Part shown: positions 1 to 64,000 of the stretch, one piece after another
How the letters are laid out: each line of letters opens with the position of its first letter
Numbering within the stretch: position 1 is the stretch's first letter
Assembly (NCBI RefSeq): GCF_002198115.1
Contig: NZ_NGNR01000002.1
Span: 62,001-126,000 of the forward strand
Direction: 5' to 3'
Source of the DNA: Robiginitalea sediminis
Lineage (GTDB): Bacteria; Bacteroidota; Bacteroidia; Flavobacteriales; Flavobacteriaceae
DNA: 64,000 nucleotides
Notes under the pieces: generated by a model
Seen by the model: only the letters and a program-made list of their open reading frames with translations
Told to the model about the DNA's origin: nothing
The model's database searches: none
Position numbers and translations under genes: made by a program

Positions 1-2688
1 CATTTCTATAGCGGCTGTGCGTACCTGTGCCTCCGGGTCACTCAGGCCCTTGCGTAGGTAGGCCCCGATTTCGGGATCCCCGAGGCGGGAGAGCGTCCGC
101 AGCAAGGCGGCCCGCGTCCCGGCGTTTCGGTGCCTGTCGAAGAGCCGTTTTAAGGCCGCGTTGTGTCCCGGGATGCCCAATTCCCCGATAACCCTGCAGG
201 TACCGGCCAGGATGTCCGGGTTTGTGTCTGCCAGCAGGGCCGGCAGCGTACCGGAAACACGGGTAATAACGATGGAGGAATCCCGGCGGACTTCGCCCCG
301 GTAGCGGCCGTCTACCCGGTCCAGGACAGAAGGCGCCGCCCAGCTTCCCAGGGCGGCCAGGGCTTCTCCCCGGAGTTCTGCCGGGGCCGATTCCCGGAGG
401 GCAAAGGCCATGAGCCGGTCCAGGTCTGCCTCTGTGCCCGTGCGTAATGCGGCATTGATGGCCCGCCGGAGCAGGGGCTCCGAAGAGAGGGTATCTCGCT
501 CCAGCAGGCCGGCCAGGTCTGGCAGGGCCTCCGGAATGGACCAGTCGTCGTTGATGGCCCGGGCCGCCTCGGCCAAAATATACTCGTCCGGGTCCTGGAG
601 AAAGCGACGGATTTCAGGGCTTCGGAGCCGCCTGAGCACCAGTACCGCAGCCAGTCGGAGACTGGCATCCTCGTGGGTAGCCAGGGCAGCCATGGGCCCG
701 ACCTCCCCGATACGGGAAAGGGCCAGGACCGCAGCGTGCCGGAGGTATACATCGGCATCGTTGTTCTCGGCCAGTAGTTGTAACAACCCGTCTGTGGCGG
801 GGGCATATTCCAGGCGGCCAAGGGCCTGGGCGGCAAAAAACCGCACCCTTGGCACCTCGTTGGAAAGCAGCGGGAGGAGGGCTTCCCCCGCCCCTTCGTA
901 GCGAATGTTCCCAAGCGTTTTAGCTGCCTGGGCGATTATCTCAGGGTCGTCATCCGAAAGCAGGGGCAGCAGGGCTTCCCCCCGTCCCGGATCGGACTCG
1001 GCCAATTGGCCGATCCCCCAGATCGCATGGATCCGGGCCATCTGGTTTTGTGTTTCAGGCAGGACCTCCCGCAAAGCCCGGTAGCCGCGGCGCCCCCTGC
1101 TGGCGAGTTCAAACTGGGCGCGCTGGCGCACCCGCATGTCCGGGTAGCCCAATAACCCGGTAAGGGTGTCGGTCTCCTGCTCGGCGTAATCCATCTGGAT
1201 CAGCCGCTGGGTTTCGGCCCGTGCCTGGGCCCAGGTATTTTCTTCAGGGCTCACATCGAGTTTCCAGACCCGCCCGGCATTTTTGGTATTCCACCCATTT
1301 ATCCAGTCCGCCAGGTAGAGGGCACCGTCCGGCCCAAAGCGAATCCCGGTGGGTAATACCCCGCTGAGCACATCCTGTTCGGATTTGAGTTTAAAGCCCG
1401 CCCCGTCGGCCTCCAGGTCGAACGCCCAGATATGGGAGCGGGAGGGGTCCCCGATAAACTCCACCAGGAAGAACTTATTTTCCCATTGCGGGCCCAGGGC
1501 AGTGCCGGGGTTAAACTGCATCCCGGTGGGGCCGTTGTGGTAATTCTGAATGGGGGGGAGGATGTAAGCGGCCTGTCCCTCCCAGCGGGGCAGGTAGAGT
1601 TTTTCGTCCATCCAGACCTTATACCCGTTGTTTTTCGGGTCGGTGTATTTGCCGAACTGCCAGTTGGTCCGCCACCCGGTATCGGAGCCTTCCACCAGGT
1701 ATACCAGGCGTTCGCTCTCGCCCTGGTGGTCCCCGTCATTGTCTGCGGTTATCAGGTTTCCGTAGGCGTCAAAGACAAATTCGTGGGTATTGCGCAGCCC
1801 GTGGGCAAAAACTTCAAAGTTGCTCCCGTCCGTATTGCACCGGACGATCACCCCCTGGTTGGGGTAGTGGTGCTTTCTGCCGTCTGCCGCGGTAATGCTC
1901 GCCCCAATATCGCCGATACCCCAATAGAGTTTCCCGTCCGGCCCGCGCACGGCTCCGGACATCCCGTGCCCCCCAAAGCCGATGTGGACCATAAAGCCAG
2001 TCGCCAGGGATTCTTTGGTATCCAGGACTTCGTCCCCATTGGTGTCGGTCAGGCGCCAGAAATCCGGGGCGATGCCCACGTAAACGGCATCGTCTTCCAC
2101 CAGGATGGCCCCGGCCACATCCGAAACCTCCTCGTTGAAATCGCTCAGGATCCGGGTGCTGATGTCGGCAATACCATCCCCGTCCCGGTCTTCCAGCCGC
2201 CAGACTTCATCCTCTTCCACGCGCAGGTCGTTCCAGTCGTGGATGCTGTCGTTGTTCAGGTCTTCCAGCCAGCTGTTCGCTTCGCTTTTTTCCGGGGCGA
2301 AGGTCTGGCGGAGGAATTGGCGACGGTCTTCCACAGACTGCAGGCTAATAGAGGCCGTCATCCAATCCTGATGCCCCCGGATGTCGAATTCCGAGTGCTT
2401 TTGGCGGTTGGTCCGCGTGAGGTATATCCGCCCCCACTTGTCTATATCCATGGAAACGGGGTCCGGAGCCAGGGAATCCGTAGCCCAGAGACTGAGCTCC
2501 AGCCCGTCTGCCACCTGGGCGGCAATGGTCTCCCGGGCTTCCAGGGCCAGGGGTTGGGCAATGCTGTCCGGCTGTTCAATGGCCAGGGGGATTTCGGTTG
2601 GAATATCCGGGGTCCGGTTGCAACTCACGGCGAGCAGGGCCAAATAGCAAAAGGCCTGAAAAAGGGGGTAAGGTACTTGGGTCTTCAT
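1..2688 (-). CDS. Lipoprotein with PQQ-dehydrogenase-like beta-propeller and HEAT repeats (3' end outside window)
   Basis: An open frame of 896 codons runs from ATG at 2688 to base 1 without a stop, so the C-terminus is missing. The N-terminus is a lipoprotein signal (hydrophobic stretch ending LLAVSC near residue 22), so the protein is probably anchored in the cell envelope. Residues about 40-460 resemble the putative membrane-bound dehydrogenase (PVC-type, soluble glucose dehydrogenase-like) propeller, with DxNxDG-type acidic loops such as DRDGDGIAD and a GGHGMSG turn. From about residue 480 the sequence becomes alpha-helical HEAT repeats (for example DPEIIAQAAKTLGNI). Relatives often end in a cytochrome c CxxCH domain, which would lie beyond the edge. 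Its start lies 2 bp after the stop of the M28 peptidase gene, so the two are probably co-transcribed. Substrate unknown; a sugar or polyol is plausible. Confidence 0.8.
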   Translation of the reverse strand, partial: MKTQVPYPLFQAFCYLALLAVSCNRTPDIPTEIPLAIEQPDSIAQPLALEARETIAAQVADGLELSLWATDSLAPDPVSMDIDKWGRIYLTRTNRQKHSEFDIRGHQDWMTASISLQSVEDRRQFLRQTFAPEKSEANSWLEDLNNDSIHDWNDLRVEEDEVWRLEDRDGDGIADISTRILSDFNEEVSDVAGAILVEDDAVYVGIAPDFWRLTDTNGDEVLDTKESLATGFMVHIGFGGHGMSGAVRGPDGKLYWGIGDIGASITAADGRKHHYPNQGVIVRCNTDGSNFEVFAHGLRNTHEFVFDAYGNLITADNDGDHQGESERLVYLVEGSDTGWRTNWQFGKYTDPKNNGYKVWMDEKLYLPRWEGQAAYILPPIQNYHNGPTGMQFNPGTALGPQWENKFFLVEFIGDPSRSHIWAFDLEADGAGFKLKSEQDVLSGVLPTGIRFGPDGALYLADWINGWNTKNAGRVWKLDVSPEENTWAQARAETQRLIQMDYAEQETDTLTGLLGYPDMRVRQRAQFELASRGRRGYRALREVLPETQNQMARIHAIWGIGQLAESDPGRGEALLPLLSDDDPEIIAQAAKTLGNIRYEGAGEALLPLLSNEVPRVRFFAAQALGRLEYAPATDGLLQLLAENNDADVYLRHAAVLALSRIGEVGPMAALATHEDASLRLAAVLVLRRLRSPEIRRFLQDPDEYILAEAARAINDDWSIPEALPDLAGLLERDTLSSEPLLRRAINAALRTGTEADLDRLMAFALRESAPAELRGEALAALGSWAAPSVLDRVDGRYRGEVRRDSSIVITRVSGTLPALLADTNPDILAGTCRVIGELGIPGHNAALKRLFDRHRNAGTRAALLRTLSRLGDPEIGAYLRKGLSDPEAQVRTAAIEM

Positions 2689-2690
2689 GG

Positions 2691-4889
2691 TTACGGTTGG
2701 TTCAGGATGGTTTGGATGCGTTCCAGGTGGGCCGTCATCCCATTGAGGGTTGTGGCCAGTCTCTCAATTTGTTGGCGGGCCTCCTCCCAGTTCTCCTGTT
2801 CGATGGCTTCACGTACCCCCGGGAAAGTCTTAACCCCATAGCCGGTATAGAAGCCAGGAGCATAGATCTGGTGTTTGTACCAGGACCTGCGCGGCAGCCC
2901 CTCCGGGTGGGTCAGTTGTTGTTCGGCCATCCGGAGCAGTTCATTGAGCTGGGCCCTGGAAGCCCGAGGAAGGCTTTGCGCAGCCGACAGGTTTGTACGG
3001 CCCACGGCGTCCTTCAGGGATGCCATGGCGTTCTGCAAGGGGGAGAAATCCAGGTAAGGTACAGCTGCCCGGGGTTTGGGTGCGGCGCCCGGCTTGGTAG
3101 GGTCGGCGGCAAGGGAATAGGCATTTCGGGACACCAGGCTATTGTGTTTGGCCACGGTTGTCCGCATGTTTTCCGCAGTTTCCATAACTTCTTTGGCATA
3201 TCCCTCCAGGGTCTGCTGCCACGGCCCGAAATCCAGAGGCAGGACCTCGGCATTGGCCAGGCGCAGCACCACGCGCCCGGCAGTTTTGGCCAGGGCTACC
3301 CCGTAGGCCATTTCCGGGTCCTTAAAGCGCTTGTAGTGCGTATAGGTGTCGTAGATGGTGTGGTATTCGCCCCCGGCATTTTCACCCCCAAAGCCCAGGT
3401 TCAGGGAGGCAATCCCGGCATGCTGGATAAAGGGCGTATAATCGGAACCGGACCCCAGGGCATAAAGGGCAAATTGGTCGTCCCCGCCGGAGACCAGATT
3501 TCGCGCTGCGCCCCGCTCTTTGATGCTGACCCCTGTCTGGGGGTCCGGGACTTCAGAGGCCACTTGTGCCACCAGTGTCTGCAGGGCATGCGACCCGCCG
3601 GCACCCAGGAACCCCCGCCCGTTTCCGTCCGTATTGATATAAGCCACGGCTTTTTCTTTTAATTCCTCCAGGTGGTCTTCCACCCATTCAGTAGACCCTA
3701 TAAGGCCGGGTTCTTCGGCGTCCCAGGCGCAGTATACCAGGGTGCGGCCCGGCTTTTGGCCCTTTTTGGCCAGTAAGCCCACGGCCCTGGCTTCTGCCAT
3801 AAGGGCCACCATGCCGCTAACCGGGTCTGCCGCCCCGTGCACCCAGGCATCGTGGTGGTTGCCCCGGATCACCCACTGGTCCGGGTTCGTTGCCCCCTTC
3901 AGGGTGGCAATTACGTTATGGGCGGGTACCAGTTTCCAATCGAACTCCAGTTTGAGGCGTACCCGTGCGGGGCCGGGCCCAATCTGGTAGGTGAGGGGGA
4001 GGGCACCCCGCCAGGAGGCAGGGGCTACAGGCCCGCCCAGGGCGCGTAGCAGGGGTTCCGCATCGGCATAGGAGATGGGCAGTACCGGGATCCGGGTAAT
4101 GGTAGGCGCCTGGTTGCGGTCCAGGCGTTTGGCTTTTTCTGTGGCCGCGTACCCCGGGGTCAGGACATCGCCCGGGTAAAGCGGCATATCCATTACCGAG
4201 CCGCGTTGCACCCCGGTGGCATTCTTAAAGGCACCCTCCGGGTAAACCTCGCCCCGGTAGTAACCGTCATCTTCCGGGTCCGAGTAAATGATACAACCTA
4301 TAGCACCTTTCTCGGCGGCCAGTTTGGGCTTGATCCCGCGCCAGGATCCGTAGTATTTGGCAATCACGATCTTCCCCTTAACATCGATGCCCATTTTTTC
4401 CAGTTCCTCGTAGTCGCTGGGTATCCCGTAATTGACAAAGACCAGCTCGGCCTCCACGTCCCCGTCCGTGGAAAACGCATTGTAGGAGGGCAACAGGGCA
4501 TCACCCTGTTGGGTATATGGGTCACCCTCCACAGGCACGGCCTCCAGGGAAGCTTTAAACGTCTGGGGAGCGGTCATCTCCAGAAGGCGCACCTTGGGGT
4601 AGGGGAACAAGACCTGGTAGGTATCGATCCGGGCCTGGTAGCCCCAGGATTCGAACTGCTGTTTCATCCACCTGGCATTGGCCTCGCCATAGGGGGTCCC
4701 TACCCAGTGGGGCTCTGCGGCCATACGTTTCATCCAGGCATCGAGGGAATCTGCCGAAAGCTGGGCATCAAAAGCGGCTTCCAGCTGGCGCTGGGCAGTA
4801 GCTTGTTGGTCGGTAAAGCCCGCCATTTGCTGCGCGGAAATCCATTGGGACGCTAGCAGGAGGCCTGCAGCCAGAAGTCGTGTTTTCAT
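2691..4889 (-). CDS. Secreted M28 family metallopeptidase (glutamate carboxypeptidase II-like)
   Basis: 732 residues with a Sec signal peptide ending near SAQQ. The order matches glutamate carboxypeptidase II/transferrin-receptor-like proteins: a protease-associated (PA) domain within about 120-280, an M28 zinc peptidase core (NHHDAW near 344-349, DAEEPGLIGS, NTDGNG, and a late GEYHTIYDT segment supplying the last histidine), then a helical dimerisation domain from about 570. The family removes C-terminal acidic or other residues from peptides, with two zinc ions. It likely acts in the periplasm or outside the cell. The next gene downstream (propeller/HEAT lipoprotein) starts 2 bp after its stop. 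The M20 amidohydrolase gene upstream is separated by 74 bp containing a hairpin. Confidence 0.93.
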   Translation of the reverse strand: MKTRLLAAGLLLASQWISAQQMAGFTDQQATAQRQLEAAFDAQLSADSLDAWMKRMAAEPHWVGTPYGEANARWMKQQFESWGYQARIDTYQVLFPYPKVRLLEMTAPQTFKASLEAVPVEGDPYTQQGDALLPSYNAFSTDGDVEAELVFVNYGIPSDYEELEKMGIDVKGKIVIAKYYGSWRGIKPKLAAEKGAIGCIIYSDPEDDGYYRGEVYPEGAFKNATGVQRGSVMDMPLYPGDVLTPGYAATEKAKRLDRNQAPTITRIPVLPISYADAEPLLRALGGPVAPASWRGALPLTYQIGPGPARVRLKLEFDWKLVPAHNVIATLKGATNPDQWVIRGNHHDAWVHGAADPVSGMVALMAEARAVGLLAKKGQKPGRTLVYCAWDAEEPGLIGSTEWVEDHLEELKEKAVAYINTDGNGRGFLGAGGSHALQTLVAQVASEVPDPQTGVSIKERGAARNLVSGGDDQFALYALGSGSDYTPFIQHAGIASLNLGFGGENAGGEYHTIYDTYTHYKRFKDPEMAYGVALAKTAGRVVLRLANAEVLPLDFGPWQQTLEGYAKEVMETAENMRTTVAKHNSLVSRNAYSLAADPTKPGAAPKPRAAVPYLDFSPLQNAMASLKDAVGRTNLSAAQSLPRASRAQLNELLRMAEQQLTHPEGLPRRSWYKHQIYAPGFYTGYGVKTFPGVREAIEQENWEEARQQIERLATTLNGMTAHLERIQTILNQP

Positions 4890-4945
4890 GGGTTGGATTT
4901 AGATAAACCGGAATATACTATAATTCTGGGTTCGCTGCCCTTGTC

Positions 4946-4964
4946 AGGTGTAAAAGTTACACCT
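4946..4964 (-). terminator. Hairpin abutting the stop of the M20 amidohydrolase gene
   Basis: AGGTGTAA and TTACACCT form a perfect 8-bp stem around a 3-nt loop, directly at the stop codon of the upstream minus-strand gene. There is no T tract, so it could be a weak terminator, an mRNA 3'-end stabiliser, or an operator. Confidence 0.4.
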
Positions 4965-6253
4965 TAATCCCACTCCGCATCCAGTTGCAGGAGGGTGCGC
5001 AGCAGGACATTGGCCCCGTTGGCCATATCCTCCGGGGAGGTATACTCCTCAGGGGAATGGCTAATTCCCCCTTTACTGGGCACAAAAATCATCCCCACAG
5101 GGGTAATGAGTGCCATGTCCTGGGCATCGTGGCCCGCCCCGCTTTGCATTTGCCTGTGGGAAAGCCCCAGGCGGCCCGCTGCTGTAGCAACAGCCTTTTG
5201 GATGCGGGGGTCGGTCAGGGCTGGTTTTCCCGTGGTGTCCAGAGGGAGGAAAGAAAAGCTTGTACCGCTTTCCTTCCCGATTAGTTCCGCCCGGGAATGG
5301 ATTTTCTCATAGAGCCGGTCGATGACCGCATCGGACAGGTCGCGAATCTCCAGGCTCAGGACTACTTCCCCGGGGATTACATTGGGGGCCCCTGGCAAGG
5401 CAGAAATCCGCCCCACGGTTGCCACCTGTTTCCCTTCCATGGCAAGGGCCTCCTCATTGACGGCCTGGATAAAACGGGCGGCCGCCAGCAGGGCATCCCG
5501 GCGCAGGTCCATGGGCGTGGTGCCCGCGTGGTTGGCCATCCCACGGATGGTTACATCCCACCAGCGAAGGCCTACAATACCTTCCACCACGCCTATATCT
5601 TCCCCTTCCCGGTCCAGGATCCCTCCCTGCTCGATATGCAGCTCCAGGAAGGCGGTAAAACTCCCTTTCGACCTGATGGCACCGGCCAGGCGGGTCGTAT
5701 CCCCGCCAAGGCGCATAATGCCCTCACCCATGGAGTATCCCGTACTGTTGACCACCCCCAGGGCCTCGGGTTTCAGGGCCCCTGCCATGGCACGGCTGCC
5801 CATCACGCCCCCTTCCTCGTTGGAAAAAATGATGACCTCCAGGGGGTGTCTGGTCTGAATTCCTGCATCCTGAAGGGTGCGCACAACCTCAATGGCCCCC
5901 AGGCTTCCGACGCAACCGTCGTAATTACCGCCCCGTGGGACCATATCGATATGGGACCCGAGTCCTATGGGTTTTAAGCCGTTATCGGTACCCTCCCGGG
6001 TGCCTATGATGTTCCCGGCAGGGTCTATGCGCACTTCCAGGCCCGCTTCCCGCATAAGCCCCATGACATAGGTACGCCCTTCCAGGTCCCCGTCGCTGAA
6101 CGCCACGCGGTTGGGTTGCCCCTGGGCATCCCGGCCATAGGTCCCCAGCTCCAGGATGGTTTTCTCCAGGCGGTCCTGCTGGACGTTCGGGGAACTCTGG
6201 GCCCCGGCCCGGATAAGGAAAAGAAGTACAAGAAGGTAATGGATGGGTTTCAT
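4964..6253 (-). CDS. Secreted M20 Zn-dependent hydrolase (allantoate amidohydrolase / N-carbamoyl-amino-acid hydrolase type)
   Basis: 429 residues. A signal peptide (MKPIHYLLVLLFLIRAGAQ) indicates export, unlike most cytoplasmic HyuC/AllC proteins. Zinc-ligand motifs of the M20 hydantoinase/carbamoylase subfamily are present: GSHIDMVPRGGNYDG (family GSHxDxVxxGGxxDG), FSNEEGG, ELHIEQGG and a late GAGHDAQDMA. The family hydrolyses ureido or carbamoyl groups from amino acids or allantoate using two metal ions. With the neighbouring secreted M28 peptidase it may scavenge nitrogen from peptides or modified amino acids. Exact substrate cannot be decided from sequence. Confidence 0.88.
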   Translation of the reverse strand: MKPIHYLLVLLFLIRAGAQSSPNVQQDRLEKTILELGTYGRDAQGQPNRVAFSDGDLEGRTYVMGLMREAGLEVRIDPAGNIIGTREGTDNGLKPIGLGSHIDMVPRGGNYDGCVGSLGAIEVVRTLQDAGIQTRHPLEVIIFSNEEGGVMGSRAMAGALKPEALGVVNSTGYSMGEGIMRLGGDTTRLAGAIRSKGSFTAFLELHIEQGGILDREGEDIGVVEGIVGLRWWDVTIRGMANHAGTTPMDLRRDALLAAARFIQAVNEEALAMEGKQVATVGRISALPGAPNVIPGEVVLSLEIRDLSDAVIDRLYEKIHSRAELIGKESGTSFSFLPLDTTGKPALTDPRIQKAVATAAGRLGLSHRQMQSGAGHDAQDMALITPVGMIFVPSKGGISHSPEEYTSPEDMANGANVLLRTLLQLDAEWD

Positions 6254-6409
6254 AGTTTAGGTGTTTGGCTCGGGAGTAACGCTCCGGTTTGGTTTGTAGA
6301 AGGCGCATTGCCAGAGGGCTATGGCCTTCGACTAAAAGTACTTATTTTCGCAGGAATTCAGCAAATGCTACCCGGGGCCGGGCAGGAACACTCCTCAGGA
6401 CCGAACCGT

Positions 6410-7027
6410 ATGGAACACTTATACTTTTTAGTCGATATGTTGGGCACGGCGGCATTTGCCGTTTCCGGGGTCCTGGTGGCCATGGAAAAGCGCCTGGACC
6501 TTTTCGGGGTAGTGATCGTAGCCGGGGTTACAGCCATTGGCGGGGGAACCCTCCGGGACCTGCTTATAGGCAGTACCCCGGTTACGTGGATGGCAGACCC
6601 CCGCTACCTGTACCTGATCCTGGCTACGGCTATTTTTGCGGTGCTTTTCCAGAGCAGGCTCAAGTACCTCAGGCGCTCGTTGTTCCTCTTCGACACCATA
6701 GGCATTGGCCTCTACACCCTGGTGGGCATTGAAAAAGGGCTTTCCGCTGGCCTTTCGCCCCTTATATGTGTAGTTCTGGGGACCATGACCGCCTGTTTTG
6801 GCGGGGTAACCCGGGACATCCTCTGCAATGAAATCCCGGTGATTTTCCGAAAGGAGATTTACGCAACGGCTTGTATTGTGGGCGGCGGGCTTTACTTTCT
6901 ATTCCTGCGGGCGGGTATGGGGGAGTCCTATGCCTACCTGTCGGGCATCGGGGTGGTAATCCTGGTTCGGCTGCTTGCCGTGCGCTTCCACATTGCCCTG
7001 CCCGATATCTACAGGGCTAGACGGTAG
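6410..7027 (+). CDS. Trimeric intracellular cation (TRIC) channel family membrane protein (UPF0126)
   Basis: 205 residues from ATG at 6410; the longer upstream frame is ignored because it overlaps the divergent amidohydrolase gene and lacks family similarity. The protein is almost wholly hydrophobic, with about seven membrane spans in two homologous halves, each with the glycine-rich signature (AIGGGTLRDLL in the first half, CFGGVTRDILCNEIP in the second) that typifies bacterial TRIC/UPF0126 channels. Bacterial TRICs conduct K+/Na+; others of the family have been linked to glycine uptake. It stands alone, converging on the cyclophilin gene with a 4-bp gap. Confidence 0.92.
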   Translation: MEHLYFLVDMLGTAAFAVSGVLVAMEKRLDLFGVVIVAGVTAIGGGTLRDLLIGSTPVTWMADPRYLYLILATAIFAVLFQSRLKYLRRSLFLFDTIGIGLYTLVGIEKGLSAGLSPLICVVLGTMTACFGGVTRDILCNEIPVIFRKEIYATACIVGGGLYFLFLRAGMGESYAYLSGIGVVILVRLLAVRFHIALPDIYRARR

Positions 7028-7031
7028 GCCC

Positions 7032-7751
7032 CTATTCTAGGACTTCTGCCTTTAAGATGTAGATGTTTTTCATGGGCCATTCCCCATCGTCTATTTCCAC
7101 CTGGTTGATGGCATCGACCACATCCATCCCATCCACCACCTTTCCGAAAGGGGTGTACTCCCCGTCCAAATGGTAAGACCCCGGGTCGGTTACCACGATA
7201 AAAAACTCAAAAGGGGAGGCCAGCATATGGGGGTTGTCGATTTCGCTGGAGGGCATCGAGAGGGTCCCCCGGTGGTGGCGGTGGCCCTTCCGGGTATCCG
7301 GGGGGAGGAGGTAGCGCCCGATGGCCCGCCGTTTGTCTGCCGTTTTGCGGTTGTCTGCATTGCCCCCCTGGATGATGAAATTCGGGACCACCCGGTGGAA
7401 CATGGTGCTGTCGAAATACTGCTGTCGGGCCAGGTAGATGAAATTGGCCTTGTGGTAGGGCACGTTGTCGTAGAGTTCCACGGTAAAGGAACCCATGGTC
7501 GTGGTTAGCTTTACCCGGTTGGCTTTCAGTCCTTTCTGGTATTCGAAAAAGAAGGGGATGGCGTTGTCCTCATTTAGGCGGGTGGTATCCTTTTCGGCTG
7601 TCTCCGCCTCAGCTTCGGCCTTTAGGGTGTCCAGGGCCTGCATTTCCAGGGTTTCCGCCTTGTCGGGCACGGATTTATTTTGTTCCTTACACCCTGGCAC
7701 CAAAACCGATGCCAACAGGGTTATTCCCAGGATTACGCGTTGTCTACACAT
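7032..7751 (-). CDS. Cyclophilin-type peptidyl-prolyl cis-trans isomerase lipoprotein
   Basis: 239 residues. The N-terminus ends in a lipobox (LVPGC), so the protein is expected to be lipidated; a short acidic/charged linker follows. Residues about 80-239 are a cyclophilin fold: TMGSFTVELYDN, MFHRVVPNFIIQGG (active-site FHRV...QGG), and DGEYTPFGKVVDGMDVV at the end. It should catalyse prolyl isomerisation of envelope proteins. The start codon overlaps the start of the divergent Nudix gene in the palindrome CATG at 7749-7752; the lipobox would be lost with any later ATG, which supports this start. Confidence 0.93.
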   Translation of the reverse strand: MCRQRVILGITLLASVLVPGCKEQNKSVPDKAETLEMQALDTLKAEAEAETAEKDTTRLNEDNAIPFFFEYQKGLKANRVKLTTTMGSFTVELYDNVPYHKANFIYLARQQYFDSTMFHRVVPNFIIQGGNADNRKTADKRRAIGRYLLPPDTRKGHRHHRGTLSMPSSEIDNPHMLASPFEFFIVVTDPGSYHLDGEYTPFGKVVDGMDVVDAINQVEIDDGEWPMKNIYILKAEVLE

Positions 7752-8391
7752 GAAGTTTGAGGATTTTTCCCGTTCGGTCGCAAAAATAAAAAAACTTCCC
7801 CTACCGGGTCGGGAGGCCCATTACGAGATGGCCCCCAGGATGCGTGTAGAAGAGCTGGAGCGCATGGCTGCTGTCCCGGATTCTGCCCGGCAGGCCGGGG
7901 TCATGGCCCTGTTTTATCCCGGTGCGGATGGGGCGGCCAACCTGCTGTTGATCCTGCGCCCGTCTTACCCGGGGGTACACTCCGGCCAGGTGGCCCTGCC
8001 GGGGGGAGGCTGGGAGCCTGCAGACGCCGATTTACTCCAAACTGCACTTAGAGAAACCCGGGAAGAGGTAGGGGTTCCGGAAACCCATATCGAGACCCTC
8101 CGCCCGCTGAGCCCACTCTATATCCCGCCCAGCAATTACCAGGTAAGCCCGCATGTGGGCCTTTGCCACACGACGCCGGCGTTCCGGCCGGACCCGGCAG
8201 AAGTCGCCGGGATCATTCATGTTCCGGTGCCCCACCTGATAGCTCCCGGAAATATCATTAGCCGGCCCATGTCAACCTCCTATGCCCAAAACATTGAAGT
8301 TCCGGCATTTGCCCTTCAGGGCCATGTGGTATGGGGGGCCACAGCCATGATATTAAGTGAACTGCGGACCTTAATACGGCAGGTCATCTGA
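7750..8391 (+). CDS. Nudix hydrolase, CoA pyrophosphatase-like
   Basis: 213 residues from ATG at 7750 (MKFEDFSRSVAKIKKL); the upstream extension of the frame runs antisense through the cyclophilin gene and is rejected. It carries the coenzyme A pyrophosphatase (UPF0035) signature LRPSYPGVHSGQVALPGGG followed by the Nudix core RETREEVGV, which binds Mg2+ and the pyrophosphate. Likely hydrolyses CoA or acyl-CoA derivatives to 3',5'-ADP and phosphopantetheine. Its ATG overlaps the ATG of the divergent cyclophilin gene by 2 bp, so its promoter must lie inside that gene. Confidence 0.88.
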   Translation: MKFEDFSRSVAKIKKLPLPGREAHYEMAPRMRVEELERMAAVPDSARQAGVMALFYPGADGAANLLLILRPSYPGVHSGQVALPGGGWEPADADLLQTALRETREEVGVPETHIETLRPLSPLYIPPSNYQVSPHVGLCHTTPAFRPDPAEVAGIIHVPVPHLIAPGNIISRPMSTSYAQNIEVPAFALQGHVVWGATAMILSELRTLIRQVI

Positions 8392-8402
8392 AGTCATTTT
8401 TG

Positions 8403-8410
8403 TATTTTAG
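8403..8410 (+). promoter_or_regulatory. Putative -7 box upstream of the acyltransferase gene
   Basis: TATTTTAG approximates the Bacteroidota -7 consensus TAnnTTTG and ends 6 nt before the ATG, which would give an mRNA with almost no leader. Confidence 0.35.
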
Positions 8411-8416
8411 CCCCCT

Positions 8417-9229
8417 ATGGGCCTATTTAAGAAGAATCCGTTCGGGCATATCCTGCTGTTGAAGAAATGGCTGATCCGCATCATGGGCTTGCTGACCCAC
8501 CAGCGGTACAAGGGGTTTAATAAACTCGAGATCGAAGGGTCCGAGGTATTGCGCTCCCTCCCGGACACCAACGTCCTGTTTGTAAGCAACCACCAGACCT
8601 ATTTTGCAGATGTGGTGGCCATGTTCCATGTGTTTAATGCCAGTCTGAGCGGGCGGGTGGACAGTATCCGGAACATCGGGTACCTGTGGAACCCGAAGCT
8701 CAACATTTACTATGTGGCTGCCAAGGAAACCATGGGGAAGAGCCTGCTGACAAAAGTTCTGGCCTATGCCGGGTCCATCAGCATAGAACGCACCTGGCGC
8801 GCCGACGGGGAAAACGTGAACCGGCAGGTCCGCATGAGCGACATCACCAATATTGGCGTAGCCCTGAACGACGGCTGGGTCATTACCTTTCCCCAGGGGA
8901 CTACCACCCCGTGGAAGCCGTTGCGCAAGGGTACGGCCCATATTATCAAAAAATACAAGCCCCAGGTGGTGCCTGTAGTCATAGACGGTTTCCGCCGGTC
9001 CTTCGACAAAAAGGGATTGTACATCAAAAAGAAGGGGATCCTCCAGTCCATGGTCATTAAGCCGCCGCTGGAAATCGACTACGACAACGAATCGGTGGAC
9101 GCTATCATCGAGAAACTGGAATACGCCATTGAGCAGCACCCTTCCTTTCTGAAGGTCATCCCCCAGGAAGAGCTCCTGGCCTACGAGGAGGCCCACAAGG
9201 GCCGGAAGTGGCGGCCGGGGAAGGCCTAA
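8417..9229 (+). CDS. Lysophospholipid acyltransferase-like protein (PlsC family, atypical motifs)
   Basis: 270 residues. PlsC-family fold: block I is SNHQTYFADV, block II around YAGSISIERTWR, block III VITFPQGTT, block IV VVPVVIDGF. The family transfers an acyl chain to a lysophospholipid or glycerol-3-phosphate derivative at the inner membrane. Two departures stand out: block I is HX5D instead of HX4D, and block III is QGTT in place of EGTR. From memory, similar motifs occur in other flavobacterial homologues, so this may be a lineage subfamily with a different acceptor lipid. The 3' end overlaps the convergent membrane-protein gene by 4 bp. Confidence 0.82.
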   Translation: MGLFKKNPFGHILLLKKWLIRIMGLLTHQRYKGFNKLEIEGSEVLRSLPDTNVLFVSNHQTYFADVVAMFHVFNASLSGRVDSIRNIGYLWNPKLNIYYVAAKETMGKSLLTKVLAYAGSISIERTWRADGENVNRQVRMSDITNIGVALNDGWVITFPQGTTTPWKPLRKGTAHIIKKYKPQVVPVVIDGFRRSFDKKGLYIKKKGILQSMVIKPPLEIDYDNESVDAIIEKLEYAIEQHPSFLKVIPQEELLAYEEAHKGRKWRPGKA

Positions 9230-9879
9230 CGGTCCATGCGCCTCAGTTCCTTGTAGTTGGTATAAAGCCTTCGGGTAAGCAGGCCGTAGAGCAGGAAGTA
9301 AATGCCACCCATCAGGGTGGTGAAGACCACGCCCAGTACTCCCATAATCCCCATCATAAGCCATTTCAATTCCACCGGGTCCTGTTTGGCCCCTGCCTCG
9401 CCCAATTGCAAAGCCTCGGCCAGGTTGTCCGAGAAGTAGATCCCTACCACAAAAAGCCCGAAGATCACCAGGATCATGCTGAGGCAGAAAATTACATAGT
9501 GCTTCACTGTCCGGCGGGTTCTTATAATGCGCTTCATCAGCCGGTTGGCATCGTCCAGGACGGAAATCTCCTTATACCGGCGGTAAAACTGTATGATAAA
9601 GTAGAGCACCACTGCATACTGAATGACGGTCAAGACCAGGAGTTCGGTGTGGATGCCCAGGTCCTTGGCCACCGAATACCCATTGCCTTCCCGGAAGGAA
9701 GGGACCAGGTACAACAGGTGGGGTACCAGGAATTCGATAATGCTGATATAGAAAATCCAACGGACCAGGGAAGAGGATTTCTTCCAGATCATCCTGTGGA
9801 TGTCATCGTAACTGAGCCTGGGGAGCTCCTGCTCCCGCTGCTGCCAGTCTTTTTTGAGTAATTCCAGTTCGTCCATCAT
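9226..9879 (-). CDS. Four-span membrane protein encoded after an ECF sigma factor
   Basis: 217 residues, unknown family. An N-terminal charged cytoplasmic segment (about 1-38: DELELLKKDWQQREQ) is followed by four predicted membrane spans near residues 39-60, 80-100, 127-150 and 172-198. It starts 4 bp after the stop of the sigma-factor gene. A cytoplasmic head plus membrane spans next to an ECF gene suggests an anti-sigma or sensor role, but no known anti-sigma motif was recognised. Start at 9879 or the adjacent ATG at 9876. Confidence 0.75.
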   Translation of the reverse strand: MMDELELLKKDWQQREQELPRLSYDDIHRMIWKKSSSLVRWIFYISIIEFLVPHLLYLVPSFREGNGYSVAKDLGIHTELLVLTVIQYAVVLYFIIQFYRRYKEISVLDDANRLMKRIIRTRRTVKHYVIFCLSMILVIFGLFVVGIYFSDNLAEALQLGEAGAKQDPVELKWLMMGIMGVLGVVFTTLMGGIYFLLYGLLTRRLYTNYKELRRMDR

Positions 9880-9883
9880 ACCC

Positions 9884-10378
9884 TTACGGATTGAGAATGG
9901 TTTTTAGTTTGGTCTTGATCCGGCTCATTTTTACCCGGGCATTTACTTCGCTAATCCCGAGGGTATCGGCGATTTCCGAGTAATTCTTATCCTCCAGGTA
10001 GAGGAAGACCAGGGCTTTGTCAATATCCCCCAACTCGCGGATGGCGCTGTACATCAGCTTGAGTTGTTTTTCCTCTGTGGGGTCGTAGGGTTCCGCCCCA
10101 ATGCGGTAGACTACGGTGTCGAATGCCTGTGTACGGGGCTGTTTCTTTGCCTTCCGGTACAGGGTGATAGCCGTGTTAAGGGCTACCCGGTACATCCAGG
10201 TGCTGAATTTGGAATCGCCCCGGAACTTGGGATACGCCTTCCATAACTGTATGGTGATTTCCTGGAAGAGGTCGTTATGGGCTTCCGGATTATCGGTATA
10301 CAGGCTGCACACTTTGTGTACGATGTTCTGGTTTTGCTCCAGCAGGGAAACGAATTGATGTTCGAGTTCCTTTTTCAC
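9884..10378 (-). CDS. ECF-type RNA polymerase sigma factor
   Basis: About 164 residues from a GTG at 10378 (VKKELEHQFVSLLEQ); a longer frame to 10492 has an unrelated N-terminal tail that crosses the terminator of the upstream gene, so the GTG is preferred. Region 2 is visible in DLFQEITIQLWKAYPKFRG and FSTWMYRVALNTA; region 4 in LVFLYLEDKNYSEIADTLG followed by NARVKMSRIKTKLK. It should direct core RNA polymerase to a dedicated promoter set. The membrane protein gene follows after 4 bp and may control it. A TGTAAC element lies on the minus strand at 10442-10447, as it also does upstream of the second ECF gene in this window. Confidence 0.92.
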   Translation of the reverse strand: MKKELEHQFVSLLEQNQNIVHKVCSLYTDNPEAHNDLFQEITIQLWKAYPKFRGDSKFSTWMYRVALNTAITLYRKAKKQPRTQAFDTVVYRIGAEPYDPTEEKQLKLMYSAIRELGDIDKALVFLYLEDKNYSEIADTLGISEVNARVKMSRIKTKLKTILNP

Positions 10379-10458
10379 TAAGGTTGGTGTGTTTCGTCGG
10401 TTTGCTCGGATCTGACTATAAGTGTGCCCGACGGGGGAATCGTTACACTTTGGCGCAT

Positions 10459-10480
10459 AAAAAAAGGGGGCGAGGCCCCC
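10459..10480 (-). terminator. Rho-independent terminator of the M20D amidohydrolase gene
   Basis: On the minus strand GGGGGC-CTC-GCCCCC is followed by seven T. It lies 9 bp beyond the stop codon of the amidohydrolase gene. Confidence 0.85.
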
Positions 10481-10488
10481 GTTAGGTG

Positions 10489-11901
10489 TCAATCCCTGTA
10501 ATCCAGGGCAGGGGCGCGGTCGCCCAGCAGGGATTCGTACTGGAATCCCGGCCCGCGCCGCGTCTCAAATTCCTTTCGGGCCTCGGCCAGGATGGCAGGC
10601 TCCTGGAAGAGGTCTATGGCCGTCCCGGCCAGGGTTTTGGCGGCAATCATCATGCCCTTGACCCCAATGCTGGTACCGCCGGCGGCTACGGCCTGCCAGC
10701 TGTGTGCCGGGGTCCCCGGAACCCAGGTCGCAGCACGCATGCCCACGGTGGGCACCACAAAGCTCACATCGCCCACATCGGTAGAACCAAAGGCCCGGCT
10801 CTCCTCCTGGTAAGGGAGTACAGAACCCGCGGTCTTCTCGTCCAGTTCAATATCCATGGAGGCCGCTATTTTCCGGGCAAATTCCCGTTCCTGCTCGGTG
10901 TAGGTCATGCCCCCGACGGCTTCCAGGTTCTGGTGCATTACCTTTTGAAGGGCGAGGTTGGGGAGGATTTCAAAAACCCCGTTGATGAGTTCGTAGTCCA
11001 TGGTGGTACCGGTGCCCAGGGCAGCGCCTTCGCCGGCTTTCACAATGCGGTCGAAAACTTCGCGCACCACCTCCCGGGTGTTGTGCCGGGCGTAGTAATA
11101 CACTTCGGCAAAATCCGGAACCACATTCGGGGCTTTGCCCCCGTCCGTAATCACGTAATGGATTCGCGTTTCCTGGGGGATGTGCTCGCGCATCAGGTTT
11201 ACCATGTGGTTCATGGCTTCCACCCCGTCCAGGGCAGAGCGTCCGCGTTCCGGTGCGCCCGCAGCATGGGCGGAAATCCCATAGAACCTGAATTTAGCCG
11301 ATTTGTTGGCCAGGGAAGCCCCGGCGCTGGCCCCGTTGGCAGCCCCCGGATGCCAGTGCAGTACGGCATCCAGGTCATCGAAAAGCCCGGCCCGTGTCAT
11401 ATAGACTTTCCCGCCCCCGCCTTCCTCGGCAGGGGTGCCGTAGAAGCGGATGGTACCGGATGCCCCGCTGTCGGCCAGCCAGTTGCGCACGGCAATGGCC
11501 GCGGCTGCAGAGGCCGTCCCGAAGAGGTGGTGGCCGCAGGCATGCCCGGCAACGCCCCCGGCAGGTTCCTTGGCAGGGACTGCCTTCTGGGACAGTCCCG
11601 GGAGGGCGTCATATTCGCCCAGAATCCCGATTTTCGGGGACCCGCTGCCGTATTCGGCGATAAAGGCCGTGGGGATACCGGCTACCCCGGTGCGGATGGT
11701 AAACCCGGCATCCTTCAGGGTTTGCTGCAGCAGGGCGGAGCTTTTCTCCTCCTTGTATCCCATTTCGGCCCAATCCCAAATCTGCATGGCAATGTCGGCG
11801 TATTTGCCTTGCTGTGCGTCGAGGGCCGTAACGGCATTTTCCTGGGCCTTTGCCCCGGAGAGCAGCAGCAGGCCACATAAAAAGGTATAAAGTCGTTTCA
11901 T
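10489..11901 (-). CDS. Secreted M20D amidohydrolase (IAA-amino-acid hydrolase / AbgB-like)
   Basis: 470 residues from ATG at 11901; the longer frame adds 25 residues ahead of a perfect signal peptide (MKRLYTFLCGLLLLSGAKA) and is rejected. The M20D metal motif HACGHHLFGTA is present, with GTPAEEGGGGK, DAVLHWHP and a late SFVVPTVGM segment. The AbgB branch cleaves aromatic aminoacyl conjugates such as p-aminobenzoyl-glutamate. Secretion suggests use of external amide conjugates. A -7 box (TATCTTTA, minus strand, 11925-11932) and its own terminator indicate a monocistronic unit. Confidence 0.9.
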   Translation of the reverse strand: MKRLYTFLCGLLLLSGAKAQENAVTALDAQQGKYADIAMQIWDWAEMGYKEEKSSALLQQTLKDAGFTIRTGVAGIPTAFIAEYGSGSPKIGILGEYDALPGLSQKAVPAKEPAGGVAGHACGHHLFGTASAAAAIAVRNWLADSGASGTIRFYGTPAEEGGGGKVYMTRAGLFDDLDAVLHWHPGAANGASAGASLANKSAKFRFYGISAHAAGAPERGRSALDGVEAMNHMVNLMREHIPQETRIHYVITDGGKAPNVVPDFAEVYYYARHNTREVVREVFDRIVKAGEGAALGTGTTMDYELINGVFEILPNLALQKVMHQNLEAVGGMTYTEQEREFARKIAASMDIELDEKTAGSVLPYQEESRAFGSTDVGDVSFVVPTVGMRAATWVPGTPAHSWQAVAAGGTSIGVKGMMIAAKTLAGTAIDLFQEPAILAEARKEFETRRGPGFQYESLLGDRAPALDYRD

Positions 11902-11924
11902 AGGGTTTTGGATTTCAGTAGCCC

Positions 11925-11932
11925 TAAAGATA
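11925..11932 (-). promoter_or_regulatory. Putative -7 box for the M20D amidohydrolase gene
   Basis: TATCTTTA on the minus strand, one base from TAnnTTTG, 23 bp upstream of the ATG at 11901. Confidence 0.4.
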
Positions 11933-11995
11933 CAAAGCCGCTGCTGTTGCACAAGTCCCGTTTTTCCCCTGGGCATACGCAGCGGGCTACTGCGC

Positions 11996-12898
11996 TTAAA
12001 TGGCCTTGCGCGGGTGGAATTGTTCCACGACCTGGGTGAGGTGGCTGCGGTCTACATGCATATAGACTTCCGTTGTGGTGATACTCTCGTGGCCCAGCAT
12101 TTGCTGGATGGCTCGGATATCGGCGCCGTTTTCCAACAGGTGGGTGGCAAAGGAATGCCGGAAGGTATGCGGGCTTACACGTTTGCCAATCCCGGAGCGG
12201 GCCGCCAGGTCCTTTACCACGGCAAAGACCATGGCGCGGGATAGCCGCCGCCCGTTCCGGTTCAAAAATACCAGGTCCTCACTGCCCTTTACAGGTTGCC
12301 AGCGGGGGCGGATTTCCTTCAGGTATAATTCCAGACAGCGGATATTATGCCGGCCTATAGGTACAAAACGCTGCTTACTGCCTTTGCCTGTTACTTTGAT
12401 AAACCCCTCGTCGAAGAACAGGTCGCTCAGGCGCAGGTCCAGGAGTTCGGAAACCCGCAGGCCACACCCGTAGAGGGTCTCCAGAATGGCCCGGTTGCGC
12501 TCCCCTTCCGGTTTGGAGCGGTCTATGGCCCCTATGATGCGGTCGATATCCTTTACACTGAGAGTATCCGGCAGCTTCCTGCTGATCCGGGGCGATTCGA
12601 TCCAGTCCATGGGGTTGTCTTCCCGGTAGCCTTCAAAAACCAGGTAGGCAAAAAAACCGCGGAGCCCGGAAATGACCCGAGCCTGGGAGCGGGCCTGCAA
12701 TTGCCCCCCAATATGGTGCACAAAGGCTTCCAGGTCTTCCCGGGAAACCGATAAGGGACCCGGAGCAGGCTCCCCCTTTTGGGCGTAGTCCGCCAGCTTG
12801 CCCACATCCCGGCGGTAGTTGCTTACCGAGTGCGCAGCCAACCCTCTTTCCAGTTTCAGGTAGTGCGTATAATCGGATATGGCCTGGTTCCAGTTCAC
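11996..12898 (-). CDS. xerD: Tyrosine site-specific recombinase XerD
   Basis: 300 residues, the usual XerC/XerD length. An N-terminal SAM-like core-binding domain (about 1-90) precedes the catalytic domain. The catalytic set is complete: R148 in GCGLRVSEL, K of the beta-hairpin in GKGSKQRF (about 172-175), H244 and R247 in HTFRHSF, H270 in LGHES and the nucleophile Y279. It should resolve chromosome dimers at dif with a partner recombinase and FtsK. No attachment site, integron array or phage gene lies nearby, and the gene opposes the single-gene aroQ direction, so a housekeeping role is preferred over a mobile-element integrase. Confidence 0.92.
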   Translation of the reverse strand: MNWNQAISDYTHYLKLERGLAAHSVSNYRRDVGKLADYAQKGEPAPGPLSVSREDLEAFVHHIGGQLQARSQARVISGLRGFFAYLVFEGYREDNPMDWIESPRISRKLPDTLSVKDIDRIIGAIDRSKPEGERNRAILETLYGCGLRVSELLDLRLSDLFFDEGFIKVTGKGSKQRFVPIGRHNIRCLELYLKEIRPRWQPVKGSEDLVFLNRNGRRLSRAMVFAVVKDLAARSGIGKRVSPHTFRHSFATHLLENGADIRAIQQMLGHESITTTEVYMHVDRSHLTQVVEQFHPRKAI

Positions 12899-13077
12899 CC
12901 CGGAAAGTTACGGTTAAATATATTTTGATCTCCTTGTTGGGCGCATTCATCCAACATCTACCTTTAATCCGGTTTTACCTCCCAGCAAAGGAGTGTCAAA
13001 ACGGGATGTCGGGTACCTGTGTGCCGGGGTCCCGCGGCATCCCCAAGATGATCCGGCACGTCACCTATTTCTCATTA

Positions 13078-13584
13078 ATGAAAAAACCAATTTTATGGGT
13101 CCTGCTACTGATGGTAACAGGCACCGCAGCCCAACAGGCCAAATTTGGCGTAACTGCCGGTTACCTCAACGCCAGGGGTTCCATTAAGGCAGAGGGGATT
13201 TCTATCTCCGCAAGTGAATCCGGGTTTTACGGGGGCCTTCTCGCCGATTTTACCCTGGGCGAGACCTGGCACGTACAGCCCGAGTTGCTCTATGCTACGG
13301 TCGATGGAGGAGAGGCCCTGTTTTTGCCCATTGTCCTGCGCTATTATGTGGCACCCAAGCTCAACTTCCAGGCCGGGCCACAGTTCGTGTTTTCCCTGGA
13401 GGATGTCCCGGAGGACTTTACCGGAGTTGAGTTCGACCTGGCAGGGGGCATCGGTTTTGATATTACCGAGGACTTTTTTGCCCAGGCGCGGTATTCCTTC
13501 CAGCTAAACAACAGCTACACCGGGTCCGAAGATGTTACAGTCCGGGGTAATTACCTCACCCTCGGGTTGGGGTATACGTTCTGA
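13078..13584 (+). CDS. Small outer-membrane beta-barrel protein
   Basis: 168 residues from ATG at 13078, which gives a clean signal peptide (MKKPILWVLLLMVTGTAAQQ). The mature part alternates hydrophobic and polar residues in strands typical of OmpX/OmpA-like porin-family barrels of Bacteroidota (FGVTAGYLNARG, YYVAPKLNFQAGPQF, GGIGFDITEDFFAQARYSF) and ends in YLTLGLGYTF, with the terminal aromatic residue used for Bam recognition. The longer frame to 12925 adds 51 residues without sense. Function beyond membrane barrel unknown. Confidence 0.85.
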   Translation: MKKPILWVLLLMVTGTAAQQAKFGVTAGYLNARGSIKAEGISISASESGFYGGLLADFTLGETWHVQPELLYATVDGGEALFLPIVLRYYVAPKLNFQAGPQFVFSLEDVPEDFTGVEFDLAGGIGFDITEDFFAQARYSFQLNNSYTGSEDVTVRGNYLTLGLGYTF

Positions 13585-13608
13585 GCATAGGACCACAATG
13601 CATTTGGA

Positions 13609-13634
13609 AGCAGGGCTCAGGCCCTGCTTTTTTT
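13609..13634 (+). terminator. Rho-independent terminator after the beta-barrel gene
   Basis: AGCAGGGC-TCAG-GCCCTGCT is a perfect 8-bp stem with a 4-nt loop followed by a run of T. Confidence 0.92.
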
Positions 13635-13752
13635 ATGGCCGTTCCCATTAGGGGGCCAGGGGGCAGGCCACGGCATTTACCGGTTGTTGATCCGGTTGGA
13701 TCCCGGGAAGGCTAAAAAGAACGCTACCATGAGCCCTGTTCCCGTAAATGCT

Positions 13753-13760
13753 TATTTTTA
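13753..13760 (+). promoter_or_regulatory. Putative -7 box for aroQ
   Basis: TATTTTTA ends 4 nt before the ATG at 13765, which predicts a leaderless aroQ transcript. Confidence 0.4.
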
Positions 13761-13764
13761 CGCC

Positions 13765-14184
13765 ATGAAGATCGCCATTATCAACGGACCCAACCTCAAC
13801 CTGCTGGGCAGCCGGGAACCCGATTTGTACGGGAGTACCACCTTCGAAGCCTATCTGGAAGAATTGCGCAAGGCCTTCCCGGAATTGGAACTGAGCTATT
13901 TTCAGTCTAATGTGGAGGGGGAATTGGTAAACCACATCCAGCAGGCAGGTGCTGCAGCCGACGGGATTGTCCTGAATGCCGCCGCCTATACCCACACTTC
14001 CGTGGCTATTGGGGACGCGGTAAAGGCTGTGAAAGCGCCCGTTGTGGAAGTCCATATCTCCAACCTCGCCACCCGCGAACCTTTCCGGCATGTTTCCCAT
14101 GTGTCTGCGGGTGCCAAAGGGGTCATCTTCGGGTTCGGGCTCAGCGGCTATGCCCTGGCCCTGCAGAGCTTTTTGCAGGATTAA
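13765..14184 (+). CDS. aroQ: Type II 3-dehydroquinate dehydratase
   Basis: 139 residues. The start at 13765 gives the canonical MKIAIINGPNLNLLG N-terminus (active-site Asn and flexible loop with LGSREPDLYG). Further type II motifs: QSNVEGELVNHIQ, GIVLNAAAYTHTSVAI and the late VHISNLATREPFRH with the catalytic histidine region, then GFGLSGYALAL. It converts 3-dehydroquinate to 3-dehydroshikimate in the shikimate pathway, as a cytoplasmic dodecamer. Its end overlaps the convergent DUF3817 gene by 4 bp. Confidence 0.97.
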   Translation: MKIAIINGPNLNLLGSREPDLYGSTTFEAYLEELRKAFPELELSYFQSNVEGELVNHIQQAGAAADGIVLNAAAYTHTSVAIGDAVKAVKAPVVEVHISNLATREPFRHVSHVSAGAKGVIFGFGLSGYALALQSFLQD

Positions 14185-14459
14185 AGGCGGCGCAGCAGCC
14201 TGCTTTCCACATAGAAGGTGCCGAAGGGTAGGAGGGAAGCCAGCAGGAGGTAGAAGTACCGCTTAAAACTCCAGTTCCGCTCCCGCCACAGCAGGGTCGC
14301 CATTGCGATATAGGCGATAAAAAGCGCCCCGTGTACATACCCGATGTAGATATTGGGTTCCCGTATCCCGGTCCAGTATTTCAGGGGCATGCTCAGGGCA
14401 AAGAGCAACAGGTAACTGATCCCTTCCAAAACGGCCGTCCCCCGGAAAATCTTCAACAT
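14181..14459 (-). CDS. DUF3817 domain small membrane protein
   Basis: 92 residues with three hydrophobic segments (about 8-27, 38-60, 68-85). The pattern FRGTAVLEGISYLLL, GYVHGALFIAYI and SLLPFGTFYVE matches the DUF3817 family (integral membrane, function unknown). It starts 10 bp after the dihydrolipoyl dehydrogenase stop on the same strand, so it is probably the second gene of that transcript. Confidence 0.85.
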   Translation of the reverse strand: MLKIFRGTAVLEGISYLLLFALSMPLKYWTGIREPNIYIGYVHGALFIAYIAMATLLWRERNWSFKRYFYLLLASLLPFGTFYVESRLLRRL

Positions 14460-14469
14460 AAGGCGGCTT

Positions 14470-15861
14470 TTACAGGTGGATTACTTCGTCGTAGGCATCG
14501 GCAACGGCCTCCATTACGGCCTCACTCATAGTGGGGTGGGGGTGTACCGCTTTCAGGATTTCATGCCCGGTGGTCTCCAGTTTCCGACCCAGGACGGCTT
14601 CGGCAATCATGTCGGTAACGCCTGCCCCAATCATGTGGCAACCTAGCCATTCCCCGTATTTGGCGTCGAAGATCACCTTCACAAAACCGTCGGCATTCCC
14701 GGATGCCTTGGCCTTCCCGCTGGCGGAGAAGGGGAATTTGCCCACTTTGATGTCGTACCCCGCTTCCTTCGCCTTGGCTTCTGTAAGCCCCACGGAGGCG
14801 ACCTCCGGCATGCAGTAGGTACAGCCCGGGATGTTTCCGTAGTCCAGGGGTTCCACATGCATGCCTGCTAGTTTCTCCACGCACAGGATGCCTTCGGCAG
14901 AGGCCACGTGGGCCAGAGCCGGCCCCGGGGTTACATCGCCAATGGCGTAGTATCCGGGGATGTTGGTCTGGTAGTAATCATTGACCAGGATTTTATCGCG
15001 GTCGGTGGCAATGCCTACCGCTTCCAGGCCTATGTTTTCAATGTTGGTTTTGATCCCGACGGCAGAAAGGACGATATCGGCCTCCAGGATTTCTTCTCCC
15101 TTTTTGGTCTTTACGGTAGCCTTTACTCCGCTACCGGAGGTATCTACGCCGGTTACCTCGGCCGAGGTCATGATTTTGACACCCGCTTTCTTAAAGCTCC
15201 GCTCCAGTTGTTTGGAAACATCTTCGTCCTCCACCGGGACAATGTTGGGCATGTATTCCACTACAGTGACTTCGGTCCCCATGGAGTTGTAGAAATAGGC
15301 GAACTCAATCCCGATAGCCCCGCTTCCCACCACGATCATTTTCTTAGGTTGCTGGGGCAGGGTCATGGCCTCGCGGTAGCCGATGATTTTTTTGCCGTCC
15401 TGCGGGAGGCTGGGCAATTCCCGGCTGCGCGCCCCTGTGGCTACGATGATATGGCTGGCCTCATACACGGTTTCCTTTCCGTCGGACCCTTTAACGCTGA
15501 CCTTCTTTCCCGGTTGGAGGGTGCCATAACCGTTAATGACTTCGATCTTATTCTTTTTCATCAGGAATTGCACCCCTTTGCTCATCCCGTCGGCTACATC
15601 CCGGCTGCGTTTAACCACGGCCCCGAAGTCCTTGTCTGCACCATCTACGGTAAGGCCGTAATCGCCCGCGTGTTTCAGGTATTCGAATACCTGTGCGGAT
15701 TTCAAGAGGGCCTTGGTAGGGATACACCCCCAGTTCAGGCAGACCCCGCCCAGGTTTTCTTTTTCGATAATAGCGGTTTTAAAACCCAGTTGGGATGCCC
15801 TTATGGCGGTAACATACCCGCCGGGTCCGCTTCCTAAAACAATAACGTCGAAGGTGCTCAT
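14470..15861 (-). CDS. lpdA: Dihydrolipoyl dehydrogenase (E3)
   Basis: 463 residues from ATG at 15861; 15 further residues are possible in frame but the chosen start gives the expected N-terminal strand. FAD site VLGSGPGGYVTAIRAS, redox disulfide GGVCLNWGCIPTK, NAD site VVGSGAIGIEFAYF, the second FAD contact YAIGDVTPGPALAHVAS and the C-terminal HPHPTMSEAV with the catalytic His-Glu pair. It reoxidises dihydrolipoamide in the pyruvate and 2-oxoglutarate dehydrogenase complexes. No E1/E2 genes lie nearby. A -7 box (TACCTTTG) lies just upstream. Confidence 0.97.
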   Translation of the reverse strand: MSTFDVIVLGSGPGGYVTAIRASQLGFKTAIIEKENLGGVCLNWGCIPTKALLKSAQVFEYLKHAGDYGLTVDGADKDFGAVVKRSRDVADGMSKGVQFLMKKNKIEVINGYGTLQPGKKVSVKGSDGKETVYEASHIIVATGARSRELPSLPQDGKKIIGYREAMTLPQQPKKMIVVGSGAIGIEFAYFYNSMGTEVTVVEYMPNIVPVEDEDVSKQLERSFKKAGVKIMTSAEVTGVDTSGSGVKATVKTKKGEEILEADIVLSAVGIKTNIENIGLEAVGIATDRDKILVNDYYQTNIPGYYAIGDVTPGPALAHVASAEGILCVEKLAGMHVEPLDYGNIPGCTYCMPEVASVGLTEAKAKEAGYDIKVGKFPFSASGKAKASGNADGFVKVIFDAKYGEWLGCHMIGAGVTDMIAEAVLGRKLETTGHEILKAVHPHPTMSEAVMEAVADAYDEVIHL

Positions 15862-15890
15862 AGTGGATCGGTTTCTCAATTTTAGCGAGG

Positions 15891-15898
15891 CAAAGGTA
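15891..15898 (-). promoter_or_regulatory. -7 box for the lpdA gene
   Basis: TACCTTTG on the minus strand fully matches TAnnTTTG, 29 bp upstream of the ATG. Confidence 0.55.
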
Positions 15899-15961
15899 CG
15901 AAACAACCGGCAAAAAAAAGCCCCTTCAAAAGGAGGTGGCCCCTGCTTCCCCGCTGGCGGA

Positions 15962-16510
15962 TCAGGCTTCCTTATCCGGAGGTGTGCCCCGGAGCATCTG
16001 CCGGTTGAAGGCTTCGCTTTGCCCTGGGGGAATGCTCAGGTACCGCCAGGACTCACCTTTGAGGATTTTTCCCAGAAAGACCAGCTGCCCGGCATGGGAG
16101 GCGTAATGGGCCAGCTGTCGGTTTATAGCCTCTGCCGGGGTATGCGCTTCACCGCGGATATGCAGGAGGGTCCCCTCGGGTGCCCGTTCCAACAACTCCA
16201 AGGCTTCAAACAGGCAGCCCCAGCCTTTCTCCCAATAGGCCAGCAGGGCCTCGCGGGTTGGGGGCGGGTCGGTGAACTCGCCCTCGCGGTTGCGCCAGGA
16301 TTTTTCCCCGTCTTCCTCCAGGACCCGGGTCCAGCGACTGATCATATTCCCCGCCATATGGGTGGCAATAATCGCGGCGCTGTTGGAGGTCGGGGAGGGC
16401 TTCCAATAGAGCTCGGAATCGGTAAGTTGGGCAAAGGTGTTTTCCCCTAGGGATTTATAGCGTAAGAATTCGCGCCTTACGCTGGTGAAATAATCCATCG
16501 GGAGGCCCAT
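15962..16510 (-). CDS. DinB-like DUF1572 family protein
   Basis: 182 residues (an ATG four codons in, at 16498, is equally possible). Helical four-helix-bundle protein of the DinB/DUF1572 type: histidines at spaced positions (ATHMAGNMISRW, then NRQLAHYASHAGQLVFLGK) that in this superfamily bind a divalent metal. Members of the wider fold include thiol transferases and stress-induced proteins of unknown role. It starts 4 bp after the msrB stop, so the two are an operon, perhaps for thiol or oxidative stress. Confidence 0.85.
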   Translation of the reverse strand: MGLPMDYFTSVRREFLRYKSLGENTFAQLTDSELYWKPSPTSNSAAIIATHMAGNMISRWTRVLEEDGEKSWRNREGEFTDPPPTREALLAYWEKGWGCLFEALELLERAPEGTLLHIRGEAHTPAEAINRQLAHYASHAGQLVFLGKILKGESWRYLSIPPGQSEAFNRQMLRGTPPDKEA

Positions 16511-16514
16511 GGGA

Positions 16515-17012
16515 CTACTCTGAGGGGATGAAATTCAGGGCAGCACCGTTGATGCAGTGGCGCATGCCCGTGGTCTTGCGCGGCCCGTCTTCGAAGACAT
16601 GCCCCAAATGGCCGCCGCAGGTGGCACAGTGTTCCTCCACCCGGATCATCCCATAGCTGCGGTCTTCCGAAAAGGCGACGTTTCCTTCTATCTCCCGGTC
16701 GAAGCTCGGCCACCCCGTCCCGGATTCGAACTTGTGTTCGCTCTTAAAGACCGGGGTGCCGCAACCGGCACATACATAGGTCCCCTCCGCTTTGTTTTTC
16801 AGCCATTCGCTGGTACCGGGGTTTTCGGTCCCGGCCTTTCTGAGGATGTAGTATTGCAGAGGGGTCAGTTCTTTTTGCCACTCGGCGTCCGATTTGGTAA
16901 CCGGGTAGGCTGCAGTAGTTTCGGTAGCTGTTGTTTCATTTGCGGGGTTCTGGGAGTTCCCCTTGCAGGAAAAGGCGAGGGTGCACAGGGCTGCCAGGAC
17001 AAGCGTTCTCAT
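16515..17012 (-). CDS. msrB: Peptide-methionine (R)-S-oxide reductase MsrB, lipoprotein form
   Basis: 165 residues. Lipoprotein signal MRTLVLAALCTLAFSC puts it in the envelope. The MsrB domain (about 40-165) is complete: zinc pairs CAGCG and CATCGGHLGHVF, substrate region FESGTGWPSF and catalytic Cys in RHCINGAALNF. It reduces R-methionine sulfoxide in periplasmic proteins. The DinB-like gene follows directly. Confidence 0.95.
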   Translation of the reverse strand: MRTLVLAALCTLAFSCKGNSQNPANETTATETTAAYPVTKSDAEWQKELTPLQYYILRKAGTENPGTSEWLKNKAEGTYVCAGCGTPVFKSEHKFESGTGWPSFDREIEGNVAFSEDRSYGMIRVEEHCATCGGHLGHVFEDGPRKTTGMRHCINGAALNFIPSE

Positions 17013-17076
17013 AGTGATGTTTTACAAGATTAGTACGTGGAGGCAGGCTGTTCCTTTCAAAAATAAGCAGAAACAC

Positions 17077-17105
17077 AAAACCCCTGCACAAGGGCAGGGG
17101 TTTTT
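17077..17105 (-). terminator. Terminator after the collagen-like lipoprotein gene
   Basis: AAAACCCCTGC and GCAGGGGTTTT flank a 6-nt loop. The stem is flanked by A and T runs, so it can work in both directions; it lies between the collagen-like gene and the msrB start. Confidence 0.85.
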
Positions 17106-17127
17106 GGCAAAATTTTAAGGGGGGAGG

Positions 17128-17706
17128 TTACTCCGCCTCGATACGCTGGATGGTATTTTCTTTTACCCCCATGAAATCGAGCACGGCCTGCATGTTGGAA
17201 ACATCCAGTTTGGCACCGCCCAACCCATCGGCCGGCAGGATGGCAATCCGGAATACCTGATTGTCGGTATCCCCGGGCAAAAGAGTCCCCAGGTCGAAGT
17301 CGGATTCCAGGAAAATACTCACGTCCAGGAAGGTGTGGTCGTAATTGTATTGCAGGATACCCTGGTCCAGAAGCCGGGTCTGGGGCAACAGCCTCCAGAC
17401 GTCGATGGGCGCGCCGCCATCCGGGTCATCTACCTGTTCCCACAGGATGTAGACCAGGACCACGTCGGTCTCAAAGACCTCCACGGAAGGGGCATCGTCG
17501 GAAAAGACCGAGAAGAGGGTGTAATTGTTTTCGGGGGTGAAGTCGCCTACAATATCGTAAACGCTCCCCAGGATGTTAACCCCATCTGCGCCGTCCAGGC
17601 CATCGAGGCCGTCGAACCCGGGAGGGCCGGGGGGGCCTGCGGGTCCTTCGCAGGAAAGGGTGGCCACTGCCACGAGCATACCAAAGAGTAGTTTGAATGT
17701 TTTCAT
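17128..17706 (-). CDS. Lipoprotein with a short collagen-like Gly-X-Y stretch
   Basis: 192 residues. Signal peptide with lipobox ending ATLSC, so Cys19 is lipidated. It is followed at once by eight collagen-type triplets (GPAGPPGPPGFDGLDGLDGADG), then about 140 residues of beta-rich sequence of no recognised family, rich in acidic residues. The collagen-like stalk may trimerise the protein and hold the C-terminal domain away from the membrane. Similar collagen-headed lipoproteins are widespread in Bacteroidota and uncharacterised. It is flanked by its own terminator, and by a 233-bp AT-rich gap upstream that is shared with the divergent transporter gene. Confidence 0.85.
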   Translation of the reverse strand: MKTFKLLFGMLVAVATLSCEGPAGPPGPPGFDGLDGLDGADGVNILGSVYDIVGDFTPENNYTLFSVFSDDAPSVEVFETDVVLVYILWEQVDDPDGGAPIDVWRLLPQTRLLDQGILQYNYDHTFLDVSIFLESDFDLGTLLPGDTDNQVFRIAILPADGLGGAKLDVSNMQAVLDFMGVKENTIQRIEAE

Positions 17707-17882
17707 ATGACTGGTTTTTTTAGTGTCTGAGCCCGGAAAGCGGGAACTGCTTAACAGGGTTTCAAAAAGCGTTCCAAAAAATTGGCAAAGGGAGATAAAT
17801 CGATATTAAATAATTGATAAACAGTGAAATAAAAATTTAAAATTCCCATTCACCCCCCGCGAAGGTACCCCGCAAAAAAATG

Positions 17883-17890
17883 TATCTTTA
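17883..17890 (+). promoter_or_regulatory. Putative -7 box for the glucan cluster
   Basis: TATCTTTA, one mismatch from TAnnTTTG, 49 bp upstream of the transporter start and preceded by an AT-rich stretch (17780-17850). Confidence 0.4.
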
Positions 17891-17939
17891 GCTGGGGCGC
17901 CCGCGAATTCCGGTAGCGCTGCCACCAAATTACCAAAAC

Positions 17940-19454
17940 ATGAAAAAACGCCACCTGAGTTTCTGGGAAATCTGGAACATGAGTTTCGGGTTCCTGGGCA
18001 TACAGTTCGGGTTTGCCCTTCAGAATGCCAATACCTCCCGTATTTTTGAAACCCTTGGGGCCGAGGTAGACGAAATCCCCATCCTGTGGATTGCGGCCCC
18101 GGTAACCGGGCTTATCGTCCAGCCCATCATCGGCTATTTCAGCGACCGCACCTGGACCCGTCTCGGACGCCGGCGCCCGTATTTTCTGGTGGGGGCCATC
18201 CTGGCGTCCATCGCGCTGTGCATCATGCCCAACTCCCCCGCCCTTTGGGTGGCTGCAGGGATGTTGTGGATCATGGATGCCTCCATTAACGTGTCCATGG
18301 AGCCCTTCCGGGCCTTTGTGGGGGACAACCTCCCGGCCGACCAGCGCACCCTGGGCTTCGCCATGCAGAGTTTCTTTATCGGGATAGGGGCGGTTGTGGG
18401 GTCCGCCATGCCGTATATCTTCACCAATTGGTTGGGGATCAGTAATACAGCACCTGAAGGGGTCATCCCAGATTCGGTGAAATGGTCCTTTTATGTCGGG
18501 GGGGCGGTGTTTTTACTGGCGGTGCTTTGGACGGTCTGGCGCTCCACCGAATACAGCCCGGAGGAACTGGAGCAGTTTGAGGACAACCAGGAATTCGAAA
18601 CCCCGGAGCTTACCCCGGAAGAAAATCAGACCCGGATAAAGCGACTGGTGCGCTCCGGATCTATCCTTGGGCTTGCGGGTCTTTTAGCCACCTGGCTGCC
18701 CTATGCCTACGATTTGCAGAAGGAATTGTACATCCTCACCGTTGGGCTTATGGTGGTGGGGGTCCTCTTTTTGCTGGCCGCGGCCGTCCGGAAGCGAAAA
18801 GGCCGAAATGGTTTTGTGGTTATCATGACGGATTTGCTCTATATGCCGGTCACCATGAAACAACTGGCCTGGGTGCAGTTCTTTTCCTGGTTTGCCCTGT
18901 TTTCCATGTGGATATACACCACCCAGGCCGTAACCGGCCATATCTACGGAACTTCGGATACCACCTCCCAGGCCTACAACGACGGGGCAGACTGGGTCAC
19001 CATCCTTTTTGCGGTATACAACGGGGTAGCCGCCCTGGTGGCCTTTCTCCTGCCGGTTATGGCCAAGCGGACCAGCCGGAAGGTAACCCACCTTGGGGCG
19101 CTGGTCCTGGGGGGGCTGGGCCTGATATCGGTCTATTTTATCACGGACCCGGACTGGCTGCTGCTCTCCATGGTAGGGGTAGGGGTGGCCTGGGCGAGTA
19201 TCCTCTCGGTCCCCTATGCCATGCTGGCCGGGGCCCTGCCCCCCAGGAAAATGGGTTATTATATGGGGGTATTCAACTTTTTCATCGTGATTCCGCAGAT
19301 GGTGGCGGCCACCATCCTGGGCTTTATCGTCAACCAGTTTTTCGACAACCAGCCGGTATATGCCCTGCTGGTAGGGGGAGGGGCCATGATCCTCTCGGGC
19401 CTGCTTACCCTCAGGGTACAGGATGAGGCGGAGGTCCGGGTAGACGGAACCTGA
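17940..19454 (+). CDS. MFS sugar transporter, SLC45 (sucrose/maltose:H+ symporter)-like
   Basis: 504 residues with about 12 membrane spans. Motifs typical of the glycoside-pentoside-hexuronide/SLC45 side of the MFS: an early NMSFGFLGIQFGFALQNAN segment, PIIGYFSDRTWTRLGRRRP (the RxGRRRP loop 2-3) and a second half beginning near FFSWFALFSMWIY. A long hydrophilic loop joins the two halves. It should import a disaccharide such as maltose or sucrose with protons. As the first gene of the cluster with glgE, maltokinase and glgB, maltose is the most likely cargo. Confidence 0.87.
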   Translation: MKKRHLSFWEIWNMSFGFLGIQFGFALQNANTSRIFETLGAEVDEIPILWIAAPVTGLIVQPIIGYFSDRTWTRLGRRRPYFLVGAILASIALCIMPNSPALWVAAGMLWIMDASINVSMEPFRAFVGDNLPADQRTLGFAMQSFFIGIGAVVGSAMPYIFTNWLGISNTAPEGVIPDSVKWSFYVGGAVFLLAVLWTVWRSTEYSPEELEQFEDNQEFETPELTPEENQTRIKRLVRSGSILGLAGLLATWLPYAYDLQKELYILTVGLMVVGVLFLLAAAVRKRKGRNGFVVIMTDLLYMPVTMKQLAWVQFFSWFALFSMWIYTTQAVTGHIYGTSDTTSQAYNDGADWVTILFAVYNGVAALVAFLLPVMAKRTSRKVTHLGALVLGGLGLISVYFITDPDWLLLSMVGVGVAWASILSVPYAMLAGALPPRKMGYYMGVFNFFIVIPQMVAATILGFIVNQFFDNQPVYALLVGGGAMILSGLLTLRVQDEAEVRVDGT

Positions 19455-19505
19455 GATATGGATAGGGTCCATCGGGGTCTTCCCCTCTGAATGCCCAGAA
19501 ATACC

Positions 19506-19513
19506 TATTTTTA
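19506..19513 (+). promoter_or_regulatory. Putative internal -7 box before glgE
   Basis: TATTTTTA, 35 bp upstream of the glgE ATG, within the 94-bp gap after the transporter gene. It could allow glgE-mak-glgB to be expressed apart from the transporter. Confidence 0.4.
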
Positions 19514-19548
19514 GCCACGGGATTAACCCATTAACCAAGCTATTCCAT

Positions 19549-21483
19549 ATGCTGCCACAACAACGGGTCGTGATAGATGACATACGGCCACAATTGGACT
19601 GCGGAACGTTTTTTATCAAACGCATCATAGGCGAAGAGGTCCTGGTCTCTGCCGACATCCTGCCAGACGGGCACGATGTCATGCAGGCCGAGGTACTTTT
19701 TAAACACCAGTCCGAACGGCGCTGGGGGGAAGTGCGTATGACACCCCTGGCCAACGACCGGTGGGAGGCGGCCTTCCGGGTAGAGAAACAGGGTTTTTAC
19801 CAGTATAAGGTACGGGGGTGGGTAGATTACGCCCTCAACTGGCAGCACGGTATTGAGGCCAAACTGGCCGATGGCCAGCACGTGAAGAGCGAACTGCTGG
19901 ACGGGGTGAAATACCTCCGGTTTCTGGAAAAGAAGACTTCGGGAAAAGACCGCACCTATGTGCGCGGACTAATCGAGGCTTTTGAAACAGAGGAACAGTA
20001 CGGCGAGGCCACTAGGGAGGCGGTTTCCCACCGCCTGCATAAGCTCTTTGTGGCGTACCCCCAGCGGTTGCTGGCCAACACCAGCAAGGAACTCCAGGTC
20101 TATGTAGACCGGACCCGGGCGCACTTCAGTACCTGGTATGAGTTTTTCCCGCGTTCTGCGGCCCGGGAGCCCGGTGCCCACGGGACCTTTGCAGACTGCG
20201 AGCGGCTCTTGCCGAGGGTTGCGGAAATGGGCTTCGATGTGCTTTATTTCCCGCCCATCCACCCTATTGGGGAGAAGAACCGGAAAGGAAAAAACAATAC
20301 CACCAACGCCCAGGAAGGCGATAGCGGGGTGCCCTGGGCCATTGGGTCCCGCCACGGCGGCCACCGCCACATCCACCCCGAACTCGGCACCGAGGCCGAT
20401 TTCCGAAGGCTGGTGGGCAGGGCTGCTGACCTCGGGATTGAGGTGGCCATGGACCTTGCCTTCCAGGCCGCCCCGGACCACCCTTATATCACCGAGCACC
20501 CGGAATGGTTCCGCCGCCGCCCGGACGGGACCATGCAGTACGCGGAAAACCCCCCGAAGAAATACCAGGATATCGTCAATTTCAACTGGGAGTCTGAGGC
20601 CTACGAGTCTCTTTGGAAGGAACTCCTGGGGGTCACCCTGCAATGGGTCGATTGCGGGGTGAAGATCTTCCGGGTAGACAACCCCCACACCAAACCCTAT
20701 TATTTCTGGAACTGGCTGATCGGGGAAGTCAAGAAAAAACATCCGGACGTGCTCTTCCTGGCCGAGGCGTTTTCCCGCCCCAGGGTCATGCAGCAACTGG
20801 CCAAGCAGGGCTTCTCCCAGAGCTACACCTATTTTACCTGGCGGGTCCACAAGCAGGAGATCATCGAATATATGGTGGAGCTCACCCAGAGCGAAATGCG
20901 GGAGTATTACCGCCCCAATTTCTGGCCCAACACCCCGGATATCAACCCCTACCACCTCCAGGGTCAGGGGGAGGCCATGCACATGATCCGGTACGCCCTG
21001 GCGGCTACCCTCTCCGGGAACATCGGTATCTACGGCCCGGTATACGAATATATGGTTACCGAGCCCTACCCGGGCAAGGAGGAGTACCTGGACTCGGAGA
21101 AATACGAAATCAGGCACTGGGACTGGGAGGTCCGCAACAAGCTCACCCACGTGATTACGCGTATCAATACGCTGAGGAGGAAACACCCGGCCCTGCAGCA
21201 GACCAATAACATTCATTTCTGCGGGTTGGAGCACCCCCAGTTGCTGGCCTTCTACAAATGGGATGACTCCCGCCGGGACGAGATTTTGGTAGTGGTAAAC
21301 CTGGACGCCCACAACACCCACCAGGGCATGGTCCGCCTGCCCTGGGAGGCCATGGGACTGGAAACCCACCGGGTGGAGGTATACGACCTGATGACCCAGG
21401 CCCACTACCACTGGCATAACGAATGGAACTTCGTAGAGTTGGATCCCGGCCTGCCATTTCATATTTTTCAGATCAGACGGTAG
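19549..21483 (+). CDS. glgE: Alpha-1,4-glucan:maltose-1-phosphate maltosyltransferase GlgE
   Basis: 644 residues. An N-terminal DUF3416-type domain (about 1-190) precedes a GH13_3 barrel. The GlgE-specific nucleophile motif FRVDNPHTKP (D377) and the acid/base segment FLAEAFSRP (E406) are both present, as are NRKGKNN and the maltose-1-phosphate-binding region KYQDIVNFNWE. The enzyme extends linear alpha-1,4-glucan two glucose units at a time from maltose-1-phosphate, releasing phosphate. The next gene (maltokinase) supplies that donor and starts 5 bp later. TreS and alpha-amylase were considered and rejected on these motifs. Confidence 0.96.
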   Translation: MLPQQRVVIDDIRPQLDCGTFFIKRIIGEEVLVSADILPDGHDVMQAEVLFKHQSERRWGEVRMTPLANDRWEAAFRVEKQGFYQYKVRGWVDYALNWQHGIEAKLADGQHVKSELLDGVKYLRFLEKKTSGKDRTYVRGLIEAFETEEQYGEATREAVSHRLHKLFVAYPQRLLANTSKELQVYVDRTRAHFSTWYEFFPRSAAREPGAHGTFADCERLLPRVAEMGFDVLYFPPIHPIGEKNRKGKNNTTNAQEGDSGVPWAIGSRHGGHRHIHPELGTEADFRRLVGRAADLGIEVAMDLAFQAAPDHPYITEHPEWFRRRPDGTMQYAENPPKKYQDIVNFNWESEAYESLWKELLGVTLQWVDCGVKIFRVDNPHTKPYYFWNWLIGEVKKKHPDVLFLAEAFSRPRVMQQLAKQGFSQSYTYFTWRVHKQEIIEYMVELTQSEMREYYRPNFWPNTPDINPYHLQGQGEAMHMIRYALAATLSGNIGIYGPVYEYMVTEPYPGKEEYLDSEKYEIRHWDWEVRNKLTHVITRINTLRRKHPALQQTNNIHFCGLEHPQLLAFYKWDDSRRDEILVVVNLDAHNTHQGMVRLPWEAMGLETHRVEVYDLMTQAHYHWHNEWNFVELDPGLPFHIFQIRR

Positions 21484-21488
21484 CAGTT

Positions 21489-23147
21489 ATGGCGAAGAAA
21501 ACAGCATCGGAAGCAGCAAATACACCCGCAGGGGAACCGAAGGCCTACCATTTTGACGTGACCTGGGAAGGCCTTATGGACCATCAGGCTTTTGTTGGGG
21601 TCTTCCTCTCGGAGGTCCTGGAACAGTACGTACAGCAACAGCGCTGGTATGGGGGTAAATCCAGCACCCTCAAGTATATTGAGCTGCAGGAATACTTCAA
21701 GATCCAGCAAGGGGCGGAGGTGTACTACGGGTTGTTGCTGGAGGTGAACTTCGAAGAGGCATTTTTCCAGCACTATTTCCTGCCCATCGCTTTTGTTTCC
21801 GATCCGGATTTTGCCAGAAAGGACCGCATTCTGCCCGTGGTGGTAGGGGGGGAGGAAGGCTTTATCATCGATGCGGTAAACCTGGAGTCGTTCCGCAGAC
21901 TGGTCTACGAGCGCATTATTACCGCCGAGCCCAATGACACCACCCGGGTGCGCTACCACAAAAGCACCACCTTCGAACCCACCCCCTATGAGTCGTCCAG
22001 GCTTATGGGCCTGGAGCAGAGCAATACCTCCATCGTCATCAACGGGAAATCGGTAATCAAGTTCTTCCGCCGCATCTATGCGGACAAGAACCCGGATTAC
22101 GAGATGAGCCGCTTCCTCTCCGAACGGAAGGGCTACCGGAATACCCCGGCTTACCAGGGGAGCCTGAGCATTATCGACACCGATAATGCCAACATAACCA
22201 TAGCCCTGATGCAGGAACTCATCCCCAACCAGGGGGATGCCTGGGAGTATATGCTCAAGGAGCTCAACAAGATATTTGCCAACCTCGAATACAAGGGCAT
22301 CCAGGTAGCCCGCCTGCCGGGTACCGAACTATTCGCCCGCCTGAAAATCCGGGACGTACCCCCGGAGATCATCGACTGGGCAGGGCTCAACATTTTCCTG
22401 AAACTGCAGAAACTCGCCCAGCGCACCGCGGAGATGCACATCGCCCTGGGGTCAGAATTCGAGGATACCGCCTTTACCCCGGAGCACTTCAATGGCGATT
22501 ACGAGGTCTGGCTGAAGAACCGTCTGCTCTACCAGTTCCAGAACCGCCTCAATACGGTGGAAAACAACCTGGAGAGGCTCCAGGGGCCTTCCCTGGAGCT
22601 GGCCAAAGAATTCCTCGAGCGCAAAAACGAGATTCGCAAGCGCTTTATGAAGTTCGACTGGACCAAATTAAAGGGCGAACGCCTGCGGGTTCATGGCGAC
22701 TACCACCTGGGCCAGGTCCTGGTGCGCGACCAGGATTTCTACCTCCTGGATTTTGAGGGGGAGCCGGAGAGCACCATCCGGGACCGCAAGGTGAAACAGC
22801 CCCCCCTGAAGGATATTGCCGGCATTTTCCGGTCCTTCCACTATGCGGTCTACGCCACGATTTTTAACAATGAAGGCAAGTTTCCCTACAGCCGGGAAGA
22901 CCTCTTCCGGGCCGGGGAGCTTTTGTACCGCTATTTTATCGGTGTTTTTATGGAGACCTATGTCCAGCTCATCCAGGAGCACAATGTGGATATAGGGTAC
23001 AGCGCCGAGCGCATCTTCCTGCTCAAATACTGCATGCTGGAAAAGGCAGTATACGAGCTGGGCTATGAAATGAATTCCCGTCCGGACTGGGCCGTTATCC
23101 CCCTGGAAGGCATCCGGAGTATTATCAACGACAAACACGACTCTTAA
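21489..23147 (+). CDS. Maltokinase (Mak/Pep2 type)
   Basis: 552 residues from ATG at 21489. The longer frame overlaps glgE and is rejected. The fold is that of an aminoglycoside-phosphotransferase-like kinase: the C-terminal lobe has LRVHGDYHLGQVLV (catalytic D404) and YLLDFEGEP (metal-binding D421), both diagnostic of maltokinases. The N-terminal 'cap' segment includes QQRWYGGKSS, typical of the Mak/Pep2 N-terminal domain. It phosphorylates maltose with ATP to maltose-1-phosphate. In actinobacteria Mak is often fused to or paired with TreS; here it stands alone. It starts 5 bp after glgE and is 1 bp from glgB. Confidence 0.93.
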   Translation: MAKKTASEAANTPAGEPKAYHFDVTWEGLMDHQAFVGVFLSEVLEQYVQQQRWYGGKSSTLKYIELQEYFKIQQGAEVYYGLLLEVNFEEAFFQHYFLPIAFVSDPDFARKDRILPVVVGGEEGFIIDAVNLESFRRLVYERIITAEPNDTTRVRYHKSTTFEPTPYESSRLMGLEQSNTSIVINGKSVIKFFRRIYADKNPDYEMSRFLSERKGYRNTPAYQGSLSIIDTDNANITIALMQELIPNQGDAWEYMLKELNKIFANLEYKGIQVARLPGTELFARLKIRDVPPEIIDWAGLNIFLKLQKLAQRTAEMHIALGSEFEDTAFTPEHFNGDYEVWLKNRLLYQFQNRLNTVENNLERLQGPSLELAKEFLERKNEIRKRFMKFDWTKLKGERLRVHGDYHLGQVLVRDQDFYLLDFEGEPESTIRDRKVKQPPLKDIAGIFRSFHYAVYATIFNNEGKFPYSREDLFRAGELLYRYFIGVFMETYVQLIQEHNVDIGYSAERIFLLKYCMLEKAVYELGYEMNSRPDWAVIPLEGIRSIINDKHDS

Positions 23148-23148
23148 T

Positions 23149-25044
23149 ATGGGCCAGGTAACCCCCCACAGTTTATTTTCCGATTTCGACATCGAACTCT
23201 TCAAGGCCGGCAAGCATTTCCGCCTCTATGAAAAACTCGGCTCCCACCCGGTAACGGTAGACGGGGTAGACGGGGTCTACTTTGCCGTTTGGGCCCCTTC
23301 GGCCAAGGCGGTATCCGTAGTGGGCGATTTCAATTACTGGATGGAAGGGGAGCACCCCCTCAATGTGCGCTGGGATGCCAGCGGTATCTGGGAGGGGTTT
23401 ATCCCCGGCCTGAAGACCGGCACCTTGTACAAATACAAAATCCAGTCCCACATCGGGGACGTGAAGACCGAGAAGGCCGACCCCTTTGCCCGTTATTGCG
23501 AACACCCGCCAAAGACGGCTTCGGTGGTCTGGGAGGCCGATTACGCCTGGAAGGATAAGGCCTGGATGGAAAATCGGGAGGCCCACAATACCCTGGATGC
23601 CCCCTATTCGGTGTACGAGGTGCACCTGGGTTCCTGGAAGCGCAAGGCCGATAACCAGTTCCTGACCTACAGGGAAATGGCTGAGGACCTGGTAGCCTAT
23701 GTCAAAGACATGCAGTTTACCCACGTGGAATTCATGCCGGTCATGGAATACCCGTACGACCCCTCCTGGGGGTACCAGCTTACCGGGTATTTTGCGCCCA
23801 CCAGCCGTTTCGGGACCCCGGAGGATTTTAAATTCCTGGTAGATGCCCTGCACCGCAGCGGTATCGGGGTCATCCTGGACTGGGTCCCGTCCCACTTCCC
23901 GGAGGACGCCCACGGGCTCGGCTTTTTCGACGGCTCCCACCTGTACGAGCACCCGGATCGTCGCAAAGGGTACCACCCGGACTGGAAAAGCCTCATTTTC
24001 AACTACGGACGCAACGAGGTGCGGGCCTTCCTGATCAGCAACGCCCTGTTCTGGCTGGACCAGTACCATGTGGACGGGTTGCGGGTGGATGCGGTGGCCT
24101 CCATGCTCTACCTGGATTATTCCCGGGAGGAAGGGGAGTGGGAGCCCAATATGTACGGGAACAACGAACACCTGGAGGCCATTTCCTTTATCCGGGAACT
24201 CAATACGGAGGTGTACGGGAACTTCCCCGGGGTGCAGACCATTGCCGAGGAATCCACGGCCTTTTCCCAGGTGACCAAGCCGGTCAGCATGGGCGGCCTG
24301 GGCTTCGGGATGAAGTGGATGATGGGCTGGATGCACGATACCCTGGAGTACTTCAAGAAGGAACCCATCTACCGCAGGCACCACCAGAACGACATTACCT
24401 TCAGCCTAACCTACGCCTTTACCGAGAATTTCATGCTCCCGTTCAGCCACGATGAGGTAGTCTACGGCAAGCAGTCCCTGCTGTACCGTATGCCCGGGGA
24501 CGAGTGGCAGCGGTTTGCCAACCTCAGGACCCTCTTTGGTTATATGTTTACCCACCCGGGGAGCAAATTGCTCTTTATGGGCGGGGAATTCGGGCAGTCC
24601 TCCGAATGGAATTTCCAGCAAAGCCTGGACTGGCACCTGCTGCAATACGACTTCCACAAGGGGGTGCAGGCCGTGGTGCGCGACCTCAATGCCCTGTACC
24701 GCAGCCAGCCCGCCCTCTATGAGAAGCAGTACAGCCCGGAGGGCTTCCAGTGGATTGACTACGGGGATGCCGAAAACTCGGTGCTGGCATACATCCGCAA
24801 GGGCCATGCCACCAAGGACGACCTGGTGGTCCTCTGCAACCTCACCCCGGTACCCCGGGAGAATTACCGCATCGGGGTGCCGAAAACCCGGCAGATGAAG
24901 GTGCTGTTCAACAGCGATGCAGCGGAGTATGGCGGAAGCGGGATGGGCGTAGACAAAGTTGCCATCGACAAAACGCCTTCCCACGGGTATGACCGGTCTG
25001 TGGTACTCACCCTCCCACCCCTTTCGGCCATGATTTTACGATAA
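23149..25044 (+). CDS. glgB: 1,4-alpha-glucan branching enzyme GlgB
   Basis: 631 residues, shorter than E. coli GlgB because the extra N-terminal N1 domain is lacking. A CBM48 domain (about 20-110, GVYFAVWAPSAKAVSVVGDFN) is followed by a GH13_9 barrel: EVHLGSW, FMPVMEYPYDPSWGYQ, GLRVDAVASMLYLDY (nucleophile D314), IAEEST (E367/E368) and FSHDEVVYGK. It makes alpha-1,6 branches in the glucan produced by GlgE. The start lies 1 bp after the maltokinase stop, so expression is coupled. Confidence 0.97.
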   Translation: MGQVTPHSLFSDFDIELFKAGKHFRLYEKLGSHPVTVDGVDGVYFAVWAPSAKAVSVVGDFNYWMEGEHPLNVRWDASGIWEGFIPGLKTGTLYKYKIQSHIGDVKTEKADPFARYCEHPPKTASVVWEADYAWKDKAWMENREAHNTLDAPYSVYEVHLGSWKRKADNQFLTYREMAEDLVAYVKDMQFTHVEFMPVMEYPYDPSWGYQLTGYFAPTSRFGTPEDFKFLVDALHRSGIGVILDWVPSHFPEDAHGLGFFDGSHLYEHPDRRKGYHPDWKSLIFNYGRNEVRAFLISNALFWLDQYHVDGLRVDAVASMLYLDYSREEGEWEPNMYGNNEHLEAISFIRELNTEVYGNFPGVQTIAEESTAFSQVTKPVSMGGLGFGMKWMMGWMHDTLEYFKKEPIYRRHHQNDITFSLTYAFTENFMLPFSHDEVVYGKQSLLYRMPGDEWQRFANLRTLFGYMFTHPGSKLLFMGGEFGQSSEWNFQQSLDWHLLQYDFHKGVQAVVRDLNALYRSQPALYEKQYSPEGFQWIDYGDAENSVLAYIRKGHATKDDLVVLCNLTPVPRENYRIGVPKTRQMKVLFNSDAAEYGGSGMGVDKVAIDKTPSHGYDRSVVLTLPPLSAMILR

Positions 25045-25143
25045 CCGGCACAGCGCAAACGTTGTAGTTTATAATTGCCTCCCCGTGGGTTTTATTTTCA
25101 CGGGCGAATGTCGTTTTTTTGTCAGGTTGAAAACCAGCCGCCT

Positions 25144-27543
25144 ATGATTACCAATACGGAACTCGAGTACAAAGGCAATCTCTACCCCAAGCGGGTAGTG
25201 GAGCACAAGGAGGACTCCGGGAATTTCCTGTTCACCAGCGAAAACGGCGTCCTGCTGCAGATTTCCGTGTTGCGAAACAGCGTGCTGCGCATCCGCTACG
25301 CCACCGACCATATCTTTGAACCCGACTTCTCCTATGCCATTGCCCCGGATTCGAGCAGGGGGTATAACCAACTGAAGAAGGAGGAAACCGACGAGCATTT
25401 CCTGATTTACACCAGCAAGCTGAAGATCGAGGTGGAAAAGGAGAGCCTCCGCGTGGCCATCCATGACCTGGAAGGCAATGTGATCAACGAGGATGAACTC
25501 GGCTTCCACTGGGAGGAGAATTATGCCTTCGGGGGTAATACGGTCAAGATGAGCAAGGTGACCCAGCCTTCGGAGAGTTTCTACGGGATGGGAGACAAAG
25601 CCACCCATACTAACCTGAAAGGCCGCAGGGTAAATAACTGGGTAACGGACCAGTATGCCTTTGCCAAGGAACAGGAGCCCCTCTACAAGGCCATACCGTT
25701 TTACATTGGCCTGCACAACAATATCGCCTACGGGATCTTTTTCGACAACTCCTTCGGCACCACTTTCGATTTTTCCCACGAGCGCCGGAACATCACCAGT
25801 TTCTGGGCAGACGGTGGGGAAATGAACTATTACTTTTTTTACGGCCCGGCCATCTCCAAAGTGGTCCAGGCCTACACCGACCTGACCGGTACCCCGGAAC
25901 TCCCACCCCTATGGGCCCTGGGCTACCACCAGTCCAAATGGAGTTACTACCCTGAAAAACGGGTCAAGCAGCTTGCCAGGACCTTCCGCAGGCTGAAGAT
26001 CCCCTGCGACGCCATCTACCTCGATATCGACTATATGGACGGGTTCCGCTGCTTTACCTGGGACAAGAAACACTTCCCGGACCCCAAGCGGATGATTGGG
26101 GAACTGGAGCAGGACGGCTTCAAGACGGTGGTCATGATAGATCCGGGGATCAAAATAGACCGCGACTACTGGGTCTACCGGGAAGCCCTGGAGAACGACT
26201 ATTTCTGCAAGCGTGCGGACGGCCCCATCATGACCGGGAAGGTCTGGCCGGGCCCTTGTAGCTTCCCGGATTTCACCAACCCCAAGGTGCGCCAGTGGTG
26301 GGCCGGGCTCTATGAAGATTTTATTAAGGAATCCGGGCTGCATGCCGTCTGGAACGACATGAACGAGCCGGCCATCATGGAGGTGCCTACCAAAACGGCG
26401 CCCCTGGATACCCGCCACGACTACGACGGTAACCCCTGCAGCCACCGAAAGGCCCATAACGTATATGGGATGCAGATGGTACGGGCTACCTACGAAGGGG
26501 TCAAAAAGTATGTCTTCCCCAAGCGCCCCTTTGTGATAACCCGGGCGGCGTATGCCGGGACACAGCGTTTTGCCTGTACCTGGACCGGGGACAACGTGGC
26601 TACCTGGGAACACCTTTGGATTGCCAATGTGCAGGTCCAGCGGATGTGCATGAGTGGGTATTCCTTTGTGGGTTCCGATATCGGCGGGTTTGCCGAGCAG
26701 CCCAACGGGGAGCTTTTTGCCCGCTGGGTGCAGCTCGGGGTTTTCCACCCCTTCTGCCGCGTGCATTCCAGCGGGGACCACGGCGACCAGGAACCCTGGT
26801 CTTTCGATGAGGAGGTTACCGGGATTGTCCGGAAATTCGTGGAACTGCGCTACCAGCTGCTGCCCTACCTCTACACCATGTTCTGGAAGTATTCCAAGGA
26901 AGGGGTCCCCATGCTGAAACCCCTGGTTTATTTCGATCAGGAAGACCCCCAGACCCATTTCCGGACAGACGAGTTTATTTTCGGGGAACAGATCCTGGTC
27001 TGCCCCATACAGGAGCCCAACGCCAAGGGTCGCCGGATGTACCTGCCCCGCGGCAAATGGCACAACTACTGGACCGGGGAAGTCCTGGAAGGGGGCAGCG
27101 AGAAATGGGTGGCGGCCGATATCGACAAGATCCCGATTTTTATCCGGGAAGGGGCCATCATCCCTATGTACCCGGTACAGCAATACGTAGGGGAGAAGAT
27201 TATCGAGCAGCTCCGCCTGAATGTCTACTACAAACTGGGAGTGGAGCAATCCACCCTGTACGAGGATGCCCAGGATGGGTACGATTACAAAAAGGGCGGG
27301 TACAGCATCCGGAATTTCCGCCTGAGCGGGCGGGAGAAGGAGCTTATCATCCAGCAATATAAGGACGGCTCCTACATTACCCCCTACAAAACCCTCAAAG
27401 TGAACCTCATTGGGCTTCCCTTTAAGATCAAGAGCGTGGAGGTAGACAACCAGGAGGTAGACCTGAAATCGGTACGGCCTAATGGGGACAACACCATTGT
27501 GGTGGACAAGAACTTCAGCGAGTTGCATATTTTCGGAAGCTGA
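25144..27543 (+). CDS. GH31 family alpha-glucosidase
   Basis: 799 residues from ATG at 25144. The frame could extend 23 codons upstream, but conserved sequence (MITNTELEYKGNLYPKRVV) begins here. N-terminal galactose-mutarotase-like and GH31 domains, with nucleophile D405 in WNDMNEP and acid/base D483 in WTGDNVATWEHL. No signal peptide is visible, so it is probably cytoplasmic. It should release glucose from alpha-1,4 or alpha-1,6 linked oligosaccharides, such as maltose or branch stubs. It lies 99 bp after glgB on the same strand and completes the glucan cluster. Confidence 0.93.
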   Translation: MITNTELEYKGNLYPKRVVEHKEDSGNFLFTSENGVLLQISVLRNSVLRIRYATDHIFEPDFSYAIAPDSSRGYNQLKKEETDEHFLIYTSKLKIEVEKESLRVAIHDLEGNVINEDELGFHWEENYAFGGNTVKMSKVTQPSESFYGMGDKATHTNLKGRRVNNWVTDQYAFAKEQEPLYKAIPFYIGLHNNIAYGIFFDNSFGTTFDFSHERRNITSFWADGGEMNYYFFYGPAISKVVQAYTDLTGTPELPPLWALGYHQSKWSYYPEKRVKQLARTFRRLKIPCDAIYLDIDYMDGFRCFTWDKKHFPDPKRMIGELEQDGFKTVVMIDPGIKIDRDYWVYREALENDYFCKRADGPIMTGKVWPGPCSFPDFTNPKVRQWWAGLYEDFIKESGLHAVWNDMNEPAIMEVPTKTAPLDTRHDYDGNPCSHRKAHNVYGMQMVRATYEGVKKYVFPKRPFVITRAAYAGTQRFACTWTGDNVATWEHLWIANVQVQRMCMSGYSFVGSDIGGFAEQPNGELFARWVQLGVFHPFCRVHSSGDHGDQEPWSFDEEVTGIVRKFVELRYQLLPYLYTMFWKYSKEGVPMLKPLVYFDQEDPQTHFRTDEFIFGEQILVCPIQEPNAKGRRMYLPRGKWHNYWTGEVLEGGSEKWVAADIDKIPIFIREGAIIPMYPVQQYVGEKIIEQLRLNVYYKLGVEQSTLYEDAQDGYDYKKGGYSIRNFRLSGREKELIIQQYKDGSYITPYKTLKVNLIGLPFKIKSVEVDNQEVDLKSVRPNGDNTIVVDKNFSELHIFGS

Positions 27544-27588
27544 TTTTTTTGTACTTTCCACTCACCATTAACCGTCATGCCGAGCATT

Positions 27589-28395
27589 ATGAAAAAAGTT
27601 GCTTTAGCGCTGCTGGTATTCCTTTCCGTAGCCGCTTGTAAGACCAACCCCTTTACCGGGCAGAGAACCCTGAATTTTTACCCGAACAGCCAGATTTTCC
27701 CCATGGCCTTTGCCCAGTACGACCAGTTCCTGGGCGAAAACAAGGTGGTGAAGGAGACCGACCAGGCCAAGATGATTGTGCGGGTAGGGCAGCGGATCGC
27801 TTCTGCAGCTGAGCGCTGGCTGGATGCCAATGGGTATCCCGGCTACCTGAAGGATTACAAATGGGAATACAACCTGGTGGATGACCCTACCGTTAACGCC
27901 TGGTGTATGCCTGGGGGCAAGATTGTTTTTTACACAGGAATTATGCCCATATGCAACGGGGAGACCGGCGTTGCAGTAGTGATGGGCCACGAAGTGGCGC
28001 ATGCCCTGGCAGACCACGGTGCCCAGCGGATGAGCGCCGGGATGCTCCAGCAAATCGGTGCTGTGGCGGGTAATGTTGCCATCCAGGATCCGCAGAAACG
28101 CAATATGTTCAACCAAGCCTACGGTTTGGGCAGTACGGTAGGGGTCATGCTCCCCTTCAGCCGGAGTCACGAGACGGAGGCAGACCGCATCGGGCTGCAG
28201 ATCATGGCTATAGCCGGGTACAACCCGGATGAAGCCGCCGAGCTCTGGAAGCGGATGAAAGCCCAGAATTCCCAGGCCCCGCCCGAATTCCTCAGCACCC
28301 ACCCCTCCAACGACACCAGGATTTCCAACCTCACCCAGTGGGCGCCCTTAGCTAAGGAAGAAGCGCGTAAATTCGGGGTTACCAGTTTCAAGTAG
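27589..28395 (+). CDS. M48 family metallopeptidase lipoprotein
   Basis: 268 residues from ATG at 27589 (the frame opens four codons earlier). Lipoprotein signal ending SVAAC. The zinc motif HEVAHALADHG and a later ETEADRIGLQIM (third ligand) show an Oma1/LoiP-type peptidase. C-terminal LSTHPSNDTRISNL is the family's usual end (STHPxxxxRI). Envelope protein quality control is the likely role. A strong terminator follows. Confidence 0.95.
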   Translation: MKKVALALLVFLSVAACKTNPFTGQRTLNFYPNSQIFPMAFAQYDQFLGENKVVKETDQAKMIVRVGQRIASAAERWLDANGYPGYLKDYKWEYNLVDDPTVNAWCMPGGKIVFYTGIMPICNGETGVAVVMGHEVAHALADHGAQRMSAGMLQQIGAVAGNVAIQDPQKRNMFNQAYGLGSTVGVMLPFSRSHETEADRIGLQIMAIAGYNPDEAAELWKRMKAQNSQAPPEFLSTHPSNDTRISNLTQWAPLAKEEARKFGVTSFK

Positions 28396-28425
28396 GGGGA
28401 GAACCGCCATTAATCGTATATTGAG

Positions 28426-28451
28426 AGCCATTCACCAGAATGGCTTTTTTT
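28426..28451 (+). terminator. Terminator of the M48 gene, abutting the next start codon
   Basis: AGCCATTC-ACCA-GAATGGCT forms an 8-bp stem followed by seven T. The T run ends at 28451 and ATG of the UMF1 transporter is at 28452. Confidence 0.92.
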
Positions 28452-29774
28452 ATGGACAGGGCATTCGCATTAAAAGGCAGCCGCAAACTGCTTAACGCAT
28501 GGGCATTCTACGACTGGGCCAATTCGGTATACAGCCTGGTAATAGCCTCGGCCATCTTTCCCATCTATTACGGCGCGCTTTTCCGAATGGCGGACATCGA
28601 TACCGTCGCCGTCTTCGGGATGTCAATAGCCCGGGCCCCGCTCATCAGCTACGTGACGGCCGCGGCTTTTGTGGTTATCGCCCTCATTACCCCCCTGCTA
28701 TCCGGGATAGCCGATTACCTGGGAAACAAGAAGGTCTTTATGAAGTTCTTCTGCTACCTGGGCGGGGCGTCTTGTATGGGCCTCTACTGGTTTTCTCTGG
28801 AGCATATTTACCTGGGCCTGGTCTGTTACTTCCTGGGCCTGGTGGGCTTCTGGGTTAGCTTTGCCATCAATAATTCCTACCTGCCCGATATCGCCTACCC
28901 GGAACAACAGGACGGGGTGAGCGCCAGGGGTTTTTCCCTGGGGTATGTGGGCAGCGTGATCCTGCTGCTGGCAAACCTGGCCATGGTGTTGCAACCTGAG
29001 ACTTTCGGGATTGCGGATACCCCGGAGCAGCCGGCAGAAGTACTGGCCATGCGGTATTCCTTTGTCTCGGTTGGCCTGTGGTGGATCGGGTTCAGCCAGT
29101 ATACCTTCTACCACCTGCCCAAGGGCTACCGGCGCGAAGGCAGCCGCTCCCGGATTATCTTCAACGGCTTTAGGGAATTGCAGTCGGTTTGGAACCAACT
29201 CACGCAGAACCGAAGGCTTAAGCGCTATCTGGGGGCCTTTTTCGTCTACAGTATGGCGGTACAGACCATTATGCTCATCGCAGCGTATTTCGGGGAGGAG
29301 GAGATTGCATGGGGATCGGATTCGGAGCGTACCACCGGCCTTATTGTCAGCATCCTGGTGATCCAGGTGGTTGCCATCGCTGGGGCTACCTTAACGGCAA
29401 GGGCCTCCCGTAGCTTTGGCAATATCTCCACCCTGATTGTGATCAACGCCCTTTGGCTGGTCATCTGTGTCTATGCTTACACCGTGGTCAGCCCCACAGA
29501 GTTTTACATCGCCGCCGGGTGCGTGGGCATGGTGATGGGCGGGATCCAGGCCCTTTCCCGGTCCACCTACTCTAAATTCCTTCCTGAAACCACCGATACC
29601 ACGTCGTTTTTCAGCTTTTACGACGTCACCGAAAAAATCGGGATCATCATCGGGATGGTGCTCTTCGGGGCGGTGTCACAGGCCAACGGGACCATGCGGC
29701 CTGCCGCCCTGGTCCTGGGGTTGTTCTTTGCCCTTGGCATTGTCCTTCTGGTTCGCGTTCCCCGAAAAAAATAA
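28452..29774 (+). CDS. UMF1/Atg22-like MFS transporter
   Basis: 440 residues from ATG at 28452. An ATG at 28440 is in frame but lies in the hairpin and T tract of the preceding terminator (encoding only MAFF), so the later one is chosen. About 12 membrane spans; N-terminal NAWAFYDWANSVYSLVI and GISGxxxDYLGNKK-like loop are signatures of the UMF1 family (bacterial relatives of yeast Atg22, an amino-acid effluxer). Also visible are LPDIAYPEQQDGVSARG and GGIQALSRSTYSKFLPE. Substrate in bacteria is unknown. Confidence 0.9.
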   Translation: MDRAFALKGSRKLLNAWAFYDWANSVYSLVIASAIFPIYYGALFRMADIDTVAVFGMSIARAPLISYVTAAAFVVIALITPLLSGIADYLGNKKVFMKFFCYLGGASCMGLYWFSLEHIYLGLVCYFLGLVGFWVSFAINNSYLPDIAYPEQQDGVSARGFSLGYVGSVILLLANLAMVLQPETFGIADTPEQPAEVLAMRYSFVSVGLWWIGFSQYTFYHLPKGYRREGSRSRIIFNGFRELQSVWNQLTQNRRLKRYLGAFFVYSMAVQTIMLIAAYFGEEEIAWGSDSERTTGLIVSILVIQVVAIAGATLTARASRSFGNISTLIVINALWLVICVYAYTVVSPTEFYIAAGCVGMVMGGIQALSRSTYSKFLPETTDTTSFFSFYDVTEKIGIIIGMVLFGAVSQANGTMRPAALVLGLFFALGIVLLVRVPRKK

Positions 29775-29802
29775 CCCCGGGAAGGCCTTGACTTTCCCGG
29801 GG
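29765..29802 (-). terminator. Bidirectional terminator between convergent genes
   Basis: CCCCGGGAA and TTCCCGGGG pair across a short loop (29775-29802). On the minus strand a T-rich run follows, ending the head-GIN operon; the T run overlaps the 3' end of the UMF1 gene. Confidence 0.8.
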
Positions 29803-29833
29803 CGACTGTCGCGTTTTCGGATGGGTGGTATGA

Positions 29834-30565
29834 CTAGGACCTGGTGATATCGCCGGAGCCCGAGGTTTTGGCGTCTACCTTGGAGGGGTTCCCCTTGTAG
29901 TTGATGTCCCCGGAACCGGAAACCCGGGCCTCCAGGGATTCCTTTGCCGTTACCTGGATGTCGGCCGAGCCGGAAACCGTGGCATCCACGTGGTCTGCCT
30001 CCAGGTCGAAGGCCCTAACATCACCGGAACCGGAAACGCGTACCTCCAGCCGGCCCGCAGTCCCGCTGAGGTTAATATCCCCGGAACCCGAGAGGCTGGC
30101 TTCCACTTCCCGGGCGGCCACCTCCAGGGTGATATCTCCGCTTCCGGACATGCCCGTTTCAAAATGGTCTGCCCGCAGGAGGGTTTTCCCCACGATATCC
30201 CCGGATCCGGAGAGGGAGACCCCGTGGATGTCCTCCACCGGGACGGTGATGGTGATGCCCCCGGACTTCCAGGAGGAGGGCTGCAGGTTGTACCCCTGCT
30301 CGGTCTTGATGACGAGCTTTCCGTTTTTCACCTCAGTGATGACGTGCTCCAACAGGTTTTCTTCCCCTTCCAGGGTAAGGGTGCCCTCGTTGCCGGCAAC
30401 CAGTTCTACATCGAACCAGCCGGAGAGGGATACGGCATCGTAGGTGCCCACGTTTCGGGTCTCGGTGGTCATTTCGCCGTTGCCCTTTACGCGTTTGCCC
30501 CATTGGCCGCTTAGGTTGCAGGAGACCAGTAGTCCGGCCAGGATCAGGATCATGGATTTTTTCAT
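29834..30565 (-). CDS. Head-GIN domain (DUF2807) exported protein, SGSGDI type
   Basis: 243 residues with a signal peptide whose end (LLVSC) also fits a lipobox. From residue 25: GQWGKRVKGNGEMTTETRNVG, the usual opening of head-GIN/DUF2807 proteins. The rest is a beta-solenoid in which SGSGDI or a close variant recurs at roughly 20-residue spacing (at least six times, ending KTSGSGDITRS). Function unknown; the fold suggests an adhesive or scaffold protein on the cell surface. It is the last gene of the ECF operon, 23 bp after its paralogue. Confidence 0.9.
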   Translation of the reverse strand: MKKSMILILAGLLVSCNLSGQWGKRVKGNGEMTTETRNVGTYDAVSLSGWFDVELVAGNEGTLTLEGEENLLEHVITEVKNGKLVIKTEQGYNLQPSSWKSGGITITVPVEDIHGVSLSGSGDIVGKTLLRADHFETGMSGSGDITLEVAAREVEASLSGSGDINLSGTAGRLEVRVSGSGDVRAFDLEADHVDATVSGSADIQVTAKESLEARVSGSGDINYKGNPSKVDAKTSGSGDITRS

Positions 30566-30588
30566 GGTGTTCGTGTTTTTGATGTCAA

Positions 30589-31320
30589 TTATGATTTTTT
30601 TACGTTGGCCGCCCCGGAAGCTTTGGAATCTACCCGGGTGGGGTTGCCTTTGTACCGGAGGTCACTTGCCCCGGATACCCTGGCGGTAAGCGCTTCCGTG
30701 GCGGTAATCTGCACATCGGAAGACCCAGAAAGGTTGGCCTCCACTTCCCGGGCTGTAAGGTCGTAGCCCCTGAGGTCCGAAGCCCCTGAACCAGAAATCC
30801 GCACCGATTGGGCCGTGCCGGACAGTATCAGGGTGGCCGCCCCGGAGATATCGGCCCGGAGTTCCCCGGTTTCCAGCTCGAGGGACATATCGGCCGCCCC
30901 CGAGATACTGGCGCGGAAGGTATCTGATTTCAAACGTACTTTTCCGGTAAGGTCAGAGGCGCCGCTGGCATGGGCTTCGCGCAGGTCCTGCACCGGGACT
31001 GTTACCCGGATCCCATTCCTCCCGGCCGAGGATACCTTAAGCTGGTAGCCCTTTTTCACGGAAATGACCAACCGGTCGCCCTTTACTTCCGTTATCACGT
31101 AGTCCAGCAGGTTGTCCTCCCCTTCCAGGGTAAGGGTGCCCTCCCGGCCGTCCACCAGGGTTACGCTGAAAATGTGGGACACTTCTATTTCGTCGTATGT
31201 CCCTACCTCACGGGTCTCTGTGGTGGTCTTCCCGTTGCCCTTAACGGTTTTTCCCCATTGGGCCCCTGCGGTAGTGCTAACCAACAGGGCGAGGAGCAGG
31301 GTTATGGATATGCGTTTCAT
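30589..31320 (-). CDS. Head-GIN domain (DUF2807) exported protein, SGASDL type
   Basis: 243 residues, exactly the length of its downstream paralogue and with the same opening (AQWGKTVKGNGKTTTETREVG). A signal peptide ends near TTAGA; unlike the paralogue there is no lipobox cysteine. The repeated turn is SGASDL/SGAADM rather than SGSGDI. The pair arose by duplication and then changed the repeated turn throughout. Seventeen base pairs separate it from the solenoid gene upstream. Confidence 0.9.
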   Translation of the reverse strand: MKRISITLLLALLVSTTAGAQWGKTVKGNGKTTTETREVGTYDEIEVSHIFSVTLVDGREGTLTLEGEDNLLDYVITEVKGDRLVISVKKGYQLKVSSAGRNGIRVTVPVQDLREAHASGASDLTGKVRLKSDTFRASISGAADMSLELETGELRADISGAATLILSGTAQSVRISGSGASDLRGYDLTAREVEANLSGSSDVQITATEALTARVSGASDLRYKGNPTRVDSKASGAANVKKS

Positions 31321-31337
31321 GGGTAATTGTTTAAAGG

Positions 31338-32429
31338 TTAGTTTCTGGTGAGGGTCACGCTCCCGTAATCGCTGGTGATGCGAAGGGAATTGCCGCTGCC
31401 CGCAGCACCGTGGTAGCCGGAATAATAGCGGGAACTGTTGCGCTCGCGGCTGATGTTCACCTCCAGGTCATCCATTCCTTTTACGCCGGCGTATTCCGTG
31501 CTGATCTCAAAATCGAAGGCATACCCCGGGTCGTAGCCCAGCTTGATGCCCGTGTAGTCGGTACGGATATTCACATTCCCGGCATCGGCGGCCATCCGGT
31601 CAATCCGGATAGAGCCGTAATCGGCTGTGATATCGACATCCCCGTGGAGGGTGCCCAGCTTTACATTAATGTAATCGCCATTACCCTGTACATCTGCGGC
31701 TTCCCCTACTTCCAGGTTGCCGTAATCTCCCGAATAGATGAGGTTCTCCATCTGTTCTACTGTGGAGTTCGTATAATCGGCGTTAATGGTGAGGTCCCCG
31801 GCACGCTCTACCACATAGCCGGAATAGTCTGCGCTGATCTTCCCGGAGCGGATATAGCCAATCCGGGATTTGGAGGTATAGTCAAAACTGAGTTCGTTGT
31901 TGCGGCCCTGCAGTTCTCCCAGGTCGAGGCGGCCGTAATCGCAGCTGATTTTGGCATGCCCGTCTACCCGGTCCAGGATGATGTTGCCGTAGTCGTTACT
32001 CAGGTGAACTGAGTTCTTCACCGGCATGTTGACCGTGTAGTTGATCTGCATGTTCACATTGTTGTTGTTGCCCCACCAGCCCCAGGATTTCTCCTTGCTG
32101 AACCGTGTGCGGGCACTTACCATGGAAGCGCTCGATTCGAATTCCACGGTAATTTCGTCGAGTTTGCGCTGAACCTTTTCCTCGTTGTTGCCGTTGGTGG
32201 TGATGTGTACTTCGATAACCACGCGGTTTTCATTCCAGGAGTTCAGCACCAGGTTGCCGTAGCTGTTACTGATTTTCAACAGGGCATCCGGGTTTACCTG
32301 GAATTCCTTTTTGATGGTTTTCTCCCGGGTATGGCGGCCCCGCAATTCGGGGTCCGAGGCGTGGGAAGTGCCCAGCCCGATAAAAAGGGCCAGCAGGAAG
32401 GGAAACATTTTAAATGGTATACGTATCAT
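31338..32429 (-). CDS. Exported DUF4097-like beta-solenoid protein with DYG repeats
   Basis: 363 residues with a signal peptide (about 1-24). Residues about 40-130 resemble the start of DUF4097 proteins (VNPDALLKISNSYGNLVLNSW). From about 140 a [ND]-[DE]-Y-[GTS] turn recurs every 10-25 residues (NDYGN, CDYGR, FDYTS, ADYSG, ADYTN, GDYGN, GDYIN, ADYGS, TDYTG, TEYAG, SDYGS), consistent with a right-handed beta-helix in which each rung bears the turn. No lipobox. Function unknown. It overlaps the end of the anti-sigma-like gene by 20 bp, so expression is coupled to the sigma factor. Confidence 0.85.
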   Translation of the reverse strand: MIRIPFKMFPFLLALFIGLGTSHASDPELRGRHTREKTIKKEFQVNPDALLKISNSYGNLVLNSWNENRVVIEVHITTNGNNEEKVQRKLDEITVEFESSASMVSARTRFSKEKSWGWWGNNNNVNMQINYTVNMPVKNSVHLSNDYGNIILDRVDGHAKISCDYGRLDLGELQGRNNELSFDYTSKSRIGYIRSGKISADYSGYVVERAGDLTINADYTNSTVEQMENLIYSGDYGNLEVGEAADVQGNGDYINVKLGTLHGDVDITADYGSIRIDRMAADAGNVNIRTDYTGIKLGYDPGYAFDFEISTEYAGVKGMDDLEVNISRERNSSRYYSGYHGAAGSGNSLRITSDYGSVTLTRN

Positions 32430-32967
32430 GGGATTCGTCTTTAAAGTCTTTAACGGTTTCTATTTGGCGCATCACATCCTGCAGCAGGTCGATGCGGGTT
32501 TGGAAGTTGGTGATCATGGCACTGAGGATGAGTTTGCTGTTGCCCCCGGCCACCAGGTCCTGTTCCAGTCGGCGGTAATCGGCTTCCAGAAGCTCAAGCC
32601 GCCGGAGGGTATCTTCAATGAGGGGTTCGGTATCCGGGCCGCTCAGGTCCTTCAGCTCGTTAACCTGCTGTTCGATAAGGTTGGCGAAGTAAAAGGAGGT
32701 CTGGGAGGCCTCTGGCGAGATCTCAGCTACCTGCTCCTCCAGGGTGCCGGAGGGCCTGAGCAGGACCAGGCCGGTTCCCAGCAGGAGGATTATGGAAGCG
32801 GCTATGGATAAGGGTTTCCACCAGCTTCGGCCACTGGCAGCTACCCCACCGCCCTGGCTTGCCAGGCGCTGGCGGAACCGTTCCCTGTGCCCGGCCGGGG
32901 GCGCTTCCCGGTCGAAAGCCCCTTGCAGGCTCTCAAACAGGTCCTCTATGTTGTAGTCCTTTTTCAT
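32410..32967 (-). CDS. Membrane-anchored anti-sigma-like protein
   Basis: 185 residues from ATG at 32967; the longer frame is rejected because this ATG overlaps the sigma-factor stop by 4 bp. A cytoplasmic N-terminal segment (MKKDYNIEDLFESLQGAFD, about 1-50), one membrane span (LSIAASIILLLGTGLVLL, about 53-70) and a helical, probably coiled-coil, periplasmic part (about 80-175). No zinc anti-sigma motif (HxxxCxxC) is present. Position and topology suggest that it holds the ECF factor at the membrane. Confidence 0.75.
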   Translation of the reverse strand: MKKDYNIEDLFESLQGAFDREAPPAGHRERFRQRLASQGGGVAASGRSWWKPLSIAASIILLLGTGLVLLRPSGTLEEQVAEISPEASQTSFYFANLIEQQVNELKDLSGPDTEPLIEDTLRRLELLEADYRRLEQDLVAGGNSKLILSAMITNFQTRIDLLQDVMRQIETVKDFKDESHDTYTI

Positions 32968-33524
32968 AGGCTTGGTGTTATTGTTAACTTTTTCCTTAGG
33001 CTTTCCTTGGCCCTGGAGACCGTGGTGCGGCAATTCGCGTAACTGATATCCAGGATCTCGCTCATCTCTTCGTAATCGTACCCTTCAATTAAGTGTAAGG
33101 TCAAAGCTATTCGGTAGTTATCCTTCAGCTGTTTCATGGTTTCCAGAACTTTTTGAGCCATCTGTGCCGTACTCCCCGAATCAGCATCCCCCACCTCATT
33201 GGCTTCGACCTTGTACAATACACTGTCCAGTCCCACTTCCCGGTTTTTCTGTTGCTTGCGGTAGTGGTAAATACTGTTGTTGATCACAATCCGCTTCAGC
33301 CAGGCCCCGAAGGTTACCTCGCCCTTAAAGGAGTCTAACCGCGTAAAGGCGCTCAGAAAGGATTCCTGCATGATATCTTCGGCCGTCGCAGCATCCTTTA
33401 CGATCCGCAGGGCCGTGTTGTACATGGCCTGGTAATAGCGGTCGTACACCTTCATTTGTGCCCGGGAGTCGCCCCTCAGGCAGGCTTGAATCAGAACATC
33501 AGTATGTTCGATCGGTTGGCTCAA
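32964..33524 (-). CDS. ECF-type RNA polymerase sigma factor
   Basis: 186 residues. Region 2: YYQAMYNTALRIVKDAATAEDIMQ with ESFLSAFTRLDSFKG, and FGAWLKRIVINNSIYHYRK. Region 4: LTLHLIEGYDYEEMSEILDISYANCRTTVSRAKESLRKKL. It is the first gene of a five-gene unit with the anti-sigma-like protein (4-bp overlap) and three exported beta-solenoid proteins. TGTAAC occurs on the minus strand at 33565-33570, as upstream of the other ECF gene, which could be an autoregulatory -35 element. Confidence 0.93.
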   Translation of the reverse strand: MSQPIEHTDVLIQACLRGDSRAQMKVYDRYYQAMYNTALRIVKDAATAEDIMQESFLSAFTRLDSFKGEVTFGAWLKRIVINNSIYHYRKQQKNREVGLDSVLYKVEANEVGDADSGSTAQMAQKVLETMKQLKDNYRIALTLHLIEGYDYEEMSEILDISYANCRTTVSRAKESLRKKLTITPSL

Positions 33525-33739
33525 AAAGTTGTATTTGTCTTAGAGATGCTCCAAGTTACGGTTTGTTACAGTTTAGGGGTAAAATCTTTGGACTTGGCAC
33601 AGGAATTGTCCATACCAAGGGAATTGAAAAGGAATGAACGGGGCTAAGTGCCTGTAAAACAATAGTTAAATCACAGTTCATTCCCGTGAAGGATGGCGGT
33701 ATGCCGTCCGCAGGTGACAGAATGACCGAAAAACCCTTT

Positions 33740-36190
33740 ATGGCTACATCAAAATTCATATCCCTTGACAAACTGTCGCTTCAGGACCTCGATCAGGACT
33801 CGGAACTCATCCCCCTGCTTACCCCTGAGGACGAAAAAGAAATGAACAACGAGGAGTTGCCGGAGGTCCTGCCCATCCTCCCGCTCCGCAATACGGTACT
33901 GTTTCCCGGGGTAGTGATCCCCATCACGGCGGGGAGGGACACCTCCATCCACCTGATCCGCGACGCCAACAACGGCTCCAAGGTAATCGGGGTGGTGGCC
34001 CAGAAAGACGAGACGGTCGAAAACCCGGGGGTCAAGGATATCCATACCCAGGGGACGGTGGCCCGCATCCTGAGGGTCCTGCAGATGCCGGACGGGAATA
34101 CCACTGTCATTATCCAGGGAAAGAAGCGGTTTGAGGTGGCGGAAGTCCTTACCGAGAAGCCCTACCTCACGGCTACCGTCCGGGAGGCCGGGGAGGTGCG
34201 CCCCGCCGAGGAAGACCCGGAATTTGCAACCATCATAGAATCCATGAAGGAGCTCGCCCTGCAGATCATCCGGGACAACCCCAACATCCCCAGCGAGGCT
34301 TCCTTTGCCATCAACAACATACAGTCCAATTCCTTCCTGGTCAACTTTGTCTCCTCCAACCTGAACCTGGAAGTGCACGAGAAACAGGCCCTGCTGGAAA
34401 TAGGGGACCTGAAGCAGCGGGCCCTGGCGGTGCTCAAACACCTCAATACGGAACTGCAGAAGCTCGAGCTGCGCAACGAGTTGCAGTCTAAGGTGCGCTC
34501 CGATATGGACCAGCAACAGCGGGAATACTTCCTCCACCAACAGATGAAGACTATCCAGGAGGAACTCGGGGGTCTTTCCTACGACGAGGAAATCGAGGAA
34601 ATGGAGGCAAGGGCCAAGGAGAAGAAATGGGGAGAGAAGGTGGCCGAACACTTCGAGAAGGAACTGGCCAAACTGCAGCGGATGAACCCCCAAGTGGCCG
34701 AGTATTCCATCCAGCGCAATTACCTGGACCTGCTCCTGGACCTCCCCTGGGAGGAATATTCCCAGGACCGCTTCGACCTGAAACGCGCCCAGCGTATCCT
34801 GGATCGGGACCACTATGGCCTGGAAGACGTCAAGCGGCGGATTATAGAATACCTGGCGGTGCTCAAGCTGCGAAACGATATGAAATCGCCCATCCTTTGC
34901 CTGTACGGGCCACCCGGGGTGGGGAAGACCTCCCTGGGAAAATCGGTGGCCGAGGCCCTCGGCAGGGAGTATGTGCGCATGTCCCTGGGCGGGCTGCGGG
35001 ACGAGGCTGAAATCCGCGGACACCGGAAAACCTACATCGGGGCCATGCCCGGCCGGATCATCCAGAGCATCAACAAGGCCGGGACCTCCAACCCGGTTTT
35101 TATCCTGGACGAGATAGACAAGCTCTCGAGCAGCTACCAGGGAGACCCCTCCTCGGCCATGCTCGAAGTGCTGGACCCGGAACAGAACAACGAATTCCAC
35201 GACAACTTCCTGGAGGTGGGTTATGACCTTTCCAAGGTCATGTTCATCGCCACGGCCAATAGCCTGGCCTCGATCCAGCCGGCCCTGCGGGACCGGATGG
35301 AGATCATCAACGTTACCGGGTATACCATAGAGGAAAAGGTAGAGATCGCCAGGCGCCACCTGCTGCCCAAGCAGCTGGCCGAACACGGCCTCACGGGCAA
35401 GGACCTGAAAATTGGAAAGCGCCAGCTGGAGAAAATCGTGGAGGGCTATACCCGGGAATCCGGGGTGCGCGGCCTGGAGAAGCAGATTGCCAAGATGGTC
35501 CGGTATGCCGCCAAGAATATCGCCATGGAGACCGAATACAATGTAAAAGTCAGTTACGCCGATATCGAGGAGGTCCTGGGTCCGCCCCGCATGGAACGGG
35601 ATAAATACGAGAACAACGAGGTGGCCGGTGTGGTCACGGGCCTGGCCTGGACCAGCGTGGGGGGCGATATCCTCTTTATCGAATCCATACTTTCGCGTGG
35701 CAAAGGCGCCCTGAATATTACCGGGAACCTGGGGCAGGTCATGAAGGAATCGGCCACCATTGCCCTGGAGTACATCAAGTCCAATGCCGAGGATTTCGGG
35801 ATAGACCCGGAGGTCTTTGGCCGTTACAACGTGCATATCCACGTGCCGGAGGGCGCTACCCCCAAAGACGGGCCCAGCGCCGGGATTGCCATGCTCACCT
35901 CCCTGGTTAGCCTTTTCAGCCAGCGCAAGGTCAAGAAGAGCATCGCCATGACCGGGGAAATCACCCTCAGGGGCAAGGTCCTGCCAGTGGGTGGTATCAA
36001 GGAGAAAATCCTGGCTGCCAAACGCGCCCGGATCAAGGAGGTCATCCTTTGCGAGGAGAACCGCCGCGATGTGGCCGAGATCAAGGAGGAATACCTCAAA
36101 GGCCTTACCTTCCATTACGTAAAGGATATGAAGGAGGTCATAGACTTGGCCATTACCCAGCAGAAGGTAAAGAACGCGAAGAAACTCTAA
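33740..36190 (+). CDS. lon: ATP-dependent protease La (Lon)
   Basis: 816 residues from ATG at 33740 ([15 protein letters not shown], matching the flavobacterial Lon N-terminus); the frame opens 18 codons earlier. Domains in order: LonB/substrate-binding N-domain (about 40-240, [19 protein letters not shown]), coiled coil (about 240-330), AAA+ with Walker [14 protein letters not shown] (K396) and Walker [10 protein letters not shown], and the C-terminal serine protease with catalytic S713 in [10 protein letters not shown]. Degrades misfolded and regulatory proteins in the cytoplasm. A 215-bp gap upstream is shared with the divergent ECF gene; no clear promoter box was seen there. Confidence 0.98.
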
Positions 36191-36227
36191 GCCCCTTCAG
36201 GCTTGGGGCATATCCGCCGGGATTCCC

Positions 36228-36235
36228 TATTTTTG
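36228..36235 (+). promoter_or_regulatory. -7 box for cmk
   Basis: TATTTTTG matches TAnnTTTG exactly and ends 3 nt before the cmk ATG, predicting a leaderless transcript. A TTGG 21 bp upstream is a weak -33 match. Confidence 0.5.
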
Positions 36236-36238
36236 GGC

Positions 36239-36931
36239 ATGCGCAAAATTTCCATAGCCATAGACGGCTTTTCCTCCACGGGCAAAAGCACCCTGGCCCG
36301 CCAGTTGGCCCGGGAATTGGGGTATGTCTATATCGATAGCGGCGCCATGTACCGGGCGATAACGCTTTACGCCCTCCGCAACGGGTTAATCGGGCCCGGG
36401 GGCCTGGACCGGGAGGCCCTGCTGGAACACCTGCCGCAATTGGAACCGGGCTTTGCCCTGAACCCGGAATCCGGCCGTTCCGAAATTACCCTCAATGGGG
36501 AAAATGTAGAAGCCGAGATACGCACCCTGGAGGTTTCCCGACACGTCAGCGAGGTCTCTACCCTTGGTCCCGTGCGCGAAAAACTCGTGGCACTCCAGCG
36601 CAGCCTGAGCAAGGACGGCGGGGTGGTTATGGATGGCCGGGATATCGGCACCGTGGTTATGCCCCATGCGGAACTCAAGCTGTTTATGACTGCCAGCCCC
36701 GAGATCCGGGCCAGCCGCCGCTACAAGGAACTCCTGGACAGGGGGGAGGACGTGCATTACGAGGAGGTGCTCAAAAATGTGCGCCACCGGGATTACCTGG
36801 ATTCCCACCGGGATATCTCCCCTTTGCGCAAGGCTGCCGACGCCGTGGAATTCGACAATTCCGATATGGGTCTTAAAGAGCAGTTCGAACGGATCCTGGC
36901 CCATTCCCGCAACATCATCGAAAAAAAATAA
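36239..36931 (+). CDS. cmk: Cytidylate kinase
   Basis: 230 residues from ATG at 36239 (MRKISIAIDGFSSTGKST), giving the P-loop within the first 20 residues as in all Cmk proteins. Further family motifs: YVYIDSGAMYRAI, VVMDGRDIGTVVMPHA and the late RDYLDSHRDISPL. It phosphorylates CMP/dCMP. The family often precedes rpsA, and here rpsA follows with a minus-strand BON-LysM gene in between. Confidence 0.97.
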   Translation: MRKISIAIDGFSSTGKSTLARQLARELGYVYIDSGAMYRAITLYALRNGLIGPGGLDREALLEHLPQLEPGFALNPESGRSEITLNGENVEAEIRTLEVSRHVSEVSTLGPVREKLVALQRSLSKDGGVVMDGRDIGTVVMPHAELKLFMTASPEIRASRRYKELLDRGEDVHYEEVLKNVRHRDYLDSHRDISPLRKAADAVEFDNSDMGLKEQFERILAHSRNIIEKK

Positions 36932-36953
36932 GGCGCCCCTTTCGGAGCGCCCT
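36931..36953 (+). terminator. Probable terminator of cmk
   Basis: AGGCGC and GCGCCCT pair across CCCTTTCGGA; the following T-rich stretch (TATGTGTTTTG) is imperfect. Confidence 0.5.
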
Positions 36954-36989
36954 ATGTGTTTTGGGCCACCTAAGGCCTGAAACCCCGCC

Positions 36990-37370
36990 TTAGAGGTTCG
37001 GGATCACCAGTACCTGGTCCGGGTGGATCAGGTCCGGGTTGGACAGGATGTTGGTATTGGCCTCGAAGATCTGCTTGTACTTCATGGGGTCGCCGTAGTA
37101 GTGCTTGGCAATTTTGCTCAGCGATTCCCCGCGTTGTACGATATGGCGGTGGTACACCGAAGCGTCCTCTACCGTGATATTCGCCTTAATATCGGCCGGG
37201 CTTTCCCCGCCAATGGCTTTGATTTTATCCCAGATCAGGTTCTTCTCGTACTGGGTGCGGGCCATCCCCTTGATTTTCAGGACGCCTCCCTCTTCGCGGA
37301 CATCTCCGTCGCGAACCCCGAGTTGCTCGCCCAGGTCCAGCACCGGCTGATACTTTTGTTTAACGCTCAT
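36990..37370 (-). CDS. BON-LysM protein (Kbp/YgaU-like)
   Basis: 126 residues, no signal peptide. Residues about 1-70 fit a BON domain (LGVRDGDVREEGGVLKIKG), and about 76-126 a LysM domain (HIVQRGESLSKIAKHYYGD, ending DQVLVIPNL). The same order occurs in E. coli Kbp (YgaU), a cytoplasmic K+ sensor. A similar role in potassium homeostasis is inferred. The 261-bp gap upstream also holds the rpsA promoter. Confidence 0.88.
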   Translation of the reverse strand: MSVKQKYQPVLDLGEQLGVRDGDVREEGGVLKIKGMARTQYEKNLIWDKIKAIGGESPADIKANITVEDASVYHRHIVQRGESLSKIAKHYYGDPMKYKQIFEANTNILSNPDLIHPDQVLVIPNL

Positions 37371-37484
37371 TTTTGATGGATTTAATGGTTACTATTTAAG
37401 CCTCCACAAGATACGAATTCGGGGCTGATTCCGGGGGCTTTACCGCCTTTTTTGGGGGAATTTCGCCCCTCCCGGCACAAACGC

Positions 37485-37515
37485 TTTGTAAAACGGCGGA
37501 ATCGTTGTACTTTTG
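37485..37515 (+). promoter_or_regulatory. rpsA promoter
   Basis: TTTG at 37485-37488 and TACTTTTG at 37508-37515 are separated by 19 bp, matching both boxes of the Bacteroidota housekeeping consensus TTTG-N19-TAnnTTTG. It leaves a leader of about 110 nt before rpsA, which may carry an S1 control site. Confidence 0.75.
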
Positions 37516-37631
37516 CGGTCCTTTTTAGCTAAGAATCAAGAGGAAAAGGAAACAGACACATGTTTTAAAACCCCTTCCGAAGGAACGGCGAACTCTTGAA
37601 GGTACTTTGGAATACAAATGAATATCAGCAC

Positions 37632-39470
37632 ATGGCTGAAGAAAAAAAGGCGGCAGAAGCGGTAGAAACCGCAGCCCCGGAAACCCAGGCAGCAGCGCCT
37701 GTAACGCAACAAGACCCGCAGGAATTTCTCGAAAACTTCGATTGGGATAAGTACGAGGAAGGCATCGAGCGGGTAGCCGACGACAAACTCAAGGAATTTG
37801 AGAAGCTCGTTGAGGAAAACTTTGTAGATACCGCCGACGAAGAGGTTGTTGAGGGGGTTATCACCCACCTGACCGACCGGGAGGCGATCATCGATATCAA
37901 CGCGAAATCCGAAGGGGTTATCTCCCTGAACGAGTTCCGCTACAACCCCGACCTGAAGGTAGGGGACAAGGTAGAAGTCCTGATCGACATCCGCGAGGAT
38001 AAGAACGGGCAACTGGTACTGTCTCACCGCAAGGCCCGCACCATCATGGCCTGGGATCGCGTTAATGAGGCATACGACAAAGAAGAAGTGGTCACCGGTT
38101 TTGTAAAGTGCCGCACCAAGGGCGGTATGATTGTGGACGTTTTCGGGATCGAGGCCTTCCTGCCCGGTTCCCAGATCGACGTGAAACCCATCCGCGACTA
38201 CGACCAGTATGTAGGGAAAACCATGGAATTCAAGGTGGTCAAGATCAACCAGGAATTCAAAAACGTGGTGGTTTCCCACAAAGCGCTTATCGAAGCCGAT
38301 ATCGAGGAGCAGAAAAAAGAGATCATCAGCCAGCTGGAGAAAGGCCAGGTTCTGGAAGGGGTGGTCAAGAACATCACTTCCTACGGGGTCTTTATCGACC
38401 TGGGCGGCGTAGATGGTCTTATCCACATTACCGACCTGTCCTGGAGCCGTATCAACCACCCCAGCGAGGTGGTGGACCTGGACCAGAAACTCAATGTGGT
38501 GATCCTGGATTTCGACGACAACAAATCCCGTATCCAACTGGGTCTGAAGCAGCTTGAGAAGCATCCTTGGGATGCCCTTGGCGACGAGATCAAAGTGGGA
38601 GACAAGGTGAAAGGAAAAGTCGTGGTCATTGCAGACTACGGTGCCTTCCTGGAAGTAGCCGAAGGGGTGGAAGGACTCATCCACGTTTCCGAGATGTCCT
38701 GGTCTACTCACCTGCGCAGCGCCCAGGATTTTGTGAATGTAGGCGACGAGCTGGAAGCCGTGGTCCTGACCCTGGACCGCGAGGACCGCAAAATGTCTCT
38801 TGGCCTGAAGCAGCTGACCCCGGACCCGTGGACCGATATCACCACAAAATATCCCGTTGGCAGCCGCCACACCGGTATCGTCCGCAACTTCACCAACTTC
38901 GGTGTCTTTGTGGAGCTGGAAGAGGGCATCGACGGGCTTATCTATATCTCTGACCTTTCCTGGACCAAAAAAATCAAGCACCCCTCCGAGTTTGTGAACG
39001 TAGGGGACAAGCTTGAGGTTGAAGTACTGGAACTGGATGTGGACGGCCGCAAGCTGAGCCTTGGCCACAAGCAGACTCAGGAAAACCCCTGGGACAAGTA
39101 CGAAGCCGAATTCGGCGAAGGTACCGTCCACAAGGCAGCTATTACCGAGATCGTGGACAAGGGTGCCATCATCGAGTTCAACGAGGATATCACCGCCTTT
39201 GTACCCGGACGCCACATGGAGAAGGAAGACGGCAAGAAGCTGGGTCGCGGTGAGGAAGCCGAGTTCAAGATCATTGAGTTCAATAAGGACTATAAGCGGG
39301 TGGTAGCCAGCCACACGGCCATCTTCAAGGAAGAGGAGCAGCGCAACGTTCGCGCGGCCCGGAAGAAGGCTGCTGTACAGGCCGAAGAGGCCAAGCCTAC
39401 CCTTGGGGATGCCAACGAGCAGCTCCAGGCGCTTAAGGACAAGATGGAAGCCGCCAACAAGAAGAAGTAA
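37632..39470 (+). CDS. rpsA: 30S ribosomal protein S1
   Basis: 612 residues from ATG at 37632 (MAEEKKAAEAVETAAPETQ); the 12 in-frame codons upstream lack similarity. An acidic, Ala-rich N-terminal extension is typical of Bacteroidota S1. Six S1 domains follow; clear cores are GVVKNITSYGVFIDLGGVDGL, GKVVVIADYGAFLEVAEGV and GIVRNFTNFGVFVELEEGI-like segments. It binds mRNA and 16S rRNA on the 30S subunit, and in Bacteroidota, where Shine-Dalgarno sequences are scarce, it probably drives initiation. A strong promoter and terminator frame the gene. Confidence 0.98.
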   Translation: MAEEKKAAEAVETAAPETQAAAPVTQQDPQEFLENFDWDKYEEGIERVADDKLKEFEKLVEENFVDTADEEVVEGVITHLTDREAIIDINAKSEGVISLNEFRYNPDLKVGDKVEVLIDIREDKNGQLVLSHRKARTIMAWDRVNEAYDKEEVVTGFVKCRTKGGMIVDVFGIEAFLPGSQIDVKPIRDYDQYVGKTMEFKVVKINQEFKNVVVSHKALIEADIEEQKKEIISQLEKGQVLEGVVKNITSYGVFIDLGGVDGLIHITDLSWSRINHPSEVVDLDQKLNVVILDFDDNKSRIQLGLKQLEKHPWDALGDEIKVGDKVKGKVVVIADYGAFLEVAEGVEGLIHVSEMSWSTHLRSAQDFVNVGDELEAVVLTLDREDRKMSLGLKQLTPDPWTDITTKYPVGSRHTGIVRNFTNFGVFVELEEGIDGLIYISDLSWTKKIKHPSEFVNVGDKLEVEVLELDVDGRKLSLGHKQTQENPWDKYEAEFGEGTVHKAAITEIVDKGAIIEFNEDITAFVPGRHMEKEDGKKLGRGEEAEFKIIEFNKDYKRVVASHTAIFKEEEQRNVRAARKKAAVQAEEAKPTLGDANEQLQALKDKMEAANKKK

Positions 39471-39490
39471 GGCGGAGTTCCTTTCAAACA

Positions 39491-39520
39491 AAACCCCGGG
39501 GATGACCCCGGGGTTTTTTT
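39491..39520 (+). terminator. rpsA terminator
   Basis: AACCCCGGGG-ATGA-CCCCGGGGTT is a perfect stem followed by seven T. Confidence 0.95.
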
Positions 39521-39568
39521 ATGCCCTCCCGGCAGGGGTCGGGGCAAGGGAATCTGGGAGGAATTGCC

Positions 39569-39576
39569 TATTTTTG
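39569..39576 (+). promoter_or_regulatory. -7 box for the pyrR-pyrB-rnz unit
   Basis: TATTTTTG matches TAnnTTTG exactly, 29 bp upstream of the pyrR ATG. No convincing -33 element was seen. Confidence 0.5.
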
Positions 39577-39605
39577 TTCTACCAATGTCTTAGGCCAGGC
39601 CTTCT

Positions 39606-40145
39606 ATGAGTCAAAAAGTGCTGCTTTCCGCCAAGGAGATCGAAATTATCCTGCACCGACTGGCCTGCCAAGTATTGGAACACCACCTGGATTTTTCCGA
39701 AAGTGTCCTGATCGGGCTGCAGCCCCGGGGGACGTACCTTGCACGCCGGCTGCTGCAGTTGCTCGAATCCGATTACAACGTAAAGAATATCCCCTTCGGC
39801 CTGCTGGACATTACCTTTTACCGGGACGATTTCCGCCGGGGCGACAAAACCCTCGCCGCCAGTACCACCGAGATCAATTTCCTGGTGGAGGGCAAGCGGG
39901 TGGTTCTGATAGACGATGTGCTCTATACCGGCCGGAGTATCCGTGCGGCCCTCACGGCCCTGCAGTCTTTTGGCAGGCCCGGGAACATAGAACTGCTCAC
40001 CCTGATAGACCGGCGTTTCAGCCGCCACCTGCCCATACAGCCCGATTACCGCGGGAGGCAGGTGGATGCCATCAATGAGGAGCGGGTGAAGGTATGCTGG
40101 AAAGAAAACGACGGCGAAGACGCCGTATACCTGATTAGCAACTAA
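39606..40145 (+). CDS. pyrR: PyrR: pyr regulator / uracil phosphoribosyltransferase
   Basis: 179 residues. The PRPP-binding loop VVLIDDVLYTGRSIRAAL and the PyrR-type opening KEIEIILHRLACQVLEHH are present, plus LLDITFYRDDF, typical of PyrR. In Firmicutes it binds pyr mRNA to cause attenuation; here no pyr leader hairpin was recognised, so it may act mainly as a uracil phosphoribosyltransferase. pyrB starts 3 bp later. Confidence 0.95.
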   Translation: MSQKVLLSAKEIEIILHRLACQVLEHHLDFSESVLIGLQPRGTYLARRLLQLLESDYNVKNIPFGLLDITFYRDDFRRGDKTLAASTTEINFLVEGKRVVLIDDVLYTGRSIRAALTALQSFGRPGNIELLTLIDRRFSRHLPIQPDYRGRQVDAINEERVKVCWKENDGEDAVYLISN

Positions 40146-40148
40146 CCG

Positions 40149-41078
40149 ATGAGCGAACTGAGCGTACGACACTTACTGGGCATCAAGTACCTGAACCTGC
40201 AGGATATCGAGCTCATTTTTAAGACGGCCGACCACTTCAAGGAGGTCCTGGGCCGCTCCATTAAGAAAGTCCCCTCCCTTCGCGACATCACCATTGCCAA
40301 TATCTTTTTCGAGAACAGCACCCGTACGCGCCTCTCTTTTGAGCTGGCCGAAAAGCGCCTCTCCGCCGATGTGGTGAACTTCTCGGCGGCCCAATCCTCG
40401 GTGCGCAAAGGGGAGACCCTCATAGACACGGTGAACAATATCCTCTCCATGAAGGTCGATATGGTGGTGATGCGCCACCCCAACCCGGGGGCGGGTATTT
40501 TCCTTTCCCGCCATGTAGATGCGGCCATCGTCAACGCCGGTGACGGGGCCCATGAGCATCCTACCCAGGCCTTGCTGGATTCCTATTCCATCCGCGAAAA
40601 ACTGGGAGGGGTAGCCGGAAAAAAAGTGGTCATAGTTGGTGATATTCTGCATTCCAGGGTGGCCCTCTCCAATATATTCGCCCTGCAGATGCAGGGTGCC
40701 TCGGTCCGGGTTTGCGGCCCTAAAACCCTCATTCCAAAGTATGTGGAAAGTCTGGGGGTGACAGTGGAACCGGATTTGCGCAAAGCCCTCGAATGGTGTG
40801 ATGTGGCCAACATGCTCCGGGTACAGAACGAACGGATGGACATGAGCTATTTCCCATCGACCCGCGAATATGCCCGGCAATTCGGGCTTACCAAACCCCT
40901 GCTGGACAGCCTGGACAAGGAAATCGTGGTGATGCACCCGGGACCCATCAACCGGGGTGTGGAAATTACCAGCGATGTGGCAGACTCCAGCCACTCCATA
41001 ATCCTGAACCAGGTGGAAAACGGCGTGGCCATCCGCATGGCGGTTATTTATTTGTTGGCGTCCAAAATAAAAAAGTAA
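40149..41078 (+). CDS. pyrB: Aspartate carbamoyltransferase catalytic subunit
   Basis: 309 residues. Carbamoyl phosphate site FFENSTRTRLSFELAEKRL with STRTR, the HPTQALLDSYSI motif, and HPGPINRGVEI at the aspartate site. It makes carbamoyl-aspartate in pyrimidine synthesis. No pyrI regulatory subunit lies next to it. The order pyrR-pyrB-small protein-rnz is a tight unit. Confidence 0.97.
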   Translation: MSELSVRHLLGIKYLNLQDIELIFKTADHFKEVLGRSIKKVPSLRDITIANIFFENSTRTRLSFELAEKRLSADVVNFSAAQSSVRKGETLIDTVNNILSMKVDMVVMRHPNPGAGIFLSRHVDAAIVNAGDGAHEHPTQALLDSYSIREKLGGVAGKKVVIVGDILHSRVALSNIFALQMQGASVRVCGPKTLIPKYVESLGVTVEPDLRKALEWCDVANMLRVQNERMDMSYFPSTREYARQFGLTKPLLDSLDKEIVVMHPGPINRGVEITSDVADSSHSIILNQVENGVAIRMAVIYLLASKIKK

Positions 41079-41081
41079 CCC

Positions 41082-41414
41082 ATGATTTTTGAAACGGAAG
41101 GGACCACCACCACGGTCTTTCAGGAAAAGGTATCCCTGAAGGTATTTAGGGAAAACCTGGAGGCGGCCTACCCGAAACTGAAAAACAACAACCTGATCCT
41201 CAACCTGCTTTCCTTCGATACCCTCCGGGTGGCAGATATCCTGGAGCTGCTGGAACTCTCCAATACCCATCGTGGAGGGGGTAAATCCTTTGTGGTGGTT
41301 ACCCCTGATGTGGGGTACGAGGAGGCGCCGGATGAAATCTGCGTGGTTCCCACCCTGCAGGAAGCCCGGGACATTATCGAAATGGAGGAAATTGAAAGGG
41401 ATCTTGACTTTTGA
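41082..41414 (+). CDS. Small conserved protein, possibly STAS-like, upstream of rnz
   Basis: 110 residues, no signal peptide. Alternating strand-helix pattern (TTTTVFQEKVSLKVFRENLEA, NLILNLLSFDTLRVADILELLEL, KSFVVVTPD, CVVPTLQEARDIIEME) suggests a STAS/anti-sigma-antagonist-like fold, but the phosphorylatable DSSG motif is absent. It lies 3 bp after pyrB and 23 bp before rnz. The place between pyrB and rnz appears, from memory, in other flavobacteria; its role is unknown. Confidence 0.75.
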   Translation: MIFETEGTTTTVFQEKVSLKVFRENLEAAYPKLKNNNLILNLLSFDTLRVADILELLELSNTHRGGGKSFVVVTPDVGYEEAPDEICVVPTLQEARDIIEMEEIERDLDF

Positions 41415-41437
41415 CTGCCGGTAAAGCCGTTCGGGGA

Positions 41438-42343
41438 ATGAAGCTGCACATTATAGGGTGCCATGCCGCCACCCCCAGGCACCTGACCCACCCCAGCGCC
41501 CAGGTTCTGGAAGCCGGAGGCCATATGATACTTATAGACTGCGGGGAAGGGACCCAGATGGAACTGCGGCGGTACCGGATTAAATTTTCCCGTATTTCCC
41601 ACATCTTTATCTCCCACCTCCACGGCGACCATTTTTTCGGCCTGCCGGGCCTGGTGTCTACCTTCCGCCTGCTGGGGCGGGAGAAACCCTTGCATATTTA
41701 CGGACCCAAAGGGATCAAGGAAGCCATTACCCTGCTACTGAAACTTGGGGATTCCTGGACGCAATACCCCCTGCACTTCCACGAGCTGGCCTCGGATGCC
41801 CCCGAATGCATTTTTGAAGATAGCAGCCTGAAGGTAACCACCCTGCCACTGCTGCACCGGGTCTATACCAATGGGTTCCTCTTCCAGGCAACCCCTGGCC
41901 CGCGTACCCTCGACCCCGTTAAAGCCAGGGAATACGGAATAGACCGGGCCTACTTCCAGAAAATAAAACAAGGGGAAGATGTTCCCGATGCGGATGGAAA
42001 CCTGGTTTCCCATACCCTGGTTTCTCACCCGCCCCCACCGCCTCCCAGTTATGCCTACTGCAGCGATACGGCTTACAAGCCGGAACTGGCCCGGTGGATA
42101 CAGGGTGTAGACCTGCTTTACCACGAAGCCACTTTTCAGGAAAGGGAAGCTTCCCTGGCCCCGAAAACAGGGCATTCAACAGCCCGGGACGCTGCACGGA
42201 TTGCCCGGGAAGCCGGAGTCGGGCGGCTGCTTCTGGGGCATTTCTCTACCCGGTATAAGGACCAGCAGGGTTTTCTCAGGGAAGCTTCGGAGATTTTCCC
42301 TGAGGTGGAACTGGCCGCAGACGGCAAAGTCCTGCAATGGTGA
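41438..42343 (+). CDS. rnz: Ribonuclease Z
   Basis: 301 residues from ATG at 41438 (MKLHIIGCHAATPRH). An in-frame ATG at 41411 would overlap the preceding stop (ATGA) but adds a non-conserved tail. Metallo-beta-lactamase motif HLHGDHFFGLPGL, exosite region, YCSDTAYKPEL, HSTARDAARIA and LGHFSTRY identify tRNase Z. It matures tRNA 3' ends. The C at the usual position of ribonuclease Z N-terminus (GxxSATP) reads GCHAATP, a small change. Confidence 0.95.
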   Translation: MKLHIIGCHAATPRHLTHPSAQVLEAGGHMILIDCGEGTQMELRRYRIKFSRISHIFISHLHGDHFFGLPGLVSTFRLLGREKPLHIYGPKGIKEAITLLLKLGDSWTQYPLHFHELASDAPECIFEDSSLKVTTLPLLHRVYTNGFLFQATPGPRTLDPVKAREYGIDRAYFQKIKQGEDVPDADGNLVSHTLVSHPPPPPPSYAYCSDTAYKPELARWIQGVDLLYHEATFQEREASLAPKTGHSTARDAARIAREAGVGRLLLGHFSTRYKDQQGFLREASEIFPEVELAADGKVLQW

Positions 42344-42439
42344 GGGTTAGGTCATAGCCCCTGTAAGCGGCCCTTTTTACGTCTTAGCCCCCCTGTCTTT
42401 CGTGCAACTTTGATTATATTGTGGACCCAGTTGCGAAAC

Positions 42440-43087
42440 ATGCAGAAAGATCTGAGCCATTACCGGAAAACCTATGAAAAAGGGGCCCTGACAGAGGATT
42501 CCACCCCGGAGAACCCCATGGAGTTGTTCCGGGATTGGTTTCACCAGGCCGAGGGGGATCCGGGTGCCGACGAAGCCAATACCATGATGGTATCCACCAT
42601 CGGGCTGGACGGCTACCCCAAGAGCCGGATCGTACTGCTCAAGAAGTTTACCTTCGAGGGCTTTGTGTTTTACACCAATTACGATAGTGAAAAGGGCAGG
42701 GCCATTGCGGCCGACCCCCGCGTTTGCCTCTCCTTTTTCTGGCCGGTGCTCGAGCGCCAGGTAATTGTAAAAGGGAAGGCAGAAAAACTGGCGCCCAACT
42801 TGTCCGACGGGTATTTTGAATCCCGGCCTGACGGAAGCAAACTCGGGGCGGTTGCCTCCCCCCAAAGCCAGGTAATCCCGTCCCGGGAGTACCTGGAGGA
42901 GAAGGTGGAGGCCCTGCAGCGGGAGTACCAAGGAAAGGAGATACCCAGGCCCGAGTATTGGGGTGGGTACCTGGTACGACCCTCGAGCCTCGAATTCTGG
43001 CAGGGCAGGCCCAACCGCCTGCACGACCGGCTGCGCTACACCCTGAGCCCGGATTGGGACTGGACCAGAGAGCGACTGGCACCGTAA
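42440..43087 (+). CDS. pdxH: Pyridoxamine 5'-phosphate oxidase
   Basis: 215 residues from ATG at 42440; the ten upstream codons are not conserved. FMN and PLP motifs: NTMMVSTIGLDGYPKSRIVLLK, FYTNYDSEKGRAIAADP, the SPQSQVI(P)SR segment and the C-terminal RLHDRLRY...WTRERLAP. It oxidises pyridoxine/pyridoxamine phosphate to PLP. sixA-like and ppk1 follow on the same strand. Confidence 0.97.
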   Translation: MQKDLSHYRKTYEKGALTEDSTPENPMELFRDWFHQAEGDPGADEANTMMVSTIGLDGYPKSRIVLLKKFTFEGFVFYTNYDSEKGRAIAADPRVCLSFFWPVLERQVIVKGKAEKLAPNLSDGYFESRPDGSKLGAVASPQSQVIPSREYLEEKVEALQREYQGKEIPRPEYWGGYLVRPSSLEFWQGRPNRLHDRLRYTLSPDWDWTRERLAP

Positions 43088-43114
43088 CGCAAACAACCAA
43101 CCCGATTAATACAG

Positions 43115-43600
43115 ATGAAAGAACTTATTTTAATCCGCCACGGGAAATCCTCCTGGGAGTACGACGTGTCGGACAAGGACCGCCCGCTCACCGAGCGGGG
43201 CATACAGGACGGCCACCTGGTGGCCCAGGCCCTGGGTAAGGAATTTCCGGCCCCGGACGCCATTTACTCCAGCCCGGCCAACAGGGCGCTGCATACCTGC
43301 TGTATCCTGATGCGGGAACTAGGCCTGCCCCTGGACCGGCTCCGCCTGGAGGAGGGGCTTTACGACTTTAGCGGGGCCTCCGTAAAGGCGTTTGTCAGGG
43401 GGCTGGATAACTCCCTGGGAAGGGTGATGATTTTCGGGCACAACCACGCCTTTACCCTGGTGGCCAATGCCTGGGGAAGCCGGCACACCGACAATGTGCC
43501 TACCACGGGATGCGTGCACCTGGCCTTCGATACCGATTCCTGGTCAGGCATCCGGCATGGAAGAACCGTTAAGATGGTTTTTCCCAAACAACTGAAATAA
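43115..43600 (+). CDS. SixA-like histidine phosphatase
   Basis: 161 residues. The RHG motif LIRHGKSSWE (catalytic His) and the later MIFGHNHAF place it with small SixA-type phosphohistidine phosphatases. The gene for polyphosphate kinase begins 4 bp later, so a link to phosphate or polyphosphate metabolism is likely. SixA in E. coli dephosphorylates the PTS-Ntr protein NPr; no such partner is nearby. Confidence 0.92.
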   Translation: MKELILIRHGKSSWEYDVSDKDRPLTERGIQDGHLVAQALGKEFPAPDAIYSSPANRALHTCCILMRELGLPLDRLRLEEGLYDFSGASVKAFVRGLDNSLGRVMIFGHNHAFTLVANAWGSRHTDNVPTTGCVHLAFDTDSWSGIRHGRTVKMVFPKQLK

Positions 43601-43604
43601 TACA

Positions 43605-45692
43605 ATGAATAAAAACCAGTACATCAACCGGGAAATCAGCTGGCTTCGTTTTAATGAACGGGTGCTGCAGGAAAGCCAGGACCAACGGGTCCCCCTTATT
43701 GAGCGCCTGCGTTTTCTCGGGATCTTTTCCAACAACCTGGACGAATTCTTCAAAGTCCGGTACGCCACGGTAAAACGTATCGTACAGGCGGGAAAATCGG
43801 GCAAGAGCGTCCTGGGTGGCGAGAAAGCCAAGGACCTGTTGGATGAGATCACCAATATCGTCATCCGTCAGCAGGAAAAAAGCGTCCAGATTCTAAAACA
43901 GGTGGAACAGGAGCTCGAGCAGGAGCACATCCACATCATCAACGAGACCGAAATCCAGGAACACCAGGAGGACTTCCTGAAGCATTACTTCATCCAGAAC
44001 GTCTCCCCGGTGCTGATGACCATCATCCTGGACGGCCTGGTGGAATTCCCGGTATTGAAGGATACGGCGGCTTACCTGGCGGTTAAACTGGTGCTGGTCG
44101 ATACCGAGGGCGGGAAGGAGGCCGAGGGGGAAACCCGGTACGCACTAATAGAAATTCCCAAGGATGCAGACCGCTTTATCGTACTTCCCAGGGAAGGGGA
44201 GAAGCATTACATCATCCTGCTGGACGACCTGATCCGCTATTCCCTCAGGAGCATTTTCAACATGTTCACGCTGAAGGAGGTCTCTGCCCACATGATCAAG
44301 ATTACCCGCGATGCGGAACTGGATATAGACAACGACCTGAGCAAGAGTTTTATCGAGAAGATCTCCACCTCTGTGGAGCACCGGAAAATAAGCGACCCGG
44401 TGCGTTTTGTCTACGACCGGGCCATTGAGAAGGACACCCTGGCCTTCCTGAAGGAAAAAATGAACATCCACGAAACGGACAGCGTAATCCCGGGAGGACG
44501 GTACCACAACCGCAGGGATTATATGGGCTTCCCCAGCCTGGGCCGGGAGGACCTTATGTACCAGAAAATCCGCCCCCTGCCCATCAAGGGACTAAGCATG
44601 GAGGGGAGCTTGCTGGAGGACATCGCCAAACGCGATTACCTGATGTACGCCCCATACCAGTCCTTTACCTATGTGATCAAATTCCTCCGGGAAGCGGCCC
44701 TGGACCCTAAGGTGCGGAGTATCAAGATTACGGTGTACCGTCTGGCGAACAATTCCCAGGTGGCCTCGGCCCTGATTAACGCCGTGAAAAACGGAAAACA
44801 GGTGACCGTCCAGATCGAGTTGCAGGCCCGTTTCGACGAACGCGCCAATATCGAATACGCCGAACAGCTCCAGGCCGAAGGGGTCAGGCTCATTTTTGGG
44901 GTACCCGGCCTGAAGGTCCACAGCAAAATCTGCGTTATTGAACGGGAGGAGTCCGACGGGTTGCAGCGGTACGGGTTTATCAGCACCGGGAATTTCAATG
45001 AGAGTACGGCCCGGATTTATACGGATTACACCCTCTTTACCGCCAATGATCCGATCCTGAAGGAGCTTTGGAAGGTCTTCGACTTTTTTGAAACCACCTA
45101 CAAGATCAAGAAATACAAGCACCTGATTGTGTCCCCCCACTATACCCGCCAGCGCTTTGAGCGCCTCATCCGCAAGGAGATGGCCAATGCGGCCCAGGGG
45201 AAAGAGGCCTACATCAAGATCAAAATGAACAGTTTCACCTCCTATGATATGGTGGATTTACTCTACGAAGCCAGCAATGCAGGGGTGAAGATTCAGCTTA
45301 TTATCCGGGGTATTTGCTGCCTGATCCCGGGTATTCCGGGGATGAGCGAGAATATCGAGGCCATCAGTATCGTAGACAAATTCCTGGAGCACCCCCGGGT
45401 ATTTATTTTTGCCAACGACGGAGACCCAAAGGTTTTTATCTCATCGGCAGACTGGATGACCCGCAACCTAGACTACCGTGTGGAAGTAGGGGTCCCCATC
45501 TACCAGGAGGACATCAAACAGGAACTCATAGACACCTTCGAAATTTCCTGGAACGACAATGTGAAGGCCCGCATCTTCGATGCCGAACAGAAAAACCGCT
45601 ACCGCCTGAATAACAAACCGCCCCTGCGTTCGCAATTTGAGATGTACGACTACTACCAGCGCAAACTCGGGCTGCCGGCAGGGAAGGGGTAA
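43605..45692 (+). CDS. ppk1: Polyphosphate kinase 1
   Basis: 695 residues, the usual PPK1 length. N domain opens NREISWLRFNERVLQE; the head domain follows; the catalytic part has the autophosphorylated H439 in LKVHSKICVI, FISTGNFNESTARIYTD, and the second phospholipase-D-like half around RVFIFANDGDPKVFISSADWM. It makes polyphosphate from ATP at the membrane. Coupled to the sixA-like gene upstream; no ppx gene adjoins. Confidence 0.98.
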   Translation: MNKNQYINREISWLRFNERVLQESQDQRVPLIERLRFLGIFSNNLDEFFKVRYATVKRIVQAGKSGKSVLGGEKAKDLLDEITNIVIRQQEKSVQILKQVEQELEQEHIHIINETEIQEHQEDFLKHYFIQNVSPVLMTIILDGLVEFPVLKDTAAYLAVKLVLVDTEGGKEAEGETRYALIEIPKDADRFIVLPREGEKHYIILLDDLIRYSLRSIFNMFTLKEVSAHMIKITRDAELDIDNDLSKSFIEKISTSVEHRKISDPVRFVYDRAIEKDTLAFLKEKMNIHETDSVIPGGRYHNRRDYMGFPSLGREDLMYQKIRPLPIKGLSMEGSLLEDIAKRDYLMYAPYQSFTYVIKFLREAALDPKVRSIKITVYRLANNSQVASALINAVKNGKQVTVQIELQARFDERANIEYAEQLQAEGVRLIFGVPGLKVHSKICVIEREESDGLQRYGFISTGNFNESTARIYTDYTLFTANDPILKELWKVFDFFETTYKIKKYKHLIVSPHYTRQRFERLIRKEMANAAQGKEAYIKIKMNSFTSYDMVDLLYEASNAGVKIQLIIRGICCLIPGIPGMSENIEAISIVDKFLEHPRVFIFANDGDPKVFISSADWMTRNLDYRVEVGVPIYQEDIKQELIDTFEISWNDNVKARIFDAEQKNRYRLNNKPPLRSQFEMYDYYQRKLGLPAGKG

Positions 45693-45698
45693 GTCCCT

Positions 45699-46289
45699 TT
45701 ACCCGTGTACGGTTTCCTTTTTTCCGAGGTCCTTCATGATGGAGGCCTCGTACTCCAGCAGGGCCTGCCATTTGCCGTCTACCTCGGCCTTCTTCCCGTA
45801 TTGGCGGGCAAATTTCAGGAACAGGGTATAATGCCCCGCCTCGCTGATCATGAGTTTGCGGTAGAATTCTGCCAGGTCTTTGTCCTGGAGTTCTTCGGAG
45901 AGCAGGCGGAAGCGTTCGCAGCTGCGCGCCTCAATCAGGGCGGCGTAGAGCAGGCGGTGGACGAGTTGCTCCTCCCGGCTCCCGCCCTTGGGGAAGAATT
46001 TCATGAGTGCCACCACATATTCGTCCTTCCGGTAGCGCCCCAGGGTTTTGCCCCGGGCCAGGATACGGTCGTGGACCATCTTGAAATGCCCCATTTCCTC
46101 CCGGGAAAGGGCTACCATTTCTGTAACCAGCTCCGGGTACTCCGGGAAATTCACGATGAGGGAAATAGCGGTACTGGCTGCTTTTTGCTCGCAAAAGGCG
46201 TGGTCGGTGAGGATTTCGTCGATATTTTTTTCCACGATATTGACCCAACGCGGGTCGGTAGGCAGTTTTAATCCGAGCATGGCAGTCAC
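45699..46289 (-). CDS. miaE: tRNA-(ms2io6A)-hydroxylase MiaE-like di-iron protein
   Basis: 196 residues (or from ATG at 46280). Ferritin-like four-helix bundle with carboxylate/histidine metal ligands in FCEQKAAST, SREEMGHFKMVHDR, EARSCERF and SEAGHYTLF, the MiaE pattern. It hydroxylates the isopentenyl group of ms2i6A at tRNA position 37. It converges on ppk1 (6-bp gap) and diverges from the ebo operon. Confidence 0.9.
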   Translation of the reverse strand: MTAMLGLKLPTDPRWVNIVEKNIDEILTDHAFCEQKAASTAISLIVNFPEYPELVTEMVALSREEMGHFKMVHDRILARGKTLGRYRKDEYVVALMKFFPKGGSREEQLVHRLLYAALIEARSCERFRLLSEELQDKDLAEFYRKLMISEAGHYTLFLKFARQYGKKAEVDGKWQALLEYEASIMKDLGKKETVHG

Positions 46290-46373
46290 TTTTGTGCTAA
46301 GGTAGGGAGAATTGACGGGATGCCCCCCGGTCGCAAATGTAGATTGGCCCCGGGGATTCTGGATATTAATGGC

Positions 46374-46381
46374 TAATTTTG
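46374..46381 (+). promoter_or_regulatory. -7 box for the ebo operon
   Basis: TAATTTTG matches TAnnTTTG exactly, 50 bp upstream of the eboA ATG. No TTTG was found at -33. Confidence 0.5.
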
Positions 46382-46431
46382 TAGGAACCCTGCATTTGAT
46401 TCCAGGGGATGCTTAAGGCTGAAATGAACCC

Positions 46432-47286
46432 ATGAGTGAAGCAAACCTCCCGGACCTCCTCCGGGGCTTATTGTCCCGGGCGGCAGATGCCGATGCCACA
46501 GATTGGCTGGAATCCCGTCTCCCGGAGATCCTGGACCCACCCTCGGCGAGGAACCTTTTTCTGACCTACAGCCTGGTTGGCCGTACATTCCCGGATCGGG
46601 AAGTTACAGGCATCGATGGGGATACCTCCGGGGTGCACGCCTATCTTAGCCGGCATGGCATCCGCCAGGGTGAGCTGGCGCGGGTCTACCTGCTTGCCAG
46701 GGCCCTGGTCTCCGACCCGGAATACTTTACCCCAAAGGTCCGGCAACTGGCCCAGGTAGCCGATACGGGGGAATTAGTGACCTTCCTGAGGTACATCTCC
46801 CTGTTGCCCGGGTGCGAGGCCTTTGCGGATACGGCCGTGGATGCCCTGCGGACGAACATCGCAGACGTTTTCAAGGCTATCGCCCTGGACAATCCCTACC
46901 CGGCAGCCCATTTCAATACCCAACAGTGGAACCAGATGTACCTGAAAGCGGCCTTTATGCAATTGGACCTGCTGGCCATCCCCGGGGTGGAATCCCGGGC
47001 CAACCCGGACCTGGTACGCATCATTTCAGACTACGCACACGAGCGGTGGGCGGCTTCCCGAGAGATAGACCCCATCTTCTGGCGGCCGGTTTCCCCATTT
47101 CTGGCAGGAGCCCTGCTGCAGGATATGCAACGCCTGCTTTCCAGCCCCAACCCGGCGGAACAGCAAGCGGGTTATTTGTGCTGCAGGGCCTCCGGTAAAC
47201 CCGAAGCCCGGGAACTGATCTCTGGCCACCCTATGGACAACGCATATTCGGAATCCCCCTTTGGATGGGAAGACATAAACGCATGA
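46432..47286 (+). CDS. eboA: EboA family protein
   Basis: 284 residues, no signal peptide, mostly helical. Family-typical segments are GELVTFLRYISLLPGCEAF, AIALDNPYPAAHFNTQQWN and QMYLKAAFMQLDL. EboA proteins have no known catalytic motif; the ebo genes were described in eustigmatophyte endosymbionts and in cyanobacteria, where they are needed to move scytonemin precursors to the periplasm. First gene of a six-gene operon; ATGA overlap with eboB shows translational coupling. Confidence 0.9.
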   Translation: MSEANLPDLLRGLLSRAADADATDWLESRLPEILDPPSARNLFLTYSLVGRTFPDREVTGIDGDTSGVHAYLSRHGIRQGELARVYLLARALVSDPEYFTPKVRQLAQVADTGELVTFLRYISLLPGCEAFADTAVDALRTNIADVFKAIALDNPYPAAHFNTQQWNQMYLKAAFMQLDLLAIPGVESRANPDLVRIISDYAHERWAASREIDPIFWRPVSPFLAGALLQDMQRLLSSPNPAEQQAGYLCCRASGKPEARELISGHPMDNAYSESPFGWEDINA

Positions 47287-48197
47287 CAATGGAACACGAT
47301 TTGAAATTCATAGATCCCCACGTCCACATGACCTCCCGCACCACGGACGATTACGAGGCCATGGCGGCCGCCGGGGTGGTAGCGGTAATCGAACCCTCCT
47401 TCTGGCTGGGGCAACCCCGGACCCAGGTGGGTTCCTTCCAGGACTATTTCAGCAGCCTGGTGGGGTGGGAGCCGTTCCGCGCAAGCCAGTTCGGGATCAA
47501 GCATTATTGCACCATCGGGCTGAACTCCAAGGAGGCCAACAATGAGCCGCTGGCAGAAGCGGTCATGGAACTGTTGCCCCTGTACCTCCACAAGGAAAAT
47601 GTGGTGGGTATAGGCGAAATCGGATACGACGACCAGACCCCGGCAGAGGATAAATATTTCAGGGCCCAGCTGGAACTGGCCCGGGAACTGGGGATGACTG
47701 TACAGGTGCATACCCCGCACCGGGACAAAAAGGCCGGCACCATCCGCAGTATGGAAGTATGCCTGGAACACGGCCTGGACCCATCTCATGTGATCATCGA
47801 CCACAACAACGAGGAAACCGTGCAGGAGGTTCTGGACCGCGGGTTCTGGGCAGCCTTTACGATCTACCCCAAGACCAAGATGGGGAACGAGCGCATGGTA
47901 GAGGTGGTCCGCCGCTTTGGCAGCGAACGCATAATTGTGGACAGTTCTGCAGACTGGGGCGTATCCGACCCCATGGCCGTCCCAAAAACGGCTTCCCTCA
48001 TGCTTCGCAGGGGAATTGACCGCGTCCATGTGGAGCGCACCTGTTATTCCAATGCCCTGGAAGCCTACAGCATGAATAGCTCCATGAAAGAAGCAGACTG
48101 GGAACAGGCCGGAGGTATAGACCAGCGAAAACTCTTCAACGACAACAGTGTACTGCGGGGGCAGCAACCCCGGGTAGATACCGACCAGATCAGTTAA
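47283..48197 (+). CDS. eboB: EboB: TatD-like metal-dependent hydrolase
   Basis: 304 residues from ATG at 47283 (MTMEHDLKF), overlapping the eboA stop as ATGA. TatD-type amidohydrolase barrel: FIDPHVHMT (HxH metal pair), VGIGEIGYDD, TVQVHTPH, IIDHNNEET and VDSSADWG, which carries the final Asp. The motifs are intact, so it is probably active, but its substrate is unlikely to be DNA, given the operon context; a small-molecule phosphate or amide is possible. Confidence 0.88.
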   Translation: MTMEHDLKFIDPHVHMTSRTTDDYEAMAAAGVVAVIEPSFWLGQPRTQVGSFQDYFSSLVGWEPFRASQFGIKHYCTIGLNSKEANNEPLAEAVMELLPLYLHKENVVGIGEIGYDDQTPAEDKYFRAQLELARELGMTVQVHTPHRDKKAGTIRSMEVCLEHGLDPSHVIIDHNNEETVQEVLDRGFWAAFTIYPKTKMGNERMVEVVRRFGSERIIVDSSADWGVSDPMAVPKTASLMLRRGIDRVHVERTCYSNALEAYSMNSSMKEADWEQAGGIDQRKLFNDNSVLRGQQPRVDTDQIS

Positions 48198-48198
48198 G

Positions 48199-49104
48199 AT
48201 GCAGCCGGATGCCCTGCGCGGATGGGTGCAGCTGATGCGCCCGGCCAACCTGCCCACGGCGGCAGCCGATATTGTGGCAGGAACGGCCATTGCTGCAGGC
48301 CTCACCGGTATGGATGTTTCCGGTCTGGCCCTGGCCGACCTGCTTTTGGGTTTGCCATACCTGGTGGGCAGTTCTGTATTCCTTTACGCGGGTGGGGTGG
48401 TCCTGAACGATGTTTTCGATGCCGAAACAGATCGGAAGGAGCGGCCTGAAAGGCCTATCCCCAGGGGTGCAGTAACCCAACGCGCTGCGGGGTACTTCGG
48501 CACGCTACTCCTGTTGGCAGGCGTTGCGGCAGCGGCAGGTCACAGCCTTCCGAGTGCAGCCATCGCTGCGGTACTAGCCCTCTCCATCCTCGCCTACGAT
48601 GCGGTGGCCAAGAAACACGCCTTCTTCGGACCCCTGGTCATGGGGTTGTGCCGGAGCCTGAACCTATGGTTGGGAATGAGCCTGGTTTCCGATGCGTTTT
48701 ATCCCGCCTTTCTGGCCGTGCCCCTGGTCTACATCTTTGCGGTTACCACCGTGAGCAGGGACGAGATAGACGGGGGGCGCAAAAAGCCGCTGATTCTGGC
48801 GGGCATTTTATACGCTATTGTTATTTTTAGCGTTGGTATCCTGGTGGCCTATGGCACCGGTCACCTGCTGTATACCCTGCCGTTTATGGCCATGTTCGGC
48901 CTGATGGTTTTCCGGCCCCTTGCGGGGGCGTTCCGGGATCCGAGTCCGGAGCATATCCGAAAGGCCGTTAAATGGGGTGTAATCGGTATCATTGCGCTGG
49001 ATGCCTGCTGGGCTGCCGGAATGGGCACCTGGTGGCTCGGGGTTGTCGTGCTGGCACTCCTTCCCCTTTCCCGCGCTCTGGCCCGCGGCTTTGCCGTGAC
49101 CTAA
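48199..49104 (+). CDS. eboC: EboC: UbiA-like prenyltransferase
   Basis: 301 residues with eight or nine membrane spans. The first Asp-rich motif is intact (LNDVFDAETDRKERPERP, NDxxDxxxD), which binds the Mg-prenyl diphosphate; the second lies near ILAYDAVAKKH. It should attach a prenyl chain to an aromatic or cyclitol acceptor in the membrane. It starts 1 bp after eboB. Confidence 0.9.
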   Translation: MQPDALRGWVQLMRPANLPTAAADIVAGTAIAAGLTGMDVSGLALADLLLGLPYLVGSSVFLYAGGVVLNDVFDAETDRKERPERPIPRGAVTQRAAGYFGTLLLLAGVAAAAGHSLPSAAIAAVLALSILAYDAVAKKHAFFGPLVMGLCRSLNLWLGMSLVSDAFYPAFLAVPLVYIFAVTTVSRDEIDGGRKKPLILAGILYAIVIFSVGILVAYGTGHLLYTLPFMAMFGLMVFRPLAGAFRDPSPEHIRKAVKWGVIGIIALDACWAAGMGTWWLGVVVLALLPLSRALARGFAVT

Positions 49105-49113
49105 AAACCCGAC

Positions 49114-50280
49114 ATGAAACGACGTATTGAGAAGTTTTTTTCTGTCCCCTTCCGGCACAGGCTGCTGTTTACCCAGGACGTCTTTAATCCCGGTAACAGC
49201 CTCCTGGCAGATGTCGTGGGGGAGTACCGTCCGGATACCCGCGTAAAGCTTTTGTTTGTGGTGGATTCAGGGGTCATGCAAGCCCATCCGGGCCTGGAAA
49301 AGGCCATCCGCGCCTATTGTGAAGCCCACGCCTCCCGCCTTCAAGGAACAGGGTTTCTCACGGTACCCGGGGGGGAAGCTGCCAAACAGTCCGAAGACCA
49401 CGCCCAGGAGGTGCTCAAAGCCATCGACCGCCATAAAATATGCCGGCATTCTATCGTAGTTGTGATTGGTGGCGGGGCAGTAATCGACATGGTGGGCTAT
49501 GCAGCAGCCATTGCACACCGGGGGGTACAGCTTATCCGGATCCCAACAACCGTCCTGGCCCAGAACGATGCCGCGGTTGGCGTAAAAAACGGCCTGAACC
49601 ATTTTGGCAAAAAGAACTTCATCGGGACCTTTGCCGTCCCGCTGGCCATACTCAACGACGCCCTTTTCCTGAACACCCTCGAAGACCGCGACTGGATAGC
49701 CGGCACGGCGGAAGCGGTAAAAGTGGCGCTGATCAAGGATGCCGAGTTTTTCGAATTTCTCGAGGCCAATGCAGCTGCCTTGCGCAAGCGGAGCCCCCAG
49801 GCTATGGACCACCTTATCTACGAATGTGCCGAGCTCCATATGGACCATATTGCCCAAGGAGGAGACCCCTTTGAGAGCGGGTCCTCAAGACCCCTGGACT
49901 TCGGACACTGGGCGGCCCATAAACTCGAACACCTTACCGGGTACAACATCAGGCATGGAGAAGCCGTAGCCATCGGGATGGCCATCGATGTGGAATACAG
50001 CTACCGGATAGGGTTGCTCGACAATGAAGACCGCCTTCGGATATACGACATGCTCCAAACCCTGGGCTTCCACCTGGAACTCCCTGAAATGGAAGCGGGG
50101 GGCATCGATGCGCTGTTGGACGGAATCGAGGAATTCCGCGAACACCTGGGCGGGGTGCTGACCATAACCCTCCTGGAGCGCATTGGCCGCAAACGGGATG
50201 TACACGAAATAGACCTGGCTACCATGAGAGAGGCCATAAGCGCCTTCCTCCCGGGCCGCCGCATAAACCGGGCTTCCTGA
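49114..50280 (+). CDS. eboD: EboD: 3-dehydroquinate synthase-like sugar phosphate cyclase
   Basis: 388 residues. NAD-binding VVVIGGGAVIDMVGYAAA, IPTTVLAQNDAAVGVKNGLN, and the metal-binding DFGHWAAHKLE and RHGEAVAIGMAID motifs of the sugar phosphate cyclase family. It is longer and different at the N-terminus from AroB. A product such as a cyclitol (2-epi-5-epi-valiolone-like or related) is possible; the substrate cannot be told. It starts 9 bp after eboC. Confidence 0.9.
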   Translation: MKRRIEKFFSVPFRHRLLFTQDVFNPGNSLLADVVGEYRPDTRVKLLFVVDSGVMQAHPGLEKAIRAYCEAHASRLQGTGFLTVPGGEAAKQSEDHAQEVLKAIDRHKICRHSIVVVIGGGAVIDMVGYAAAIAHRGVQLIRIPTTVLAQNDAAVGVKNGLNHFGKKNFIGTFAVPLAILNDALFLNTLEDRDWIAGTAEAVKVALIKDAEFFEFLEANAAALRKRSPQAMDHLIYECAELHMDHIAQGGDPFESGSSRPLDFGHWAAHKLEHLTGYNIRHGEAVAIGMAIDVEYSYRIGLLDNEDRLRIYDMLQTLGFHLELPEMEAGGIDALLDGIEEFREHLGGVLTITLLERIGRKRDVHEIDLATMREAISAFLPGRRINRAS

Positions 50281-51476
50281 TGCAGGTAGGGCAGGGGTAC
50301 CATATCAGTTATTGCACCAACATCCATCCCGGGCAGGACTGGGAAGCCACTTTTGGAGCCCTGAAACAGCACGTTACCCATATACGCCGGGAAGTTTCTC
50401 CTGAAGACCCTTTTGGCCTCGGCCTTCGGCTTTCCGACCGGGCCAGCCGGGAACTGGGGTTGGGAAATACCCTCGAAGACTTCAGCAACTGGCTGCAGGA
50501 GAACGATCTGTATGTGTTTACCATGAATGGGTTCCCATACGGGGACTTCCATGGGGAACGGGTGAAAGACCGGGTACACGAACCGGATTGGACCACCCCG
50601 GAGCGCCTGGAATATACCCGGCGGCTCTTTCGGCAGCTGCTCCGGCTGATGCCCGGAGGCACGGAGGCCGGGATATCGACTTCCCCGGTTAGTTACCGGC
50701 ACTGGCACCGTTCTGATTCCCAAAAGGATGCCGCCCTGCGCAAAGGTGCCGGGCAGATGGCCCTGGTGGCCGTGGACCTGGCGCGGATGGAATTGGAAAC
50801 CGGGAACTACCTCCACCTGGATATAGAACCGGAACCGGACGGGTTACTGGAGTGCACCCGGGATGTCCTGGACTTCTACAGGGATTACCTGCTGCCAGCG
50901 GCTATCCCTCTGATGGAGCAGGAGCTCGGTCTTTCGTCAGATAGAGCACGCTCCAGGGTCCTGAGGCATATTACCCTCTGCTATGACATCTGCCATTTTG
51001 CCCTGGCCTTCGAGCCGGCATCCCATGTCCTTCCTGCCCTCGAATCGGAGGGTATACAGGTGGGTAAGATCCAGGTGAGTGCAGCCCTTAAAATAAGGCC
51101 GGGTAATAATCGCGAGGCGGTTTTGGAGGCACTGCGGGCATTCGACGAACCCATTTACCTCCACCAGGTAACCCAGAAGACAGCCGATGGGGTTAAAACC
51201 TACCCCGACCTGCCGGATCTGTTCCGGGAAGACCCTGCCTTCAGCGAACTTCGCGCCCATTTCCACGTGCCGATTTTTACTCGGGAATTTGGGTTGCTCC
51301 AGGCCACACAGGATGAGATCCTGGAGGTTTTGGCCCATTTGAAACAAAAGCCATTTACCCGTCACCTCGAGGTGGAGACCTATACGTGGGATGTCCTTCC
51401 GAAGGGTCTCAAGGAAGACCTAACAACCTCTATCACGCGGGAATTGAAATGGCTTCTGGACGTTCTGCAGCAATGA
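50280..51476 (+). CDS. eboE: EboE: xylose isomerase-like TIM-barrel protein
   Basis: 398 residues. Starts at 50280 within TGATG, sharing one base with the eboD stop. AP-endonuclease-2/xylose-isomerase-like barrel: MQVGQGYHISYCTNIHPG, FTMNGFPYGDFHG, LHLDIEPEPDG, CYDICHFALAFE and TREFGLL. Asp/His/Glu positions suggest a metal site as in sugar isomerases. Probably an isomerase or epimerase acting on the EboD product; inference. Confidence 0.88.
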   Translation: MQVGQGYHISYCTNIHPGQDWEATFGALKQHVTHIRREVSPEDPFGLGLRLSDRASRELGLGNTLEDFSNWLQENDLYVFTMNGFPYGDFHGERVKDRVHEPDWTTPERLEYTRRLFRQLLRLMPGGTEAGISTSPVSYRHWHRSDSQKDAALRKGAGQMALVAVDLARMELETGNYLHLDIEPEPDGLLECTRDVLDFYRDYLLPAAIPLMEQELGLSSDRARSRVLRHITLCYDICHFALAFEPASHVLPALESEGIQVGKIQVSAALKIRPGNNREAVLEALRAFDEPIYLHQVTQKTADGVKTYPDLPDLFREDPAFSELRAHFHVPIFTREFGLLQATQDEILEVLAHLKQKPFTRHLEVETYTWDVLPKGLKEDLTTSITRELKWLLDVLQQ

Positions 51477-52852
51477 AAAAGACCGTAGTCATAAATGTAG
51501 TGGGCCTCACCCGGAGGTTGCTGGGGGAGCGCATGCCGCGCATCACCGAATTTGCAAGGAAGGGCCAGGCAGCGGAGATTGCCCCTGTGCTGCCTGCGGT
51601 CACCTGTACGGCCCAATCTACTTACCTTACCGGGGTACCACCCTCGGGCCATGGCATTGTGGGGAACGGCTGGTTTTTTAAAGAAGAACTGGAAGTAAAA
51701 TTCTGGAGGCAATCCAACCGCCTGGTTCAGGCACCCAAACTCTGGGAGGCGTTGCGCGCTGAGGACCCCTCCTTTACCTGTGCCAACATGTTCTGGTGGT
51801 ACAATATGTACTCTTCGGCAGATTTCAGTGTAACCCCCAGGCCCAATTACCTGGCCGACGGGCGGAAAATCCCGGATGTCTACAGCCACCCTTCCGACCT
51901 TCGGGACCGGCTTCAGAAGGAATTGGGGACTTTTCCGCTTTTCCATTTCTGGGGCCCCCGGACCACCATCCTATCCAGTGAGTGGATTGCACGGGCCAGT
52001 ATGCTTACCGACCAGTGGCACGACCCAACCCTTACCCTGATTTACCTGCCCCATCTGGACTACAACCTCCAGAGATACGGGCTGGACATGGACCGCGTGG
52101 GGAAGGACCTGGAGGAAACCGACCGGGTTACGGGGGAACTCATTGACTATTACCAAGGCAGGGGAGCGCGCGTGATCCTGCTTTCCGAATACGGCATAAC
52201 CGATGTAGACCGGCCGGTACACCTGAACCGGATCTTCCGGGAAGCCGGCTTGCTGGCTATCCGGGAGGAACGGGGCCTGGAATTGCTCGATGCCGGGGCC
52301 AGCGAAGCCTTTGCCGTAGCAGACCACCAGGTAGCCCATATTTACGTCAAAGACCCGGAGCGGCTGCCCCAGGTAGCAGCGCTGGTCCGCCAGGCCGAGG
52401 GTGTAGAGCGGGTACTGGACGGACCGGGAAAAAAAGAAGCGGGAATGGACCACCCCCGCGCCGGGGATCTGGTCGCAGTGGCAGACGCCCGGTCCTGGTT
52501 TACTTATTACTACTGGCAAGACGATGCCAAAGCCCCCGATTTTGCCCGCACGGTTGATATCCATCGCAAACCGGGTTACGACCCAGTAGAACTCTTTACC
52601 AACCCCTCAGATCCGCTGGTAGGTGCCCGGGTGGTGTGGAAACTCCTCAGGAAAAAAATGGGGTTCCGCACCCTTATGGATGTAATTCCACTTCAGGCAG
52701 AACTGGTAAAGGGCTCCCATGGGAGAATCCCGGAAGATCCGCAGGATTATCCTATCTTTATCTCAGACAACCCGGCTACCTTGCCAGAATCCCCCCTGAA
52801 GGCCACCGATGTTTACGGGCTGCTCCTGGGGGCTGCAGGGTCCGATAAATAA
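51473..52852 (+). CDS. eboF: EboF: nucleotide pyrophosphatase/phosphodiesterase-like protein
   Basis: 459 residues from ATG at 51473 (ATGA overlap with eboE; the longer frame is antiregister in eboE). Alkaline-phosphatase superfamily: nucleophile region VTCTAQSTYLTG, YLPHLDYNLQRYG, LLSEYGITDV, ADHQVAHIYV. The N-terminal strand reads INVVGL without the Asp that usually sits just before the Gly; whether this is typical of EboF I cannot say for sure. It may hydrolyse a phosphate or pyrophosphate ester of the pathway product. No signal peptide is seen. Confidence 0.88.
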   Translation: MKKTVVINVVGLTRRLLGERMPRITEFARKGQAAEIAPVLPAVTCTAQSTYLTGVPPSGHGIVGNGWFFKEELEVKFWRQSNRLVQAPKLWEALRAEDPSFTCANMFWWYNMYSSADFSVTPRPNYLADGRKIPDVYSHPSDLRDRLQKELGTFPLFHFWGPRTTILSSEWIARASMLTDQWHDPTLTLIYLPHLDYNLQRYGLDMDRVGKDLEETDRVTGELIDYYQGRGARVILLSEYGITDVDRPVHLNRIFREAGLLAIREERGLELLDAGASEAFAVADHQVAHIYVKDPERLPQVAALVRQAEGVERVLDGPGKKEAGMDHPRAGDLVAVADARSWFTYYYWQDDAKAPDFARTVDIHRKPGYDPVELFTNPSDPLVGARVVWKLLRKKMGFRTLMDVIPLQAELVKGSHGRIPEDPQDYPIFISDNPATLPESPLKATDVYGLLLGAAGSDK

Positions 52853-52859
52853 CCAAACC

Positions 52860-53213
52860 ATGAGTGCTTTCTTCAAGTATTTTTCCCTTGTCATGTTCCT
52901 TGTGTTCCTGTGGGCCGCCTATGTGCAGCTGAACGACCCGGATGCCACCAGCTGGGTGGCTATCTATCTGGTGGCTGCAGCGGGAAGCCTTTTGTTCTTT
53001 CTGGGAAAACTTCGGTACTGGTTGGCTTTGGTACTGGGGATTGCCTACCTGGCCGGGGCTTTTATCTACTGGCCGGAGACCTATGAAGGGGTTCGTTTCG
53101 GGGAGATGGAAATGGCCAATATGAACATTGAGCGCGGCCGGGAATCCCTCGGTTTGGGGATCACGGCCCTATTGTTCCTGATCCTGGGCTGGCGCATCCG
53201 CCGGGGCTCATAA
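52860..53213 (+). CDS. TMEM220-like small membrane protein
   Basis: 117 residues from ATG at 52860, 7 bp after eboF. Four membrane spans (about 5-20, 27-45, 50-65 and 95-112) and the family motif AAYVQLNDPDATSWVAIY, typical of TMEM220-like proteins. Being joined to the ebo unit it may belong to it, but TMEM220 genes also occur elsewhere. Its stop overlaps the convergent dnaX stop by 6 bp. Confidence 0.85.
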   Translation: MSAFFKYFSLVMFLVFLWAAYVQLNDPDATSWVAIYLVAAAGSLLFFLGKLRYWLALVLGIAYLAGAFIYWPETYEGVRFGEMEMANMNIERGRESLGLGITALLFLILGWRIRRGS

Positions 53214-55001
53214 CTCCAGGTCGAAGGTTTTTCTAAGGAGTTCGATGGCGGGGTTTTGTTCCCGCAGTTTCTCGTACTTTTCCCGGGGCGTAAAGGCGTA
53301 TTGGCGCTCCGTCTCCTCGTTGATGGTAATACGGAGCTGCAAGGCGTAATTGTTGAGGGTCTGCCTCAAATGGGTCATCAGCTCCAATTGGTCCCGTTCC
53401 ACTTCTTTTTTCATGGTGCTGTTGGGCAGCTCTATCCGGATGATATTTCCGTCTTCGAGTTTCGGGGTATCTGTGCCCAGGCTGGCCGCCAGGAGCTTCT
53501 TCCCCTTATCTCCTAGGGTCCGTACAAAAGCAGCCCACTCCTCCTGCATCCTGCTTTCCTCCACCGGATCTTCGGGCAAGTGCTCGGGTTCCTGGTCCTG
53601 TTCGGCCCGGATTTTCTCTAAATGGGCCTTTTTGGCCTTAATACTCGACAGCGATAAGCCCGACACCCGTTTGGAACCCTCCGGTTTCAGCAGCGGGGCC
53701 ACTGGGACCGATGTCTCCGGGGCTGCTTCAGGAGCAGGTGCTTCCTGGGGCGCCCCAGAGGCGGTTTCCTCCACAGGTTGAGGGGTGGCTGCCTGGGCAG
53801 GCTTTTCCAATTCAGGCTGCTGATTGACCGTGGATGGTACAGGTTGGGGTGTCTCCCTCTTTACTGGTGCTGCCGGTGCGGGTTGGCTGTCCCTGAAGCG
53901 GGAAGCGGGGATCAGCTCGGGGTCTTTTCTACCCTTTTTTTTTTGACCGTCTCCAAGGGAAGCCAGTCGCATCAGGCACAGCTCTACCAGGAGGCGGTGG
54001 TTTTTGCTGGATTTGTAATCCAGATCGCACTGGTTGGCTACATCCAGCGCTTCCAGCAGGAACGGCCCCGGGCAATGCCGGGATTGTTCCAGATAGCGCT
54101 TCCGGGTAGCTTCACTGGTTTCCAGAAGGGCAACGGTAGACTCGTGGGTACAGACCATCAGGTCCCGAAAATGGGAGGCCAGCCCGCTGATATAGTGGTG
54201 CCCGTCGAACCCCTGGGCGAGAACCTCGTTAAAATAGAGGAGCAGTGCGGGGATATCCCCTTTGAGGATGAGGTCCGTACTGTGGAAGTACACATCAACG
54301 TCAAGTACGTTCAGGTTTTCAGCAACTGCTTTTCGCGATAGCGTTTTCCCTGCAAAACTCACGACCCTGTCGAAGATGGAGAGGGCATCGCGCATGGCGC
54401 CGTCCGCTTTCTGGGCGATCATGTGCAGGGCTTCCTCTTCGGCTTCCACCCCCTGCTGCTGCGCGATGTATTTCAGGTAATCCACAGCGTCCTGAACGGT
54501 AATGCGTCGGAAATCGAAGATCTGGCAGCGCGACAGGATGGTGGGGATAATCTTGTGTTTCTCCGTGGTGGCCAGGATAAAAATGGCGTGCGCCGGCGGC
54601 TCCTCCAGGGTTTTTAGAAAGGCGTTGAAGGCCGACTGGGAGAGCATATGCACCTCGTCGATGATGTAGACCTTGTATTTCCCTACCTGGGGTGGAATAC
54701 GCACCTGGTCAATGAGGTTGCGGATATCGTCTACCGAGTTATTCGATGCAGCGTCCAGCTCGAAAATATTGAAGGCAAAATCCTCACCCTCCCGCTCGCT
54801 GCCGTCTTCATTGATTTTCTTGGCCAGGATACGGGCGCAGGTGGTTTTACCCACCCCCCTGGGGCCACAGAACAGAAGGGCTTGTGCCAGGTGGTTGTGG
54901 GCAATGGCGTTTTCGAGGGTGCGTGTTATGGCCTGCTGGCCCACCACGTCCTCGAATTGCTGCGGGCGGTATTTTCGTGCGGAAACAATAAAGGGTTCCA
55001 T
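53208..55001 (-). CDS. dnaX: DNA polymerase III subunit gamma/tau
   Basis: 597 residues from ATG at 55001 (MEPFIVSARKYRPQQFEDVVG). AAA+ clamp-loader ATPase: Walker A CGPRGVGKTTCAR, Walker B YIIDEVHMLS, sensor 1 ILATTEKHKIIPTILSRCQ. The four cysteines of the usual zinc module (after the Walker A helix) are missing; the stretch instead reads KKINEDGSEREGEDFAF. A Pro/Ala/Glu-rich linker (about 380-460) and a C-terminal domain follow. Loads the sliding clamp at replication forks. No frameshift signal for a gamma form was looked for in detail. Confidence 0.96.
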   Translation of the reverse strand: MEPFIVSARKYRPQQFEDVVGQQAITRTLENAIAHNHLAQALLFCGPRGVGKTTCARILAKKINEDGSEREGEDFAFNIFELDAASNNSVDDIRNLIDQVRIPPQVGKYKVYIIDEVHMLSQSAFNAFLKTLEEPPAHAIFILATTEKHKIIPTILSRCQIFDFRRITVQDAVDYLKYIAQQQGVEAEEEALHMIAQKADGAMRDALSIFDRVVSFAGKTLSRKAVAENLNVLDVDVYFHSTDLILKGDIPALLLYFNEVLAQGFDGHHYISGLASHFRDLMVCTHESTVALLETSEATRKRYLEQSRHCPGPFLLEALDVANQCDLDYKSSKNHRLLVELCLMRLASLGDGQKKKGRKDPELIPASRFRDSQPAPAAPVKRETPQPVPSTVNQQPELEKPAQAATPQPVEETASGAPQEAPAPEAAPETSVPVAPLLKPEGSKRVSGLSLSSIKAKKAHLEKIRAEQDQEPEHLPEDPVEESRMQEEWAAFVRTLGDKGKKLLAASLGTDTPKLEDGNIIRIELPNSTMKKEVERDQLELMTHLRQTLNNYALQLRITINEETERQYAFTPREKYEKLREQNPAIELLRKTFDLEL

Positions 55002-55123
55002 GGGGTACGCCTTGCGTTTTCGGATATGACCCGTAATCCGGGTCAAATACAAATATAGGGATCGGCCCGCTTACTTCGGAGGGCCGCGGGCTGGACTGAG
55101 ATGGAACTTATTAACAATATCCG

Positions 55124-55131
55124 TATCTTTG
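55124..55131 (+). promoter_or_regulatory. rnpB promoter -7 box
   Basis: TATCTTTG matches TAnnTTTG exactly and ends 8 bp before the predicted 5' end of the RNase P RNA. Confidence 0.65.
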
Positions 55132-55138
55132 CAGGCTG

Positions 55139-55446
55139 AGCAGGCCGGCCTGTCGCCCGGGGTTTTCCCCCGGGAGGAAAGTCCGGACACCACAGTGCAG
55201 CATAGCGGGTAACGCCCGTCCGCCGTAAGGCGAGGACCAGTGCAACAGAAAGGATGTACAGTTCGGCTGTAGTGAAATCAGGTAAACTCTATGCGGTGAA
55301 ACGCCATGTAGGCCGGCATTTGAAGGTGGCACGCCTGAGCCGGTGGGTAGGCGGATCGAGCCCGGGAGCAATCCCCGGCCTAGATAGATGACAGGTAACC
55401 CGGCCCCGTCCGGGTACAGAATCCGGCTTATGGCCTGCTTTTTTTT
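55139..55446 (+). ncRNA. rnpB: RNase P RNA (bacterial class A)
   Basis: P1 pairs AGCAGGCC (55139-55146) with GGCCTGCT (55432-55439), followed by a T run that doubles as terminator. Conserved core GAGGAAAGTCCGGACACCACAGTGCAG (CR-I, seen in two parts), the CAGTGCAACAGAAAG stretch, CAGGTAAAC TC and the distal ACAGAATCCGGCTTATG (CR-V) are all present in order at the expected spacing. It forms the catalytic RNA of RNase P, which removes 5' leaders of tRNA precursors. Confidence 0.96.
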
Positions 55447-55463
55447 GAACCCGGCTGGCGTTT
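55447..55463 (+). repeat. Left inverted 17-mer of the tandem array
   Basis: GAACCCGGCTGGCGTTT is the exact reverse complement of AAACGCCAGCCGGGTTC, which recurs in the array at 55591, 55752, 55913 and 56074. Confidence 0.85.
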
Positions 55464-55470
55464 TCAGGAG

Positions 55471-56183
55471 CTGCTGCGCCTTGGTCTTTTGCACCGGAAG
55501 ATTGGCTTTTTCTCGTCGCGTAGCGCTGCTATGCTCCTCTAAAAACCCCTCCTCCCGGCACAAAATCCCTGAGGCTCGCTTTGCTCCTTCAAACGCCAGC
55601 CGGGTTCTTTTCTTCCAAATGGACATAAAGGCTGCTGCGCCTTGGTCTATTGCACGAGAAGATTGGCATTATCGCGTCGGGTAGCACTGCTATGTTCCTC
55701 TAAAAACCCCTCCTCCCGGCACAAAATCCCTGAGGCTCGCTTTGCTCCTTCAAACGCCAGCCGGGTTCTTTTCTTCCAAATGGGCAGAGAGGCTGCTGCG
55801 CCTTGGTCTATTGCACGAGAAGATTGGCATTATCGCGTCGGGTAGCGCTGCTATGCTCCTCTAAAAACCCTGCCTTCAGGCACAAGATCTATCGGCCTTG
55901 CTCTGCTCCTTCAAACGCCAGCCGGGTTCTTTTCTTCCAAATGGGCAGAGAGGCTGCTGCGCCTTGGTCTATTGCACGAGAAGATTGGCATTATCGCGTC
56001 GGGTAGCACTGCTATGTTCCTCTAAAAACCCCTCCTCCCGGCACAAAATCCCTGAGGCTCGCTTTGCTCCTTCAAACGCCAGCCGGGTTCTTTTCTTCCG
56101 AATGGGCAGAGAGGCTGCTGCGCCTTGGTCTTTTGCACCGGAAGGACGGCTTTTTCTCCCCGCGTAGCGCTGCTATGCCCCCG
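55471..56183 (+). repeat. Tandem array of a 161-bp repeat, about 4.4 copies
   Basis: CTGCTGCGCCTTGGTCT starts each copy at 55471, 55632, 55793, 55954 and 56115, a constant 161-bp step. The fifth copy decays after about 70 bp. Copies 1 and 3 share GCGCTGCTATGCTCC, copies 2 and 4 share GCACTGCTATGTTCC, so a 322-bp pair was probably doubled. Copy 1 and the partial copy 5 share TTTTGCACCGGAAG, whereas 2-4 have TATTGCACGAGAAG. Since 161 is not a multiple of 3, the array does not encode a repeat protein. The span 55447-56252 holds no credible gene. It lies between rnpB and rsmD; function unknown. Confidence 0.93.
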
Positions 56184-56195
56184 ATAGCTATCGGG
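56180..56195. repeat. Perfect 16-bp palindrome
   Basis: CCCGATAGCTATCGGG, at the right end of the tandem array where the last copy loses similarity, 58 bp before the rsmD stop. Confidence 0.75.
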
Positions 56196-56252
56196 AAAAA
56201 CCTCGGTATTTAGCCCTTGGTCGCACCGGTTCTTTATCCCGGTCCGGAATCG

Positions 56253-56795
56253 CTAGGATTTTTCGAAGAAACTGAACACCGAACCCCCATAGGCGCGGTG
56301 TTCGGTAAACCCGGGAAGGTCGGAGAGGTCGGTGCCTTTGTCGTGTTCCAGCACCAGGATACCCTCCTGTTCCAGAAGATCCTTCTGCCCAATTAGGTGG
56401 AGCAGCTCCTCCAGTTTTACCTTTTCCATCCCGTAGGGCGGGTCTGCAAAAATCAGGTCAAAGGACCTGCCGCAGCGCTCCAGGTATTGGAAAACATCGC
56501 TCCGAACCGGGTAGACAGGCAGCCCCAGGGCTTCTGCTGTCTGGCCGATGAATGCTACACACCCCTTGTGGGCGTCAACAGATGTTACCGAGGGGCATCC
56601 CCTCGAAGCGCATTCCAACCCGATGTTCCCAGTCCCCGCAAAAAGGTCTAGTACTTCGGTTTCCGGCCAGTAGACCCGGTGGGCCAGGATGTTGAACAGG
56701 GCTTCCTTGGCCCGGTCGGTGGTAGGCCGTACGGGAAGGTTTTTGGGCGCCTTCAGCCGCCTGCCGCCGTGGGTGCCGGAAATAATGCGTATCAC
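56253..56795 (-). CDS. rsmD: 16S rRNA (guanine966-N2)-methyltransferase RsmD
   Basis: 180 residues. N-terminal MIRIISGTHGGRRL with RPTTDRAKEALFNIL is diagnostic of RsmD; SAM site LDLFAGTGNIGLECASRG, and catalytic FADPPYG. It methylates G966 of 16S rRNA. ATGA overlap with the DUF3822 gene upstream shows coupling. Confidence 0.97.
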   Translation of the reverse strand: MIRIISGTHGGRRLKAPKNLPVRPTTDRAKEALFNILAHRVYWPETEVLDLFAGTGNIGLECASRGCPSVTSVDAHKGCVAFIGQTAEALGLPVYPVRSDVFQYLERCGRSFDLIFADPPYGMEKVKLEELLHLIGQKDLLEQEGILVLEHDKGTDLSDLPGFTEHRAYGGSVFSFFEKS

Positions 56796-57625
56796 AGTGC
56801 GCCGATAAGGGTGAAATCTATAGCGTTGGAGTCCCCATCCGGGTCGTACATGAGGTCTGCAGGCATGAAAATCGACACGTTTTCCACGTACTCTGCCGAG
56901 GATTCGAATACCGCATCCCCTTCCGAAACCTCGCCCAGCAGCCGAAGCTTGATCCGCTGGGGGTCCAGGCCCAGTTGTTCCAGGGAAAAGAGCAGGTAAT
57001 AGAGGTAGTCTGTCTCTCCCGAGAGGGGAAAGCTGTTGTAAAACCGGAATTTTTTATTCGCGAATACCGCCAGGTCTAAGCGGGACTCGGCAAGGTGGGC
57101 GTAACACACGGTGCCCTGACCACTGCTCGGGAGTTTTGCCAGGGACTCCAGCAATACGGTGGCAGCGTGTTTAAACTCGAACGGCCCGAACAGGTCGAAA
57201 ATGTAGTTGTTTACATTGGTGAAGGGGACATACACGTTTACCAGGTCCAGTCCTTCCACAGTGTCGTGCTCCACGTGGTCAGTAGGCAGGATTTTGGTAT
57301 TGAATTTCAGGTAATCGGCCTGATCTTCAGGGCGGAAAAAGGCCTGGGGGACCAGGCTGAACATCGGGTTGCGGTGGATGGCGACTACTTCAGAATACGC
57401 GTAATCCCAAACGCCTTGCTGCCGTAGGCGCTCCTTGAGCTCATGTTGCAACCGGTATGGGGTGACGGCCGAGTCAAAGCGGTGTTCGTGCCTTAGGGCA
57501 ATGGACTGTCCCACGGTATCCAGCACACAAAAAGAAAGTCCATCCAGGCTCACCTGGATGGACAGTTTATGATACGGGATTTCGTTGGAATCCAGGTCTT
57601 TATTGTTGTTCTCCCTTCTTGTCAT
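56792..57625 (-). CDS. DUF3822 family protein
   Basis: 277 residues, no signal peptide. Matches the DUF3822 family of Bacteroidota, usually placed next to rsmD, with an actin/ASKHA-like pattern of alternating strands (KLSIQVSLDGLSFCVLDT, YVPFTNVNNYIFDLFG, TVCYAHLAESRLDLAVF). Function unknown. It overlaps the unknown membrane-anchored gene upstream by 26 bp and rsmD by 4 bp. Confidence 0.88.
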   Translation of the reverse strand: MTRRENNNKDLDSNEIPYHKLSIQVSLDGLSFCVLDTVGQSIALRHEHRFDSAVTPYRLQHELKERLRQQGVWDYAYSEVVAIHRNPMFSLVPQAFFRPEDQADYLKFNTKILPTDHVEHDTVEGLDLVNVYVPFTNVNNYIFDLFGPFEFKHAATVLLESLAKLPSSGQGTVCYAHLAESRLDLAVFANKKFRFYNSFPLSGETDYLYYLLFSLEQLGLDPQRIKLRLLGEVSEGDAVFESSAEYVENVSIFMPADLMYDPDGDSNAIDFTLIGAL

Positions 57626-58253
57626 AGATAGGGGGCCAGTTCCCGCTGGTACTTACCTTAGAAAGCGATCCCACGGTAATGGCGGTACCATTTACCTCTT
57701 CCACGCTTACCTGGGCGTTTTCGCGCGCCACCAAATCCTTCGGTTGGTCGGAAAGGATTAGGTTTTTGGCCACCTTGGCCTCGAAAACGGGAGCCCGGTA
57801 TCCGGAAGCATCGATAAAATCGGCCTTCATTTCGAATTTGGCATCCCCCTGGGCGTGCGGGACATTCATCATGTTTTTATAACGGGTATCGTTCTTAAAC
57901 AGGGAATCCCTTACGGAGACGTACCCCAGGGTGTCGATAATCTTCACTTCCTTAAGCATATCGATGCCATAGGTAGGGTCGAATTCCATATAGGAGGAGT
58001 CCCGCTGTTGCGTGATCACGTACTGGCCGGTATCCACAAAGGTGATAAGGCTCTGAAAATCGTTGGCGTAGCGCCCGTTTACAGTTTTATAAGCCTCCTG
58101 GGAGTTCCGGATGTCTTTCAGACGGTCGATCACATCCGCAAATCGTTCCTTCTTTACTTTGTCGAATTCAATGGGACCGGTTACGGACCTGTAGATCATG
58201 TACCCCAAAATGATACATACAATCCAGAGAACAATCTGCAGTACGGTTTTCAT
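57600..58253 (-). CDS. Conserved membrane-anchored protein of unknown function
   Basis: 217 residues with one N-terminal membrane span (VLQIVLWIVCIILGYMIY, about 4-21) and a soluble domain. The part after the span (EFDKVKKERFADVIDRLKDIRNSQEAYK) recalls the helix of pilin-like proteins, but the span lacks a prepilin peptidase site. First gene of the rsmD/DUF3822 operon. Family not recognised by name; the arrangement seems conserved in flavobacteria from memory. Confidence 0.78.
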   Translation of the reverse strand: MKTVLQIVLWIVCIILGYMIYRSVTGPIEFDKVKKERFADVIDRLKDIRNSQEAYKTVNGRYANDFQSLITFVDTGQYVITQQRDSSYMEFDPTYGIDMLKEVKIIDTLGYVSVRDSLFKNDTRYKNMMNVPHAQGDAKFEMKADFIDASGYRAPVFEAKVAKNLILSDQPKDLVARENAQVSVEEVNGTAITVGSLSKVSTSGNWPPIYDKKGEQQ

Positions 58254-58341
58254 TTTAATATTGTGTTATTTGGAATTAGTGGTTAGTCACAAATCTACAA
58301 TTTTTTTTTAATCGCAAAAGGCAGTCCGGTAAATTCATTCC

Positions 58342-58349
58342 TATATTTA
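58342..58349 (+). promoter_or_regulatory. Putative -7 box for the RecD-like helicase gene
   Basis: TATATTTA, one mismatch from TAnnTTTG, ends 7 nt before the ATG; a leaderless or near-leaderless mRNA is predicted. Confidence 0.4.
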
Positions 58350-58356
58350 CAGGCCC

Positions 58357-59796
58357 ATGGACGCCCATACGCCCGCCTCTTTTTACAAGCTTCTAAAGGA
58401 AAAATTCCCACACCAGCCCACCGCGATGCAGGATATCGCCATGCAAAAAATGGCGGGTTTTGTCATCCAGTCTGCCACCAATGGGGTGTTCCTGTTAAAG
58501 GGATATGCGGGAACCGGGAAAACCACGTTGCTTGGGACCCTGATTACAAATTTGTGGCATTGCAAGAAAAAAGCCGTGCTGATGGCGCCTACCGGGAGGG
58601 CCGCAAAGGTGATGTCTTCCTATACGGGTACCCAGGCCTTCACCATACACAAGCAAATTTATTTCCCCAAGAAGGAGCGTTCCGGGGGGGTGCGTTTCAC
58701 CCTGGCCCCGAACCGCCATCGCAATACGCTCTTTATCGTAGACGAGGCCTCGATGATTCCGGATGCGCCCACGGAATCCGCCAAGGGGCCGCAGGCGTCC
58801 CTGCTGGACGACCTTATTTCCTATGTGTATTCTGGGTTTAAATGCCAGTTGATGCTGGTAGGGGACACCGCCCAGCTCCCGCCCGTGAAACTGAGCCTGA
58901 GTCCTGCCCTGCAGGCCCATACCCTGGAATTGCAATACGGCAAATCGGTGGAGGAACTGGAGCTGGACGAAGTGATGCGGCAGGCCGAGGATTCGGGTAT
59001 CCTGATGAATGCCACCCGCCTACGGGAGGCCCTGGTCATGGACCCTGTGGGGGAATTCCGGTTTTCACCCGAAGGCTATCCGGATATCGTGCGGCTCACG
59101 GACGGATATGAGATACAGGATGCGATAAACAACGCCTTCGATACCTGCGGAAAGGAGGAGACGGCTGTTATTGTCCGGTCCAACAAGCGGGCGAATCTCT
59201 ACAACGAAAACATCCGCAGCCGCCTCCTTTTTCTGGAAAACGAGATTGCCGTAGGGGATTATATGATGGTGGTCAAAAACAATTACTTCTGGATCAAGAG
59301 CAGTTCCGAGGCCGGGTTCATCGCCAACGGCGACATTATCGAGATCCTCGAGCTGTTCGCCATTAAAGAACTCTATGGGTTCCGGTTTGCGGAGTGCAAG
59401 GTGCGCATGGTGGATTACCCCCGGATGAAACCCTTCGAAACGGTGCTGTTACTGGATACCATCAAGGCCGAGAGCCCCGCCCTTTCCTATGAGGACGGCA
59501 ACCGCCTGTACCAGGCGGTTATGGAAGACTACGCCCACGAAACCTCTTCCTACCGGAAGTTCCTGGGGGTTAAGAACAACCCCTTTTTCAATGCCCTTCA
59601 GGTGAAGTTCTCCTATGCCATTACCTGCCATAAATCCCAGGGAGGGCAGTGGGAGACGGTTTTTGTGGAGCAGCCCTACCTCTCCGGGAGCCCTGACCGG
59701 GAATATCTGAGGTGGTTGTATACGGCCGTTACGCGGGCCCGGAAAACGCTCTACCTCATTGGCTTCAGCAACGATTTTTTTCTCCGTGGGGATTGA
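58357..59796 (+). CDS. RecD-like / UvrD-type superfamily 1 DNA helicase
   Basis: 479 residues. Walker A GYAGTGKTTLLGTL, motif II TLFIVDEASMI, motif III LMLVGDTAQLPPV, C-terminal UvrD_C_2 SYAITCHKSQGGQWETVFVE and TAVTRARKTLYLIG. It lacks the N-terminal domain of RecD2, so it is a short RecD-like helicase, common in Bacteroidota. No RecB/RecC partners are near. Probably acts in DNA repair. Confidence 0.9.
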   Translation: MDAHTPASFYKLLKEKFPHQPTAMQDIAMQKMAGFVIQSATNGVFLLKGYAGTGKTTLLGTLITNLWHCKKKAVLMAPTGRAAKVMSSYTGTQAFTIHKQIYFPKKERSGGVRFTLAPNRHRNTLFIVDEASMIPDAPTESAKGPQASLLDDLISYVYSGFKCQLMLVGDTAQLPPVKLSLSPALQAHTLELQYGKSVEELELDEVMRQAEDSGILMNATRLREALVMDPVGEFRFSPEGYPDIVRLTDGYEIQDAINNAFDTCGKEETAVIVRSNKRANLYNENIRSRLLFLENEIAVGDYMMVVKNNYFWIKSSSEAGFIANGDIIEILELFAIKELYGFRFAECKVRMVDYPRMKPFETVLLLDTIKAESPALSYEDGNRLYQAVMEDYAHETSSYRKFLGVKNNPFFNALQVKFSYAITCHKSQGGQWETVFVEQPYLSGSPDREYLRWLYTAVTRARKTLYLIGFSNDFFLRGD

Positions 59797-59798
59797 TG

Positions 59799-59806
59799 TA
59801 TTTTAG
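59799..59806 (+). promoter_or_regulatory. Putative -7 box for the DUF4126 gene
   Basis: TATTTTAG, similar to the box upstream of the acyltransferase gene at 8403, 18 bp before the ATG. Confidence 0.3.
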
Positions 59807-59824
59807 AGTCAAAACCAGTCCCGC

Positions 59825-60400
59825 ATGAGTGCAGAATCCATCCTGAGTATTTTCCTGGGCGTAGGCTTGGCGGCCTCTGTGGGTTTCCGGGTATTTCTCC
59901 CTCTTTTTGTACTTAGCCTTGCCTCCTACAACGGCCTTTGGGACCTCAATGAAAGCTGGACCTGGATCGGCAGCCTGGCGGCTGTCATCACTTTCGGGGT
60001 CGCCACCCTGGTGGAATTGCTCGCGTACTTTATCCCTTGGGTAGACAACCTTTTGGACTCCATCTCTCTTCCTCTGGCAGCCATTGCCGGGACTGCAGTG
60101 ATGGTTTCTACAGTCGCCGGCCTGGACCCCCTGCTTACCTGGTCCCTGGCCATCATCGCCGGTGGCGGTACGGCTACTGCCATTAAGGGCGCTGCTGCAG
60201 GGGGACGTCTGGCGTCCAGTGTAGGCACCGGCGGACTGGCTAACCCGGCCATTGCCACCCTGGAAACCGGCACGGCGACTGTCATGAGCGTTGCTTCTGT
60301 CCTGGCCCCGGTTTTTGCGGCCCTGCTGGTCATTATTGTATTGGCCCTGGTCTTCCGGATCTACCGGAAACTGCGGCCGAAAGGAAATGGGGGTCGCTGA
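59825..60400 (+). CDS. DUF4126 family membrane protein
   Basis: 191 residues with about five or six hydrophobic segments. SILSIFLGVGLAASVGFRVFLP and the VELLAYFIPWVDNLLDSI segment match DUF4126 (integral membrane, unknown function). Stands alone between the helicase and kdsB. Confidence 0.88.
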   Translation: MSAESILSIFLGVGLAASVGFRVFLPLFVLSLASYNGLWDLNESWTWIGSLAAVITFGVATLVELLAYFIPWVDNLLDSISLPLAAIAGTAVMVSTVAGLDPLLTWSLAIIAGGGTATAIKGAAAGGRLASSVGTGGLANPAIATLETGTATVMSVASVLAPVFAALLVIIVLALVFRIYRKLRPKGNGGR

Positions 60401-60408
60401 AATAAATG

Positions 60409-60416
60409 TACCTTTA
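60409..60416 (+). promoter_or_regulatory. Putative -7 box for the kdsB operon
   Basis: TACCTTTA, one mismatch from TAnnTTTG, 24 bp before the kdsB ATG. Confidence 0.4.
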
Positions 60417-60440
60417 CAATCGAAATAAACACCAGAATCC

Positions 60441-61169
60441 ATGAAGGTATTCGCCATGATTCCTGCCCGTTACGGGGCTTCCCGCTTCCCGGGAAAACTC
60501 ATGCAGGACCTGGGAGGAAAACCTGTCATCGTACGAACCTATGAAGCCGCCGCGGGCACCGGCCTTTTCGACCGGGTTATTGTGGTTACCGACAGTTCGG
60601 AAATCGCCGAAGCCGTTACCGGGGCCGGGGGTGAAGTCATTCGCAGCCGTGAAACCCACGAGACGGGAAGTGACCGCCTGGCCGAAGCCGTTGCCGGCCT
60701 GGAGGTGGATGTGGTGGTCAATGTGCAGGGGGACGAGCCCTTTACAGAACGGGAAAGCCTGGCCAAGTTGCTGGATGTTTTCCACCAGGACCCGGAAGGC
60801 GTGGTAGACCTGGCCTCTCTGATGACGGAGATTACGGACCCGGAGGATATTGCCAACCCCAATACGGTAAAGGTCATTACCGACCGTCAGGGGTTTGCCC
60901 TGTATTTTTCGCGAGCCCCCATCCCGTACCAGCGGGCAGAACAGCCCAAGGCTGTCTACTACAAGCACAAAGGGGTTTACGCCTTTCGCAAAAGGGCCCT
61001 TATGGACTTCAGGAACCTGCCCATACAGCCCCTGGAGGCCGTTGAAAAAATAGAGGCCATCCGCTATCTGGAGTACGGCAGGAAAATCAAAATGGTACAA
61101 ACCGATGTAACCGGAATTGAAATCGATACCCCGGAGGACCTGGAAAGGGCAAAAGCAGCATGGACCTAG
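60441..61169 (+). CDS. kdsB: 3-deoxy-manno-octulosonate cytidylyltransferase
   Basis: 242 residues. Nucleotide-binding opening MIPARYGASRFPGKLM and the family's METGSDR-like segment (HETGSDRLAEA), VQGDEPF and the C-terminal IEIDTPEDLERAK are all present. It activates Kdo (or 8-amino-Kdo) as the CMP sugar for lipopolysaccharide. It overlaps the HAD gene by 10 bp. Confidence 0.97.
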   Translation: MKVFAMIPARYGASRFPGKLMQDLGGKPVIVRTYEAAAGTGLFDRVIVVTDSSEIAEAVTGAGGEVIRSRETHETGSDRLAEAVAGLEVDVVVNVQGDEPFTERESLAKLLDVFHQDPEGVVDLASLMTEITDPEDIANPNTVKVITDRQGFALYFSRAPIPYQRAEQPKAVYYKHKGVYAFRKRALMDFRNLPIQPLEAVEKIEAIRYLEYGRKIKMVQTDVTGIEIDTPEDLERAKAAWT

Positions 61170-61864
61170 ACTTTACCAACATTACCACCATCGGTTTCGA
61201 TGCCGACGATACCCTGTGGGTCAATGAAACCTATTTCCGCAGGGCGGAGGATGAGTTTGCCGGGTTGCTGGAGGATTTTGAAACCAAGAACACGGTAGAC
61301 CAGGAACTCTTTAAAATGGAGATGCGCAACCTGGACCTTTACGGGTACGGCATTAAAGGGTTTATGCTATCCATGATAGAATCGGCCCTGGAACTCTCCA
61401 ACCAACGCGTCTCCCAGCAAACCATTGGCCGGATCCTGCAGATAGGTAAGGATATGATTGCCCACAGACTGGAATTGCTCGATGGGGTGGAGGAGGTGCT
61501 CTCCAGCCTCCATGGCAAGTACCGCCTGCTGGTGCTCACCAAAGGAGACCTGCTGGACCAGGAGCGCAAACTGGAGAAATCCGGCCTGATGGACTATTTC
61601 CACCATGTGGAAGTCCTCTCGGATAAAAAGGAAAGTAATTACTCCCGCCTGCTGGAACACCTGGAAATTCCGGTGGAGGAATTCCTGATGGTAGGGAATT
61701 CCCTGAAGTCGGATGTTTTACCCATATTGAACATTGGTGCCCGAGCCGTTCATGTGCCCTTCCATACCACCTGGGCTCATGAACAGGTAGATCCCTCCGA
61801 GCATTACAACTCCCATCTGACCTTGGGGAATCTCAGGGAGTTATTAAAGTATGTAAACGGATAG
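61160..61864 (+). CDS. HAD family hydrolase
   Basis: 234 residues. Motif I GFDADDTLWV (nucleophile Asp and general acid Asp), motif II VLTKGD, motif III Lys in KESNYS and motif IV MVGNSLKSDVLP. It is of the YjjG/phosphoglycolate-phosphatase-like subfamily with a helical cap, not the KdsC type, so it may not be the Kdo-8-phosphate phosphatase. It overlaps kdsB and lies 1 bp before the KdnB-like gene. Confidence 0.9.
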   Translation: MDLDFTNITTIGFDADDTLWVNETYFRRAEDEFAGLLEDFETKNTVDQELFKMEMRNLDLYGYGIKGFMLSMIESALELSNQRVSQQTIGRILQIGKDMIAHRLELLDGVEEVLSSLHGKYRLLVLTKGDLLDQERKLEKSGLMDYFHHVEVLSDKKESNYSRLLEHLEIPVEEFLMVGNSLKSDVLPILNIGARAVHVPFHTTWAHEQVDPSEHYNSHLTLGNLRELLKYVNG

Positions 61865-61865
61865 T

Positions 61866-62990
61866 ATGAAAGTAGAACGAAAAACCACCAAACCCGGGGA
61901 ACGACAAACTTCCCGGAACTTCCGAAATTTCCCCATGGTGCCCCGTGTGGTCTTCGGGGCAGGAAGTTTCGACCAACTGGGGGACATCCTCATGCCCAAG
62001 CGGCGCCATGCCGAGGCCCCGGTGATCTTTTTGGTGGACGATGTATTTGAAGGGACGCAACTGTTGGGGCGGATTCCCGCTATCTTCGATGACCAGATCA
62101 TCCTGATAAGTGCCGATGAAGAACCCAAAACCGTCCAGGTAGACACCCTGGTTACCCGGATTCGACAATCCTTCGGGGCCACGCCTTCCGGGATTGTGGG
62201 CATTGGGGGAGGGTCCGTAATGGACCTGGCCAAAGCCGTGGCCATTATGCTGAACAACGAGGGCCACAGTGCCGATTACCAGGGTTGGGACCTGGTGAAA
62301 CGGCCGGCGGTGTACCATGCCGGGATCCCGACCCTGAGCGGGACGGGGGCAGAGGTGAGCCGCACCGCCGTATTGTCGGGACCCCAGCGGAAACTGGGAA
62401 TTAATTCGGACTATACGGTTTTCGACCAGGTGGTCCTGGATCCGGACCTCACCCGGGGTGTTCCTAAGGACCAGTGGTTTTACACCGGGATGGATTGCTA
62501 TATCCACTGTGTGGAATCCCTGAACGGCTCGTATCTGAATGCCTTTAGCAAGAGCTATGGGGAGAAGGCCATGGAACTCTGCCACGAAGTCTTTTTAGGC
62601 GATCCCTCCCCGGAGGAAAGCCGCGAAAAACTGATGATGGCTTCCTGGCATGGAGGGATGAGTATAGCCTACTCCCAGGTTGGCGTAGCCCATGCGGTGA
62701 GCTATGGGCTCTCCTATGTACTGGGCGTTCCTCACGGACTCGGGAATTGTTTGGTGTTCAACCACCTGCAGCAGTACTACCCTCAAGGGGTTGAAACATA
62801 CCTGAAAATGCAGGAAAAACACGGGATACGGATGCCCAAGGGCGTCTGCGCCGGGGTTTCCCCTGAGGAGATGCAGACCATGGTAGAGGTGGCACTCTCC
62901 ATGGAACCCCTCTGGGAGAATGCCCTCGGCCCCCACTGGAAAACACAAATAACCCCGGAAATCCTGTCGGGGATTTACGAAAAAATCTGA
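61866..62990 (+). CDS. Iron-containing alcohol dehydrogenase, KdnB-like (Kdo 8-oxidase)
   Basis: 374 residues. Group III Fe-ADH: IVGIGGGSVMDLAKAVAI, STPGTGSE-equivalent IPTLSGTGAEVSRTA, YTGMDCYIHCVES and VAHAVSYGLSYVLGVPHGLGN with the metal histidines. Its motifs resemble KdnB of Shewanella, which oxidises Kdo at C8 before transamination to 8-amino-Kdo. The kdsB context supports this; the aminotransferase KdnA is not in the window. KdnB assignment is an inference from memory of the family. Confidence 0.8.
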   Translation: MKVERKTTKPGERQTSRNFRNFPMVPRVVFGAGSFDQLGDILMPKRRHAEAPVIFLVDDVFEGTQLLGRIPAIFDDQIILISADEEPKTVQVDTLVTRIRQSFGATPSGIVGIGGGSVMDLAKAVAIMLNNEGHSADYQGWDLVKRPAVYHAGIPTLSGTGAEVSRTAVLSGPQRKLGINSDYTVFDQVVLDPDLTRGVPKDQWFYTGMDCYIHCVESLNGSYLNAFSKSYGEKAMELCHEVFLGDPSPEESREKLMMASWHGGMSIAYSQVGVAHAVSYGLSYVLGVPHGLGNCLVFNHLQQYYPQGVETYLKMQEKHGIRMPKGVCAGVSPEEMQTMVEVALSMEPLWENALGPHWKTQITPEILSGIYEKI

Positions 62991-62995
62991 ATGGC

Positions 62996-63532
62996 ATGAA
63001 GGCCTTTGCCTCCTGGATTTTTTACCGCCTGATGGGCTGGAAGCTAACCGGGCCCAGGCCGGAACTGGAAAAGTGCGTCATTGCTGTAGCCCCGCATACC
63101 CATTGGGTGGACTTCCTGCTGGGACTTATCGTGAGGAAGGTTTTAGCCCTGGAAATACATTACATCGGGAAAGCTGCTTTGTTCCGGCCGCCCTATGGCT
63201 GGTTTTTCCGGTGGACCGGGGGTACTCCCGTAGACCGGAGTGGGGGCAAGGACAATGTAAAGGCTGCAGCCGAGATCTTCGGACAAAGGGACCTCTTCCG
63301 CCTGGCCCTTGCCCCGGAGGGAACGCGCAAAAAGGTGGCGCGCTGGAGAAGCGGGTTTTACTACATCGCTCTGGAAGCCGGGGTTCCTATTTTCCTGGTG
63401 GCTTTCGATTTTGGCCGGAAGGAGGTCCGGATTTCCCAGCCGCAGTACCCCACAGGTAATTTCGAGTCCGATTATGCCCAATACCTGTCCTTCTATGAAG
63501 GGGTGGAAGGCTATGTCCCAGGGCGCTTTTGA
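62996..63532 (+). CDS. Short PlsC-family acyltransferase
   Basis: 178 residues. Block I APHTHWVDFLLG (HX4D), block III APEGTRKK and block IV PIFLVAFDFG are typical of the PlsC fold. Shorter than most. It starts 5 bp after the KdnB-like gene; it could acylate a lipid A or phospholipid precursor. Distinct from the acyltransferase at 8.4 kb, which has altered motifs. Confidence 0.87.
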   Translation: MKAFASWIFYRLMGWKLTGPRPELEKCVIAVAPHTHWVDFLLGLIVRKVLALEIHYIGKAALFRPPYGWFFRWTGGTPVDRSGGKDNVKAAAEIFGQRDLFRLALAPEGTRKKVARWRSGFYYIALEAGVPIFLVAFDFGRKEVRISQPQYPTGNFESDYAQYLSFYEGVEGYVPGRF

Positions 63533-63545
63533 TTATTATCCCACA

Positions 63546-64000
63546 TTAGCCTCGCTCAAAAATAAAATGGATGGAGCAGGACTCGAAGTCTCCGTCATTG
63601 TCGAAGTCGTACTCCCCGGTGTCTGCCCCGCCATTTAAGGAAAGGACCGTGCCGTTGTAAGTATGACCGTAGGTGTCCCAGTCCCCGGGGTCATCGTCCC
63701 ATTCAATGGCAAAGTAATAGCTGCCCTGCCAGGCTTCCCAGAACATTTCCCCGCTAACCGTATAGGCTGGCCGGTCCGCCGGGTTCAAAATCAGGCTGAA
63801 GCGGCCACTGGTCTGGACTGTCATTCGGGCAGACCCCCCTTGTTCTATGAGATCCACGGAGGTGGTACTTACGGAGAACTGGGCCTTGGTGGCATCCCAG
63901 GTCCCGGCCAGTTCGCTGATAGCGAAGGGCCCGTCCTTGGTGGTAACGTCTTCGTCCCCATCGCTGCTGCAGCCCAGGGACAGGAAAAGTAGTACGAGAA
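63546..64000 (-). CDS. Lipocalin-like lipoprotein (5' end outside window)
   Basis: The frame enters from the right edge and stops at 63546; about 151 codons visible. The visible N-terminal part has a lipobox (LFLSLGC) followed by an acidic linker (SSDGDEDV). The rest is beta-rich, beginning ISELAGTWDATKAQFSV, which resembles the lipocalin-like/META-like proteins of flavobacteria. Envelope-anchored; function unknown. It converges on the acyltransferase gene with a 13-bp gap. Confidence 0.75.
   Translation of the reverse strand, partial: LVLLFLSLGCSSDGDEDVTTKDGPFAISELAGTWDATKAQFSVSTTSVDLIEQGGSARMTVQTSGRFSLILNPADRPAYTVSGEMFWEAWQGSYYFAIEWDDDPGDWDTYGHTYNGTVLSLNGGADTGEYDFDNDGDFESCSIHFIFERG

Follow-up and report, generated by a model that had tools for sequence, protein, structure and literature searches.

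The window, as we call the whole 64,000-nucleotide stretch of Robiginitalea sediminis DNA that was analyzed, contains a complete ABCDEF-type ebo operon with TMEM220, a gene for a small membrane protein, as a seventh codirectional gene (Table 1); comparisons across bacteria point to a lipid product headed by a sugar-derived ring. The operon is of a known kind (Yurchenko et al., 2016; Klicki et al., 2018; Amiri Moghaddam et al., 2022). The same six ebo genes, in the same order and on one strand, form the ABCDEF type of Yurchenko et al. (2016; PMC5133447), who reported Bacteroidetes carriers and described ebo from eustigmatophyte plastids and from 148 bacterial species or strains, drawn from Bacteroidetes more than from any other phylum. 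A first-pass annotation had named eustigmatophyte endosymbionts as the known source of ebo, which is correct (PMC6092422) but too narrow. Among the literature matches listed (open-licence literature), none reported the product of a complete ebo operon.

Open reading frame calls and profile searches bear out the order, coordinates, and single strand of the six genes A to F proposed by that annotation and their identity as a complete ebo operon: EboC and EboE score above curated cut-offs, the EboA domain is present, and the six proteins matched ebo or related families, so the gene identities are not due to chance. The annotation missed the seventh gene within its interval of 46432-53213. The three start/stop overlaps that it described are a 4-bp ATGA at eboA/eboB, a 1-bp TGATG at eboD/eboE, and a 4-bp ATGA at eboE/eboF, and the gaps within its range of 1-9 bp are 1 bp (eboB-eboC) and 9 bp (eboC-eboD). 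TMEM220 follows eboF codirectionally after 7 bp and is overlapped at its 3' end by 6 bp of dnaX. The eboB start was set at 47283 (a longer ORF starts at 47265), and the dnaX start codon is that of the mechanical ORF list.

Table 1. Features of the ebo locus in the window and of its flanks.
Feature	Coordinates	Strand	Description	Basis
MiaE-like flanking gene	45699-46289	-	divergent from eboA; outside operon	95.7 bits, cut-off 320
-7 promoter-like element TAATTTTG	46374-46381	+	58 bp before eboA	fits TAnnTTTG
eboA	46432-47286	+	284 aa, all-helical	EboA domain profile
eboB	47283-48197	+	304 aa, amidohydrolase-superfamily (TatD-like) enzyme	TatD_DNase profile
eboC	48199-49104	+	301 aa, UbiA-superfamily prenyltransferase	NF035940 profile
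eboD	49114-50280	+	388 aa, predicted sugar phosphate cyclase	NF004852 profile and residue patterns
eboE	50280-51476	+	398 aa, TIM-barrel protein (fold as published)	NF035939 profile
eboF	51473-52852	+	459 aa, alkaline-phosphatase-superfamily fold, altered metal site	Phosphodiest profile
TMEM220 (PF15071), seventh gene	52860-53213	+	117 aa, small membrane protein	Pfam profile
dnaX (DNA polymerase III gamma/tau) flanking gene	53208-55052	-	convergent; outside operon	

Of 108 regions (the window and 107 loci, some organisms being present twice), 58 have the motif TAnnTTTG, the Bacteroidota -7 promoter element, within ~150 bp 5' of eboA, compared with 11.7 in base shuffles and 22 on the reverse strand, where divergent genes such as miaE may contribute promoters of their own.

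EboA matched the NCBIfam EboA domain model at 147 bits (cut-off 50) and the stricter family-level model NF035937 at 154 bits, under its cut-off of 320. Its AlphaFold2 model is helical (pLDDT 95.5) and had no match in the PDB at E≤0.001, with only weak helical-repeat matches (best E 0.08); this search leaves the TPR idea proposed for EboA by Klicki et al. (PMC6282210) neither supported nor contradicted. EboB scored 68 bits against Pfam TatD_DNase (cut-off 27), has 3guw as its closest solved protein by sequence (E 1.8e-20), and shows D11, H13, H15, E112, H143, H174, and D224 conserved in 58 of 58 sequences. EboE scored 469 bits against NCBIfam NF035939 (cut-off 250); a sequence search against solved structures gave nothing at E≤1. 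EboC reached 345 bits against NCBIfam NF035940 (cut-off 250). Its first Asp motif, NDxxDxxxD (N70-D71-x2-D74-x3-D78), is conserved in all 56 sequences, and near the second Asp-rich motif E189 alone is invariant, D188 being found in three and D191 in one of the 56; the window copy carries both. The closest solved protein to EboC is digeranylgeranylglyceryl phosphate (DGGGP) synthase (6m31, E 3e-11), which argues for a lipid product.

EboD exceeds the cut-off of NCBIfam NF004852, a model named '3-dehydroquinate synthase' (554 bits, cut-off 333), and as a true 3-dehydroquinate synthase (DHQS) it would turn the operon into a supply of aromatic amino acids. The catalytic and zinc positions are conserved in 58 of 58 EboD sequences, but the positions of DHQS R264 and N268, presumably contacts of the substrate carboxylate, are occupied in all 58 by S or A and by D, respectively, whereas an AroB-like protein encoded separately in the same genome retains R and N there. 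This pattern, with the zinc and catalytic residues kept and the presumed carboxylate contacts lost, would be that of sedoheptulose 7-phosphate cyclases, and the structure-database matches of EboD include ValA (4p53) and 5tpr. Together with the placement of EboD in its own clade by Yurchenko et al. (PMC5133447), the residues and the separate AroB-like gene make a DHQS hardly credible; the DHQ synthase name that EboD receives automatically is probably mistaken.

A cyclitol is best supported by actinomycete clusters with a SCO3242-family prenyltransferase, an EboA domain, and EboE. These share homologues of EboA, EboB, EboC, EboE, and EboF with the window but differ in an inositol-phosphate synthase in place of EboD, in an additional isomerase-like gene, and, in four of the six annotated ones, in a ScyD/ScyE-family gene. 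None of the nine clusters examined had an EboD match in the fetched stretch, and in each the inositol-phosphate synthase gene adjoins that of the prenyltransferase, with a 4-bp overlap between its stop and the start of the latter in all six annotated clusters. The synthase was identified by Pfam, the L259 copy matching A. fulgidus mIPS (1u1i) at E 1.7e-66, and four aligned lysines are invariant in all nine clusters, four of which (L259, L260, L264, and L265) are closely related (plasmid records). EboD is present and inositol-phosphate synthase absent in all eight non-actinomycete plasmid ebo loci examined; in Ketogulonicigenium, two Gfo/Idh/MocA genes precede eboD and an isomerase-like gene follows the cluster (29 of 290 bits with the IolE model). 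The exchange suggests a cyclitol and makes the cyclitol guess a sharp prediction. Earlier annotation of the window had read the genes as a short path to a prenylated cyclitol-like lipid; the cyclitol part gains independent support from the inositol-phosphate synthase and from the EboD pocket, but the reading is not new, having been published with a BE-40644 precedent (PMC5133447, section 3.7). The word inositol has no occurrence in the main text of that paper. Among the matches listed (open-licence literature), none linked ebo with SCO3242 or inositol-phosphate synthase.

EboF scored 204 bits against Pfam Phosphodiest (PF01663; cut-off 23), with 3szy (E 6.1e-17) and 7n1s (E 3.4e-15) as solved relatives. 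Thr44, Asp196, and His416 are conserved in 149 of 149 sequences, but the family's Asp, His, His, and Asp are replaced by Val10, Gln200, and Tyr240 (149/149 each) and by Glu239 (147/149, Gly in two), as mapped by sequence alignments. EboF lacks the two-metal site pattern (Asp, Asp-His, Asp-x3-His, and His with a Thr nucleophile) of type I phosphodiesterase/nucleotide pyrophosphatase. The name phosphatase, given to EboF by the first-pass annotation, is doubtful because four presumed metal-ligand positions are changed in 149/149, and EboF probably departs from ordinary phosphodiesterases despite its automatic name. The residue evidence cautions against automatic names for both EboD and EboF. The EboF step stays unexplained by the prenylated-cyclitol reading.

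The TMEM220 protein matched Pfam PF15071, a family that takes its name from a human protein without a known function, at 89 bits (cut-off 27). Of 80 named ebo loci, 47 include its gene, in varying arrangements. Among 40 Flavobacteriaceae ebo loci, TMEM220 is 3' of the operon in 28 (3.2 kb off in L043), 5' in four, and not shown in eight. It could be a mere neighbor that shares a location with ebo and has no functional part, as would fit its presence alone at the miaE-dnaX site in four ebo-negative relatives and its presence there with ebo elsewhere in three ebo-positive ones; two further ebo-positive relatives carry it at neither site. Outside the Flavobacteriaceae, in an even phylum sample, it is likewise apart from ebo in 17 of 21 genomes with both and near it in four. 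However, TMEM220 also adjoins ebo away from dnaX: it lies upstream of eboA in Sphingobacteriaceae and in some Flavobacteriaceae, diverges from ebo in Chitinophaga, and converges on it in Adhaeribacter and in a Cyclobacteriaceae MAG. The two co-occur even where unlinked: with relatedness ignored, TMEM220 is found in 39 of 42 ebo-positive versus 15 of 157 ebo-negative Flavobacteriaceae genomes, and in 27/35 versus 27/357 genomes of the phylum sample (one of the latter 27 falls under the Pfam cut-off). On a tree, the label 'in the ebo locus' requires nine changes against a shuffled mean of 18.6. Location as the whole explanation is therefore doubtful, and TMEM220 is a candidate membrane part for the proposed transport role. 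With the window TMEM220 as the query, none of the 18 plasmid ebo loci gave a match. TMEM220 has no occurrence in the main text of Yurchenko et al. (2016; PMC5133447), figures and tables apart, and none of the matches listed (open-licence literature) linked it with ebo.

A membrane role is favored by the TMEM220 linkage and by a single fusion of EboD with a VTT domain (plasmid record). A wider family of such fusions was sought and rejected, as among 116 plasmid records with a match the sole one to cover 80% or more of the fusion protein was the query itself.

Our best explanation of the whole, to which we would give an even chance, is that ebo makes a prenylated cyclitol lipid that helps to move small molecules over the inner membrane, product and cargo both being putative. 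EboD would form a keto-cyclitol by cyclizing a carboxylate-free sugar phosphate such as sedoheptulose 7-phosphate, and EboE and EboB would reshape it. EboC, among solved proteins nearest to an enzyme prenylating a polyol, would attach an isoprenoid chain at the inner membrane, with EboA as a putative helical scaffold and EboF in some presumably non-canonical role. The resulting prenylated cyclitol lipid would be handled or translocated by TMEM220 and would help small and often aromatic molecules to cross the inner membrane, a role suggested by Nostoc ebo mutants. In the broadest form, ebo would be a general lipid-carrier system in which the lipid is flipped by TMEM220 in Bacteroidota or by a VTT-type domain elsewhere, moving assorted small molecules to the periplasm, and in which EboD or an unrelated cyclase, inositol-phosphate synthase, supplies the cyclitol; we propose this very tentatively, and if true it would give TMEM220 its first functional setting. 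Points against the best explanation include the absence of TMEM220 from 8 of 35 ebo-positive phylum genomes and its presence in 27 of 357 ebo-negative ones, the farnesylation of aromatic quinolines by flavobacterial EboC, and the lack of a lipid-linked scytonemin monomer in Nostoc.

EboC has been assayed from Maribacter and Zobellia, both Flavobacteriaceae, and from Algoriphagus. These UbiA-297/EboC enzymes, whose genes are the counterparts of eboC in operons of this type, farnesylate 8-hydroxyquinoline-2-carboxylic acid in vitro, the Maribacter enzyme accepting 6 of 14 aromatic acceptors (Amiri Moghaddam et al., 2022; PMC9235831). The first-pass annotation, in calling the compound made or moved by this operon unknown, overlooked that a flavobacterial EboC had already been assayed. 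On the strength of these assays, the ebo product could be a prenylated aromatic metabolite, e.g., a farnesyl-quinoline, with EboD, EboB, and EboE preparing the aromatic acceptor and the lipid as the end product. However, all acceptors tried were chosen aromatic compounds, the membranes were unpurified, and an R145A mutant was as active (PMC9235831); in addition, inositol-phosphate synthase in EboD's place fits no aromatic acceptor, and profile scans assigned none of the seven genes to a family that forms quinolines. We regard an aromatic product as distinctly improbable. A free-standing prenylated-cyclitol metabolite, protective or antimicrobial and without a transport role, was put forward by Yurchenko et al. 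(PMC5133447, section 3.7) and would make the Nostoc export effect indirect. We consider it rather unlikely, since the Nostoc ebo mutants (eboD not among them) all accumulate the same cytoplasmic scytonemin monomer (PMC6282210), and since the ebo genes adjoin different presumed aromatic pathways, which suits a service role.

The prenylated lipid as a transport aid draws on Nostoc punctiforme, in which the homologous ebo cluster is needed to bring the scytonemin monomer to the periplasm; the Nostoc mutants, which retain the monomer in the cytoplasm, are the sole source of the periplasmic traffic role, and no lipid-linked monomer was found (Klicki et al., 2018; PMC6282210). Nostoc ebo serves scytonemin, whereas the window operon stands alone between a miaE-like gene and dnaX. 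The first-pass annotation saw no scytonemin gene there, and a single actinomycete ScyD/ScyE query, run with no positive control, had no match in the genome. The EDB cluster of Pseudomonas fluorescens NZI7 likewise contains ebo homologues but is tied to indole compounds, and transposon hits in its eboA, eboD, or eboE homologues lead to an edible phenotype (PMC6282210, PMC9655573).

Across the Flavobacteriaceae, ebo lies mostly between miaE and dnaX, and 31 of 40 loci have miaE and/or dnaX in the fetched stretch; these loci were taken from the other 41 ebo-positive genomes of the family, without G088, whose match was partial and lay at a contig end. We infer that ebo was inherited at this site and repeatedly lost. 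A recent horizontal arrival in this lineage, also considered, is unsupported by position, given the 31/40 family loci sharing miaE and/or dnaX. A divergent ebo set (L033, L035, L036, L056, and L069), with EboA 25-29% identical and other genomic sites, may have arrived separately.

The first-pass annotation had described eboA-F as a six-gene, single-strand operon with short overlaps and gaps, leading to a prenylated cyclitol-like product. All of these gene positions and junctions were confirmed on the ORFs in the window, and profile searches (NCBIfam and Pfam) assigned the proteins to EboA, EboB, EboC, EboD, EboE, and EboF. The operon belongs to the published ebo kind, and the hypothesis of that annotation had already been published. 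The current analysis adds a seventh gene, TMEM220, the replacement of EboD by an inositol-phosphate synthase in actinomycete clusters, and corrected readings of two enzymes, EboD and EboF. The window TMEM220 protein has 117 residues with several hydrophobic stretches; the host genome comprises 3.30 Mb in 15 contigs. The element TAnnTTTG, which we take to be the Bacteroidota -7 promoter motif, lies 58 bp upstream of eboA and was found in 58 of 108 eboA upstream regions (some organisms counted twice), compared to 11.7 after base shuffling. On the reverse strand, there were 22 matches, perhaps representing promoters of divergent genes.

Positions of ebo-related features in the window and in retrieved loci (L numbers)
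Feature	Position	Strand	Remarks
eboA-F	46432-52852		one strand
eboD	49114-50280		named 3-dehydroquinate synthase by NF004852 (NCBIfam)
TMEM220	52860-53213	+	PF15071, 89 bits (cut-off 27); starts 7 bp past eboF
Lone eboE	L258:6980-8158		no other ebo genes in retrieved stretch
VioB-like pair	L252:2064-5124		~600-aa protein plus PF12902 ferritin-like protein; the three pairs span three phyla
VioB-like pair	L256:3072-6090		as above
VioB-like pair	L274:6846-10127		as above
VTT-EboD fusion	L255:7100-9001		Salipiger sp. CCB-MM3 plasmid; N-terminal VTT (PF09335)

A tblastn search with EboE matched 48 plasmid records, from which 18 loci with 7-9 kb on either side were retrieved (8 from the 16 non-actinomycete records and 10 from the 32 of actinomycetes). 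EboD was present and inositol synthase absent in all eight non-actinomycete loci, while nine of the ten actinomycete loci, four of them close relatives (L259, L260, L264, and L265), combined homologues of EboA, B, C, E, and F with an inositol-phosphate synthase; the window EboD had no match at E<=1e-4 in the retrieved stretches of those nine. These sequence comparisons indicate that one operon slot is filled by two unrelated ring-forming enzymes, the cyclitol product of EboD being predicted from its family. The L259 synthase matched both Pfam domains of myo-inositol-1-phosphate synthase (mIPS; 170 and 101 bits) and aligned nearly end to end with the Archaeoglobus fulgidus mIPS (E 1.7e-66), its score against the mycothiol INO1 equivalog being 37 bits (cut-off 638); its relatives include a five-membered-cyclitol-phosphate synthase (6k96, E 1e-12), so its product may be a cyclitol phosphate other than that of mIPS. 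Four lysines aligned to mIPS lysines, presumably active-site residues, were invariant in all nine actinomycete synthases, and the synthase stop overlaps the prenyltransferase start in all six annotated actinomycete clusters. A literature search found no paper linking ebo with inositol-phosphate synthase, and the main text of the founding ebo paper mentions neither inositol nor TMEM220 (PMC5133447; Yurchenko et al., 2016).

EboD retained the equivalents of Aspergillus nidulans 3-dehydroquinate synthase (DHQS) D146, K152, K161, N162, E194, K197, H271, H275, and H287 in 58 of 58 sequences. The R264 position carried S (54) or A (4), N268 was D in all 58, K250 was variable (K in two), and the putative K356 position, uncertain by one, was E throughout. 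In the same alignment, the host's AroB-like protein had R, N, and K at positions 264, 268, and 356 and a gap at K250. Numbering 264-275 was taken from an alignment; the remaining numbering and all residue roles are our assumption. This pattern would suit a substrate without a C1 carboxylate and runs contrary to the NF004852 name.

The phosphatase label given to EboF in the first-pass annotation became doubtful. Among 149 sequences (60 from sampled genomes including the window, 75 from named loci within the best 80 of 591, and 14 from plasmids, 13 of these from outside Bacteroidota, with some organisms represented more than once), Thr44, Asp196, and His416 were invariant. Four positions that we assume, from sequence alignments, to be equivalent to metal ligands were altered: Val10, Gln200, and Tyr240 in all 149 and Glu239 in 147 (Gly in two). 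Ordinary two-metal hydrolysis by EboF thus seems unlikely; that these positions are so constant points to selection for another function. The predicted model (pLDDT 88.7) shares its fold with phosphonoacetate hydrolase and NPP, with a helix beginning at residue 44 and a strand stopping right before Ser238-Glu239-Tyr240. As for the other proteins, EboA was modeled as all-helical (pLDDT 95.5), with no relative among PDB structures at E<=0.001, and a sequence comparison with EboE gave no protein of known structure at E<=1. Metal-ligand-like residues of EboB were kept in 58 of 58 sequences. In EboC, the first Asp motif was conserved (56 of 56), unlike the second. Among solved proteins, DGGGP synthase, which prenylates a polyol, is the closest to EboC by sequence; the host has three more UbiA-family genes.

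EboE scored above cut-off in 42 of 199 Flavobacteriaceae and 35 of 392 Bacteroidota genomes, both sampled from larger groups. Both miaE and dnaX were near ebo in 28 of 40 further family loci and dnaX alone in three; therefore, ebo has probably been at this site for a long time, with frequent losses. In one locus (L072, genome G019), the only ebo gene visible between miaE and dnaX was eboE, resembling the remnant of an eroded operon.

TMEM220 was detected in 39 of 42 ebo-positive versus 15 of 157 ebo-negative family genomes (Fisher p 2e-25) and in 27 of 35 versus 27 of 357 phylum genomes (p 7e-20; one of the latter 27 below the Pfam cut-off), kinship being ignored in both tests. Physical linkage was assessed in the best 80 of 591 confirmed ebo loci, a ranking by similarity to the window EboE that is biased toward relatives (one Neomarinimicrobiota MAG, the remainder Bacteroidota by title; several end at contig ends). 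A homologue was found in 47, at most 300 bp from an ebo gene in 38 and at most 1500 bp in 45. Among these 47, it lay 3' of eboF on the same strand in 25, 5' of eboA on the same strand in 14 (one at 5 kb), 5' divergent in five (Chitinophaga), and 3' convergent in three (two Adhaeribacter, with E and F the only ebo genes within the stretch, and one Cyclobacteriaceae MAG). In locus L157, TMEM220 precedes eboE. Unlinked copies speak against a strict bond. Outside Flavobacteriaceae, the phylum sample had TMEM220 near ebo in only 4 of 21 genomes with both (G275, G328, G561, and G508); of the other 17, two pairs were 21 and 35 kb apart and the rest more distant or on separate contigs. Within the family, 5 of 39 copies lay away from ebo (three at the miaE-dnaX site, two at neither place), and four ebo-negative relatives (L104, L105, L108, and L112) carried TMEM220 alone between miaE and dnaX. 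The window TMEM220 had no match in the 18 plasmid loci. In a tree of 96 rows and few columns, ebo-locus copies did not form one clade (9 changes versus a shuffled mean of 18.6), and some were nested among unlinked copies, a pattern that would fit either repeated linkage or repeated loss.

In the tenth actinomycete plasmid locus, the lone eboE is surrounded by polyketide-type and monooxygenase genes that read as an aromatic polyketide cluster. A ScyD/ScyE-family gene (256 bits versus cut-off 80 in L259) adjoins the inositol-synthase ebo cluster in four of six annotated Streptomyces plasmids (L259, L260, L264, and L265), with a multicopper oxidase nearby. In Aureibacter and Mycetohabitans, ebo genes are adjoined by homologous gene pairs resembling a split VioB; in Gloeothece, such a pair lies next to EboB and EboD homologues. 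The VioB model scores are weak (28.9 and 18.9 bits versus 1250). The VTT domain of the Salipiger EboD fusion, a single case, scored 68 bits (cut-off 34); the VTT family includes lipid scramblases.
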